Shown piece by piece: positions 1 to 48,061 of a stretch of 48,061 nucleotides of DNA (positions are counted from its first letter, which is position 1; every line of letters begins with the position of its first letter). Below the pieces are notes generated by a model, which worked only from the letters and a program-made list of their open reading frames with translations, was not told the DNA's origin and did not search any database. Where the stretch lies: positions 1 to 48,061 of the forward strand of contig RSEH01000321.1 in the NCBI GenBank assembly GCA_006503475.1, given 5' to 3'. Origin of the DNA: Stentor roeselii (taxonomy: Eukaryota > Ciliophora > Heterotrichea > Heterotrichida > Stentoridae). The position numbers and the translations under genes are program-made.

Positions 1-104
1 AAGGATTTGGAATAGTTTGTGACTAGGGCATAGCAATCGGAACATTTTCGATGTTTTTTGAGCTGATCTTGAGAAGGTGATTTCGGAGACCTGGATTTTT
101 TCAT
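1..104 (-). CDS. Partial hypothetical protein, N-terminus only, runs off left edge
   Basis: Reading leftwards from 104, an ATG in the context TATAAATG opens a frame that stays open to base 1 (34 full codons). The context matches many start sites in this window. The visible peptide begins MKKSRSPKSPSQDQLKKHRK and then contains a CxxC pair (CSDC). The N-terminus is basic and Ser/Pro-rich. The protein cannot be identified from this fragment. Its start and a weak small frame at 167-256 on the other strand would be divergent neighbours. Confidence 0.5.
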   Translation of the reverse strand, partial: MKKSRSPKSPSQDQLKKHRKCSDCYALVTNYSKS

Positions 105-166
105 TTATATTAAAATATGGAAGACATATTATTTACTTATAGATTTCAGAAATTTTTTTTTAAGAT

Positions 167-256
167 ATGGAAAAATTGTTGCCGATTGATTCTGATTTAG
201 TTTTAAAGTCTTTTTCTCCAGCTGATCTTGTCGATAACCTCTTGGAACTTAATTGA
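167..256 (+). other. Small open frame of uncertain status (29 codons)
   Basis: An ATG at 167 opens a 29-codon frame ending in TGA at 254-256. Its composition is protein-like (MEKLLPIDSD..., then SFSPADLVDNLLELN), unlike the surrounding AT-rich DNA. No upstream exon joined by a 15-nt intron could be found. It may be a relic or chance. The stretch 257-437 shows no further coding signal. Confidence 0.15.
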
Positions 257-437
257 ACTGAGATATATGTCCCCTTGACATTAAAAAATACAAAACAATT
301 CACATTAAAGCTTTTTTTACAGTAGTTCTCATAGTTGAAGTATTAAAATTTGGAAAATGGTCAATTTAGAATATAAAAAGATTCTGAATTTATTCTGATT
401 TAAATTCAGATAAAGAAATTCTTGATTGGTCTTCGAG

Positions 438-860
438 TTAAGGAATTATTGAAACTAGCTCTGTTTTTAAGTAATACTTGACTAGTGACTGGGGCCTTCT
501 ACCTTTTATGACCCTTTTCTTAAAAAAACCATCGTAACCTTCTGATATCTCCAGGTAGTCCTGATGACCATTTAGACCGTTCAGTCTCTCTGTTTTTCAC
601 CATTTCTTGTGAGCTCCTATTCACCTAAATAAAGAATCATCAACTTTTATCGCCCTAATATTTAAAGTCCTAAGATAATTACTATTAAAAACACCCAAAT
701 AAACTAACCGATATAAAATTTGAATATCATCCACTTCCAATATAAATATAAGCTCTCTTTCAGTTTAACTAAATCACACGAGAGATTACTGAAGCAAAAC
801 CTGTTGGCTAAGAAATAATTCATTCTGTATGAAAACCTGCACATGGTACAACTCTCTCAT
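438..860 (-). pseudogene. Pseudogene: one continuous frame with five in-frame stops
   Basis: From an ATG at 860 a single minus-strand frame runs 140 codons to a TAA at 438-440 with no frameshift. It is broken by TAA, TGA and TAA near the start and by two TGAs further on. The stretches between stops are strongly protein-like, for example ELIFILEVDDIQILYRLVYL, LNGHQDYLEISEGYDGFF and KYYLKTELVSIIP. The same frame may extend upstream of 860 through another TAA. No 15-nt GT...AG element removes the stops cleanly. I do not recognise the family. It resembles the decayed genes at the right end of the window in its mode of decay. Confidence 0.5.
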
Positions 861-1140
861 ATCAATTTCCTTAACCAATAATTAAGGTCCCAAAGAAAGA
901 TATGATTAATTTAATTTAATATAGAGAAAATTAAATGCTTGAAATATTTCGCATCATATATCGGGGCAATATTCAAAGTAAAGACTCAAAAATATGTACT
1001 TAAAAAAATGCACTAAAATTAGAAAGAAAGCTACAATAAATAAGTTCATCAAAAGCAATCTAATCAAAGTGATAATCTCTAAAACTATTAATCTTATCCA
1101 ATCTATACAAAAAATATTAAAACCTTACCAATATTTGAAT

Positions 1141-1695
1141 ATGGCTTCAGAGAATACAGAATATTTACTAAAAGTGTTACTTCTCGGTACTTGTGAACTA
1201 AGCAAAGCATTTTTCCAGATGATTTTACAGAAATATTCACTTGATGATGTCTATGTGCCTATCACTGGAAAGACTTGGAGAGTTTTTCACAAAATCATTA
1301 ACAAGTACTTGTTTCGTGTTTATATTCAAGATACTTTTACAGGAATTAGTTTTTCAAATCTTGAATCTAAGTCTTTATTAAATTGGGATGCTGGAGTTCT
1401 TGTTTTTGATTGTAACAATTATCAGGATTTTTTAAATGCTTCAAGAGGACTTGAGGATGTGACTAGCAATTCAACAGTTTTTTTTATTGTCATCGGAATT
1501 GTTTTTAATGATGAAACTCGTGAAGTCAGGTTTGATGATGCGCTGAGGTTATGCGAAGAGTTTAATGTTCTTTACACTGAACTAGACCTAATTTCAAAAG
1601 ATTTTTCATTTGAAATCTTAGAAATCCTAATCCAAGCTAAATTCTCTCCATTACTCCAAAAAACCCCCGAAGTCCTCGAAAATCTAAAACCCTAA
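1141..1695 (+). CDS. Degenerate Ras/Rab-like small GTPase (probably does not bind GTP normally)
   Basis: The 184-aa protein has the strand order of a small GTPase fold: beta-1 KVLLLG at residues 11-16, a switch II-like DTFTG at 64-68, then AGVLVFDCNN resembling the Rab VYDxT segment. The P-loop is ruined: the G1 position reads GTCELSKA instead of GxxxxGKS/T, and no NKxD motif follows (IGIVFND sits there). A frame extends upstream to 994 through a low-complexity Lys/Ile-rich stretch; I prefer the ATG at 1141, where fold-like sequence begins. It probably works, if at all, as a pseudo-GTPase. What is seen is the fold and motif loss; the role is inference. Confidence 0.65.
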   Translation: MASENTEYLLKVLLLGTCELSKAFFQMILQKYSLDDVYVPITGKTWRVFHKIINKYLFRVYIQDTFTGISFSNLESKSLLNWDAGVLVFDCNNYQDFLNASRGLEDVTSNSTVFFIVIGIVFNDETREVRFDDALRLCEEFNVLYTELDLISKDFSFEILEILIQAKFSPLLQKTPEVLENLKP

Positions 1696-1843
1696 CACCC
1701 CTAAAAAACTAAAAAAAAACTTCAAAACCCACCAAATCAAAATTTCCAAAAAAACCTAATCCAAAATCTAATCCGTTGAAAAAAAATCCCAAAAAACCAT
1801 CAAAAGATAAGATGGTAAAAAATCCAGTAAAAATCCCTAATAA

Positions 1844-2737
1844 ATGGTCTTTAACAACAAGTATGTCTGCATGTTTTTCCTCTTAGGCGAGGTATTAATC
1901 GAGCACATCCAAGCAATGTCCTTCTTAAAAAACGCTCCAGACCGTTCAGTCGAGTGGAACTCAGAAGCAAGAGACGTTTTCGACGTCCTCGCAAGAATCG
2001 CCCTGAGATTCTACGACTCCACCTTTGAAGGTCTTTACATAACTGCCGCAATAATCGTAGGTTTGACTACTATTTTCTACCTTATCACAAACAAGCCTCT
2101 TCACCGTCTTCACAAAAGTAAAAACTTTGCGATTTGCTTACTTGTTTGGTTCTTCGAGCACATCTTATTCGGCATCGGGTACATTCCTTTACTTTCCCAG
2201 TTCGTAGAAGTCGAGTACTGTCGAGTTGACGGCAAAATCGAGAGATTCTCAGATATTACCTGCTGGGAAAAGAAACATATGACAATGGTCGTCGTTGGGT
2301 ACATTCTTGCCGGTTTTACTTTATTCATCTCTGGAGTCATTTGCGCTGCTTTTAAAAGTGAGAGAAATGGAATAGAAAGAAAATTCGGAAATGAAAGTTA
2401 TTTCTTAGGCATGTATAAACTACTTCTTTTTGGAGTTGTTTTCTTACTTGGACCTATTCATGACCCTGTTCCTGGAATTGTTTTAACTGTTTTAGTCATT
2501 GCTTATTTATTCGTGTATGAAGCTTATGCTGAACTCTTTGTTGCTAGCACTTATATGGCGGTACTTGTTGGACAACTTTGGGTCTTTATTTGTGCTGCTA
2601 CTTTAGAGAACGAAAGTTATGGAAGTGACATGCTCGCTGCTTGGATTCCTTTCATTGTTCTTGGATTTGCGATTTTGCCTTTGAAGTCTTTGGTTTATCA
2701 TCGAGTTCCCAAGGTGTTGCCTGTTGAGAAGCAGTAG
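1844..2737 (+). CDS. Multi-pass membrane protein, about seven TM segments
   Basis: A 297-aa protein starting at an AATAAATG context. After a soluble N-terminal stretch (residues 25-58), hydrophobic segments lie near residues 60-81, 93-117, 145-169, 187-205, 208-230, 234-254 and 263-285. A cysteine-containing loop between TM2 and TM3 (CRVDG...DITCWEKKH) would be extracytoplasmic or lumenal. The N-terminal 20 residues are also hydrophobic and could be an extra helix or signal. I do not recognise the family. The loop with two cysteines before the third helix resembles ciliate multi-TM sensory proteins, but this is only an impression. The next gene on the same strand starts 14 bp after its stop. 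Confidence 0.7.
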   Translation: MVFNNKYVCMFFLLGEVLIEHIQAMSFLKNAPDRSVEWNSEARDVFDVLARIALRFYDSTFEGLYITAAIIVGLTTIFYLITNKPLHRLHKSKNFAICLLVWFFEHILFGIGYIPLLSQFVEVEYCRVDGKIERFSDITCWEKKHMTMVVVGYILAGFTLFISGVICAAFKSERNGIERKFGNESYFLGMYKLLLFGVVFLLGPIHDPVPGIVLTVLVIAYLFVYEAYAELFVASTYMAVLVGQLWVFICAATLENESYGSDMLAAWIPFIVLGFAILPLKSLVYHRVPKVLPVEKQ

Positions 2738-2751
2738 TTTAGTTATAATTC

Positions 2752-5700
2752 ATGGATTCAAACTTAAAAGTTGCTGGACTCAGTTCAAGGATTCAGGCTA
2801 ACATGAGTGGAATATTTGAAAACATTCCTAACTTTCCAAAAGCACCGAGTTTCTTCGAGGCCTTGCAAGCCAAACCAGATATGATCGCTCGAAGGATAAA
2901 GTCTGGCAGAAATCCAAGTACTGGAATGATGAATAAGGGAAACTCGATGAGTCCTTTAAGACCTTCTACAGCTGCAACTGGACCTACTTATGCGTTTAGA
3001 CCCGATACGGCTAAACATTATGACCCTTCCAAGTTGAATGCCCGGGTTATTGAAGGATGGATTAACTCGACTTTGACTGATGCGGAGTATTTGGACATCC
3101 CGGGCTGTCTCACGAAACCAGAAAAAAAACTACCAATGGTTCGTTTCGGAATAGACCGAGCAACTCTAGTGGTAACATTCACTTAGAACTCAGGCGTTCC
3201 TTCCACCGAAGTAGACTCAATATACCAGTCGTTATTCGTTCATTCAATCGCCTTTTACCAGACCCTCTGCAAAGTCTTAGAGCACAGCAGTAAGAAGTAC
3301 ACAATAGTGACAGGTCTTTGGAAGGTTTTCGCAATTCTTCTCGAGTACTGCTGCAAATTAGACTACAAGATGATAATCACTACTTTAAACATCGAGAAAA
3401 AAGAAGAACTCGAACAACTTGAGCAAAGTTACAAGAACCAGCTGATGTTTTACGAAGAAAATCAAAGAACTCTTGAGAACACAATCGAAGAAATGAAAGA
3501 AAAAATGAGAAAACTTCAAGTAAGACTAGATTTGGAAGTGCAAAAAAAAGAAGAACTTGAAGATGAACTAATGCAAAAAGGATCAGGTCATGAAGAAGAA
3601 GTCTCTACAAGAATTCAATTCGAATCTAAAGTAAACCAAATGTACGCAAAACAACGAGACATGGAAGCGAAAACAGTCACTTTACAAGAAGTAATCGATG
3701 ACCTTCAAAGAACCCTGGACTTAAAATCTCAACAGCTCTTTAAAGACAAAAAAACAATGGAAGATCTTTTATCAGGAAAAGAAAAACTTGATAATGAGAA
3801 TAAAAGACTTGAAGACCGCTTTCGTCAACTGGACCTTGTCAAGCAAAACCTGGAACAACGACTTAATGAGAGTTATTCTCGTAATGATGAACTTAATGAA
3901 AACTTCAGTCGAGTTTCAGCTTTGAACATAGAAGCTCAAAACAGTTTAACTCAGAGAAAAATCGAAATTGAAGACAAAAAAATGGAAATTCAAGTAAAAC
4001 AAGCGACAGTAGCAAAACTTGAAAAGCTTATCGAAGAGTTAAAACAGGAAAAAATCACTTTTCTTAAAAGAATCATCGAACTTGAGTCAATCATCACAGA
4101 AGAACATGACAAAAACAACATTTTCAAGCAAGAATACGCAAGAATCCGAGAATCTGATAACTTCTACGCAGTGGAATACATGAAAAGTAAAGAAAAATGT
4201 GAGGACCTTGAAAGAAAACTAGAAGAACTTCAAGATGATAAAACAAAATTAAAAATTCACCTCGAATCTACTGTCCAAGGCTACGAAGAATACAAAATTC
4301 AACTAAAAAAAGCCCAGGAGCGAATTGAAGACATGAATAAAGGCCGCAGGTCAATTGAAGAAATGAACGAAATCCTTCATTCACGTCTTGCAGAAAGGAC
4401 TGAAGAGGTAAAAGACCTCAGAAGTCTCAACCTGGAGTTAAAAGACGACATCGAAAAAGCAAAAACTCGTGAAAGTGGCTTGGAAAATGAAATCACAACT
4501 TTAACAATCAAGTTAAAATCAGTGGAAAAACAATATGAAGCTAATAAAGAAACTATGCAACAGAAAATCAACAGTCTTTCTGATATCATCAGTTCTGAAA
4601 AGAAAATCAGGGAAAGTTGGATCTTGAAATTTGAAGAAGAACAAAAAAATCTTAGCATGGCGAATCGAATGTTAGTCGCTTCTCAAGATCAACAAAATGA
4701 ACTTTCAATGAAACTTAACTCTTCTGTTCTTGCTAATGAGGAAAAAGCTCAGAAGCTTAAAATGCTTGGAGGGAAAAATAATGATTTACTTGAAGAACTC
4801 ATGGAACTTAAAGCGACTCAAGAAGAACTTATCAGAAAAAATAAAACTTTTCAAATGCTTTATGAAAACTCTGAAAAAGAAAGAATTATTTTGATTAAAA
4901 ATCATGCTGCTGAAATGGAATATTTTAGAGAAGTCCAACAAGAAAACAATGAAAACTTTAAAGCGAGTATGGAAGATCTTCATATGGCAGCAGCGAATAA
5001 CTGGACTTTATATTTAGAAAAATGTGAAAAATTCCATGAATTGTTTGAAAATTTTACAAAGTTGATGGAACTTCAGAAGTTGACTTCTGAAAGATTAGAG
5101 AAAAGTCAAGAATATAACAGTCGGGTCATGATGTTCATTGAAGAACTTGAACCTTTCGCCATTGCAACTGAAACAAACTTAGAAATAACAACTGAAAGAC
5201 TTGACTTATTAGAACAAGAACATAATTCTCTTATAAAAGAACATTCTCATTTTCTCAGTCTTATTCCAGAAGAGCTAAAAGATGAAGAAGACCCTTTTCA
5301 GGTCCTAACTGGAAAAATCAATGATTTAAGTGAAACCTTAAAAGAAATCGAGTATTTCAAAAGTCACATGATTGACTTCGAAGTCCAATATGACTACTTC
5401 GTCCCTGTCTTCGATGAAAACACTCAAACCGACATCGGCTTTTCTTTCTTCGAAAAAAGAAGAATGAGTTCCAGTGGCACTCCACATTCAGGCTCTCAAA
5501 GAGTCTACAGCGCTAAAAGTCGTGAAGGCCCTGCAGTCATTGAAGAGTACCCAAAAAAGAAAAACCCGAAAATCCCTCCACAAAGCTCTGAATCCGCCCT
5601 TCGAGAAGAAAGTCCTTTTAACATGACAAGTGTTTATAACCAAAGCTTTAACAACTTGAAAAATCTTCCTGCAATTAAAACAGTTCAAAGCAGTTTAAAA

Positions 5701-5784
5701 CCACTTCCACCTGCACCGGCTGATATAAAAAGATTGATAAAAACTGCAAATTCAAGAAGAAAGAATGATACGAATTTTTTATAG
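2752..5784 (+). CDS. Large coiled-coil protein with conserved-looking N-terminal domain (two exons)
   Basis: Exon 1 (2752-3171) and exon 2 (3187-5784) flank a 15-nt intron and encode 1005 aa. Without splicing the first exon hits the intron's own TAG. Residues about 90-200 form a compact globular-looking region (RVIEGWINSTLTDAEYLDIP, then DSIYQSLFVHSIAFYQTL). From about residue 205 to 770 the protein is almost continuous Glu/Lys/Gln-rich coiled coil. The last 150 residues are Ser/Pro/Lys-rich and look disordered. This layout fits a cytoskeletal, basal-body or axonemal protein. I cannot name an orthologue. Codon use is uniform across both exons. Confidence 0.85.
3172..3186 (+). other. 15-nt spliceosomal intron in the coiled-coil gene
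   Basis: The sequence is GTAACATTCACTTAG. It ends in an in-frame TAG, so retention would truncate the protein after 144 residues. Removal joins ATLV to NSGVPSTEVD in frame and extends the reading frame by 865 codons. Phase 0. Confidence 0.85.
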
Positions 5785-5855
5785 TAATTAAGAATGTAAA
5801 AATCCTGATTTTTTAGAAATTTTTTATTTCTAATCCATTCTCATTAAACATTACT

Positions 5856-6167
5856 TTAATCTTCTTGTTCTGATCTTCTTATTTCATGTAATTGGATTTC
5901 TTGAGGCTCTGAAGGAATTTCTTGGTAACCTTGGAAGATCTTGTTTCGAGCTCGCTTGAATCGACGATAAAACCAAAATATCGGGAAAATCGCGTAAATC
6001 GCACTTGCCACGTAACAAGCGACTCCAGCTTTTCCTGAGTTTTCAAGACGGTTGTAAGGATAGTCAACGCTGATAGTGACACCTAACCCCAGCTAAGTAA
6101 CCTTTACAAGGAAGACCCAGCCAGTGAGTGATAAGATCAAACAATAGCTGGAGCAAATTTCAAGCAT
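5856..6167 (-). CDS. Small two-TM membrane protein, possibly ribonuclease kappa (RNASEK)-like; two exons
   Basis: This gene is visible only after removing a 15-nt intron. Exon 1 is 6108-6167 and exon 2 is 5856-6092, together 98 aa. The protein starts MLEICSSYCLILSLTGWVFL and continues LGLGVTISVD. The first TM spans about residues 6-28; a second (VACYVASAIYAIFPIFWFY) lies near 43-62, followed by a basic RRFKRAR stop-transfer and an acidic tail. Size, two-helix plan and the cysteine-bearing first helix recall the RNASEK family associated with V-ATPase; this link is from memory and weak. Its start codon lies only 9 bp from the start codon of the divergent U-box gene. Confidence 0.75.
6093..6107 (-). 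other. 15-nt spliceosomal intron in the small two-TM gene
   Basis: On the minus strand it reads GTAAAGGTTACTTAG. It contains an in-frame TAG. Removal joins codon 20 to codon 21 (WVFL to LGLG) and yields one continuous 98-codon frame. Phase 0. Confidence 0.85.
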
Positions 6168-6176
6168 TTTTTATAA

Positions 6177-6593
6177 ATGTCTGTCACTCACTGCATGTTT
6201 TCTGGAATGCCGCTCAAACAACCTGTAGTTTGTCTAAAGTCAGGCCTTGTTTTTGAACAAGCCGTTGCTTTTCGTTATGTAGAAATGACTGGAAAATGTC
6301 CAATCTCCGGAATAGACATTGAAATCAAGGATTTTGTGCCTGTTCAGCCAACATGCAGAGAAAAAAACCAAGAAAGTGATGCTGAAAAAGTCGCTTTTGT
6401 GTTTGAATTGATGAGGGACAAGTGGATCGAAGTAATTTTAGAGAACTTTAAACTTAAAATGCAAAATTTTGAGTTCAAGGAACAAATCGCTTTAGCTAAA
6501 AGTCAACTTCAAGCTGCATTAATTGGAATTGCAAGGACTTTAGGTGAAAATCAAGGATTTTCCAGAAGTTTAAAAGATTTGAAGAAACTTTAG
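6177..6593 (+). CDS. Prp19-like U-box protein without WD40 domain
   Basis: The 138-aa protein matches the N-terminal part of pre-mRNA splicing ubiquitin ligase Prp19. A U-box begins at residue 1 (THCMFSGMPLKQPVVCLKSG, then GKCPISGIDIEIKDFVPVQP). A short helix with the typical RDKWIEVILENFKLK segment and a tetramerisation coiled coil follow at about 75-130. Prp19 normally has about 500 residues and a C-terminal WD40 propeller that binds substrates; here the frame stops after the coiled coil and a DHHC-like gene begins 34 bp later. Either a WD40 partner is encoded elsewhere or this is a paralogue that can assemble with full Prp19. Start context TATAAATG. Confidence 0.8.
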   Translation: MSVTHCMFSGMPLKQPVVCLKSGLVFEQAVAFRYVEMTGKCPISGIDIEIKDFVPVQPTCREKNQESDAEKVAFVFELMRDKWIEVILENFKLKMQNFEFKEQIALAKSQLQAALIGIARTLGENQGFSRSLKDLKKL

Positions 6594-6627
6594 GGTTAGA
6601 GGTTAGTTGAATGGGGTAACTTGATAA

Positions 6628-7224
6628 ATGAAAAGAGTTTTTTTTCCGAATCCTGCATCGTTTTTGGGATTTCAAGCTTGTATTGGAATCGCGAGTTTTT
6701 GGAGGGAGAGACAGGAGGATGATGTGGTTTTTCTTATTTTGTCGGCTTTGGTCATGTCTCAAGCTTTTTTGTTGTTTCTTTCAGATCCTTCTCAAAATTA
6801 TCATAATGAGAGGAATCCGTTGATGTATCTTTCGATTAGAAATAAAAGAACTGCTGCTAATGGAAATCAGCTTGAGGTTTATTCTTCAAGTTTTCGACAA
6901 TTTTCAACAGTTTCTATGAAATTTTGTGAGACTTGTAAGCTATCTATGAATGAAGATACTGAACATTGCACTCAATGTGGAGTATGTATATCAGGCTTTC
7001 AGAATCATTGCATTTATTTATCGAACTGTATTGGTAGTTCAAACAAGTACTTATTCTACCTCTTCCTATCAACATTACAAATCTGGAACCTATCAAACCT
7101 AAGATTTTCCATAACCCTAATCTTCTCAAAAGACCTTTCAATCCTTCCCTTCCTTCTCCTCAGCCTTTTATTCGAAGTATACCTTCTAGCCCTAAGTCTT
7201 TTAAAATATTTGATTCACAGTTAA
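6628..7224 (+). CDS. DHHC palmitoyltransferase-like protein with altered catalytic motif
   Basis: The 198-aa protein carries the cysteine-rich domain of zDHHC S-acyltransferases: FCETCKLSMNEDTEHCTQCG, then FQNHCIYLSNCIGSSNKYLF. The canonical DHHCPWVNNCIG reads QNHCIYLSNCIG, so the D and first H (residues 125-126) are replaced while the second His127 and catalytic Cys128 remain. The downstream NCIG-x2-N-x-YF motif is kept. Hydrophobic helices lie near 33-52, 140-160 and 170-195. Activity is uncertain: variants such as DHYC can work, but loss of both D and H usually cripples autoacylation. Membrane-bound, probably Golgi or ER. Start context GATAAATG. Confidence 0.8.
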   Translation: MKRVFFPNPASFLGFQACIGIASFWRERQEDDVVFLILSALVMSQAFLLFLSDPSQNYHNERNPLMYLSIRNKRTAANGNQLEVYSSSFRQFSTVSMKFCETCKLSMNEDTEHCTQCGVCISGFQNHCIYLSNCIGSSNKYLFYLFLSTLQIWNLSNLRFSITLIFSKDLSILPFLLLSLLFEVYLLALSLLKYLIHS

Positions 7225-7246
7225 CTACCTAAAAATCTAAAATTAA

Positions 7247-7573
7247 ATGGATATAATGTTTTTACGTCTGCTATCACGTTGTGTAACAAACAACACTCCT
7301 AAAATCTCAAGAGACGTATACGGAAACCCTGTGGACATCACGAAGCCTCATCAAGCGAGTAAATTAACTCATTTATCAGACGCCGAAGAATGGGTTCACA
7401 AGATTCCTCCAATAGTCGTAAATGACAACATCGTGCGTTGCGGAGGAGTAAAAGCGACAGGCCTGGGCCACCCAGTGGTTTATCTCCAACTAAACAAGAA
7501 GAACCCTCACGAGCCTGAGACTTGCAAATGGTGCGGTTTGAGATATATTCGAAATCCTCAACTAAATCATTAG
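7247..7573 (+). CDS. NDUFS6: NADH dehydrogenase (complex I) iron-sulfur protein 6, 13 kDa subunit
   Basis: The 108-aa protein has the zinc-finger CHCC domain of mitochondrial complex I subunit NDUFS6. Zinc ligands are visible: Cys65 in RCGG, His75 in GLGHPVVYLQLN, and Cys93/Cys96 in ETCKWCGLRY. The N-terminal 20 residues are basic and hydroxylated without acidic residues apart from Asp2, suiting a mitochondrial presequence. The subunit binds zinc and acts in late assembly of the N-module. Length is usual for the family. A second ATG at codon 4 could also be used. Confidence 0.9.
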   Translation: MDIMFLRLLSRCVTNNTPKISRDVYGNPVDITKPHQASKLTHLSDAEEWVHKIPPIVVNDNIVRCGGVKATGLGHPVVYLQLNKKNPHEPETCKWCGLRYIRNPQLNH

Positions 7574-7598
7574 AATTATCGCTTTGAATATAGAATAA

Positions 7599-8504
7599 TT
7601 AAAGTCGCGGCCAGAAAAACGACAAAATATGAAAAGCCTCAACACCTCGAATTCGAGCAACTTTCATCAACTGGGCTAAAATGAAGACCAGTCGATAAGC
7701 TTTTCGGTATTTTTTTTTCTTTATTGAACCTAAAAGGCGCCCTGTTTGGATCAAGTTGCTTGCGTTTACTATTGAACTGAAAATACTTTCTTGCTGCAAA
7801 AGTCGCTTCGCTTTAAATAAATATTTCTGGTCTTCTGATGAACTAATCCCGGAAAAGGGATAAGGAAGTTTTATTACTTCGAATTCTTGTTTTTCAGCAA
7901 GGAATAAAAAGTCGTTTATTGAAAAAGCACCGATTTTTGAGTAGTCTAGAGAAGAAGAGTACTTTCGTAGAAGGTGCTCGATTTCAGGGTGACTTGCAAG
8001 GATTCCATCTGAACAAATCGGTGATTCACTGTCGTCGTTTTTGACTTTTAACGGGATTTTCAGCTTTTCTAAGAAAAAAAGTGAGATCCAGGTGTTGACT
8101 GCTTTTAAGTAATTGTAATGTTTTCCTATCATTCGAGTTAAATTGTTTAAAAAGGCTTGTCTTGATGATGGCTTTAGTCGAAGGACCAGAGGTTTTCGAC
8201 TCATGACTAAAAAGTAATAAGCTGGCATTTCCTGCACTTTTGGAGGACCTATTTGAAGGCAGGTCTTATCTTCAAGTAAAACTGCGACATGGTCGAAATA
8301 AGAACAGGCCATCGACCTGAGGACTTCGTAACTTGGCGACATTGGAGTCTGGGTCTGAATGATTTTTACCAAAATAATGTCCCCTGGCAACAAGGAAGAC
8401 GCGATTTGACTTGCGAATTCTTTTTCTTCTTCATTTATTTTCAACTTTTTCGCTATTGCCAGGCTTTCAGGAGCGACTACTCGGTTTACTACTTCTACTA
8501 ACAT
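7599..8504 (-). CDS. NlpC/P60-superfamily (YiiX-like) permuted papain-fold cysteine peptidase
   Basis: The 301-aa protein has the pattern of the circularly permuted NlpC/P60 group: LLPGDIILVK at 38-47, then FDHVAVLLEDKT with the likely catalytic His72, and a downstream Cys164 in SPICSDGILASHPEI. The His-before-Cys order fits the permuted family known from bacteria and ciliates. Cleavage of small amide or lipid substrates is possible; the substrate is unknown. The region after residue 200 is basic and helical. It is the first of three consecutive minus-strand genes (this one and two HIT proteins). Its 3' end faces NDUFS6 with 25 bp between stop codons. Confidence 0.7.
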   Translation of the reverse strand: MLVEVVNRVVAPESLAIAKKLKINEEEKEFASQIASSLLPGDIILVKIIQTQTPMSPSYEVLRSMACSYFDHVAVLLEDKTCLQIGPPKVQEMPAYYFLVMSRKPLVLRLKPSSRQAFLNNLTRMIGKHYNYLKAVNTWISLFFLEKLKIPLKVKNDDSESPICSDGILASHPEIEHLLRKYSSSLDYSKIGAFSINDFLFLAEKQEFEVIKLPYPFSGISSSEDQKYLFKAKRLLQQESIFSSIVNASNLIQTGRLLGSIKKKKYRKAYRLVFILAQLMKVARIRGVEAFHILSFFWPRL

Positions 8505-8580
8505 GCTGATTGGGTGTTACTTGAACAGGTCTTCAGCTTTTTGGGATTTCAGCTGGTTGCTGATGAACATTTAGAAGTTA

Positions 8581-9081
8581 TTATTTAGATTCTAGACGGA
8601 AAATCACTTGATCTGCAGAGATGAACCAGAGGTAGTGGCTGTAACTTAGCTTTGACTTTAGGCTGAAAAGAGGCTTTTGAATCGCGTGCATGTGCAGGTG
8701 ACCGATGCTGTTTGTTGGAGGATGATGGAAGCCGAAGATGAAGTCTTCTTTACCTTCGGTAAAGGATCTTAGGAAGGAGGATGCAACTTCAACCATCTTT
8801 CGGATCATCGGAATGTCTTTTCTCGTAAGGTGGAGAATGTTTGGAATGTGAAGAAGTGGAACTACTAACAAGTGACAGGGAGCATCTTTTTTTTTGTCTT
8901 TAAATAATGCGATTTCTGAGTCACGGTAGAGAACTTCTCCCTGAGCAAGCTTGCAAAATTTGCACTGCCCTAAAGAATCAAAAGTGTTTTCATTAACCTT
9001 TTGTTGTTTTTCTTCATAGCTTGAGTATCTAAACTGTACTCTCATGTTCGCAACAAACTTGTTCCATTCAAAAAGATGCAT
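8581..9081 (-). CDS. HIT-family nucleotide hydrolase/transferase (copy 1)
   Basis: The 166-aa protein carries the histidine triad HLHMHA (His128, His130, His132; His130 the expected nucleophile) preceded by FHHPPTNSIG. An N-terminal CKFC pair (40, 43) could bind zinc with downstream histidines, as in HINT3-type and aprataxin-type HIT proteins. HIT enzymes cleave nucleoside phosphoramidates or adenylates. The neighbouring gene at 9211-9711 is a close paralogue, alike over well over half its residues with nearly the same length, so this is a tandem duplication. Start context AATAAATG. Confidence 0.88.
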   Translation of the reverse strand: MHLFEWNKFVANMRVQFRYSSYEEKQQKVNENTFDSLGQCKFCKLAQGEVLYRDSEIALFKDKKKDAPCHLLVVPLLHIPNILHLTRKDIPMIRKMVEVASSFLRSFTEGKEDFIFGFHHPPTNSIGHLHMHAIQKPLFSLKSKLSYSHYLWFISADQVIFRLESK

Positions 9082-9210
9082 TTATTATACTGTAACCATC
9101 TGTTTTTATGTATGAGGATCAGAACTAATTTATAGATAAAATAATAAAAAGATTTTGAATCAAAATCGAAAAATAACTAAAAAGAATAAATTCAATAAAA
9201 GTATCTAAAT

Positions 9211-9711
9211 TTATTTATTAACTGCTTCAAGACGAGAAATCACTTGATCGGGAGTAATAAACCATAAGTATTTAGAATAGCTTAGTTTTGACTTTAGATG
9301 GAAAATAGGCTTTAAAATCGCGTGCATGTGCAAATGATCGATACTGTTTATTGGCGGATGATGAAATCCAAGGACATGGTCACCATCGCCGAAGGTGCTC
9401 AAAACTGTTTTTCCTATTTCTTGCATTTTGTGTATCAGAGGAATGTGACTGGCTGTGAGATGTAAAATGTTTGGAATGTGTTGAGTGGGGATAACTAATA
9501 AATGGCATCGAGCGTCTTCTTTAATATCTTTGAAAACAACTACTTCAGAGTCCCGATAAATAACATCTCCTAAAGCAAGTTTACAAAACAAGCAAGCCCC
9601 ATTACTATCAAAGGTCCGTTGATCGATTCTAATTTGTTTTTGCTCTAAACTAGTAAAACTCATCTTAAGTTTAACATTTGCAACAAAGCTATTCCACTGA
9701 TGTCGATGCAT
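9211..9711 (-). CDS. HIT-family nucleotide hydrolase/transferase (copy 2)
   Basis: Second 166-aa copy of the HIT pair, with triad HLHMHA at His126, His128 and His130, and CLFC at 40-43. Conservation with copy 1 is strongest in KDxKxDAxCHLLV, HIPNILHLT, FHHPP and KSKLSYSxYLWFI, and weakest at the N-terminus, so both copies appear to be under purifying selection. The upstream 188 bp shared with the divergent coiled-coil gene contain a telomere-like tandem repeat, which must therefore hold or border both promoters. Start context ATATAAATG. Confidence 0.88.
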   Translation of the reverse strand: MHRHQWNSFVANVKLKMSFTSLEQKQIRIDQRTFDSNGACLFCKLALGDVIYRDSEVVVFKDIKEDARCHLLVIPTQHIPNILHLTASHIPLIHKMQEIGKTVLSTFGDGDHVLGFHHPPINSIDHLHMHAILKPIFHLKSKLSYSKYLWFITPDQVISRLEAVNK

Positions 9712-9724
9712 TTATATTTAACAT

Positions 9725-9877
9725 CCTATATTTAACACCTTAACACCCTATATTTAACACCTTAACACCCTATATTTAACACCTTAACACCCTATATTTA
9801 ACACCTTAACACTCTATATTAAACACCTTAACACTCGAAATTTAACACCCTAAATTTAAAACCTAAATTTAACACCC
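9725..9877 (+). repeat. Telomere-like 22-bp tandem repeat between divergent genes
   Basis: Five units of 22 bp (9725, 9747, 9769, 9791 and 9813) begin CCTATATTTAACACC and continue TTAACAC; the first four are identical. The fifth and shorter degenerate pieces run to about 9877. Each unit contains TTAACACC and TTAACAC(C), one base away from the chromosome-end repeat CCCTAACA. The array fills most of the 188-bp gap between the HIT start (9711, minus) and the coiled-coil start (9900, plus). Confidence 0.9.
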
Positions 9878-9899
9878 TGAGCCCACTTGATAATAATAA

Positions 9900-11210
9900 A
9901 TGACTGAATTCAACAGCACGCTTCACAACATGCCATCAGAAGAGCACCTAACAGCTCGAAAAGCAACAAAACTAAAGTTCGTCCAGCTAGAATCAGACCA
10001 GCTCTGCTCCTACATGGAAGACCTGGAGTCCTCTCTTCGTCTTTACAAGCAGATCCTTCACGAAATAATGCCAGGGCGAGGTTCCGAGCAGAGTCTCAGC
10101 GACGAAAGTGAAACTCAGTCATTCATGTCCTCCCGGTTATTCGAGAGTCTTTTAACAGAAAAGCGCTCCTTAGAAGAGCGTCTTCGCAAAAATATCCTAT
10201 CAAGAAATGAAGCAGCTAAAATAGCAGCTGAACGAGAACAGCTCCTAAGCCAGTCCCAATCAAAAGAAGAAGCACTTGTCAAGGACTACGAAAAGAAAAT
10301 CGCGGACCTACTTCACGAAAGCGAATACAAAGAAAGAATCATAAAAGACCTGCAGTCGCGAAATTCAATCCTTGAACGTGACGTTGAACTTTACAACAAA
10401 AGCAAAGAAAAAATGCTTTCAGTCCAAGACCAAAAAGAACTTCTCAAGAAAAAAGGAGAGGCAATGGTAGGAATTCTTGTAAAACTAGAGAAAAAATACG
10501 AAATTCTTTATCGTGACATTCAAAACTTGATGTCTCAATGCAACAACCTTGCAAGTGAGTACCAAAGAGGAAACAACATGTTAAGAGAGCCTCAACCTGA
10601 GATCTCAACTGAAGGAATCCTCAACTTTCCCAACCGCGACTTAAGCTGTGACGAGTTTTGGGTCACAGAAGACAAAAACTTGAAAAAAATCATAGAAGAA
10701 CTCGGAATCACTTCAAAAAAAACTGAAGACATCTGCTATACTTTGAGCAGTCCGAAAAACGCGAGTTCAAACATGTCAAAACTAGAAAAAAAACAAGAAA
10801 AACTAAAAAAAAAATGTGATGAGTATCAAATCAAACTTCAAACCATCACTCAAGAGATCCAAAGCGCGAAAAGGTTGAAAAGAATGTTGGTACAGGACCA
10901 GGAACATCTAAAAGCAGCTTTATTGAAAAATAAAGCTGTTGAAAAAGAACTTGAAATCAAACTTCATCAGAAAAATCCCGTCAATGACAGGGAAGAAGGT
11001 GTTAAAAGAAACATGAGAAGCAATTCAAATCCTTTGGACTACGCGCAATTTACTTTCAATGAAGGAGCTAAAGTGATCAAGAAGAAAGAAGTCAAACCTG
11101 AAGAGTTTAAAGAAGTCCATGATGAAGACGTGTCGTTAATTCTTCCTCAGAACGAAGATATGATGGAAGATAGCTTGATGGACATCTTCGATGCTGATGA
11201 AAAAGATTAG
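9900..11210 (+). CDS. Coiled-coil protein of unknown function, 436 aa
   Basis: Starts at ATAATAAATG. Heptad-rich coiled coil runs from about residue 20 to 215 with short breaks, and again from about 285 to 355. An acidic, low-complexity C-terminus follows (EEFKEVHDEDVSLIL and an Asp/Glu-rich tail). No enzymatic motif is visible. It could be a cytoskeletal, centriolar or Golgi tether; I do not recognise an orthologue. The RING gene follows on the same strand 22 bp downstream. Confidence 0.75.
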   Translation: MTEFNSTLHNMPSEEHLTARKATKLKFVQLESDQLCSYMEDLESSLRLYKQILHEIMPGRGSEQSLSDESETQSFMSSRLFESLLTEKRSLEERLRKNILSRNEAAKIAAEREQLLSQSQSKEEALVKDYEKKIADLLHESEYKERIIKDLQSRNSILERDVELYNKSKEKMLSVQDQKELLKKKGEAMVGILVKLEKKYEILYRDIQNLMSQCNNLASEYQRGNNMLREPQPEISTEGILNFPNRDLSCDEFWVTEDKNLKKIIEELGITSKKTEDICYTLSSPKNASSNMSKLEKKQEKLKKKCDEYQIKLQTITQEIQSAKRLKRMLVQDQEHLKAALLKNKAVEKELEIKLHQKNPVNDREEGVKRNMRSNSNPLDYAQFTFNEGAKVIKKKEVKPEEFKEVHDEDVSLILPQNEDMMEDSLMDIFDADEKD

Positions 11211-11232
11211 TTTTTTAAAATATAGACAATAA

Positions 11233-12618
11233 ATGGCTACTCAAACTAATTACACTGTAGAGAGTATTCAAGGAACTTCTGTCAATTTAGTTGTAAAAAA
11301 TTCAGGAAGTAAGCTAAAGATCGATATTGGAAAAATTGTAAGAAAAAATTCAAATGACAAGATTTCAGTAAATGAAATCAGCGTGAATGATAATGTGATT
11401 GTTTACAAAAATGGACCAGTTCCCATTAAATTAGAACTAGACAAATCAGGCTCTTCTGTAGGAAATTTAACTCAAGCCCTAAACAGATCAATGATCCTTC
11501 AGCCTGCTGGAATAGTGCCTCCTCAACCGAATCAGCCAAGAGATATTCAACAACTAGTCCCTCAATCAATTGAGACCTTATCAGCTAATTTAACTCAAGA
11601 CGAGTCTTTAAAAGCCAGTCTCTCTTCTTTCTTAGGAGGTGTTCGAAAAATACAAACAGGTTCTTCCAATTTCCCCTTGGCCTTCATGACAGGTCTTCTT
11701 GACTACTGCCTGATATTAAACCGAAAAGGAATATTCGATGCATTAAAGAAAATATTAAACGATTATTACCATATGAGAATCGACCAAAGCCAAGTATTAG
11801 ACCACTTCGAGCCTTTTTTCAATATGAACAATCCACCAAGTTCATTACTTGAACAAGTCCGACAGGCTTACAATTCAAAAGCTTCAGAACTAGAGTCAGT
11901 CTTACGAAGTCTTGTTTACATCACAGTTAAACTCGACTATCACCGTCACGGTTCAGTGGAATATAAAACTTTAAGAGAAGAATCAAAACATTATGAAGTT
12001 TTTTCTACTGGCTTACTTGAACCCTTTGATACACTTTTTTTACTTGAAAGAATTGATGTGAAAATGAAAGTTTTTGATTTGAGCAGGTCGCACTTGACTT
12101 CATTTGGGTCAAGTAATTCTAATCGATTTCATTTAATTCATGTTAATTCTCGTGACTTTTATAATGCTTTTAATCGGCAGCTGTGGTTTCTGAGAACTGC
12201 CGATTCACAAGAGAGAAATGAGGCTATCGTCTTTTTAGATAATTTGAATAGAGACAAATGTTCAGAAAGAGCTAGAAATAAGGAAATTAATAGTAAAAAA
12301 ATTGATGATTTAGAGAAAAAGTCATCAGAAGTCATGAGAGTCATTCAAGATATTAATACAAGACTTGCTTTTCAATTAGATTCTCAGACTATCGGAAATT
12401 ATATCACTGAAGTAGACTTGATCAGTACTTTCAACCAGTTTTGCTGTAGTTCTTGTCAGAAGTTCAACAGAGTCTATGAATTTCCTTGCTCTCACAAAAC
12501 ATGCTATAATTGCTACTCTGCTTCTGTAATCGAAAATAATAACCCAATTTCTCTAAAATGTAAAAGTTGCTACTGTCTCGAGTACTCGATCTCAATAGAC
12601 CACTTTTTCAGGTCCTAA
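11233..12618 (+). CDS. C-terminal RING finger protein, probable E3 ubiquitin ligase
   Basis: The 461-aa protein ends in a RING-type zinc finger (about residues 404-450): CCSSC, then YEFPCSHKTCYNCY and LKCKSCYC. This gives CxxC, CxHxxC, xxC and CxxC pairs at plausible spacings. The N-terminal 60 residues look like a small beta domain (NDNVIVYKNGPVPIKLEL). The middle (about 115-300) is helical without recognised motif, followed by a short coiled coil (345-380). The RING suggests ubiquitin transfer; substrate unknown. Start context CAATAAATG. The 3' end faces PDE6D with 128 bp of AT-rich DNA between. Confidence 0.75.
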   Translation: MATQTNYTVESIQGTSVNLVVKNSGSKLKIDIGKIVRKNSNDKISVNEISVNDNVIVYKNGPVPIKLELDKSGSSVGNLTQALNRSMILQPAGIVPPQPNQPRDIQQLVPQSIETLSANLTQDESLKASLSSFLGGVRKIQTGSSNFPLAFMTGLLDYCLILNRKGIFDALKKILNDYYHMRIDQSQVLDHFEPFFNMNNPPSSLLEQVRQAYNSKASELESVLRSLVYITVKLDYHRHGSVEYKTLREESKHYEVFSTGLLEPFDTLFLLERIDVKMKVFDLSRSHLTSFGSSNSNRFHLIHVNSRDFYNAFNRQLWFLRTADSQERNEAIVFLDNLNRDKCSERARNKEINSKKIDDLEKKSSEVMRVIQDINTRLAFQLDSQTIGNYITEVDLISTFNQFCCSSCQKFNRVYEFPCSHKTCYNCYSASVIENNNPISLKCKSCYCLEYSISIDHFFRS

Positions 12619-12746
12619 CTAATCACTTATCGAATTTCTTAAACATAAATCCCAAACAATAAAAATCCTCAACACTTATAAATTTTTCCCTTTCCATCAT
12701 ATTATACCTCTTCTAATCTCCAGAAAGCTTTTAATGATATCGCTAC

Positions 12747-13172
12747 TTAATCATAATAAATCCTCACTGAAGACTTGTGAATCGCTTCAGAACCCTGCAA
12801 AAAGGTCGTCTCGATTACGATGTTTCCTGAAAGAATCTCTGCTGGAATCATTTCATCAGGATCACTTGCGTAAATTACCTGCTCCCAGGCGTTTTGACTG
12901 TTTGGAATCACGAATCCGAATTCGAAAGTCCACTCTTCTATTGTCTGCCCGTTGAGTTTCACTTCTTGAACTAGAGAAAGCGCTTGAATTTCGTGAGTTG
13001 ATGAAAAAACGATTTCTCGAGCCACTGCCTTGCATTTCAATATGGATTTTGGAATATGAGCTTCAATCATTGAGCTGAAGTCCCAAGTGTCGTGTTTCCA
13101 AAGTACTTGCTTTGTTTCGTAGTCGCGCATTTGGATTGAGGAGATTGCAAATCCTGAAAATGGGTCTGACAT
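12747..13172 (-). CDS. PDE6D: GMP phosphodiesterase delta subunit (prenyl-binding protein)
   Basis: The 141-aa protein aligns along its whole length with PDE6-delta: N-terminal GFAISSIQMRDYETKQVLWK, ILKCKAVAREIVFSS, the family hallmark EEWTFEFGFVIPNSQNAWEQ, then SGNIVIETTFLQG and a final VRIYYD. The immunoglobulin-like beta sandwich extracts prenylated cargo from membranes and delivers it, with Arl3 release, into cilia. Length and hallmark motifs are intact. In a heavily ciliated cell this fits ciliary targeting of farnesylated or geranylgeranylated proteins. The 340-bp gap to the divergent WNK-like gene shows no gene. Confidence 0.95.
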   Translation of the reverse strand: MSDPFSGFAISSIQMRDYETKQVLWKHDTWDFSSMIEAHIPKSILKCKAVAREIVFSSTHEIQALSLVQEVKLNGQTIEEWTFEFGFVIPNSQNAWEQVIYASDPDEMIPAEILSGNIVIETTFLQGSEAIHKSSVRIYYD

Positions 13173-13512
13173 TTTTCTAATAAGGTGATTTGGAGATTTA
13201 AAGGAATAGTTTTTTATTGGAAAGGTGGGTGTTATAGAAAATTTTCTTGTTATTGTAAAATGATTTCATTGTATTCTACGAGTTTCATCAAAATCAAAAA
13301 ATCAACATCTACTAAAATTCATATCTTCTACACAATCTCATACATCCTCTTCTATTTCCATAAAATTTCCTCAAAAAACCTAAAAAAACTCCAATAAATC
13401 CATTTCATCTCTTTAAAACAACTCCAACCAAACCCAACTAATCCTCAAGTCCTTCCTTCCAATCTTCACCCACCCAGTCCATCCAGTTCCAAAATAAAAT
13501 TCGAAATAATCC
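13173..13512. other. Intergenic, divergent promoter region; no gene seen
   Basis: This is the 340 bp between the PDE6D start (minus) and the WNK-like start (plus). It is AT-rich with long C/A-rich runs on the plus strand near 13400-13490. A 70-codon frame at 13185-13397 has lysine/phenylalanine-biased, low-complexity content and no support. It presumably holds both promoters. Confidence 0.5.
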
Positions 13513-15246
13513 ATGGCCGAGCAAAATGACGAAGAGCTAGTCAGCGGTTTTTCCGAAGGGAATCCAGTCGCCGAGTACTCCGCAAACAAGCGTTTTTCTC
13601 ACAAACAAAAGCTGGTCGCAGAAGGAAAGTACAAAAAAGTTTATCTAGCTTACGACCACGACAATGGTCGAGAAGTGGCCTGGAGTTCAATAAACCTTTC
13701 AACATTTTCACCAGAGAACAAAGAGCGAATCATAGAAGACCTTCAGCTTTTCACTCGAATAGACCATCCAAGTTTCTTGAAAGTGATAAAATCCTGGCAC
13801 GACAATCAAAAAAACGAGTTGACAATAATTTCAGAACTCGCGACTTGTACTTTAAAGCAGTTTGTCAGGAATAAATTGAAGACAACACGAGCGAAGGTAA
13901 TGAAAGTTTGGATTAAAGACATGTTGAAAGGGATTCAGTATCTCAGAAGCAAGAATGTTGTGCATGGTTCTATCAAATTTGATAATCTTTTCATTAGTGC
14001 TTCTGATAGCAGTATTAGAATTGGACTGTTTAACAGTCTTGACAAGTCAAGATCTGCCAGCATGAGCTTTGACTTGAAGTCTTTGTCGTATGTTTTGATT
14101 GAACTTTGCACCGGCCTTGACTTGAACTATGCCTTGATTGGCAGGAAAGAACTGCCGAAAGTGGTGGAAAGTGTCCTGAATGAAAGGATTAAAGTGTTTA
14201 TAAAGGACTGCTTTCTTGAAGAAAACCCGGAAAATCTCCTTTCTCACCCGTTTTTGAATAATGAAGAACCTAGCGACTCTCTTCCTATTGAGTTAAAAAA
14301 TATTGAAGACTACTTCGAAGTCTTCATTGAAGGGCAACAAAATACTCACAAATGTTGGGTCCTTATTGTTAAAACTGAGAAAATCATTCATAGAACTGAG
14401 TTCAACTTCGATGAAGACGTCGGAGAAAGTGTCGCTGAGAGAATAATAAATGACTGTAAACTCCCTGATAAGCTTTTTTTTGAGATCTTAGAACAACTGG
14501 AGAATTTCATCAATACACAAATCCCAAGACTTCCCAGGAATTCATTCCAAGATTTCTCACCGATTTCAATTCAAACAAAAAATATTAAAGATCCCTTTTT
14601 TAGGGATACGACTCCAATTTCTGCCATTTCAAACCCGTTCTTTAATCTGTCTGAATCGAAAAACCCGGTGAAACTTTCACTTAAATTGGAAGTCAAAGAC
14701 CTCGCACATTGCAAAAAGTTTAAAATTGATTTGGACTTTGACCCTGACCATGACTCGCCCAGAGGAATTGCTCAGAAGATTGTTTCGGACTTTTCATTGG
14801 ATCAGAGCGAGTTGTCTATGATTGCCAGGCTTATTAATGAAAAACTGGGCGGTTCAGAATCAGAAACTTTTTCAAACTTCTCAAACCAGGACCTTCTAGA
14901 CCTAACCGAAGAAACTCATTCAAAGCCTTGCTTGAACTCAACAAACGAATTTTCACTTCCAAGTGAACCCTCTTCTTTAAGAAGCAGTTACGAGCCAAAA
15001 GACGATCATGAGTCAAAAGTCGTTTGTGGAAAAGGTTTAAAAAATGACCCTAAAGAAGTAAAACAACTTCAAGAGGCACTTTCAATAGTATTAGGAATAC
15101 GAGTCTCAACTGATGGAGTTTTTTGTCTAGCGACCGAAAAAAACGTGAAAAGGTTCCAAGAAGAAAGCGGACTCACCCCAACTGGCGTGGTCTGTGAAAG
15201 ACTTTGGGACAATCTGATGATAAAAGCAAAGGTCTTCAGAAGTTAG
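13513..15246 (+). CDS. WNK-like pseudokinase with OSR1-type C-terminal domains and a peptidoglycan-binding-like domain
   Basis: The 577-aa protein starts with a WNK-type kinase domain (about 30-255). As in WNKs, the subdomain II lysine is absent (REVAWSSINL), but the compensating loop lysine is also changed (KKVYLAYD). HRDLKxDN reads HGSIKFDN and DFG/DLG reads GLF, so phosphotransfer is unlikely. Two OSR1_C/CCT-like modules follow (about 266-335 and 385-445), the type that binds RFxV motifs. The last 70 residues match the PG_binding_1 repeat (VKQLQEALSIVLG, DGVF, ATEKNVKRFQEESGL, TGVV, LWDNL). WNKs control ion transport and volume; here a scaffold role is inferred. Confidence 0.75.
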   Translation: MAEQNDEELVSGFSEGNPVAEYSANKRFSHKQKLVAEGKYKKVYLAYDHDNGREVAWSSINLSTFSPENKERIIEDLQLFTRIDHPSFLKVIKSWHDNQKNELTIISELATCTLKQFVRNKLKTTRAKVMKVWIKDMLKGIQYLRSKNVVHGSIKFDNLFISASDSSIRIGLFNSLDKSRSASMSFDLKSLSYVLIELCTGLDLNYALIGRKELPKVVESVLNERIKVFIKDCFLEENPENLLSHPFLNNEEPSDSLPIELKNIEDYFEVFIEGQQNTHKCWVLIVKTEKIIHRTEFNFDEDVGESVAERIINDCKLPDKLFFEILEQLENFINTQIPRLPRNSFQDFSPISIQTKNIKDPFFRDTTPISAISNPFFNLSESKNPVKLSLKLEVKDLAHCKKFKIDLDFDPDHDSPRGIAQKIVSDFSLDQSELSMIARLINEKLGGSESETFSNFSNQDLLDLTEETHSKPCLNSTNEFSLPSEPSSLRSSYEPKDDHESKVVCGKGLKNDPKEVKQLQEALSIVLGIRVSTDGVFCLATEKNVKRFQEESGLTPTGVVCERLWDNLMIKAKVFRS

Positions 15247-15345
15247 AATAAAAATTTACATTACGTTGTAACTCAACATCTCTCACTACTTTTTCCTTAA
15301 AGCCCTTCCTCATTCCCTTCTCAATCAGAAGTATAGGCCATATAA

Positions 15346-15777
15346 ATGGTTAAGCACAATAACGTGGTACCCAATGGTCACTTCCACAAGGACTGGATGC
15401 ACTACGTTAAAACATGGTTTAATCAAGCAGGACGTAAACAAAGAAGAAGAGCTGCAAGACGCTTAAGAGCTGTTAACACTGCCCCCAACCCACTCAAACC
15501 TTTAAGGCCATTGGTCCAGGGCCAGACCTTGCGGTACTGTCACAAGACCAAGAAAGGAAGAGGCTTTTCTTTGCAGGAAATAAAAAAAGCTGGACTCACT
15601 GCAACTTTTGCCAGAACCATCGGAATCCGTGTCGACCATCGACGAAGGAATAAAAGTAGTGAAACTTTGCAGAGGAATGTCAAAGAGCTGGAATTTTATA
15701 AGTCGAAAATAAGACTTCAGCCACTTCACCCTGGAAAACCGAAGAAAGGACAGGTCAATGATGTGGTCCAGCAGTAA
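15346..15777 (+). CDS. RPL13: 60S ribosomal protein eL13, short C-terminus
   Basis: The 143-aa protein is eL13: NGHFHKDWMHYVKTWFNQ, GRKQRRRAARRLRAV, the KKGRGFSLQEIKKAGL block, FARTIGIRVDHRRRNKSSET, and KSKIRLQPLHPGKPKKG. Typical eukaryotic eL13 has about 200 residues; the final 60-odd that embrace 28S rRNA are missing. The frame ends in TAA TAA after DVVQQ, and no C-terminal exon is visible in the following 430 bp. The ciliate protein may be naturally short, or this could be a truncated paralogue. Start context CATATAAATG. Confidence 0.9.
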   Translation: MVKHNNVVPNGHFHKDWMHYVKTWFNQAGRKQRRRAARRLRAVNTAPNPLKPLRPLVQGQTLRYCHKTKKGRGFSLQEIKKAGLTATFARTIGIRVDHRRRNKSSETLQRNVKELEFYKSKIRLQPLHPGKPKKGQVNDVVQQ

Positions 15778-16207
15778 TAAATTAGAGTTTTAGGGAATTT
15801 TTTAGGGAAGGGTTGGATCGAAGTTTAGAGGTTTTGGATTAGGAGAGGAAGATTTTGAATATGAGGAGTTTTAGAAATGGAGATTTTTTTGAAGGTTTTG
15901 TGAGAGATTTTTAAATGGTTTTTATTTGGGTTGGAGTTTATTGATTAGATGGTGAATTTGAATTGAAGATAAGAAGGTTTAATTGAATTAATGAAATTTT
16001 AATAATATTCTTTATTAAAATAGTTAAATCATACTAAATGTGAGATAATAAAATTGTAAGTCGAGATTTTTTACAAGCTAATTACTTCTCAAACTCAGAA
16101 CCTTAATTTATATCAAAAACACTAAAAAAAACATTAATAACTTCTATTCACCCATCTTCTAACCGAGTCTTCAAATGGCAAGTTTGAATATTTAATAAAT
16201 CCAGCTA
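15778..16207. other. Intergenic, no gene seen
   Basis: The 430 bp between eL13 and the NDR kinase are G/T-rich on the plus strand up to about 15990 and A/T-rich thereafter. No open frame of note and no eL13 C-terminal exon was found on either strand. Confidence 0.5.
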
Positions 16208-17662
16208 ATGGAACTAAAGCCAACCCCAAATCGAAGATCAAGCGCATTAAGCATATCAGCAAGTACTCGAGAAAGAGCAGAAGCCGCAAAAGCCTACATC
16301 CAAGGAAAATACTTCAAACTAAAACGTCAAGACTCAGCCAAAAAAGAAGGCTGGGACGAGCTAAACCATAAAATGACATCAATGAACCTATCAGAAGTAG
16401 AAAAACAGCTGATAAAACAAGACATCCTTCACAAAGACGCCGAACAAATGCGAATGCGCCGGAAGAAACTCACAGTCTTCGACTTCGAATCAGTGGCGAT
16501 AATCGGCAAAGGCGCTTTCGGCGAGGTACGCGTTGTGCGTCACAAAGTGACAGGCGAGGTTTTAGCAATGAAAAAGATGATAAAGTCAGAGATGATCAAC
16601 AAGAACCAAGTGATGCATGTCCGATCAGAGCGAAATGCTTTGTCAATAGCTGACAACCCTTGGATAGTTGATTTGAAGTACTCCTTTCAAGATGACAGCA
16701 ACTTGTACCTAGTGATGGAGTTTCTTCCTGGAGGCGACTTGATGACTATCCTTATGAAAAGAGACATTCTTCCAGAAGCTGAAGCCAGGTTCTACATTGC
16801 TGAGACTATCATGGCAGTCGATAGTGTCCATCGAATAAACTACATTCATCGAGACATTAAACCTGACAATGTCCTCATCGACAGGGCGGGTCATGTGAAA
16901 CTTTCTGACTTTGGGCTGTGCAAGCACAGCCAGATAAGCGACAACAGCAGCTATATGAAGAAACTTTCAGATGAAGAGTGTAAAAGAGTCTCTACTCGCA
17001 GTTCTGAATTCAAAAAACGACGGGAACTTGCTTATTCCACTGTTGGAACTCCTGACTACATCGCTCCTGAAGTCTTCTCTAAACAAGGATATACTGAAAC
17101 TGCTGACTGGTGGTCTATTGGAGTCATTTTCTATGAAATGGTCGTGGGGTACCCCCCCTTTTTCGCTGATGAACCCTCTGTCACTTGTCAGAAAATCCTT
17201 AACTGGAGGAAAAGTTTACATATTCCTAGAGAAGCGGGACTTTCTAAAGAAGCCAATGATTTAATCAAAAAACTCATCTGCGACCCGAATGAACGACTTG
17301 GCGGAAGAGGCGTCGAAGAAATCAAAGCTCATCCGTTTTTTAGAGGAGTTGACTGGGATAATCTTAGAAATTCTAAAGCTCCTTGGATTCCGCAGGTAAG
17401 GTTTAAGTAGATTCATTCAGAAACGGACACTAGCAACTTTGACAAGTTTGAAGAAACTGAACCTCTTCATCCTGTGCTTCAGAAGAAAAAAAGCAGGAGA
17501 AAAGATAAAAGTTTCATTGGATATACTTTCAAAAAAGATGAGGAAAATGGACAAATCAACTTGTTTAATGCACTTAATAATCTCGATGCTTTCAGGAAAA
17601 CTGTCACTCGGAAATCATCGGCGCCTATCAAGTTTTACGCGAATAAAAGCGAGGTTTATTAG
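16208..17662 (+). CDS. NDR/LATS-family AGC protein kinase (two exons)
   Basis: Exons 16208-17395 and 17411-17662 give 479 aa. The N-terminus carries the NDR S100/MOB-binding helix (about 20-90). The kinase has GKGAFGEV (about 99-106), LAMKK, HRDIKPDN (about 214-221), SDFGLCK, and the basic NDR autoinhibitory insert (TRSSEFKKRRELAYS) before STVGTPDY with the activation-loop site. Exon 2 adds the hydrophobic motif FIGYTF, with Thr435 the expected MST/Hippo-type phosphosite. NDR kinases with MOB set polarity and division-site or cortical patterning in ciliates. All catalytic residues are intact. Retaining the intron would remove the hydrophobic motif. Confidence 0.95.
17396..17410 (+). other. 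15-nt spliceosomal intron in the NDR kinase gene
   Basis: The sequence is GTAAGGTTTAAGTAG. Its final TAG is in frame. Removal fuses APWIPQ to IHSETDTSNF, restoring the conserved AGC C-tail and hydrophobic motif. Homology on both sides makes this the best-supported intron in the window. Phase 0. Confidence 0.95.
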
Positions 17663-17690
17663 TAATATATTGGAATTTTACCTAGACGGG

Positions 17691-18494
17691 TTAAATCTCG
17701 TATGAGTCACGGTCTTGTTTGAAGACTTGGTCTGGAAAATGATGAGAAAACCATTGGACTGCTGATTTCAATGCATTGTTTTTATATCTTCTTCGGGTGT
17801 TGATTGACTTTCGCGTCAATGGGTCGACTGGATGAGGACTTTTTTCCAGGTCTATTAAAAGTTTCGCTTCGTAAGTGTTTCCACTTTCTAAGGTCTCTGG
17901 GTCGTCGAAGACCTCCTGAATAAAATTTACAAGGGTTAATGGGCAGGTTAAAGAAGGCAAGTTGAATTCTTTTGGCTCTAGAAAAGATTTTAAGGACTGA
18001 TGCTTGTCTGGGGGAAGATGAATTGAATAGTAAGATAAAAGAGATTTTTTCTTCTCGTTTTTTTGTACTTGTGAAAAAATGTTTTGGATTTTTGTTGAGA
18101 GTAATGAAAGTTGGTGCTTTGAATCTGGGGATAATTTGGAGTCTGTTGACTTGTTGCATAGCTTTAGGGATATGTTGAAGTAAAGACTGTCACCTTCTAA
18201 GGCTAGACATGCTGATGAACGGATTTGGTAGACGAGAGCTTTGAAGTTGTGAGGGTCTAGCTCGGATGCTGTTGAGGCACTTTTGTAGCTTTCTTTATAA
18301 TTTTTTAGTCTATAGTAGCAATTTGCTAAATTTGAATGATAAATTGAGACATTCTTGTTGATCTTTATCGCACTTTTATATTGTTCCGCTGCTTGCTGAT
18401 AATTGCCCTTACTAAAGAACTCATTTCCTCTGGTTTTGTATTCTTCACTGCTGACCCTGACTTCATGTTTATCTTTTCCTAAACACTGTCCCAT
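17691..18494 (-). CDS. CHIP/STUB1-like TPR plus U-box ubiquitin ligase, predicted N-myristoylated
   Basis: The 267-aa protein begins MGQCLGKDKHE, a good N-myristoylation signal with an adjacent palmitoylatable Cys4. TPR repeats occupy about 18-105 (YKTRGNEFFSKGNYQQAAEQ, YHSNLANCYYRL, basic and Asn residues of a chaperone carboxylate clamp). A helical hairpin follows, then a C-terminal U-box (about 187-262; FDDPETLESGNTYEAKLLID, DPLTRKSIN). Domain order matches CHIP, which ubiquitinates Hsp70/Hsp90 clients. Membrane anchoring by lipid is an addition compared with animal CHIP and is inferred from the N-terminus only. Start context TATAAATG. Confidence 0.85.
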   Translation of the reverse strand: MGQCLGKDKHEVRVSSEEYKTRGNEFFSKGNYQQAAEQYKSAIKINKNVSIYHSNLANCYYRLKNYKESYKSASTASELDPHNFKALVYQIRSSACLALEGDSLYFNISLKLCNKSTDSKLSPDSKHQLSLLSTKIQNIFSQVQKNEKKKSLLSYYSIHLPPDKHQSLKSFLEPKEFNLPSLTCPLTLVNFIQEVFDDPETLESGNTYEAKLLIDLEKSPHPVDPLTRKSINTRRRYKNNALKSAVQWFSHHFPDQVFKQDRDSYEI

Positions 18495-18682
18495 TTATAA
18501 ATTACTGAAAAGATCTATTCCCTAAATTGAATAGACCTCAAATCCTTACCATCATTCTTCCTAAGATGTGAATAAACTTATTTTTATTTTATTTAGTGTC
18601 CTCAACTATCCAGGACAATCCATTCACAGAAAACCACTGAAAACATCATGAATAATAAAACAAATCATAAATAATAAAACAA

Positions 18683-19729
18683 ATGGACCGAAGTTGGAAC
18701 GACTACCCAGTCCACTTAAAATACCTTCTATCCGACTTAGAAACCTCCACCAGCCCAGTGAAAGTCCTATCAAAGTACATCTCAACATTACCAGAAGACC
18801 CAGTTTTAACCGAAATTTTCAAATCCCTAGGTTACTCTGACCAGACCGACTGTTTTACCAGAGAACCTTCACACTTAGAATCCATTCAAGCCCTTCGAAG
18901 TTACCTGGAATCCGAAGACCCTTTCTTTCCTGTTCCATCAGAATGGGACGTGACTCGAGGTATAAAGGAAGAGTATCTAAAAACGTATTATGAATCAAAA
19001 ATCCAGGACCTTTCCGATGCTTTTGACTTGGGTTTAACTGCTTTTGACTCTGAAGACTCTCTTAATGCTTTGTGGACAACGCCAGTCAAAGCAGTCACTG
19101 AAAGCATCAGTACTGAAGAGTCCACGCCGAGGCATTGCCGAGGCCTTAAGTTTTTAACAAGTAAAGTAAAAAGTATCATTTACTCCAAAGGGTTTTTTTC
19201 GTATAAAGAAGTCGCAGATGAACTGGTGAAAGAACTCGAAATCACTGAAGGCCTTGAAAAAGTGAAAGAAGAAAAAAATATCCTTCGTCGAGTCTACGAC
19301 GCTTTAAATGTACTGATCGCTTCAGAAGTGGTAGTAAAAAAAGGTAAAAAATACGTCTGGCAGTGCTCAACACCTGACCAAAACTCTGCAAAAAGACATC
19401 AAATCACAATCACAAAGGCAAAAATCGATGAAAAGAAAAAAGTGCTTCAAGACCTGGTCACCCGATTTGAATCTGTAAGTCAGTTACTTCTAAGAAATAA
19501 AAAAAAAGCCTCATGCGAACTTATCCGTTTTCCTTTCATAATTATTTGCACAGAAGACCACCCAGAAAACACGGTGAAGATGGAGTCGAACCCTTCGCAT
19601 ACTGAGATTGTGATGAAGTTTAAAAAAGAAATTCAAATGTTTGGTGATGTGGAAGTACTTCAAAAATTAGAACTTCAGGAGGCCTTTGAGAGTGTTCCTG
19701 GTGAAATTCAGAGTCTTTTAAAGAAATAA
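18683..19729 (+). CDS. Transcription factor DP (E2F dimerisation partner)
   Basis: The 348-aa protein has the DP winged-helix domain at about 150-232: GLKFLTSKVKSIIYSKGFFS, then SYKEVADELVKEL and the DEF-box-like RRVYDALNVLIASEVVVKKG. The RRVYDALNVL segment both contacts the GC-rich E2F site and distinguishes E2F/DP proteins. A dimerisation coiled coil and a beta-rich marked-box-like region follow (about 245-340). With E2F it regulates S-phase genes. The N-terminal 145 acidic residues are not recognised. Its stop codon is one base from the stop of the convergent PKG gene. Confidence 0.9.
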   Translation: MDRSWNDYPVHLKYLLSDLETSTSPVKVLSKYISTLPEDPVLTEIFKSLGYSDQTDCFTREPSHLESIQALRSYLESEDPFFPVPSEWDVTRGIKEEYLKTYYESKIQDLSDAFDLGLTAFDSEDSLNALWTTPVKAVTESISTEESTPRHCRGLKFLTSKVKSIIYSKGFFSYKEVADELVKELEITEGLEKVKEEKNILRRVYDALNVLIASEVVVKKGKKYVWQCSTPDQNSAKRHQITITKAKIDEKKKVLQDLVTRFESVSQLLLRNKKKASCELIRFPFIIICTEDHPENTVKMESNPSHTEIVMKFKKEIQMFGDVEVLQKLELQEAFESVPGEIQSLLKK

Positions 19730-19730
19730 G

Positions 19731-22367
19731 TTAAAACTCCCAGTCCCAATTTTCGGATAGTTTTGATTTCCGGTTTCTGATTAATGGGTCGTCGGATTTT
19801 TCTTCAAGGCGGATCTGATCGGATAGGTCTTTGTTTTCTTCACGGGCTTTGAGGATTTCTTGGCTTAGGTCTTGCATTTTCGGCTTGAAAGGCGGGTCCA
19901 TCTGGCGACTAACAAGAAGGTCCCAATCAAAATTATCAAACCATTCATGTAGTTTCATAGAATTAACCACTCCAAGTCGACTTTCAGGGTTTTTTCTCAG
20001 TAACTGAGTAATAATCGACTTACTCGGTAAATTTTCCCTGACATACCCAGGGAAGTTAAGATTTTCTTCAACAACTCTTCTATAAATTTTATAAGGATCT
20101 TCTTCATCATCACCAAAAGGAAGCTTTCCACAAACAAACTCAAACAAAAGTACTCCAGCACTCCAATAGTCAATAGCAAATCCATATCCCCTTCCAAGTA
20201 TCACTTCAGGTGCCGTGTAATGAGGAGTCCCAACAACAGTATAAGTCCTTCCCTGCACAATTTTCGCAATTCCAAAGTCAATCAACTTAGGATACCCTTC
20301 CTCATCAACCATGATATTTTCAGGTTTCAAGTCTCTATAAATAATTTCTCGTTCATGAAGATGTTCAAGCATCAACGCAAGACACCCCGTGTAAAACCGA
20401 GCAGCTTCTTCTTGCAACAGATTCAAATGTCTTAAAACATCGAAAAGGTCCAAGCCTTGCACGAATTCAGTTAAAAAGTAAATTCTTTTCGAATCTTTAA
20501 AAGTTTTCACCAGCTTTAAAATAAGTTGATGATCTAACTGAAGAAGAATTTTTCTCTCAAGGATTAAATTTTCATGGATTTCAAAACGAGAGATTTTTTT
20601 ACGAGAAACTGTTTTTAATGCGTAAAGCTTTGACCGGTTTTTCTCGCTTACGAGAAAAACATTGCCGAACATTCCTTTTCCGAGTAGTTTCACGATGACC
20701 AGGTTGGAAAGGGCGACGTTGTAGTCTTGAAGTTCGATGCGTTTTATGATGTGTTGACGCATTGGCTCGTCGATTATTTGATGGAACTCGGATTGTTTCA
20801 GTGTCCAGCAAACAACTTTCCCTGTTGCCATCACAGTCGCTGTTCGATTTTCGTTGAAAAGAACGCTTCTTTCACCGAAGTAGTCGAGTTTTGTAATGTT
20901 TCTTATGGTGTTTCCGTCGATTATTACGTCGACTTTACCGGATTTCACGATGTAGAATGTGTCGCCTGGAGTGTCTTGTTGAACGATCACCTCGGAATCG
21001 GAGAACTCTTCTAGATGGAGCTTTAGGATTAGTTGTTTTAGTTTCTCTGAGGATAGACCTCGCAGGATTTGAACGTTTTTTAATACGTTTAAAGCCTCGT
21101 TGTTGGCTGTTGCCTGTTCAAGTACACCTCCTATACACAGTTCAATATTCTCTCTAGTAATAACCCCAATATCACAATCTTCTTCACAAACAACATGATC
21201 TTGATAAACCTCTAAACTCATTTCCTTCATCTCCCTATCCCCAACACAATCAAAAACCCCTGCAATTTCGTCAAATCCAGGAATTCTAACTTTTCCCTTA
21301 AGTACAAACCCAAGTTTATCCCCTTTTTTACTTCCTCTACTGAACAAAACAGCTCCTTTTTTATAATTCCTGACCTCCAAACGACCCGAAACATTTTTTA
21401 GCTGTTCAGGGCTAAGACTAGCCAAAGCTTCACTTTTTTCAATTGCGATTCTTTTCGAGTTCTCATAAATGATCTGCTGCAAGTTGGACCCAAGGGCGTC
21501 AGTGAGTTTTTCTCTTTTAATTGAAATACATTTGGCTTCAGAGACAGCGATGACACTTGCAGTGCGAACTGAATTATAAAGCAAGGCCTGGTCTCCAAAG
21601 AAGTCGCCTCTGTTCATTTTTCTCAGTTCTTTTCCTCCTTTTTCACAGAGGACAGTCCCTTCCTTAATAATAAAAAAGGCATCACCTTCATCTCCTTCAT
21701 TAACAATCCGTTCCCCAGGGGCATACTTGATGACATACATCGATGACAGAAGACTTTCCTTCTGAAAACTCGTCAAAACTCTAAAAATCGGAACTGATTC
21801 AATAAACTTCTTATTTTCTTCGTAGTTCTGCGCGTTTACTGACTCGATCGCTTCACGGAAAGTCATTCGGTCCAGTCCCCACATGGTAGTTCTTTCCAGA
21901 GTAATGACTGTTTCAAGTCGCACTGAGTCATGCATAAGCGCTTTTTCTCCAAAGCTTTTCCCTCTGTCTAATATTTTCGTCCTATGAGAGTTTTTCACTA
22001 GTTCCACCTCGCCTGAAGAAATGATGAAAAAGTTTATACCCGGCTGGCCTTGCTCGTAGATTACTTCGTGGGGCGATAATGTGTAATACTTCATCTTTTG
22101 AACTACTGAGTCAAGGTCTTCTTCTATGTGACGGTCTGTCCGAGGACTTTGAAGTTCACTGCTTGAGGATAGTGAAAAAAAAATTTTGTCTTTTAGAGTT
22201 GATTTTATTAAGCTGGTGTCTTTTGAGGACTTTGGCTTGTTTACTATTATTGCGTTTGTAGCTTCGAATACTCCGGTGTTCATTCGACGGACTGTGTGGA
22301 TTGGAGCTCGCTTTTTGGAACTGTTTCTGGTGTTGGCTATTGTTTTATTTTCTTCTTTATTTTCCAT
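19731..22367 (-). CDS. cGMP-dependent protein kinase with four cyclic-nucleotide-binding domains
   Basis: The 878-aa protein has four CNB modules (about 85-185, 190-300, 310-420 and 430-545) and an AGC kinase (about 555-815). CNB-A, B and D have phosphate-binding cassettes (FGEKALMHDSVRLETV, FGDQALLYNSVRTASV, FGERSVLFNENRTATV), while CNB-C lacks one. Three functional plus one degenerate CNB is the apicomplexan/ciliate PKG plan; mammalian PKG has two. The kinase is complete: GKGMFGNV, YALK, YRDLKPEN, IDFGIAK, GTPHYTAPEV. Alveolate PKGs act in ciliary beat, secretion and Ca2+ signalling. No N-terminal acylation site is evident (starts MENKEE). Confidence 0.93.
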   Translation of the reverse strand: MENKEENKTIANTRNSSKKRAPIHTVRRMNTGVFEATNAIIVNKPKSSKDTSLIKSTLKDKIFFSLSSSSELQSPRTDRHIEEDLDSVVQKMKYYTLSPHEVIYEQGQPGINFFIISSGEVELVKNSHRTKILDRGKSFGEKALMHDSVRLETVITLERTTMWGLDRMTFREAIESVNAQNYEENKKFIESVPIFRVLTSFQKESLLSSMYVIKYAPGERIVNEGDEGDAFFIIKEGTVLCEKGGKELRKMNRGDFFGDQALLYNSVRTASVIAVSEAKCISIKREKLTDALGSNLQQIIYENSKRIAIEKSEALASLSPEQLKNVSGRLEVRNYKKGAVLFSRGSKKGDKLGFVLKGKVRIPGFDEIAGVFDCVGDREMKEMSLEVYQDHVVCEEDCDIGVITRENIELCIGGVLEQATANNEALNVLKNVQILRGLSSEKLKQLILKLHLEEFSDSEVIVQQDTPGDTFYIVKSGKVDVIIDGNTIRNITKLDYFGERSVLFNENRTATVMATGKVVCWTLKQSEFHQIIDEPMRQHIIKRIELQDYNVALSNLVIVKLLGKGMFGNVFLVSEKNRSKLYALKTVSRKKISRFEIHENLILERKILLQLDHQLILKLVKTFKDSKRIYFLTEFVQGLDLFDVLRHLNLLQEEAARFYTGCLALMLEHLHEREIIYRDLKPENIMVDEEGYPKLIDFGIAKIVQGRTYTVVGTPHYTAPEVILGRGYGFAIDYWSAGVLLFEFVCGKLPFGDDEEDPYKIYRRVVEENLNFPGYVRENLPSKSIITQLLRKNPESRLGVVNSMKLHEWFDNFDWDLLVSRQMDPPFKPKMQDLSQEILKAREENKDLSDQIRLEEKSDDPLIRNRKSKLSENWDWEF

Positions 22368-23031
22368 TTGTATTGGGTTTTTTGTGAGGATTGAATGTCT
22401 AATAGCAATTAATATTAATCTAGCTTTTTATAGCTATTCAAATGGTAAGATATTCTTAGAACACATTAAAAGTGTTTAATAATATAATTAAATCATTTTG
22501 AATGATAAATTTGTGCTTAAACTCTTGAAACTTTCAGAATTTAAAATTTCATTTTAATAAAATAATCTTTATAATCTGAATCACTGATTACATTTTCAAA
22601 CGAATATATAAAAGGCATTAACTTTTCCCGGTTTATTCTTCAAATTAAAATTTTAAATGAAACTTTATTACACCCAAAATTAGCTAAAATAAAAATATAT
22701 CCTTCTTAACTATCGAAAAACCATTCTAAACATATTCCTTGATAATCCAAAAGTCTTTAATTCTCAAATTTCGCCAAATCTTTTTATAAATTTCAAATTA
22801 TTCGTAATTTCTCATATTTAATGCTTGAAATCGCTTGGAAACATATTACTTCAACTTTAGTCTCTCAAGTTATTTTCACCACGCAACAAACTAAACAATC
22901 CCATCAACCACCTAACAATCTCTCTTCAAAAATAATCAAAAACTCAATAAACCCAATTGAAACCTCTTTCAAAACAATGAAAACATCTCCAAATCCTAAA
23001 CTTATCCAAACTAATCTCTTACAATCATCCT
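22368..23031. other. Intergenic, no convincing gene
   Basis: The 664 bp between the PKG start and the 3' end of the TTC1-like gene are very AT-rich. One 76-codon frame (22821-23051, plus) is low-complexity (Ser/Thr/Asn/Gln/Lys/Pro) and overlaps the end of the TTC1-like gene; I do not accept it. The PKG promoter must lie near 22368-22600. Confidence 0.5.
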
Positions 23032-23526
23032 TTATTTATTCTGGAAATTAATACTGTACCCTCCTCCCTCATTCTGCTGAACTTTGAAGTTATCCAAACT
23101 AAGTCCAAATTTTCCAAGTACAGTATTCCCCAAGTCTTTCAACTTTCCCAGCATCTCAGTTTTTTCCTTCTCAAACTCTTTAGCAGCAGCATCCTCGACT
23201 TGTTTCTTCAAATCCTCAGGAACAGGTCCCTTCTCAATTTCTTCCTTAGCATCTTTGACTCTTCCCATAAGCATCAAGACCCTGACCTTCCTTTCCCTGA
23301 CCTTCGCATAATCCACATTAACCTCCAAAGCTTTTTCACAGAATTCTAGACTTTTCTCGAACTCCTCCAAGTTAAAAAAGCAAAGACTAATATTTCCAAA
23401 GCAAATCGCTTTCAACTCCTGCTCAGCAGTCTCAGCCGCTTGCAAGTAAAGTTCAACAGCGGCTTCCAAATCCCCATTTCTAAACAACGAGTTAGCTTTT
23501 TCTTTGAGTTCTGCAGGACTTTCCAT
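23032..23526 (-). CDS. TTC1-like small TPR protein
   Basis: The 164-aa protein has about three TPR units (residues 4-105: LKEKANSLFRNGDLEAAVEL, FGNISLCFFNLEEFEKSLEF, VRERKVRVLMLMGRVKDAKE). The C-terminal signature resembles TTC1: LGKLKDLGNTVLGKFGLSLD and GGGYSINFQNK. TTC1 is an Hsp90/Ras-linked adaptor. The protein is shorter than animal TTC1 because it lacks the acidic N-terminal extension. Its start (GGATAAATG) and the start of the divergent CTD-phosphatase gene are 21 bp apart. Confidence 0.85.
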   Translation of the reverse strand: MESPAELKEKANSLFRNGDLEAAVELYLQAAETAEQELKAICFGNISLCFFNLEEFEKSLEFCEKALEVNVDYAKVRERKVRVLMLMGRVKDAKEEIEKGPVPEDLKKQVEDAAAKEFEKEKTEMLGKLKDLGNTVLGKFGLSLDNFKVQQNEGGGYSINFQNK

Positions 23527-23547
23527 TTATCCAAAAGCCACTAATAA

Positions 23548-24949
23548 ATGAAACCAAGTCAGAAGAGTTTAAAGAAAACGTTGCCAACATTGAAAAGGTC
23601 TTCAACTCCTTGCATCACAAAGAGAAAATTGCTTCTTTCGAAAAGTAAAGCGGTTAAAAGCAAGAAAGTCAATACTGAGCCTTTGCCCAGTCCTAACAGT
23701 TCCTTCAATGACGACTGTAAAAAAGCCTCAGTCAGGTCGACTCAGAGGAATTTCTCGCCTTTTTCTCAGGTAAAGCTTAATTTTTACTTGAAACTTGAGA
23801 GAAGACTTTGGGCAATGGTCCAGGCTGTGAATGAACCAAGTTCTTTTCAGAAGAGTAGAGAAGAGTTCTGGGAACTTGTCAAGAAAAATAAGGTCTGGGA
23901 AATTGAGGAGTGTTTTAAGGATTTGAAAAATAGAAAGGCTGTTAGAAAAGCACTTATTGTTGAAATGTGTGGAGTCATGCTTGCTACTGACCTTTATCGT
24001 GCGAATGACGCGGTGAATAACTTGAAGAATTTGTCACTTTTTATTCATCAGAACTACATCGAGGTGCTATTCGCTGTGAATTCAACAGTAAAACTGCCAG
24101 TCAACCCTTCAAGTAAACAACTGAAAACAATCATCCAAACACGTCGAATGACGACAATAGCAGACAAACATATTTCCCTTTCCCAAAACACAGAAATCCT
24201 CTCAGGTCTATTAAAAGACATTTGCAAGCATTTCCGTCAATACTCAAAACAATCCGCCTTGTCATCCTCGATCTTTTCCATTTTGAAAAGTTTAAACAAA
24301 GTAACTTACTCAACAGTGCGAGAAGTGATTTCCCAAGCTTTAACCTTAAGCGAGCCAATCTTAATTCCTCCAGAAGAACCTTTTTTGCCTTCTGTGTCTT
24401 CTGAGACTTTCACATTAGTTTTGGACTTAGATGAGACTTTAGTTCATTTCGTGCAGAATAAAGATGAAGGAGCTGTTTACATCCGCCCTGGATGTGACGA
24501 GTTCTTGAAAGACGTCAGTCAATGGTTTGAAGTCGTTGTTTTCACTGCTGGCCTTCAGGATGTAATTCACAAACAGGTATGCGGATTGGGTGTTAGACCA
24601 ACTTGACACTAACAGGTTTATTAAACATCGACTTTATAGACAGCATAGTATGCAGAAAGGGAACTTTTTTATTAAGGATTTGAGTAAATTGGGAAGGGAT
24701 CTTGCGAAAGTTATTATTGTTGATAATATTGCGGAGAACTTTCAGTTGCAGCCTAATAACGGAATTTTTATTAAAAGCTGGTTTGATGATCCCAGTGATA
24801 CTGCGCTTATGGAATTGGCTCCGATTTTAATTCAGATTGCTAAGAAAGGAGTTGATGATGTTAGGGTTGCTTTGAAGGAATTGAAGGAACAGATGATTAA
24901 GGAAATACTTAAAGGAAACCCTGCTCCTCACTTGAATTTAAATCTTTAA
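23548..24949 (+). CDS. FCP1/SCP-type (HAD) phosphatase; frame shift at intron junction
   Basis: The N-terminal 285 residues are basic then helical. The catalytic domain starts at about 290 with LVLDLDETLVHF (nucleophile Asp293, Asp295), then YIRPGCDEFLKDVSQWFEVV and FTAGLQD. The continuation YADWVLDQLD...HSMQKGNFFIKDLSKLGRDL...IIVDNIAENFQLQPNNGIFI is in another frame. Between them, 24562-24576 is a perfect 15-nt intron (GTAATTCACAAACAG), but removing it leaves one extra G (24577). Removing 16 nt (24562-24577) gives 461 aa with a perfect join. The enzyme would dephosphorylate Pol II CTD serines or a related target. Either splicing is atypical or the assembly has a 1-nt error. Confidence 0.85.
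24562..24576 (+). other. 15-nt intron with a one-base junction anomaly
   Basis: GTAATTCACAAACAG sits exactly where the conserved phosphatase alignment is interrupted (after GLQD). A 15-nt excision does not restore frame, because the downstream exon needs to start at T24578, not G24577. A 16-nt GT...GG excision, or a single inserted G in the sequence, explains it. Confidence 0.6.
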
Positions 24950-25293
24950 GTGTATAATACATTATGATTATTTTTTAAGAGGTGGAAGTAAGGGTGTTTT
25001 CTTATGTTTTTACTTATAACAAGATAAATATCATCAATGTGAAATAATCATATTCAATATTTTAATATCAAATTATTAAATTTAAGTAAATCTATTCCAT
25101 GAAAGCTATTGTTTCAAAAACCGTAATAAACCTTCTAAATTATCTTCAAACGAAATCTCTTTATCCTCATCTCTTGAAAACATTATAATTTCTTAAACAA
25201 ACAATACACAGTAAAATAAAATTAATAAGTGTTTCAATAAAATCAATAAATCAAAATTTAATCACTTTATCTAAATTAACTATCAAATGATCA
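24950..25293. other. Intergenic between convergent genes; nothing seen
   Basis: The 344 bp of AT-rich sequence between the phosphatase stop and the MUS81 stop have no frame or repeat of note. They should contain both polyadenylation sites. Confidence 0.5.
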
Positions 25294-26508
25294 CTATCTC
25301 CTCATCCCAAAGAAATCAAAGATACAACTTTCCAAAGCATTTCCAATTCCACACCAAGCCAAATTCTGCCTAACAAGCGCTTTATCCTCCTGATACGCCT
25401 TCAAAAAATCAATCATCGTCGGATAAAGCGAAACAAAAAAATTCAATTTTTTCGAGGTAATTCCAGGAAACTCTAAAATTTGCCGATAAAAAATCTGTCC
25501 AACATTTTCATCCAAATTTTCCTTTTTCAGAAACTCATCAAAACTTCTAAGTTTCTCCACCTGTTGACAATTTTTAACAGTGAGTACAAAAAACTCATAA
25601 AACTGTTTAAAAAAATCGATCATCCTAGTTTGATTCAAGACAAGAACAACTTTAACTGAAAATCTGAGACAAACTTGTGAAATTATTTTAAAATTCGACT
25701 TGCCTTCAACAAGTAAAATTTTTGATTGAAAGTTGGAATTTTTAAGTCTTCTGATCTGGTCTTGAAGATGATTAGAAAAATTACTTGAATTTAAGTCACT
25801 CGCTGATTTACGTTCAACGATCAAATCAAAAACAAAACATTTTTCTCCCTTTTCAACTACAAATAAAAAGTCTCCTAAAGGCAAAGTCTTAACAACAACA
25901 GGAATTCCTGCTTTTTCTAATAAAGAAACCAGTTCATTTCCCCTGGTTTCTCTCTGATCAACGAAAAGTTTTACTTTCATTTCAACCTCTTCAGGAACTG
26001 TTGAAATCGATTCTTTTTTCAAGTTCTTATAAAAAACCCCACTTTTTCGAAAGATTTTATGTAAAGATCCTAAACTTGAAGGACCCAAGCCTTGCAAGTC
26101 AAGTGCTTGTTCAGGGTGAATGACTGGCAGAGGGTATTTTTGAAGTGCTTTTATTGAAAGTTTGTAGATATGCGCCTGGTTTCGGTTCTGGCTCTGACCA
26201 GCGGCTGACCTCAAAGAAATAAGCCCGGCCATTAAGAACTGATTTGAAGGGTTGCAAGGTTTTACTGTTGCCATTGTGCGGTTCACGATTTTGACTGAGC
26301 AACTTTGAATTACTTTCAAAAGTCTTTCTTTTCTGTTGATCATCATCTGGAAGGACTGGACCTGAGCCTCATGAACCGCGTTGTACTCAATGGGAAGAGA
26401 GGAGTCTTCATTGACGACATGAGAATTACAAGCGTAAACAATGAAGTCTTCTTTGAGACACTCGAAAGCTGCATGATTTTTGCAGTCACATCGGAAACAC
26501 TTCAACAT
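25294..26508 (-). CDS. MUS81: MUS81 structure-specific endonuclease, with an N-terminal cysteine-rich extension
   Basis: The 404-aa frame contains the MUS81 N-terminal helix-hairpin region (CNPSNQFLMAGLISLRSAAG, IKALQKYPLP) and the ERCC4/XPF nuclease core: FVDQRETRG with Asp184, LPLGDFLFVV with Asp213, and IVERKSASDL with Glu232, Arg233, Lys234 and Asp238. C-terminal helix-hairpin-helix sequence follows (FPGITSKKLNFFVSLYPTM). MUS81 with EME1 cuts branched DNA in crossover formation and fork repair. Residues 1-78 precede the conserved start (Met79, at 26274) and look like a B-box-type zinc finger (CFRCDCKNHAAFEC, YACNSH). If translation starts at 26274 the protein is 326 aa. I favour the long form because the 5' extension is protein-like. 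Confidence 0.88.
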   Translation of the reverse strand: MLKCFRCDCKNHAAFECLKEDFIVYACNSHVVNEDSSLPIEYNAVHEAQVQSFQMMINRKERLLKVIQSCSVKIVNRTMATVKPCNPSNQFLMAGLISLRSAAGQSQNRNQAHIYKLSIKALQKYPLPVIHPEQALDLQGLGPSSLGSLHKIFRKSGVFYKNLKKESISTVPEEVEMKVKLFVDQRETRGNELVSLLEKAGIPVVVKTLPLGDFLFVVEKGEKCFVFDLIVERKSASDLNSSNFSNHLQDQIRRLKNSNFQSKILLVEGKSNFKIISQVCLRFSVKVVLVLNQTRMIDFFKQFYEFFVLTVKNCQQVEKLRSFDEFLKKENLDENVGQIFYRQILEFPGITSKKLNFFVSLYPTMIDFLKAYQEDKALVRQNLAWCGIGNALESCIFDFFGMRR

Positions 26509-26556
26509 TACACCCCCCTGAATAACTTTAAAAAAATAGCTTATAAACAGTTTCTA

Positions 26557-29214
26557 ATGAGTTTCAGCGAAATATGCGATAAGTTCGACCCAGTCGTGAA
26601 CCACATGAAAAAAGGAGAAAAAGTGATTAATTCAGTCATCAACCTATTCAAGTCCTACCGTCGGTCAATTGAAATCTTCAACAGTCAGTTCGAGAAGTCA
26701 ATTGAAGCTTTTAAAAATGAAGTCCCCAGGGATGGAGGACTTGACACTCTCTCCACTGCGCTTAATTCATTGATTGAGTACTGTCTTAGAATCGTCAAGT
26801 CACAAAATGAGTTCTCTTCAAATATTTCAAATGAACTGACTAGACCACTCGAATCTTTTCTTACTCAGTTTGTCACTAATCTTCATATAAACCTCACTAA
26901 AGGACAGAATCTTATTAAGGAAAGTCAGAAGGCTAAGGAAAAAACTTTGAAAGCGAAGGAAAAGTACTATAGCTCTTGTGAAGTACTTGAAAAATGTGAA
27001 AAAGCTGAAAAAAGTGCTGGAGAAGAAAGTAAGGAAAAAGTTGAGAAACTTTATAGGAATACTCAAAGTCAGAAATTGGTTACTGCTAAGAATTTGGATT
27101 TTTATGATGTTGCTTTTAAGGAATTGAGCAACTCTTATAATAGGTATGATTCTGAAATGCCTAGTGTCATGGAAACCTTGCAGAAGACTAATGAAAGTTG
27201 CATTCATTTCTTGAAATTAACTCTTGACAAATTCATGAAATCCAATTCGCGTTTTCTAAATCAATCAAAAGAAGCAATGGATGATTTTTCAATAGTAATC
27301 TCAAACATAAACAGCAACATCGACATCCGAGTCTTCGTAGACACAAACAAGTCAAAATCTCCTCCATCCCGAGAAGAATTCACTCCATTCGAGAAGCTAA
27401 ACGAAAGCAAACTTCAAATAAAACCTCAGGAAGAAAAAGTAAAAGACGAAGACTACGAAATGATAGACCCTCAGTCATCAAAGCCAGGAGTAGACCTGGA
27501 CAAAGAACTAGTCGAAAAGATTTTAGACCATTTAATCCCTGAAGACCTGAGCTGTTCAAGTCCTGCAAATCTTGACCCTTCATTTTACTCAAAAATTTCT
27601 GAACTTTTACATACTCCCGACGGCCGAGGCACTTTTTGCGATATTTTAGAGTCAAAGAAGCATCGATGCCACTTAGTCACTTCTAAAGCCATTCAACTGA
27701 CAGGCCTGATTAAAAGTTTTTTAACTTCTATGATGACTCAAAGTGACAATGACTCTGCAGTTTTCTGCAAAATTGTTTTATTAGCTCATGTTTTTTACAC
27801 TGAAGACGAAACTGGAAAGAGAAGATATTTGACACATTTTTTAGAGAATCATTTGATTTGGCAGGAAAAAGAAAGATGGATCGACGCTATAGTTTTTTCA
27901 ACTGACTTCAAAATACAAAACGAACTCGAAGGTGTCAGGGGGAAGAAAAAGAAAGGTCTACTTAATATGTTGAAGAATTTCGGAAAAAACGCTTTTAAAC
28001 CTGACCCAGACGAGCAAAGAGAAGTGAAACTCGCTGCTTTTACAGTGATGAACCAGTACTGTTTCCACATGATTCACCTCGGCCTGACCGAAGAAGTGAC
28101 CAATGAAATAGTTTTAACTTTTTGCAACAAATATGAACTAGACGAGGACAGGAAGACCACTTTATTAGCAGAACTTCAAGCCAATCAAAAGATGACGACA
28201 AGTCTCGTTCCTCACAAAGTCTCTCTTCAACTAAGAGTCAAGGACCAGAAACGTTGGGACAAGCTGCTGCCGATAGGCCTTGCCGTTGAATATCTTCATC
28301 CTTTCGAGTGTTTCGAGATCTTGCTCGTCAACAAGGTCTGGAACGAGCAGCTAAAAGTCCCTGTCTTCAAAAAGTGGCTTGTGGACTGGAACCTGGAAGT
28401 AACAGTGAAAAGTCGACTGAGAAACTTCGCCTGGGTCGATGTGTTGAAAGCCACTTCTCGGCCTATTGACTACTTCGCACTTCTGAGTAAAGTCCTTGCT
28501 AACACCCAGCAAATCAAAAGTCTTTCTGATATAATCGACATCGACGTGGCGAGAAGTTACCAGGGCAACGAGTTGATGCCTCCTCAAATCCTTAAAAACT
28601 TGCTGAAAACTTACGCTTTGTACAATGAAGAACTTGGGTACTGCCAAGGAATGAACTACGTCGTCGGCACGATTTTCTTGCAAATACAAGACGAGGCCCT
28701 TTCATTCAAGGTGCTTGTGTCACTTATTGACAAGTTTCAGATGAAAGAACTTTTCATCAGTAGCCTTCCCAAGCTAAAGTTATTTTTTTACACCTTGGAC
28801 AGAATCATCGGGTTGATTCTTCCTGAGCTTCATGAGAAGTTCAAAGAAATCTCAGTTTGTTCAGCGCATTTCAGCTCACCTTGGTTCATCACGCTTTATT
28901 CAAGTGTACTTCAAAGCCGCCCAGAGCTTTTATACCCTATTTGGGACATGTTTATACTTGAAGGCTGGAAAACTATCTTTAAAGTCGCAGTCGTGATTTT
29001 AAGTCGCCTCAGCAGGCAGATCGTTGCAGGAAAATTCGAGGATATCATGTTTGTCTTGACTAACTTTTCAGCGAATCCTGACCTCTTCGAAGGCGACTTC
29101 ATTCAAAGAGTGCAAAAAGTCAATATTTCTAATGCTTTGCTTAGAGACCTGGAGAGTGAATATGAACATCTTAAGTTGAAGGCTTCTAGTTCTAGTAAGA
29201 ATATTTATTTTTAG
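26557..29214 (+). CDS. F-BAR plus TBC-domain RabGAP
   Basis: I start at ATG 26557 (885 aa); the frame is open further upstream, but that part overlaps the antisense MUS81 5' end and does not look coding. Residues 1-270 form an F-BAR/FCH-like helical bundle (SFSEICDKFDPVVNHMKKGE, then long Lys/Glu helices). A helical middle domain (about 320-540; LENHLIWQEKERWIDAIVFS) recalls the SBF2/KIAA0513 module, from memory. The TBC domain (about 590-850) has both catalytic fingers: Arg666 in IDIDVARSY and Gln697 in GYCQGMNYVVGT. It should stimulate GTP hydrolysis on a Rab at curved membrane. The next gene begins 2 bp after the stop. Confidence 0.85.
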   Translation: MSFSEICDKFDPVVNHMKKGEKVINSVINLFKSYRRSIEIFNSQFEKSIEAFKNEVPRDGGLDTLSTALNSLIEYCLRIVKSQNEFSSNISNELTRPLESFLTQFVTNLHINLTKGQNLIKESQKAKEKTLKAKEKYYSSCEVLEKCEKAEKSAGEESKEKVEKLYRNTQSQKLVTAKNLDFYDVAFKELSNSYNRYDSEMPSVMETLQKTNESCIHFLKLTLDKFMKSNSRFLNQSKEAMDDFSIVISNINSNIDIRVFVDTNKSKSPPSREEFTPFEKLNESKLQIKPQEEKVKDEDYEMIDPQSSKPGVDLDKELVEKILDHLIPEDLSCSSPANLDPSFYSKISELLHTPDGRGTFCDILESKKHRCHLVTSKAIQLTGLIKSFLTSMMTQSDNDSAVFCKIVLLAHVFYTEDETGKRRYLTHFLENHLIWQEKERWIDAIVFSTDFKIQNELEGVRGKKKKGLLNMLKNFGKNAFKPDPDEQREVKLAAFTVMNQYCFHMIHLGLTEEVTNEIVLTFCNKYELDEDRKTTLLAELQANQKMTTSLVPHKVSLQLRVKDQKRWDKLLPIGLAVEYLHPFECFEILLVNKVWNEQLKVPVFKKWLVDWNLEVTVKSRLRNFAWVDVLKATSRPIDYFALLSKVLANTQQIKSLSDIIDIDVARSYQGNELMPPQILKNLLKTYALYNEELGYCQGMNYVVGTIFLQIQDEALSFKVLVSLIDKFQMKELFISSLPKLKLFFYTLDRIIGLILPELHEKFKEISVCSAHFSSPWFITLYSSVLQSRPELLYPIWDMFILEGWKTIFKVAVVILSRLSRQIVAGKFEDIMFVLTNFSANPDLFEGDFIQRVQKVNISNALLRDLESEYEHLKLKASSSSKNIYF

Positions 29215-29216
29215 AT

Positions 29217-29846
29217 ATGAATAGTTTTAGAGGGAAAAGTTCACCTACAAGTGCCTTTGGGAATAACAGGTCACTTTCTAATGGAGGAAAAGGAAAAAGT
29301 GTCAGTCAGATCTTTGCTGAGTTTCAAGGAGTTAAAAGTGAGAATTTGAGAGAAGTCAATCATAGAAAACAGAGGGAAACTGTTTTAATCACTAAACTTT
29401 TCAACTCTTTTCGTAACTCTCAGACAAAGGAATTCGTTTTGCTTGAGGAAAAGTTTCAGATGAAAAAAAAAGAGTTCTTGAATGGTCTTCAGGAAAAGAT
29501 TGAAAGGATTCAAGATAAGATTGAAAAAGCCAGGACTGAAAAAAATCTACTTGAGTTTAAAATCGCCTCTCATGATGAACTTGCTGTGATTAGCAGGATC
29601 TCTGCAAGAGCTTCTAATCTTTTCAATGTGCCTTTGGAGTTATCTAACTTTCGCTTGAATCACTCGAATTTTCATAGGATTCATGCTGAAGTAGGAAAAA
29701 TTATCAAGGAGTCAAATGAAATTGACCTTGCTGGAGCTTTGGCGAAGGGAATTTTAGAAATGCAGCAGAAAAGGTTGAAAGTTATTCGTGATTCTGAGAA
29801 GTTGAAGCTTTATCGAGAAGACTTGCAAAAATCTTTAAATTCGTAA
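29217..29846 (+). CDS. Coiled-coil protein of unknown function, 209 aa
   Basis: Begins two bases after the TAG of the RabGAP gene. Residues 1-35 are Ser/Gly/Lys-rich and disordered. A coiled coil runs about 60-118 (LEEKFQMKKKEFLNGLQEKI). A second helical part follows (about 145-205), ending EKLKLYREDLQKSLNS. No known domain is recognised. The extreme closeness to the upstream gene raises the possibility of transcript read-through, but the frame and start differ. Confidence 0.65.
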   Translation: MNSFRGKSSPTSAFGNNRSLSNGGKGKSVSQIFAEFQGVKSENLREVNHRKQRETVLITKLFNSFRNSQTKEFVLLEEKFQMKKKEFLNGLQEKIERIQDKIEKARTEKNLLEFKIASHDELAVISRISARASNLFNVPLELSNFRLNHSNFHRIHAEVGKIIKESNEIDLAGALAKGILEMQQKRLKVIRDSEKLKLYREDLQKSLNS

Positions 29847-29892
29847 GGATTATTGATTTTTTTCTTGAATATTGAAAGTCCTATCTTAATTA

Positions 29893-30912
29893 CTAAACCT
29901 TCCAAACATGAAGACTTCCAGTGACATCTGAAGTACTGAATCTTGAAGCATCTATCTTTCTGATGCAACTCACCGTGTTCTTATGTCGCGTGGCAATTGT
30001 ATCTCTGTCTTTTTTTCCATCGAACCCCTTAGCAAACATTTTAACTCTATTTTGGACACTATTCCCTCCCTTTTCCTCTTCCGTCACACGTATTTCCTGA
30101 GGACCATTCCAAGCAGCTCCCCTGTTTTCAAAGCTATAAACTCTATAATCAAACCCTCCAGCAACAAGTTTCTGATCACTAACAAAACTAAGACTCATCA
30201 AGGGTTTTCCAGGTACATCAATTTTCAAGTCTTCCTGAAAGTTAGTGAAGTAGATTTTATTATCATGAGTCGCCAAAGCGAGCCAATTCGCATCATCAGT
30301 CCAACTAAGCGAGTTGACCCAAGCCTTCGCATCAATGACATACATGACATCTCCAAAGCTCCTAATCCCCGAAAACCTCAAATTGCTTTCCGGACTAAAG
30401 TCAACATTATCCAAATAAGCCGAGATGACTTTACACGTTCCATCAGTGGACCCTGCAGCAATGACGAGTCCAGTGGGATCAAACCTGACACAAGTGATAG
30501 AAGAATGAAAGACTTTAGTTCTTTTTGTATTCCACATGGAAATCCCTTCATCCCAGAACCCGACTCCGATATTTTTCGACCCAGTGCCAGCAACGAACTT
30601 GTCGCCCTTTGTGCTCCAGGAGACGTCAAGCACGGCTCGGGTCTGGTAAAAGCTGACCAGCGCTGGCTTCCACGAGGCCGTCCACTCCCAGACCACGACG
30701 CTTCGGTCGTGGGAACAAGAAATGATCCGGTTCGTTGCTGGGTGCCAGTCAATCGCACTGACCAGCTGGTGATGCTCTTTGAGGACGTGCTTCTTTTCCC
30801 AGGTCTCTCCTTTTATCTGGTAGATCTCGATCAGGTTGGTGTTCGTGGCAACTGCGACTTGTGTCTTGTCGCCATTCCAAGAGTGAGATACTATTCCGTG
30901 CTCTGTATTCAT
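29893..30912 (-). CDS. ARPC1: Arp2/3 complex subunit 1 (ARPC1), WD40 propeller
   Basis: The protein aligns from its N-terminus with ARPC1: GIVSHSWNGDKTQVAVATNT, VLKEHHQLVSAIDWHPATNR, SHDRSVVVWEW, RAVLDVSWSTKGDKFVAGTG, SSITCVRFDPTGLVIAAGST and a final VTGSLHVWKV. ARPC1 binds ArpC4/C5 and NPF VCA regions in actin-branch nucleation. I choose the ATG at 30912 (339 aa), whose distance to the first blade matches the family; an in-frame ATG at 30942 would add ten basic residues. The divergent LITAF-like gene begins 56 bp away. The loop before the last blades (EKGGNSVQNRVKMFAKGFDG) is in the usual position of the ARPC1 insert. Confidence 0.92.
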   Translation of the reverse strand: MNTEHGIVSHSWNGDKTQVAVATNTNLIEIYQIKGETWEKKHVLKEHHQLVSAIDWHPATNRIISCSHDRSVVVWEWTASWKPALVSFYQTRAVLDVSWSTKGDKFVAGTGSKNIGVGFWDEGISMWNTKRTKVFHSSITCVRFDPTGLVIAAGSTDGTCKVISAYLDNVDFSPESNLRFSGIRSFGDVMYVIDAKAWVNSLSWTDDANWLALATHDNKIYFTNFQEDLKIDVPGKPLMSLSFVSDQKLVAGGFDYRVYSFENRGAAWNGPQEIRVTEEEKGGNSVQNRVKMFAKGFDGKKDRDTIATRHKNTVSCIRKIDASRFSTSDVTGSLHVWKV

Positions 30913-30968
30913 TTTTATCTTTCTCCATCGCAGATGGCGCAAACTTCACGCATGTTACGAGGTTATAA

Positions 30969-31649
30969 ATGAACCCACCCGCTTTGAATGCAGATAGGAA
31001 TCGAAGTGAATTGGAATTGATGAGGAAGGAAAAGGGAAAAAGCGTTCATGTGCCTAGGTCGACAGAGTTTAGCTTGGATTTGATCACTTTGGAACCTCCT
31101 GAACAGTGGAAGGTCAGGATGAGGAAGGGGGATAAGGTTTTTACGACTCCTACTCATAGAAGACAGCCCAGTGTTGTTTTTAGGAATTTGACGGAAATTT
31201 ATACTTTTGAAATTGATGAATTTTATGAGGATGTGGATCAGGAATTTGACTGGGATTTTCAACAGAAAAGGGATACTTTTTTAAGTCATGGCAGGAAATC
31301 GACTTTGGCTTCTGATAAGAAAGAGCTTCGAGGGAATCAGGTTTCTCAGAGTATTGAATGTGATGAAATGGAAACTGTTTTTGTTCAGACCAAGTCAGAT
31401 GAGAACTTAGAAACAGTTATTTGCAACACTCAAGAAGAGCTTATCGATGTTGGATCACTTCCGATGGCCCTTTACTGTAATAAATGTAAATCAGTGGTTC
31501 AAGCTAACATCTTAGCTGCTCCGTCAATCGACTCAATATGGAGATTCATCTGTTGTTTCAGTCCTTTCTATCAACAAAGCTCTCGTTCGAAATCATCTGA
31601 AGAGATTTATTCTTGTTCTCGATGCGGTAATCGTCTTTCGTGTAGCTAA
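30969..31649 (+). CDS. LITAF-like zinc-binding membrane-associated protein
   Basis: The 226-aa protein has a C-terminal pattern like the LITAF domain: LYCNKCKSVVQ (Cys170, Cys173), a short hydrophobic stretch rich in Trp/Phe/Cys (SIWRFICCFSPFYQ), then YSCSRCGNRLS (Cys216, Cys219). In LITAF this forms a zinc knot with an in-plane membrane helix at late endosomes. The N-terminal 160 residues are charged with no recognised domain. The spacer is shorter and less hydrophobic than in animal LITAF, so the assignment is moderate. Start context TATAAATG. Confidence 0.6.
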   Translation: MNPPALNADRNRSELELMRKEKGKSVHVPRSTEFSLDLITLEPPEQWKVRMRKGDKVFTTPTHRRQPSVVFRNLTEIYTFEIDEFYEDVDQEFDWDFQQKRDTFLSHGRKSTLASDKKELRGNQVSQSIECDEMETVFVQTKSDENLETVICNTQEELIDVGSLPMALYCNKCKSVVQANILAAPSIDSIWRFICCFSPFYQQSSRSKSSEEIYSCSRCGNRLSCS

Positions 31650-32183
31650 ATAATAATATGTAAATATACAATAAAATGAATGCTTACCGCTTAGTCAAAT
31701 ATTGTAAAAGTTAAATTAAAGAATGCAAGCAAGTATGAAAATTAGTTTTATTAGATTTTGACTAAGTTTAAACTTTCGAATTTATGTGTAATCTTAAGAT
31801 AAAAAGATTTTAATTGTATCGAGCATTCAATCATTTTTATTGTGATACATTAGGAAAAAATATTAATATTCCATGATAACGTAAAAATTTTATTGATAAT
31901 AAACATAATTTTTTGTTTTAGTTCTCTCATCAAACAAGGCAATCAATAAGTGGATTATATTATATTTAATATTGCAAATATTATCTCTCGTAAATCTTCA
32001 TTAAAAACGCTTATTCACGTATAGAAAATAATATTCAACCTTTAATAACAAAACTTATGCGAATTGAAATAAAGAAATCTTTCATTTTAGCCTATCCACT
32101 GTATAAAAAATTCTATTCCTTTATAATAATAGAAATTTCAAATGATTTATTGATATGTAAATCTACTTATTTATTAATGTTGA
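31650..32183. other. Intergenic between convergent genes; nothing seen
   Basis: The 534 bp are very AT-rich with no convincing frame. A 63-codon plus-strand frame (32057-32248) is antisense to the end of the next gene and hydrophobic by composition only. Confidence 0.5.
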
Positions 32184-35100
32184 TTATTTTTCATCATTCT
32201 GATTATTTTTTGATTTACGCTCTCGATATTTTTCAATTAATGATTTAACAGTGAAAACAACCTTCAACAAAGAAACACCATACTGAAAAGCTAATCCAAA
32301 CATGATAATTCCAATAAAGCAAAAATCAAAAACCGTGTCATTTTTAAGAAATTTCCAGAAAATCCTAACGAAAATAATCAGAAAAATCAACATTGTCAAA
32401 AATTCGATTACAATCACAGTGATCATCATTAGTTTATCCTTAAAAGGTCTAATTGTAACAAAATAGTAAAACACTAGAAAAGAAGATATAAGATTGATTA
32501 ATTTTTGAGCTATTTCGTTGTAGCCAAAATAAATCTGATTAACTGTAAAAATAACGCCTCTTAATCCAAGAACGACGTAATAAATAATATGAAAAAATTT
32601 TTTGTCGCAATGAAACTCCTGAAAAAAAGTTCCAAACCTTTTTAGATAATTTCCATCGTTCGAAAAAATTTTCTCTGAACTAGACCACAATTTTATCAAA
32701 ATAATCGCTGGAGACGCCAAAAAAGCAGTCTGAATAAAAATTACTATTAGTATAATTGATGAAACTTTACCAAGTATTGACTGAAAGCACAAAACTTCAA
32801 TATTCTGTCTAAATCTCACAGATTCAAAGTTCAAAAAGGTAAAAAACCCTATGACTAACTGACTTTGAAGCCAAAATCTTAAAAAAACTGAAAATTTGTA
32901 TTTAAATTTAAATTCTTGAAACTTTTGACTAATCTTTCCAAGATTCAACTTAGAAATCAACAACACAATAGGGAAGAGCAAAAGAATTCCAACAAAAATA
33001 GTAATATAAGTTCCAATATTAATCCAAAGGTCAGTAGTTTTAATTCCAATCTTCTTCGCTTGAATGGAAGGAGAACTAGTGAGATCTTTATTCAAATACC
33101 TTGATGGTAAATTGACAGGTGAATAAAAATTTATCAATGCCTTGCAAAACTGATTCACTGCTGGTGTCAATGGATTAGAATTGAGAGGTAAAAAAGCAAT
33201 CATTTGAATGTTATTCTGAAGGACCCAACCAGCTGAAGGGTTCGTCAGCATCGCTAAACAAAAAGAAATAAGACTTGAAGATTGTCCGACAGTTCTCACC
33301 TTTTTAATGATTTCTCTGAAGGTATCGGAAATGTATTCAAATTCGAAAAGATTGACGGTAAAGTTGTATTCGAAGAGAGTTGAATTGTCGTAACTGAAAA
33401 TAACAGGATTCAAGGATACGATAAGACTGGTTCCATTTGAAACACTATCAATGAAGTTCAAAGTTATTATAAACTTTTTATTTGTTTTTTTGAAGAAATT
33501 GAAGGAATCGATACTTTTCGGAGTTTTTACTGAAAAGTTAGAAATTGAGAAGTTTCCTTGAAGTGGCTTGCTGAATGTGAGTTTAATTTTGTTATTAGCA
33601 GAAATGCTAACATTTAAAGTGAAGTATTTAATGGTGCATGTTTCATTGATTTTTGTGTATCCTTTAAGACATTCGCACACTCCATCAATTAATAGCTCAT
33701 AGGGCCCACAAATTAAATGACAAGAATTTTCGAATTCAATGAATCCAGGATTGCAGTTTGTGCATTTAAGTTGATCTGAATTTAAAACACAAGTATTACA
33801 GTTCGGAGGGCAAGGTTGACACCTTCTCTCAATTAAATGAAAACCTTTTTTACATTCACAGTTTTTCTCAAGATTGATTTCTGAGTTAATATCATTGCAT
33901 TCTTTGCAGAAGTTTAAATTTTCACATGTCTTGCATTCAGCTAAGCATCTCAAACATTGAAAATTATTTGAATAGTCAGGAAAAAAACCATCGGAGCATT
34001 TGCATCTGCCAGTTTCATCCAAGTAGGAGTTTTTGTACTTGCAACTAGTACAGTTTGAATGATTGTTGCATGTTTTGCATTCATCTAAGCACTTCAAGCA
34101 TTGAAAGTTATTTGAATAGTCAGGAAAAAAACCATCTAAGCATTTGCATTTTCCTGTTTTATCCAAGGATGAGTTTTCGTATTTACAACTAGTACAGTTT
34201 GAATGATTGTTGCATGTTTTGCATTCATCTAAGCACTTCAAACATTGAAAGTTATTTGAATAGTAAAGAAAAAAACCGTCTAAGCATTTGCATCTGCCAG
34301 TTTCATCCAAGAATGAGTTTTCGTATTTGCAACTAGTACAGTTTGAATGATTGTTGCATGTTTTGCATTCATCTAAGCAGTTTAAACATTGAAAGTTATT
34401 AGGATAGTCAATAAAAAAACCATCAAAACATTTACATCTACCAATTTCATCCAAGTATGAGTTTTCGTATTTACAACTAGTACAGTTTTCCTGATACTTG
34501 CATGTTTTGCATTCATTTAAGCACTTCAAACATTGAAAGTTATTTGAATAATCAAGAAAAAAACCATCTAAGCATATGCATCTGCCATTTTCATCCAAAT
34601 ATGAGTTTTCGTATTTGCAACTTGTACAATTTTCGTGATACTTGCATGTTTTGCATTCATCTAAGCACCTTAAACATTCAAAATTTTGTGAATAGTCAAG
34701 AAAAAAACCATCTAAGCATTTGCATCTGCCATTTTCATCCAAGTCTGAGTTTTCGTATTTGCACCTAGTACAGTTTGCATGATACTTGCATGTTTTGCAT
34801 TCATCTAAACAACTCAAACAGCTGAACTCAGGTTGACTATTCAAAAAGTACCCATCAATGCATTCACATCGATTATTCGTAGGCTCTCCTTTGACACATT
34901 CTAAGCAAACTTTTTCTGAGGTACAAGCTACACATTCATTAGGACAAGGAGCACATGAACTGCTAATATCAGGATGATTCACCGCATAATATCCTCTTCT
35001 GCAACGACATCTGTGACTTTCATCAAGTTCAGCGAATGAATCAATACAAGAAGTGCAGGTGTTTTTCGACAAGCACGATTTGCATTCATTCATACATTTT

Positions 35101-36179
35101 CCGCATTTAATATAGACATTATAAAAAACTTGATCATTGAAGAACCCTTCATTACATGTGCAGGTGTTGTTAATGAAAACAGAATTATTATCATAGCAGC
35201 TTAAACATTCCCCACTATTCATGCACGAACACCCAAAAGCGCAACATCCTTGTCCTGATGCCTCACAATCTGAAGATATAGGTAAAATGATGTTATTTAT
35301 ATAGTCTATGCACTGTGCTTGGCCATTCAAGTCAAGAGTGCAAGATTTGGAAGGACACAAGCAGTTTATCACTAATGAACCTTTACAGGGTATTTTACTG
35401 CAAACTTCACCTAAAGCATTTTTAGTTATATCTGAAGACTTAGGGACACAACCAATTCCAAGGTCTTTTAAATTCATGGAAGGGTTGCAATTGCAGGTTC
35501 CAATAAAGCAGTTGTTAGAAGTTGTGGAAGAAATGTAGTTAAAGTGTTGGTTTGCACCAGAAATTATTGCAAAATACCACATGAAATACTTTATTGACTT
35601 GTATTTGTAATATCCTATTATAAAATTTTGGCATTCATCACTGAGATTTATGGTTGAAGTTAAGAGGCTATTGTAGATAACAAGATTATTCATTCTAAAG
35701 GTCAGGGTGTTAGAATTGATTTCGTATGAAAGTAAAACCCAATCGTCTAAATATTTATTACAGGTAGGGATTAAGGTTTTCAAATTGGAGAATAATGATT
35801 GTTTTTGAAAGGCCCAAAGATGGAAAGTATTTGAATCATGTCTGTGAACACCTATAAGATAAGAATTGCAATACCTGACAATTATTTGTCCAATCAGGTT
35901 ATCCATGCTTATCCAAAAAAGTATTGTAAATGGGTTTGGAAGGACAAAAGACTGAGAAAGTTCATTTGGAGGAAGCGTGATCATATTATTTTCGCTCATA
36001 AAAAGACCTCTATCAGTGATAATCACATCTCCTGTTGAATTTTGCAAAGAAATTCCATTGACTGCATGTCTTCTATTAAGTGAATAGTCAAAAAGCACCT
36101 GCCCATAGTTTTTCCAAAACTTATACTCAACTTCTACCTGCCCAAATGAAGAAGCGATCATAAGAAAAACAAAAGCCAT
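32184..36179 (-). CDS. Giant cysteine-rich repeat surface protein with C-terminal multi-TM domain
   Basis: The 1331-aa protein begins with a signal peptide (MAFVFLMIASSFGQ). Residues about 20-230 look like a LamG/concanavalin-like beta sandwich (GDVIITDRGLFMSENNMITL). Residues 230-820 are cysteine-rich, EGF/furin-like, including six near-identical 48-aa repeats of the form CLDECKTC-CTSCKYENS-LDE-GRCKC-DGFF. A beta-rich linker (about 825-960) precedes about seven TM helices (about 1010-1310). A charged cytoplasmic tail ends KNNQNDEK. The layout is that of large ciliate surface or GPCR-like proteins of unknown ligand. No introns are needed. Confidence 0.85.
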   Translation of the reverse strand: MAFVFLMIASSFGQVEVEYKFWKNYGQVLFDYSLNRRHAVNGISLQNSTGDVIITDRGLFMSENNMITLPPNELSQSFVLPNPFTILFWISMDNLIGQIIVRYCNSYLIGVHRHDSNTFHLWAFQKQSLFSNLKTLIPTCNKYLDDWVLLSYEINSNTLTFRMNNLVIYNSLLTSTINLSDECQNFIIGYYKYKSIKYFMWYFAIISGANQHFNYISSTTSNNCFIGTCNCNPSMNLKDLGIGCVPKSSDITKNALGEVCSKIPCKGSLVINCLCPSKSCTLDLNGQAQCIDYINNIILPISSDCEASGQGCCAFGCSCMNSGECLSCYDNNSVFINNTCTCNEGFFNDQVFYNVYIKCGKCMNECKSCLSKNTCTSCIDSFAELDESHRCRCRRGYYAVNHPDISSSCAPCPNECVACTSEKVCLECVKGEPTNNRCECIDGYFLNSQPEFSCLSCLDECKTCKYHANCTRCKYENSDLDENGRCKCLDGFFLDYSQNFECLRCLDECKTCKYHENCTSCKYENSYLDENGRCICLDGFFLDYSNNFQCLKCLNECKTCKYQENCTSCKYENSYLDEIGRCKCFDGFFIDYPNNFQCLNCLDECKTCNNHSNCTSCKYENSFLDETGRCKCLDGFFLYYSNNFQCLKCLDECKTCNNHSNCTSCKYENSSLDKTGKCKCLDGFFPDYSNNFQCLKCLDECKTCNNHSNCTSCKYKNSYLDETGRCKCSDGFFPDYSNNFQCLRCLAECKTCENLNFCKECNDINSEINLEKNCECKKGFHLIERRCQPCPPNCNTCVLNSDQLKCTNCNPGFIEFENSCHLICGPYELLIDGVCECLKGYTKINETCTIKYFTLNVSISANNKIKLTFSKPLQGNFSISNFSVKTPKSIDSFNFFKKTNKKFIITLNFIDSVSNGTSLIVSLNPVIFSYDNSTLFEYNFTVNLFEFEYISDTFREIIKKVRTVGQSSSLISFCLAMLTNPSAGWVLQNNIQMIAFLPLNSNPLTPAVNQFCKALINFYSPVNLPSRYLNKDLTSSPSIQAKKIGIKTTDLWINIGTYITIFVGILLLFPIVLLISKLNLGKISQKFQEFKFKYKFSVFLRFWLQSQLVIGFFTFLNFESVRFRQNIEVLCFQSILGKVSSIILIVIFIQTAFLASPAIILIKLWSSSEKIFSNDGNYLKRFGTFFQEFHCDKKFFHIIYYVVLGLRGVIFTVNQIYFGYNEIAQKLINLISSFLVFYYFVTIRPFKDKLMMITVIVIEFLTMLIFLIIFVRIFWKFLKNDTVFDFCFIGIIMFGLAFQYGVSLLKVVFTVKSLIEKYRERKSKNNQNDEK
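33962..34825 (-). repeat. Six 144-bp (48-aa) coding repeats
   Basis: The DNA repeats with a 144-bp period, encoding a cysteine-rich module that starts CLDECKTC. Three adjacent copies share the variant CKTCNNHSNCTSC and are almost identical at DNA level, indicating recent duplication or gene conversion. Flanking modules on both sides are more diverged. Confidence 0.85.
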
Positions 36180-36373
36180 TAATTATAAGTCTAAAATCTC
36201 AAAATTTCCAGAATTTTCTAGAATGCTTACACTTCCCATAAAAAATCTTTAGATGTTTAAGTCAGGGATGTTTTACTGATGATCCTTATGTAATTTAAAC
36301 TTTTTTTCATTACTTTCAGATGAACTTATAATCAATTTTCCTATGATAAATCAAAATGATGAGAATAATTTTG

Positions 36374-36588
36374 AGAAATTCCTGGATTATTGATCAAAAA
36401 AGATTCTATCGTTCACCAGGGTGTAAAATCATTCATCTTTCATATTCTTAGTGACGAGAATCCAACTGTCTGATTATAGGTTAATAAAAATGAGGTTTTA
36501 TGATAAAGAACCATTTTGATTACTTGAAAATATAGATAATACTAAAACTTTAATCTACCCTTTTGAGTATCTTATGTACAAGAAATAG
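36374..36588 (+). pseudogene. Possible gene remnant
   Basis: Two protein-like frames are seen: one reading EIPGLLIKKDSIVHQGVKSF then IFHILSDENPTV before TGA, and one reading FYDKEPF-TGA-LLENIDNTKTLIYPFEYLMYKK before TAG. They are separated by stops and a frame change. It lies in the 586-bp gap between the cysteine-rich gene start and the 572-aa gene. Family unknown. The remainder of 36180-36765 shows nothing. Confidence 0.3.
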
Positions 36589-36765
36589 ACTTAAGGTTTT
36601 ATCTTAGAATTTCTTTGATTGTATCCTGCAAATTTAATATATTGGTAAATTTACTAAGAAAATTTATGAGGATGTAATATTTTTAGCTTGAGGCTCTGAT
36701 ATTAATCTATTTGGATCATTTTTATTATCATTACTTAAATAAACCTAATTCTGATCTGATTATAA

Positions 36766-38484
36766 ATGGAAAATCAAGTTATTTTAGAATTTGAAAATTT
36801 CCTCACAGACTTAAAACCTGATGATGTTTATGAAATTGGTGAGGTTTTCGATAATATAAAACAGATCATAAACTTTGAAGGTTCCGTTTCAATCGAAATA
36901 TGCCGAGAATTTATGAATAAAATTCACCTAAGCAATCATACATTCAATGATTTACTTCAAATTAGTCTAAGCTACTTGTGCCTTTTCAAGTGTTTTACTC
37001 ACAACCTAAGGATAGGCTTGGTTGAAATTATAAAAAATTTGTATGAAAAAGTATTCTTTGGTCTCTCAAAATCAAAAATGGGACAACTTTTAGAGGTTAC
37101 TGCTAAGATTGAACAATTTTTTAGATTTTATTCATTTGATGATTTAGCAAATAATTTTGATGAACTCTATAATCACTTGAAAATAAATTTAACCTTAATC
37201 ATATATTTTTTTGAGTACTATCATAATATAATGAGTCTAGATTCGTTAGTAAAAAAGTCACAGAAAATTATAATAAAAGCTCAACAGCAAATGCCTTCTC
37301 AAATTTCAAATATAATGGAAAAGATTATGGGAAATTTTCCCTCATATGTAATAAACAATTTCAAAATCAACGATGATGAAGTAAGTCAAATTCTTGATAA
37401 AATCATGTATGTTTATCGAAATGAAATCAGCATATTAACACCCGAAATTCAAAGAACAGAAAGAAAATTAAAAAGCATTTTCCCTATTTTGGAAGTTATC
37501 GATCAAGAAATAGTACAAACTTTTTGCTTAGAAACAATATTATCGAATGATAGCTATCTCAAAATGATGAAAAAAACTGAAGAAATTTTTCAAAAGTATG
37601 AAGAAATCCTAGAGGGAAATGTTGAAAGTTATAAAAACACCCGTTATGGAGAAATTCCCGAAATTGAGTATGTTTTGAGTAAATTTATTATACAGTTGCT
37701 CGATAAAGATATACAAAAGGAAATTTCTCAAACATTGCAAATACTCAAGAATTCAAATAAAAGTATTTCATTCAGAAGAACCTTCGAAAGACTCTTAATT
37801 CTTCCAATAGAAGTTCAATATATTATATCTGAGGTACTGTTGACACTTTCTGATAATCCTAGTAGCATTTTAAGGTATTTACTAAGATTAGAATTCGAAA
37901 ATCAACCTGCGAAAATAATACCTGATGATTGGGCTCAAACTTTTATTGAACGAGCTTGTTCATCACCATTCATAGAAGTACTTTCAAAATTTAATAAAAA
38001 TTGCTTGATATTACCTGAAGATATAAGCGAGGCAACTAAAAAAATAATAATTATTGGATTGCCTCAAAATCTATCAGGACTTAATTTACATAATGGTTCA
38101 ATTGTAATTAATTCCTATGATTCAAACTTTCCAAAGGAAATTACTTTTGCTGTATATCTCCGTGAGCTCTCTCATTATCTATTGAGAAAAGATTGTCTGA
38201 CCATCGCTGATCATATGCAAAATAAATGTTTTGAATCTGAGGAAATCAGTTCGAATGAAGCAGGGGAATTTTTTGAAAAAATCTTATTCGGGGAAATTTT
38301 AAAAGAAATAACTTATCATGCAGCTGATTATTTGTTGAATTTACCTATTCCTCAAGATGTTAAAAGCTTTAAAGATGAATTTTTAAGATTAAATCAAAAT
38401 AAAAGTTCTGGATATGCAAAGCTTAAAGGATTGAAAAAGTTTGTTATAGGGCATTGTGGATTCAAAAAAATTAGAAGGAAGTAG
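36766..38484 (+). CDS. 572-aa protein with degenerate zincin-like motif; function unknown
   Basis: Intact ORF with start context TATAAATG. The N-terminal 400 residues are helical and rich in Ile/Leu/Asn/Lys with no known motif. The C-terminal part has a compact domain. Within it, VYLRELSHYLLRKDC (466-470 RELSH) resembles a HExxH zinc-protease helix whose first His is Arg, and SSNEAGEFFEKILFGE follows about 35 residues later, where a third ligand (Glu) could lie. I do not know a named family; I infer a protease-like fold that has lost a metal ligand. It is the first intact gene in the otherwise decayed right arm and more AT-rich than genes to the left. Confidence 0.65.
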   Translation: MENQVILEFENFLTDLKPDDVYEIGEVFDNIKQIINFEGSVSIEICREFMNKIHLSNHTFNDLLQISLSYLCLFKCFTHNLRIGLVEIIKNLYEKVFFGLSKSKMGQLLEVTAKIEQFFRFYSFDDLANNFDELYNHLKINLTLIIYFFEYYHNIMSLDSLVKKSQKIIIKAQQQMPSQISNIMEKIMGNFPSYVINNFKINDDEVSQILDKIMYVYRNEISILTPEIQRTERKLKSIFPILEVIDQEIVQTFCLETILSNDSYLKMMKKTEEIFQKYEEILEGNVESYKNTRYGEIPEIEYVLSKFIIQLLDKDIQKEISQTLQILKNSNKSISFRRTFERLLILPIEVQYIISEVLLTLSDNPSSILRYLLRLEFENQPAKIIPDDWAQTFIERACSSPFIEVLSKFNKNCLILPEDISEATKKIIIIGLPQNLSGLNLHNGSIVINSYDSNFPKEITFAVYLRELSHYLLRKDCLTIADHMQNKCFESEEISSNEAGEFFEKILFGEILKEITYHAADYLLNLPIPQDVKSFKDEFLRLNQNKSSGYAKLKGLKKFVIGHCGFKKIRRK

Positions 38485-38659
38485 ATATTAATAGTTTAGT
38501 TTAAACTCATTAAAATTAATTGATTTATGGAATTTATTAATGTTCTTATAATAAAATCAAAAATTTCTTATCATCTAGTTAAAAGTATTTTGAATTATAA
38601 AATTTTACAGATCTTTTCAATTGAAATGAATTTTTTCATCGAATCAATATTCAAATTAA

Positions 38660-39108
38660 AAATTAGCATTCATAAAGATTGATTCTTTAATTGACTTCGC
38701 TCTGTGTTATAATGGAAATTTTCTTGCTACTACGTATCTAGCATCTTATCATTCTTGTAATAGGAAAAGTGGAATAATCGCAAGGCATTTGTTAAAGAGT
38801 TAAGCAGCTTTCTTGATTCAAGTCAAAGAAATTTAAGAAACTTTAAAATCATCTGAATTATTTTCACAACCTTATCTCAGCTTCCAAAATGTTCAAATTA
38901 ATGAAAAACTTTGAATTAGACAGTAAAACTGACAAATTATGTGAGTTTAAAACAATTAAATCTATTTATATATGATTATTGGTTGATTTTCCCAGCAATT
39001 GTATTGGGAAGGTTTGTATTACTAGATTATATTCCTTATAAAAATCCATTAAAGGGCACTTTTTTTGTCATTCTCGCTAGGAAAATCACGACTATTCATA
39101 AGCTTTGA
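38660..39108 (+). pseudogene. Pseudogene remnant, two frames with in-frame TAA stops
   Basis: First frame 38660-38914 (85 codons) reads SLIDFALCYNGNFLATTYLA, then SGIIARHLLKS-TAA-AAFLIQVKEI-TAA-ETLKSSELFSQPYLSFQN. A second frame 38941-39108 reads YDYWLIFPAIVLGRFVLLDY, then IPYKNPLKGTFFVILARK. Both are protein-like, unlike random AT-rich DNA. A frameshift plus two TAAs separate them from a functional gene. The family is not recognised. Confidence 0.4.
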
Positions 39109-39188
39109 ACTTAATTATATTCAAAATTTTCATTAAAGCTAAAGTTTATACATTCTTATTTATGAATAATATCCAAAAGTACATTATA

Positions 39189-40382
39189 ATGAATAATTGT
39201 AATAAATGCCAAACAGTAGTTGAGGAAAGCCTTCAAACAAAAAGCAAAAAGTGTAAAAAGCACGTCTATTGTATTAGGTGTAGAAGTATTCTCAAGATAA
39301 AACCCAGTATCATTGAAAACTGCATAAAATGTGGTAATCATTACAAGAAACCTCATATAATAGGTCAAAATTCCTTGAAAAAAAAATGCACCTATTGCAA
39401 TTACAGCAAGAGGAACTATTTTTCAGTTTGTCCATCACATAGAATCTGTGTATCATGCATTTACCTTTTATTTCCATCATATGAAGCAAATCCAGACATA
39501 AAATGCAGAATTTGTCTGGAAGTTTTAATTAGAAGTTGTAAAAGATGTTCAATAATCTTAAGTGATTCAGAAAAATATTACAAAACTTGTTGCAAGATTC
39601 ATTTTTACTGTGAAGAATGTGTGGAAAAGTCGCCTATTGAATCTATTTGCAGTGCTTGTGATAAGCCTAATATTAAAAGCCTTATACCAAATATTGACTG
39701 GCTTTCAAGTCAAAATAGTTATAATATAAGTAATTTTGAACAACCTGCACCTGTGGGTAATTACAGATCTCAATCCTTACAAGACTCAAGTTCCATTTCA
39801 AATCAAAACTCAAAAACTCTTCAAATCAGTCAGTCTGTGTATCCAGATGAAGATCGAATTTCAGACATCACATCTCTATCAAATTCTGTTGAACCTTATC
39901 GAATAGGTCAAGTCTTTCATAAAACTTCTAACAGTGAATATCAAATATCTCAGATACTTTCCTTTTTAATGAACAATTGTGAATCCTGCAGTAATCAAGT
40001 TGAGCGAAAACTTGAATGTGGTCATTCCTTTTGTATTAACTGTATCTACGCTTCTTTTGAGTCAGACCTTTACCAATTTTTAAGTTTGATTGAAAAAAAC
40101 ATGTTTAGTGAGATTAAAACTAAAGAGTTTTGCATCAAATGTCCTGAGATGAAATTTAATTGTTCCAATAAATTTGTTGTACCTTTTGATATTAGATATT
40201 ATGAAAACTTTTTCATTAGCAATAACCTGAGGTATGATTTAAGAGTGCTCGTTGGTAATTGCTCGTCGTTTTTTGATGGAGTCAAGTATGAATTTTATGA
40301 ATGCTCATCTTGCCGAATGCCTGTTGGATGTCCTGAAGGGAAACAATCATTTCATCAATGCAATTACTATTGGGGGAGATAG
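39189..40382 (+). CDS. Cysteine-rich RING/RBR-like zinc protein
   Basis: 397 aa from the ATG at 39189 (another in-frame ATG at 39162; the frame is open from 39105). Clusters of CxxC and CxHxxC pairs occur throughout: CNKC, KKHVYCIRCR, CIKCG, CTYCNYS, CPSHRICVSCI, CRICLE, CKRCS, CKIHFYCEECV, CSAC. After a Ser-rich linker come CESCSNQVERKLECGHSFCI, NCIY, CIKCPEM and a final CSSCRMPVGCP. The part from CESC through CIKC looks like a true RING followed by IBR-like pairs, suggesting an RBR-type ubiquitin ligase. The arrangement is irregular and I would not name an orthologue. It is intact among decayed neighbours. Confidence 0.6.
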   Translation: MNNCNKCQTVVEESLQTKSKKCKKHVYCIRCRSILKIKPSIIENCIKCGNHYKKPHIIGQNSLKKKCTYCNYSKRNYFSVCPSHRICVSCIYLLFPSYEANPDIKCRICLEVLIRSCKRCSIILSDSEKYYKTCCKIHFYCEECVEKSPIESICSACDKPNIKSLIPNIDWLSSQNSYNISNFEQPAPVGNYRSQSLQDSSSISNQNSKTLQISQSVYPDEDRISDITSLSNSVEPYRIGQVFHKTSNSEYQISQILSFLMNNCESCSNQVERKLECGHSFCINCIYASFESDLYQFLSLIEKNMFSEIKTKEFCIKCPEMKFNCSNKFVVPFDIRYYENFFISNNLRYDLRVLVGNCSSFFDGVKYEFYECSSCRMPVGCPEGKQSFHQCNYYWGR

Positions 40383-40633
40383 ATAGGTATTAGAATTTAT
40401 TTGATTTTAGTTTTAATGAGAGTAAATATATATTATGTGAAGAATGTTTAAAGTTTTAAGTTAATATATTTACACATTCATTCATCGATGAGCATTAATC
40501 GTGTACTGTGGTTGAATAAACCAGTTAAACTCTAAAATATTCAAATTCGAGTTTTCTAAAATCCAATAATAAACTTCTTTTGAAATTGAATCAAAGCCTT
40601 TGTAATCAACCTTCTATTTAAATATCACATTGA

Positions 40634-41328
40634 CTCAGAAATGCTTTCACTTCAGACTACAAACTTGCATATTCGTTGAAAGTTCAATCAACAGCCAACC
40701 TTTAAGCATTCAGCTTCATCAAGGCTCAAACTTTAGAACTTTACAAAAATAACCCTTACATGTACTGGATTATTGCCACAGTCTTGAGAAGTGTATTGTT
40801 CGATTCATCTTAGTATTTTTGGGAGGCATGGAAGATAAGTCCACAACACACTCTGAATCTTCTTGATTTTCAAAATCGAAGGAAAAGCTTGAAAATTTGG
40901 AAAGAGTTAAAAAAACTAAAGAAACTATTCAAAATTACTTGATGAGAATATCATATCTGGCTTAAATCTAAATTAATGATTTTTTTTATTCTGGAGATTT
41001 GACTTGACTCTGGACGTTGATTTTATAGTTTTTTATCGATTCTAAAGTTTTTTTGAAAAGATTTTAAAATATTTTTAAATGATGGCAGAAAAACTTTGGT
41101 CTTGATGATGGAGTCCCTATTATTATATTGAAGGGGATTGTATTGAGCATTGTTCTGATAATATTTCAGGGCTGGACTTACCCTAATGTGAAAGGAATTT
41201 GTAATAGATTTCTTATTTCATAGACTGCTCTTCAGCTCTTTAAATATTTCATAAGGAAGAAACCAAACAGGTTAAGATTTTCTATTATTTACCCTGACTC
41301 CAAGTTTTTCAATGACTTTGCAGCTTGA
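40634..41328 (+). pseudogene. Pseudogene of a probable membrane protein
   Basis: Protein-like segments in successive frames include TSDYKLAYSLKVQSTANL-TAA-AFSFIKAQTLELYK, NNPYMYWIIATVLRSVLFDS-TAG-YFWEAWKISPQHTLNLLDF, and QKNFGLDDGVPIIILKGIVL then SIVLIIFQGWTYPNVKGIC. There are at least six in-frame stops and one frameshift. Hydrophobic stretches suggest TM helices. Stops often fall where Gln or Trp would fit, as expected for point-mutation decay. No family recognised. The gaps 40383-40633 and 41329-41724 show no further coding signal. Confidence 0.45.
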
Positions 41329-41724
41329 CCATCGACTTAATATTGCTATTCAATATGCTTTATATTTTTTTTTAATATGAAAGCTAGATGTGTTAAGGTG
41401 CTTTGACAAGAAATATAGATTAGGTTGTGCAAATGAAATAAAGGATTTGATTATCTTTATCGTTAAAAATTGAAACTTTGTCAGTCAGGGATTATTTTAA
41501 ATTTATGAGGTTGTTTCAAAAGTATGCTCACTATATGATTGATAAATTAAAATCTATACTCTATTGGTAACTCTTGAAAGTTCTGATACTATATCTCTGT
41601 AAAATAAGAAATCCTATGCTTTTCAATAGTTATCAATATCTAAGATTTGTATGACTTAAAGTTGTATTTAAAGAATGCAATGAACTTTAGGAGAGAATCG
41701 AATTTAAATGTAATCTATTACTAC

Positions 41725-42752
41725 CTAATATCCCCACTTTTGATATATGCACTCAGGGTACCGTGATTTCCATCTTCTTGCATACTTGCCATCATTACTT
41801 TTGTCAGACTCACCATCTTGAAACTTCTCGAGCTCCTTCGTTTCTAGGTTCCAAACTTCCACTAAGGAGTTGATACAGACTTCTATATTTTTTACCTAAG
41901 TGTAGATTACGTTCTTCATATTGGTTACTTTCTTTATTGTTGATTACTTTCTTAATTGTAGGTTACTGCCTTCAATGTAGGTTACTCACTTAATGTAGGA
42001 TACTGCCTTTAGTTCAGGTTACTCACTTCAATGTAGATTACTGACTTCAATCAACGTTACAATCTTTTTCAAAAATTACCTTACTAGTGATTACAGAAAA
42101 AAGCATATTTTCCGTCGTTGGAAAATTGCAATTCTTGATAGGCTTCCTTAAGCCCCTTTTCTGTAATGCCTTTAGTAATAATATCTCCTAGAGTCTTCAA
42201 GAAGAATTTGAATTTTTCTTCTTTAGTTGACGATTGAAGTTCTAGATAAGAATAACCTATCGCCCTTGTTCTTGATTTTTCTTCTAGGAATGTTAAGCTT
42301 CGTCGAAGACTTTTTATACTTGTGAAAATCTCTTCCTTTTCATCTATTCTATTTATTTGACTTTTATCGCTGATCTTTCCTACTTCATTTTCCAGAAATT
42401 TTATTCTTTCCTTTGAAAAAAGAAATAACCTTAGCTGAGAGACATCCTTAAAGTTCTTTGCTGATGTTTTAAGGTTATTTATTGCACAAGTAGAGGCCTT
42501 TTTCAAGGTTTTGATTACTCTTTGAGTATCAGTTGCCATCTGGAAGATACACTTTTTGATATTTGAATTCAGAATTCTTAAAGATATCGTAATCAATTCC
42601 TTATTTTTTAGGTAATCAGGTTCGTGATCTGTTTCTTTTGTGTGAATTATTGAGTGATTAATGCAAAAATATGTAATTTCAGAGCAATCTGGACACAATA
42701 ATCTGATTTCTGCACGACAGCCATTGTAAGAGCAGGACATCTTTATAGACAT
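41725..42752 (-). CDS. B-box-like zinc finger / coiled-coil / WD40-fragment protein interrupted by a mini-intron array
   Basis: Exon 1 (42095-42752) encodes MSIKMSCSYNGCRAEIRLLC, then PDCSEITYFCINHS with Cys/His spacing of a B-box-like finger, a helical coiled-coil region (about 60-205), and the start of a WD40-type strand (LQFSNDGKYAFF). Exon 2 (41725-41879) continues with a WD40 end (LVEVWNLETKELEKF) and finishes ...CIYQKWGY before TAG. Between them lie 215 bp made of twelve intron-like elements. Removing the block gives 270 aa; removing only the elements gives 279 aa; both are in frame without stops. A full WD40 propeller is absent, so the gene may be a truncated relic. An in-frame ATG at 42740 is an alternative start. 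Confidence 0.55.
41880..42094 (-). repeat. Tandem array of twelve 15/16-nt intron-like elements
   Basis: On the minus strand the block resolves without remainder into twelve GT...AG elements. Positions are 42080-42094 (15 nt), 42064-42079 (16), 42045-42060 (16), 42026-42041 (16), 42007-42022 (16), 41989-42003 (15), 41970-41985 (16), 41951-41966 (16), 41932-41947 (16), 41914-41928 (15), 41896-41910 (15) and 41880-41895 (16). Eleven start GTAA and one GTAT. Elements 1-2 and 11-12 abut; all others are separated by exactly 3 nt (ATT, TCA, TGA, GCA, TGA, GCA, AAA, AAA, AAC). Typical units are GTAACCTACATTGAAG and GTAATCTACATTGAAG. Lengths and ends are those of this genome's introns. Confidence 0.85.
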
Positions 42753-42895
42753 GATAAAAAATGTTTAAATATAGACTTAAAAATAAGTTCTATGCAAAGA
42801 TAATAGTTTTCTATAAAGTTAGTTTGAATTAATCTCTATTAATTATGTATATTCAAGTATTTTTTTTAAACCTTAAATATCCTAATTCTTAAGTT

Positions 42896-42999
42896 TTTAG
42901 ATTTGAAAGTAGTTGAATTCTTAGACCATGTAGACTACTTAGGATGATTTAGATTTGAATTTAGTTGAATTATTAGACCATGTAAACTACTTAGGATGA
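42896..42999 (+). repeat. 52-bp direct tandem duplication
   Basis: Two adjacent 52-bp units (42896-42947 and 42948-42999) share TTAGATTTGAA, then GTTGAATT, TTAGACCATGTA and ACTACTTAGGATGA, with only a handful of differences. It lies about 145-250 bp upstream of the start of the mini-intron-array gene. Confidence 0.85.
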
Positions 43000-43243
43000 T
43001 AAGCATTCTTGAATTTTACTTAAACATTTTCCACTAGGTTACGGCTAATACCTTATTATTAATACTGTTATAGAGTATAATGAAATTTATTATAATTTAA
43101 TACTTTGAGATGAATTGATAATTTGAATCAAATGCCCGAGTATCTGAAAAAATATCTTTTAAGTACCAGAAATCGAAAATATTGTTTCTGTGACTAATAA
43201 AAAATTTCATTCAGATAATTATTCTTTACAATTAAACACACTT

Positions 43244-43351
43244 TCAAATTTCCAAATCTTCAGATCGAGGTTCAAGTATATAAACTCTTTCAAGATTTGC
43301 GCCTGTGCAGATTATTAAGTCTTCAGCAATTACTCATATAAGCGAATACCC
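43244..43351 (-). pseudogene. Kelch-like gene fragment
   Basis: A minus-strand frame of 36 codons reads GYSLI-TGA-VIAEDLIICTGANLERVYIL, then EPRSEDLEI before TGA. The ICTGA...RVYIL pattern resembles a kelch blade, and the final TGA falls where kelch repeats have Trp. The rest of 42753-44276 is AT-rich; a frame near 43750-43870 (SNSREIEYVYPN, then LVLIERSKQVSRFKFFN) may be another relic, but I am not certain. Confidence 0.3.
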
Positions 43352-44276
43352 CTAAGAATTAGTAAGAAACAACACTAAACTTTAACAAAACTTTAAAATC
43401 GAAAAGTAAAAAGCATTCAATAGCAGGAAATGTGAACTTTGAATAAAACAGAAACATAAAGAGAAACATTCGTGTTTAAGTAAATTTAAATGCGTGAACA
43501 AGAAAACAGATTATTTCAAGACTATTAAGAGCTTATAATACAAAGTCTGACACTAGATTTCAAATTACTTTTCAATATATTAGTTAATATAGTTGAATTG
43601 AATTTGAATTTTTATAACTCATCGAATAGAGAATGAAATAATATGCAATATTTTAATCACTTAGAATATTCTTTATGTATCGACTAAATCATATTTTATT
43701 TATAATTTACAATTTCTCATATACTTTGGTTACTTATTTTTAAATAGTTTCAAGAGAGCTCTAACTCAAGAGAAATCGAATATGTTTACCCCAATTGAGA
43801 TTGATTAGTCCTGATTGAAAGAAGTAAGCAAGTTAGTAGATTTAAATTCTTTAATTTATCATTTGAGTTATTATTATATTAGCATATAAATTTGGTAATT
43901 TTACATTAGTTAATACAAATGATCAATTTTAAATCCAGTTAATTTAATAGTGTTCAAAGATTAGTTATTTCCTCGGTATTATACTCTTTCTTTGAGTATT
44001 AGTCTTGTATTTATATACAAAAGGCTCCAAAATAATAAAATACTTAAAATGTGATAAACTTATATTGAAAAGTTTCTTGTATTTGTAAAGTAAGACTGCA
44101 TGAAAAAAGTATATACTACCGATAACTTGTTTAAATTATTAAAAAGATTAGCTTAGAAAACCAAAGAACACAAACATTGAATATTTACAATAATTTTGCT
44201 TTTAAGTAGAGAAAACAATCTTGAAAGTGCTTGATTTCCCTACTTTGTATAAAATTTTAAATATTCCATTATAAAT

Positions 44277-46225
44277 ATGTTCAGGGTGAAGTCGGAAAAA
44301 CAGGTCTTCAAATGTGTTTGTCAAGCAAAAACAATAAATGATTCAGAATTAAGAGAGCATTTACTCAAACCATCATATCATATAATAAAAATAATCAAAG
44401 CAAAGAAAATCGAAAATAAAATCGCAGTAAATCAAATTAAACAAAGAACAAACTTTATAAAGTCATCAATATCTAAACTAGACCAAAACACTCAAAACCT
44501 TACTGCAAATTTTGAAAACTATTCACTTATAGCATCCATAAAACTTTACAAAATTTACCGTTATTCGAATATAAATATTCAATTAGATATTACAAAATAC
44601 TCTAAACTTAGAAAAAATATAACAATCATATATAACCACCAAACTCAAAAAGAAATTACGAACTTCAAATATCTAGAAAATTATATTCATAACAATTTTG
44701 ATTACTTTTTGAAATTTCATATGTCTGCGGTCTATTCAATGTCAATAGAAGAAATCTGAAAATATTAGTTGCCGAAGGCGCATGCGGAAGTGTCCGAATT
44801 TTTAATCTTGAGAGTTTAATTCAATTGCATGTTTCACTTGTCATCAATCTATTGTTAAAGCGATTGATATCAAATCAACTCTATGCATTAGTGGTTCATT
44901 CGATTCAATAGTCTGTCTAATTAATTTGAAAACAAATCAACTCAAATAATCCTTCAAAACTTGTAAAGGGCCAATCTCCTCTGTGATGATTTCGGAAAAC
45001 TCTCAATACTTTTTGAGTGGATCAAAACAATGATATATTGAAATTTGGAGCATTTTCAAAAAAAGTTTGGCATTTCAAATTTATGCAAATTCTCCTGTAA
45101 TGTTTGCAAGTTTCACCCAAAATGATAATTTTTTAATCTGTTCAACCTCTGAAGGATATATTCAAAAGTTCAAACTTCCACACAAATCTCCTCTTTTGAT
45201 AAAACAATATAAAAAAAGAACTATTGTGTAGTAGTCTTATAGAAGAAACTGATATTTTATTGACAGGGCATCAAGATGGATTCATTCAAGTTATAAATCA
45301 TTTTCAACTCTTCAAAACTTTCAAAGCCCATACACAATCAGTAATCTCAATGGACTACTGCTTCAAAACTACAAAATTCGTTTCGGGATCTGATGATCAA
45401 ACTGTAACAGTCTAGAGTTTATCCTCGTTTTCACTTCAAACAGTGCTTCATCATTTCAAAAAAACTATTATCTGTGTAAAACTACTTAAAAAATAAGTAT
45501 ATTCAAGTCCAAGATTAAAAGAAATTGAATGTTTTGATCTTTCATCTCAAAAAGTAATAAAAACAACCAACCTGAGAATATTTAATTCATTGATTTTATC
45601 AGTTTCAATCAAACTAAAGTTGATTGTTTATGGATTTGAAAGAATTTACTTATACAGTCTTATTTCTAACTCTAATATTTGTTCCAGGTCATTTGAAAGT
45701 GAAGTTTGTTATTTAGTATTTGCAAGTTAATTTATTATGTGTGAAACATTAAAAGGGTTTATTTATTGTGTTGATACTGATTGTTTGAAAATAAGAAGAA
45801 GTATTTTTTTGGAGGGTTTGCAATTCATTTTGTGAGAACAAATTGAAAAGTAATGTGTTTTTCGAGTGAAAATAAATCAATTATACAAGATTTAAAAAAT
45901 ACAAAGATTTTATTGACTCACAATAGAGAAATAAGGGTTGGAAAGTTTAGAGAGAATAGTTTTGTTTTTGTGGATGATTTATTTGATGTTTTTGTTTTGA
46001 ATAACTTGAGAATTATGAGTAAAATAAGTAATTTGTTTTGTTTCAATTATTTTGGGTGAGATCTGTTGATTATATAGTTTTAAAAGATTGTTATTCAGGT
46101 TTTAGAATATTGAATACTCAAAGAGAAGAGCATGAGATAAAATTAGAAAGTTTAAAAGGATTAAAATACATGAATAAAAAGAGAGTTTAGATTGAGGGAA
46201 GAAGATTTGATTTTATCATCACTTA
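44277..46225 (+). pseudogene. WD40-repeat protein pseudogene
   Basis: An intact 160-codon opening (44277-44759, a Lys/Asn/Ile-rich helical N-terminus ending AVYSMSIEEI) runs into TGA. WD40-like blades follow across about 1.4 kb in three frames: ILVAEGACGSVRIFNLES, KAIDIKSTLCISGSFDSIVC, ISSVMISENSQYFLSGSKQ-TGA-YIEIW, DILLTGHQDGFIQVI, VISMDYCFKTTKFVSGSDDQ then TVTV-TAG-SLSS, CYLVFAS, TLKGFIYCVDTD, ILLTHNREIRVGKF, and GFRILNTQREEHEIK. I count roughly ten in-frame stops and three or four frameshifts. The TAG after TVTV replaces the blade's expected Trp. Blade order is preserved, so decay is fairly recent. It is the same broad type as the truncated gene at 41725-42752. Confidence 0.8.
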
Positions 46226-47985
46226 AGTTTAGTTATGGTAGTATTAACTAACCTTTAATTAGTTATAGTAAACTGTTTATTATATGAATTTCGATAATCC
46301 GATTCTTCAGAGTACTTTTTATATATAAATAAGTAAAGTTGAAAGTTTTGAATATTTTAATCTAAACTCATTTAAACTAATTATTGTTCTATGCATAAAT
46401 CATTGATTAACTTTGGAATCTGAGCTATATCAAAGTCAATACTTTCTTTCAACTTGAACCTAATTCATCGTATCGCTCTAAAATATTAAGCTTTATCGAC
46501 AAAAATCACTGGAAAGTAGTTTGATAATTTTATTACATAAACTCGAATTATTTTCAGCTAAAATAGTAAATCTATAAATATTGAATTATGAAATTTTTTA
46601 TGAAAATCATGCTAGCAATACAACCTTTACACTTGATTCAAGTAAATGAAGATCTTTGGACTTAGTTTCTTACTTATTACATATTTCTGGAATATCCCTT
46701 AAATGCTTTTTCATTTAGTTTATAAACTGCTACAATATATTCAGAATTACATCATTTGTTCATGGTTCTATTGGTGCTATCAGTCGTTCATTGAATTATA
46801 ACAATATCAGTCTCAGCTATATCAAGGATTCAGATAGGAATATAAATAAGGATGTTTAAAAAATTATCAAGAGATCGTTATGCACCAGATATTGATTTCA
46901 ATTCATTGTATCAGATATTAAAAAATATAAAAATTTATCATTCTCATTATTCTCTAGATCTATCTTAATAAACAGTAAATCTGAATTTATGATATCTAAA
47001 TTCCTCTAATAAATAAATCAGTTCTCGAGACATGGATCCAATTTCATGCAATTGATTATCTAAATCATTGAATAAATATTAACTTTCAGCCAAAAATCCA
47101 ACTTAAAAACATGATATACCGAATTAAACTACGGCCAGAACCATTGTATCTCCTTTTCAAGGTATTACTTATTCAATATTTAAGCAATAAGGACTCTTAA
47201 AAATCCAATTAAATATTTCAAGCAAAGCGATTTAATGTTATCTGCAAGCTATATCATAATAAAAATATTTTAATACTAAAAATAAGTGAAAATCAACTAT
47301 CTTGATGATATTATATCAAGGAACCATAACCTCAGGCATAATTCTAATCCTCATTTATAATATTTTAGTTTAAAATTAATTAAAACTTAAGCTTGCATAA
47401 AGCATAGAAATTACAATATAATCTGATATTCATGACTTTATGACTGCAGTTTTATATAATTTTATACGACTTCACTACCATTCTTACAACTTGGATAGAA
47501 TGTAAAATTGATATTTATCTGCAATCATAATTGTAAGCCAGAAGTTTATTTAAAATGAAAATTCGCTCTATAAGTTCCTAGATCGTAAAATTTTTAAAGT
47601 GTGATATTATTCGAATTCTCTGCAGAAATCATGAGGAAGTTCCTGCTGCTTGAAATTGAGATTATTTATGATAAGATTTTTTATCTAAGATATTATAATT
47701 CTTAGGTTTAAAACTACTAGAATCAGCCTCTTCCCTAATAAAATTCAACAAGTTAACAAGACTTATTTTTTTATCTTTATTTCTGATGAATATCACTGAA
47801 ATATCTGGGTAGCTACTTCAATGATAGTAACAATCTCAAAAGAATGATTCGAATCTCAAACGATGAATTTAGCATTTAAAATTACGAGAACAATAAATTG
47901 GTTTCTCTCCTATAGTGAATTATATTATTATATTGTTCATGAAAATTCTGATTATTTTGTTCAATTTTATGAAATTGATTTCCAA
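46226..47985. other. Subtelomeric AT-rich region with possible gene scraps
   Basis: No intact gene. One plus-strand frame at 46650-46859 (70 codons, one internal TAG) has protein-like content (RSLDLVSYLLHISGISLKCF, then SFVHGSIGAISRSLNYNNIS) and may be a relic. Elsewhere all six frames are densely stopped and I see no repeats beyond simple AT-rich runs. Confidence 0.4.
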
Positions 47986-48061
47986 GGGTGTTAGGGTGTT
48001 AGGGTGTTAGGGTGTTAGGGTGTTAGGGTGTTAGGGTGTTAGGGTGTTAGGGTGTTAGGGT
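47986..48061 (+). repeat. Macronuclear telomere, 8-bp repeat
   Basis: Nine and a half perfect copies of GGGTGTTA run to the last base. The complement is CCCTAACA, the telomere repeat I know for Stentor and related heterotrichs. The G-rich strand runs 5' to 3' toward the end, as required for a right-hand chromosome end. The last gene-sized remnant ends about 1.8 kb away. Confidence 0.97.

Follow-up and report, generated by a model that had tools for sequence, protein, structure and literature searches.

The micro-exon gene (MEG) family of Schistosoma mansoni, which encodes variable proteins, is built of many very short exons in series, most with lengths divisible by three (PMC10526429). MEG exons are mostly 15 bp, with a range given as 6 to 81 bp in the text of the paper and 3 to 81 bp in its abstract, the introns span 100 to almost 5000 bp, and the products are secreted and alternatively spliced (PMC10526429). 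Isolated micro-exons of 1 to 3 nt show that spliceosomes join exons of that size (PMC4674806). In the heterotrich ciliate Stentor coeruleus, the annotated introns are 15 to 16 nt only, with GT..AG ends, 93% of them being 15 nt; the branch point is position 10 in 15-nt introns and position 11 in 16-nt introns (PMC9505925). A single intron is usual among the intron-bearing genes of that species, and whether those with over eight are all spliced was left uncertain by the authors (PMC9505925). The heterotrich Blepharisma has introns of 15 to 16 bp and reads TGA as Trp (PMC9942806). Recursive splicing proceeds through ratchet points, AG|GT junctions with a zero-length exon between two introns, and subdivides long introns. 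New introns are also known to arise by copying, through tandem duplication (PMC4974935) or as introner-like elements, near-identical introns found scattered through many unrelated genes.

MEGs, micro-exons of 1 to 3 nt, recursive splice sites, and 15-nt introns are thus each already known. The locus presented here, from Stentor roeselii, carries an array that we read as real spliceosomal mini-introns of 15 to 16 nt lying between one-codon exons; the splicing is inferred from the sequence, and we put the probability of this reading at about 85%. Like the MEGs, it belongs to a family in which very short exons, with lengths mostly divisible by three, would follow one another and the proteins vary, but most exons here would be a single codon, the array elements are 14 to 16 nt, and the array would code for one loop. 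The elements share length and GT..AG ends with the S. coeruleus introns, and their frequent A at position 10 fits the branch point published for the 15-nt class; unlike those introns, they are mostly 16 nt and occur 6 to 20 to an array. The abutting AG|GT junctions recall ratchet points, except that each half would be a complete intron of 15 to 16 nt, and the known 1- to 3-nt micro-exons are isolated rather than arrayed. In contrast to introners and intron-gain duplication, the copied unit would be an intron plus one codon, copied in place and within one family. Searches of mainly open-access papers turned up no account of one-codon exons arrayed between introns of 15 to 16 nt. To our knowledge, this would, if spliced as proposed, be the densest packing of introns. 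Similar arrays may also be present among the S. coeruleus genes annotated with over eight introns.

The array in the window gene

The window is the whole 48,061-nt stretch analyzed, contig RSEH01000321.1 of assembly GCA_006503475.1. On its minus strand, the segment 42094..41880 was parsed with zero remainder into 12 GT..AG elements separated by nine 3-nt spacers and two zero-length junctions (Table 1), exactly as a prior sequence-only reading had laid it out, and the parse of the gene bore out the phase 1 end of exon 1, with one spare T, that had been proposed there. The array reaches further than that reading had it, with the codon TCT and a 13th element, GTATCAACTCCTTAG, extending it to 41862. 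By homology, the 13th element is a predicted intron, since paralogs carry 15 or 16 nt at the same place with an unchanged flank. Its use in the window copy is uncertain, because the A at position 10 (A10) is replaced by C and retention would also leave the frame open. A10 was present in 11 of the 13 window elements. Unspliced, the frame of the gene meets a stop after 222 codons.

The array did not arise by chance: a two-element pattern matched seven times in the window, always within the array, compared with 0.03 matches per shuffle. Directly upstream of the ATG of the window gene, a 52-bp tandem repeat occupies window positions 42896-43000.

Table 1. Features of the window gene, listed from 5' to 3' on the minus strand after the whole-gene row; intron and exon assignments are predicted
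Feature	Position	Strand	Remark
Whole gene, first ATG to stop	41725..42752	-	274 aa with 13 introns out and all micro-exons in
Exon 1, from the Cys/His-rich N-terminus through the middle region to ...ELQFSNDGKYAFF plus spare T (phase 1)	42095..42752	-	
Cys/His-rich, B-box-like N-terminal stretch	42615..42737	-	By eye; Pfam match none
Array of 13 introns and 10 three-nt exons, with zero-nt junctions at two places	41862..42094	-	
Intron 1, 15 nt, GTAATCACTAGTAAG	42080..42094	-	
Intron 2, 16 nt	42064..42079	-	Abuts intron 1 (AG|GT)
Micro-exon ATT	42061..42063	-	
Intron 3, 16 nt	42045..42060	-	
Micro-exon TCA	42042..42044	-	
Intron 4, 16 nt	42026..42041	-	
Micro-exon TGA	42023..42025	-	TGA not in frame; bases read as A|TG A
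Intron 5, 16 nt	42007..42022	-	
Micro-exon GCA	42004..42006	-	
Intron 6, 15 nt	41989..42003	-	
Micro-exon TGA	41986..41988	-	
Intron 7, 16 nt, GTAACCTACATTGAAG	41970..41985	-	Frequent interior form in the family
Micro-exon GCA	41967..41969	-	
Intron 8, 16 nt	41951..41966	-	
Micro-exon AAA	41948..41950	-	
Intron 9, 16 nt	41932..41947	-	
Micro-exon AAA	41929..41931	-	
Intron 10, 15 nt	41914..41928	-	
Micro-exon AAC	41911..41913	-	
Intron 11, 15 nt	41896..41910	-	
Intron 12, 16 nt	41880..41895	-	Abuts intron 11 (AG|GT)
Micro-exon TCT	41877..41879	-	
Intron 13, 15 nt, GTATCAACTCCTTAG	41862..41876	-	C at position 10; least certain; from paralog comparison
Last exon: (L)EVWNLETKELEKF...RRWKSRYPECIYQKWGY stop	41725..41861	-	

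Arrays in the genome and the gene family

The sequence-only reading had proposed a search of the whole genome for runs of such elements. In the 44.4-Mb assembly, a three-element pattern gave 170 matches against 22 for the reversed control, and a four-element, 16-nt-only pattern gave 71 against 1, these figures being overlapping pattern matches rather than arrays. When the three-element pattern was given spacers of 4 nt, the genome yielded 0 matches (control, 2), and with spacers of 2 nt it yielded 1 (control, 18). Since 3-nt spacers were abundant while 2-nt and 4-nt spacers were near zero, the spacing is tied to three.

Among the matches listed, 39 of 41 array sites adjoined a match of the window gene's family, the remaining two being C53:601 and C288:142426; beyond the sites listed, other genes may carry arrays as well. 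Exon 1 had 130 related stretches in its own genome at E ≤ 0.001, and the C-terminal module had 116 matches at E ≤ 0.1, most of them limited to one side of an array. The window gene is a member of a large family sharing the array architecture. The stretches around the arrays (L031 to L082, then L083 to L102) usually had one layout: exon 1 ending ...SNDGKYxFF with a single T added; a first pair of abutting introns; ATT (or ATC); intron-plus-codon units in varying number; a second pair of abutting introns; one codon; the last intron; and a last exon encoding (L)xVWNLE...RxWKxRYPECxYxxWGY and a stop. In the 38 arrays retained from a wider parse (see below), zero-nt junctions occupied the first position in 35 and the penultimate position in 35, with four elsewhere. 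These arrays held 6 to 20 introns each, and their 429 elements measured 15 nt (165), 16 nt (256), or 14 nt (8), the GT..AG ends and element lengths being requirements of the scan. Most elements were 16 nt and ended in AAG. The loop differed in length and sequence in nearly every copy.

The arrays were concentrated toward contig ends: 34 of 40 tabulated arrays lay at most 15 kb from one, compared with 16.6 expected from uniform placement on their own contigs. Beyond those 40, the site C23:6488 lies near an end and C288:142426 does not. This placement suggests that the family is subtelomeric, bearing in mind that the contig ends are not all telomeres.

Reading of the spacers as codons

Across 42 runs, 383 of 386 spacers were 0, 3, 6, or 9 nt, with the elements varying freely between 15 and 16 nt; the arrays had been found by a 3-nt pattern and the element matrix trained on them, and the scans with 2-nt and 4-nt spacers are independent of that choice. 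In the 25 of these runs with complete anatomy, the spacers joined in phase 1 contained 0 stops in 239 codons, as against 8 in 215 in phase 0 and 24 in 240 in phase 2. Shuffling the order of the spacers within these arrays gave a mean of 12.1 stops and a minimum of 4 in 2000 shuffles. A wider parse of 44 arrays, in which elements alone were scored and no frame information was used to place introns, was reduced to 38 by dropping 6 after viewing (5 mis-anchored, 1 duplicate). It gave 2 stops in 411 codons, compared with a shuffled mean of 18.6 and minimum of 10. With all 44 included, stops occurred in five arrays, and the exon lengths failed to sum to a multiple of three in four; the sum was divisible by three in 36 of the 38 kept and 40 of the 44 overall. 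As the copies are paralogs of shared ancestry, the tests on arrays are not fully independent trials.

A further signal came from the second junction codon, which straddles two neighboring micro-exons, taking its first base from the end of the former and its other two from the start of the latter. It encoded Tyr, Phe, or Trp in 32 of the 38 arrays (TAT 10, TAC 9, TGG 6, TTC 4, TTT 3), and in the set of 25 it was aromatic in 22, compared with 51 of 131 other spacers read alike (Fisher P = 4.5e-6). The DNA of this codon varies and its amino acid class is kept, as a constraint at the level of a predicted protein would have it. The block length modulo 3 was mixed (9, 13, and 16 of the 38 arrays for remainders 0, 1, and 2), so unspliced copies could not keep the frame. 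With the micro-exons included, the distance from the KY to the VW residues was 10 to 30 residues (median, 14), and with them excluded it was always 5. Four WD40 stretches of this genome that lack introns (L084, L085, L086, and L093) have 11 residues at the corresponding place, as counted by eye, an example being NF-VISGSEDKIVK-VW.

Odd exon lengths were seen in L051 (5 nt), L053 (2 nt), and L060 (2 nt), and in-frame stops in L060 and one L031 copy, the latter probably owing to a lost AG. All four look like broken copies, and L060, with 20 introns, may illustrate an array after loss of constraint. Taken with the multiples of three, the open phase 1, and the constrained junction codons, the proposal of the sequence-only reading that mini-introns alternate with retained 3-nt micro-exons gains strong support, and the spacers are very probably one-codon exons.

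Character of the predicted mini-introns

An A at position 10 was found in 90% of the 15-nt and 86% of the 16-nt array elements, so that the conserved A of the 16-nt elements lies at 10 and not at the 11 published for S. coeruleus (PMC9505925). A frame-based scan for ordinary introns in 21 stretches yielded 10 candidates at 15 nt and 9 at 40 nt; a GA..TG control reached 11 at one length, so the 15-nt count alone is indecisive. The composition of the 15-nt set, rather than its size, speaks for introns, with A10 in 9 of 10 and a TAG end in 8 of 10.

The contig ends in AGGGTGTT repeats, a permutation of the Blepharisma telomere (PMC9942806). Frames of up to 1332 codons in the window are free of TAA, TAG, and TGA, which points to the standard genetic code, as is implied for Stentor (PMC9505925). 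A telomere-like tandem repeat of the TTAACACCC type also occurs inside the contig, at window positions 9713-9876, and a 144-bp repeat of 6.2 copies (33925-34820) lies within the 1332-codon minus-strand frame 32184-36182.

Proposed splicing and its alternatives

In the proposed mechanism, each intron of 15 to 16 nt would be recognized singly, by intron definition, and the introns would be removed one by one, each 3-nt exon simply being added onto the upstream exon as it lengthens. Where two introns meet at AG|GT with no exon between them, they would be taken out in succession, in a manner resembling recursive splicing: removal of the first would leave exon 1 abutting the GT of the second. If the array is spliced in this way, about a dozen introns would be accommodated in ∼230 bp with one-codon exons and exonless intron junctions. 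It would then test the minimum substrate of the spliceosome, whether splicing is strictly sequential, and how exon or intron definition operates where snRNP footprints must overlap neighboring introns. Gene finders that disallow 3-nt exons would miss or truncate such genes.

Two alternatives concern how the transcript is cut. Micro-exons might be real yet spliced partially or variably, giving many loop isoforms per gene. The dense, similar splice signals would permit errors, and the last intron of the window gene lacks A10 and could be retained in frame. We nevertheless consider this unlikely, since the elements are fixed at 15 to 16 nt and skipping of a micro-exon would require an intron of 33 to 35 nt, retention of a 16-nt element would shift the frame, and exon skipping was argued to be possibly absent in S. 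coeruleus (PMC9505925). A less probable alternative, to which we give little weight, is excision of the entire block as a single long intron or chain of introns, a minisatellite having grown inside an intron, with the 3-nt spacers never entering the mRNA. The array units are indeed repeated and related, and excision of the whole block from the window gene also preserves the reading frame, as the sequence-only reading had stated. It would, however, leave unexplained the avoidance of stops in phase 1, the aromatic second codons, and the multiples of three. It would also shorten the hairpin to 5 residues, against 11 in the intron-free WD40 hairpins, and require an intron unlike the annotated 15- to 16-nt introns of S. 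coeruleus (PMC9505925).

It is very improbable that a single intron seeded the array as a minisatellite while the gene was dying and unexpressed. Tandem Repeats Finder does report a degenerate 19-bp repeat at the array, and breakage is plain in a few copies (L051, L053, L060). A noncoding minisatellite would, however, be expected to have spacers free in length and sequence, in place of the near-uniform multiples of three, and the frame is maintained across divergent copies, with the junction codons kept. The window gene and most of 25 compared copies are open to a similar C-terminus. The dying gene, put forward in the sequence-only reading as its own alternative, is thus not supported: because the window gene is full length and its ends match those of its paralogs, it is very probably an intact gene encoding 274 aa. 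Least credible of all is that the 15- to 16-nt pieces are DNA removed during nuclear development, like internal eliminated sequences (IES). Ciliates do excise short intragenic DNA segments, but the contig ends in telomere repeats, as somatic DNA would, and the elements share GT, A10, and AG with the 15-nt ordinary intron candidates of their own genome.

The predicted protein

Joined in phase 1, the 3-nt exons would encode the loop YFMSMSKKKLL between the conserved strands KYAFF and EVWNLE, as part of a WD40-like β-hairpin at the C-terminus of the 274-aa protein. The sequence-only reading had seen a WD40 strand continued downstream of the array; this held for one hairpin and not for a full propeller, the hairpin being followed by the stop. 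A search for several WD40 blades in the family found one hairpin only before the stop. A profile search matched RACK1 weakly (best E, 0.008), and among 22 members a single one matched Pfam PD40 (E, 0.098). A Pfam scan of two proteins gave no match to the B-box zinc finger at E ≤ 1 and no family above its cutoff; we take the N-terminal Cys/His spacing simply to resemble a B-box. The window protein, compared with a set of 5.8 billion proteins, drew 899 candidates, none at E ≤ 0.001. In the 22 members, each Pfam match was confined to one member, and these matches were taken as chance; the best, Integrase_DNA (E, 2.6e-4), fell below its cutoff. Gene models built at 11 loci by maximizing open reading frame length were also set aside, as they kept some introns as coding sequence, represented another gene at L047, and ended before the array at L044; array exons from these models were left out of all results.

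The frequent location near contig ends, the upkeep of the frame, and the variability of the loop in both length and residues together suggest that the loop may be a recognition surface under diversification.

Possible multiplication of the units

Pairwise identity of elements was too weak a measure to prove tandem duplication (0.81 for adjacent elements, 0.80 within the same array, and 0.77 between arrays), and exact intron-plus-codon units were compared instead. Identical adjacent units were found in 5 of 179 cases, in L039, L046, L051, L058, and L060. Shuffling units among arrays gave a mean of 0.3 and a maximum of 3 in 1000, and shuffling within arrays gave a mean of 2.1 and a maximum of 5. 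The tandem duplication suggested by the sequence-only reading was thus upheld in part: adjacent identical units exceeded the shuffle among arrays, but adjacency added little to the relatedness within an array. Duplication of units within arrays has some support, though weak; the units are related within arrays and may have been copied from the immediate neighbor.

Each intron-plus-codon unit gained or lost would add or remove one residue and leave the frame unchanged. Tentatively, and at somewhat less than even odds, the units may act as cassettes for single loop residues, which are gained, lost, and reshuffled in a family located near chromosome ends, with duplication or deletion of a unit tolerated because its intron is spliced out. 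If so, a minisatellite would have become a means of frame-safe, residue-by-residue diversification of a recognition loop. It would also provide a concrete route of intron gain, one that diversifies a loop one residue at a time without a frameshift.

Variant arrays

Some family members depart from the one-codon pattern. L076 has only six introns and an 18-nt exon (YFRNLEIYL), open in phase 1, and exons of 24 nt in L072 and 27 nt in L075 occupy the same place in paralogs, both also open in phase 1. Array elements of 14 nt with GT..AG ends, below the 15 to 16 nt of the lineage, occurred in L040, L041, L060, L071, L072, and L074 and possibly in L034. In L034:3200-4300, a single gene has about 50 element matches (52 when the threshold is permissive), with an exon of ∼80 nt inside and some units apparently lacking AG or GT. 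A second array type was seen at L049:1175-1718, with abutting intron pairs alternating with single codons (0, 3, 0, 3, ...); it apparently belongs to a neighboring family member, and its parse meets stops. Several of L094 to L100 keep the layout and the 0/3/6-nt exon logic with very different element sequences, some having 14-nt elements followed by CAG. Such divergence of the elements under a kept layout speaks against simple copying of a minisatellite as the full explanation.
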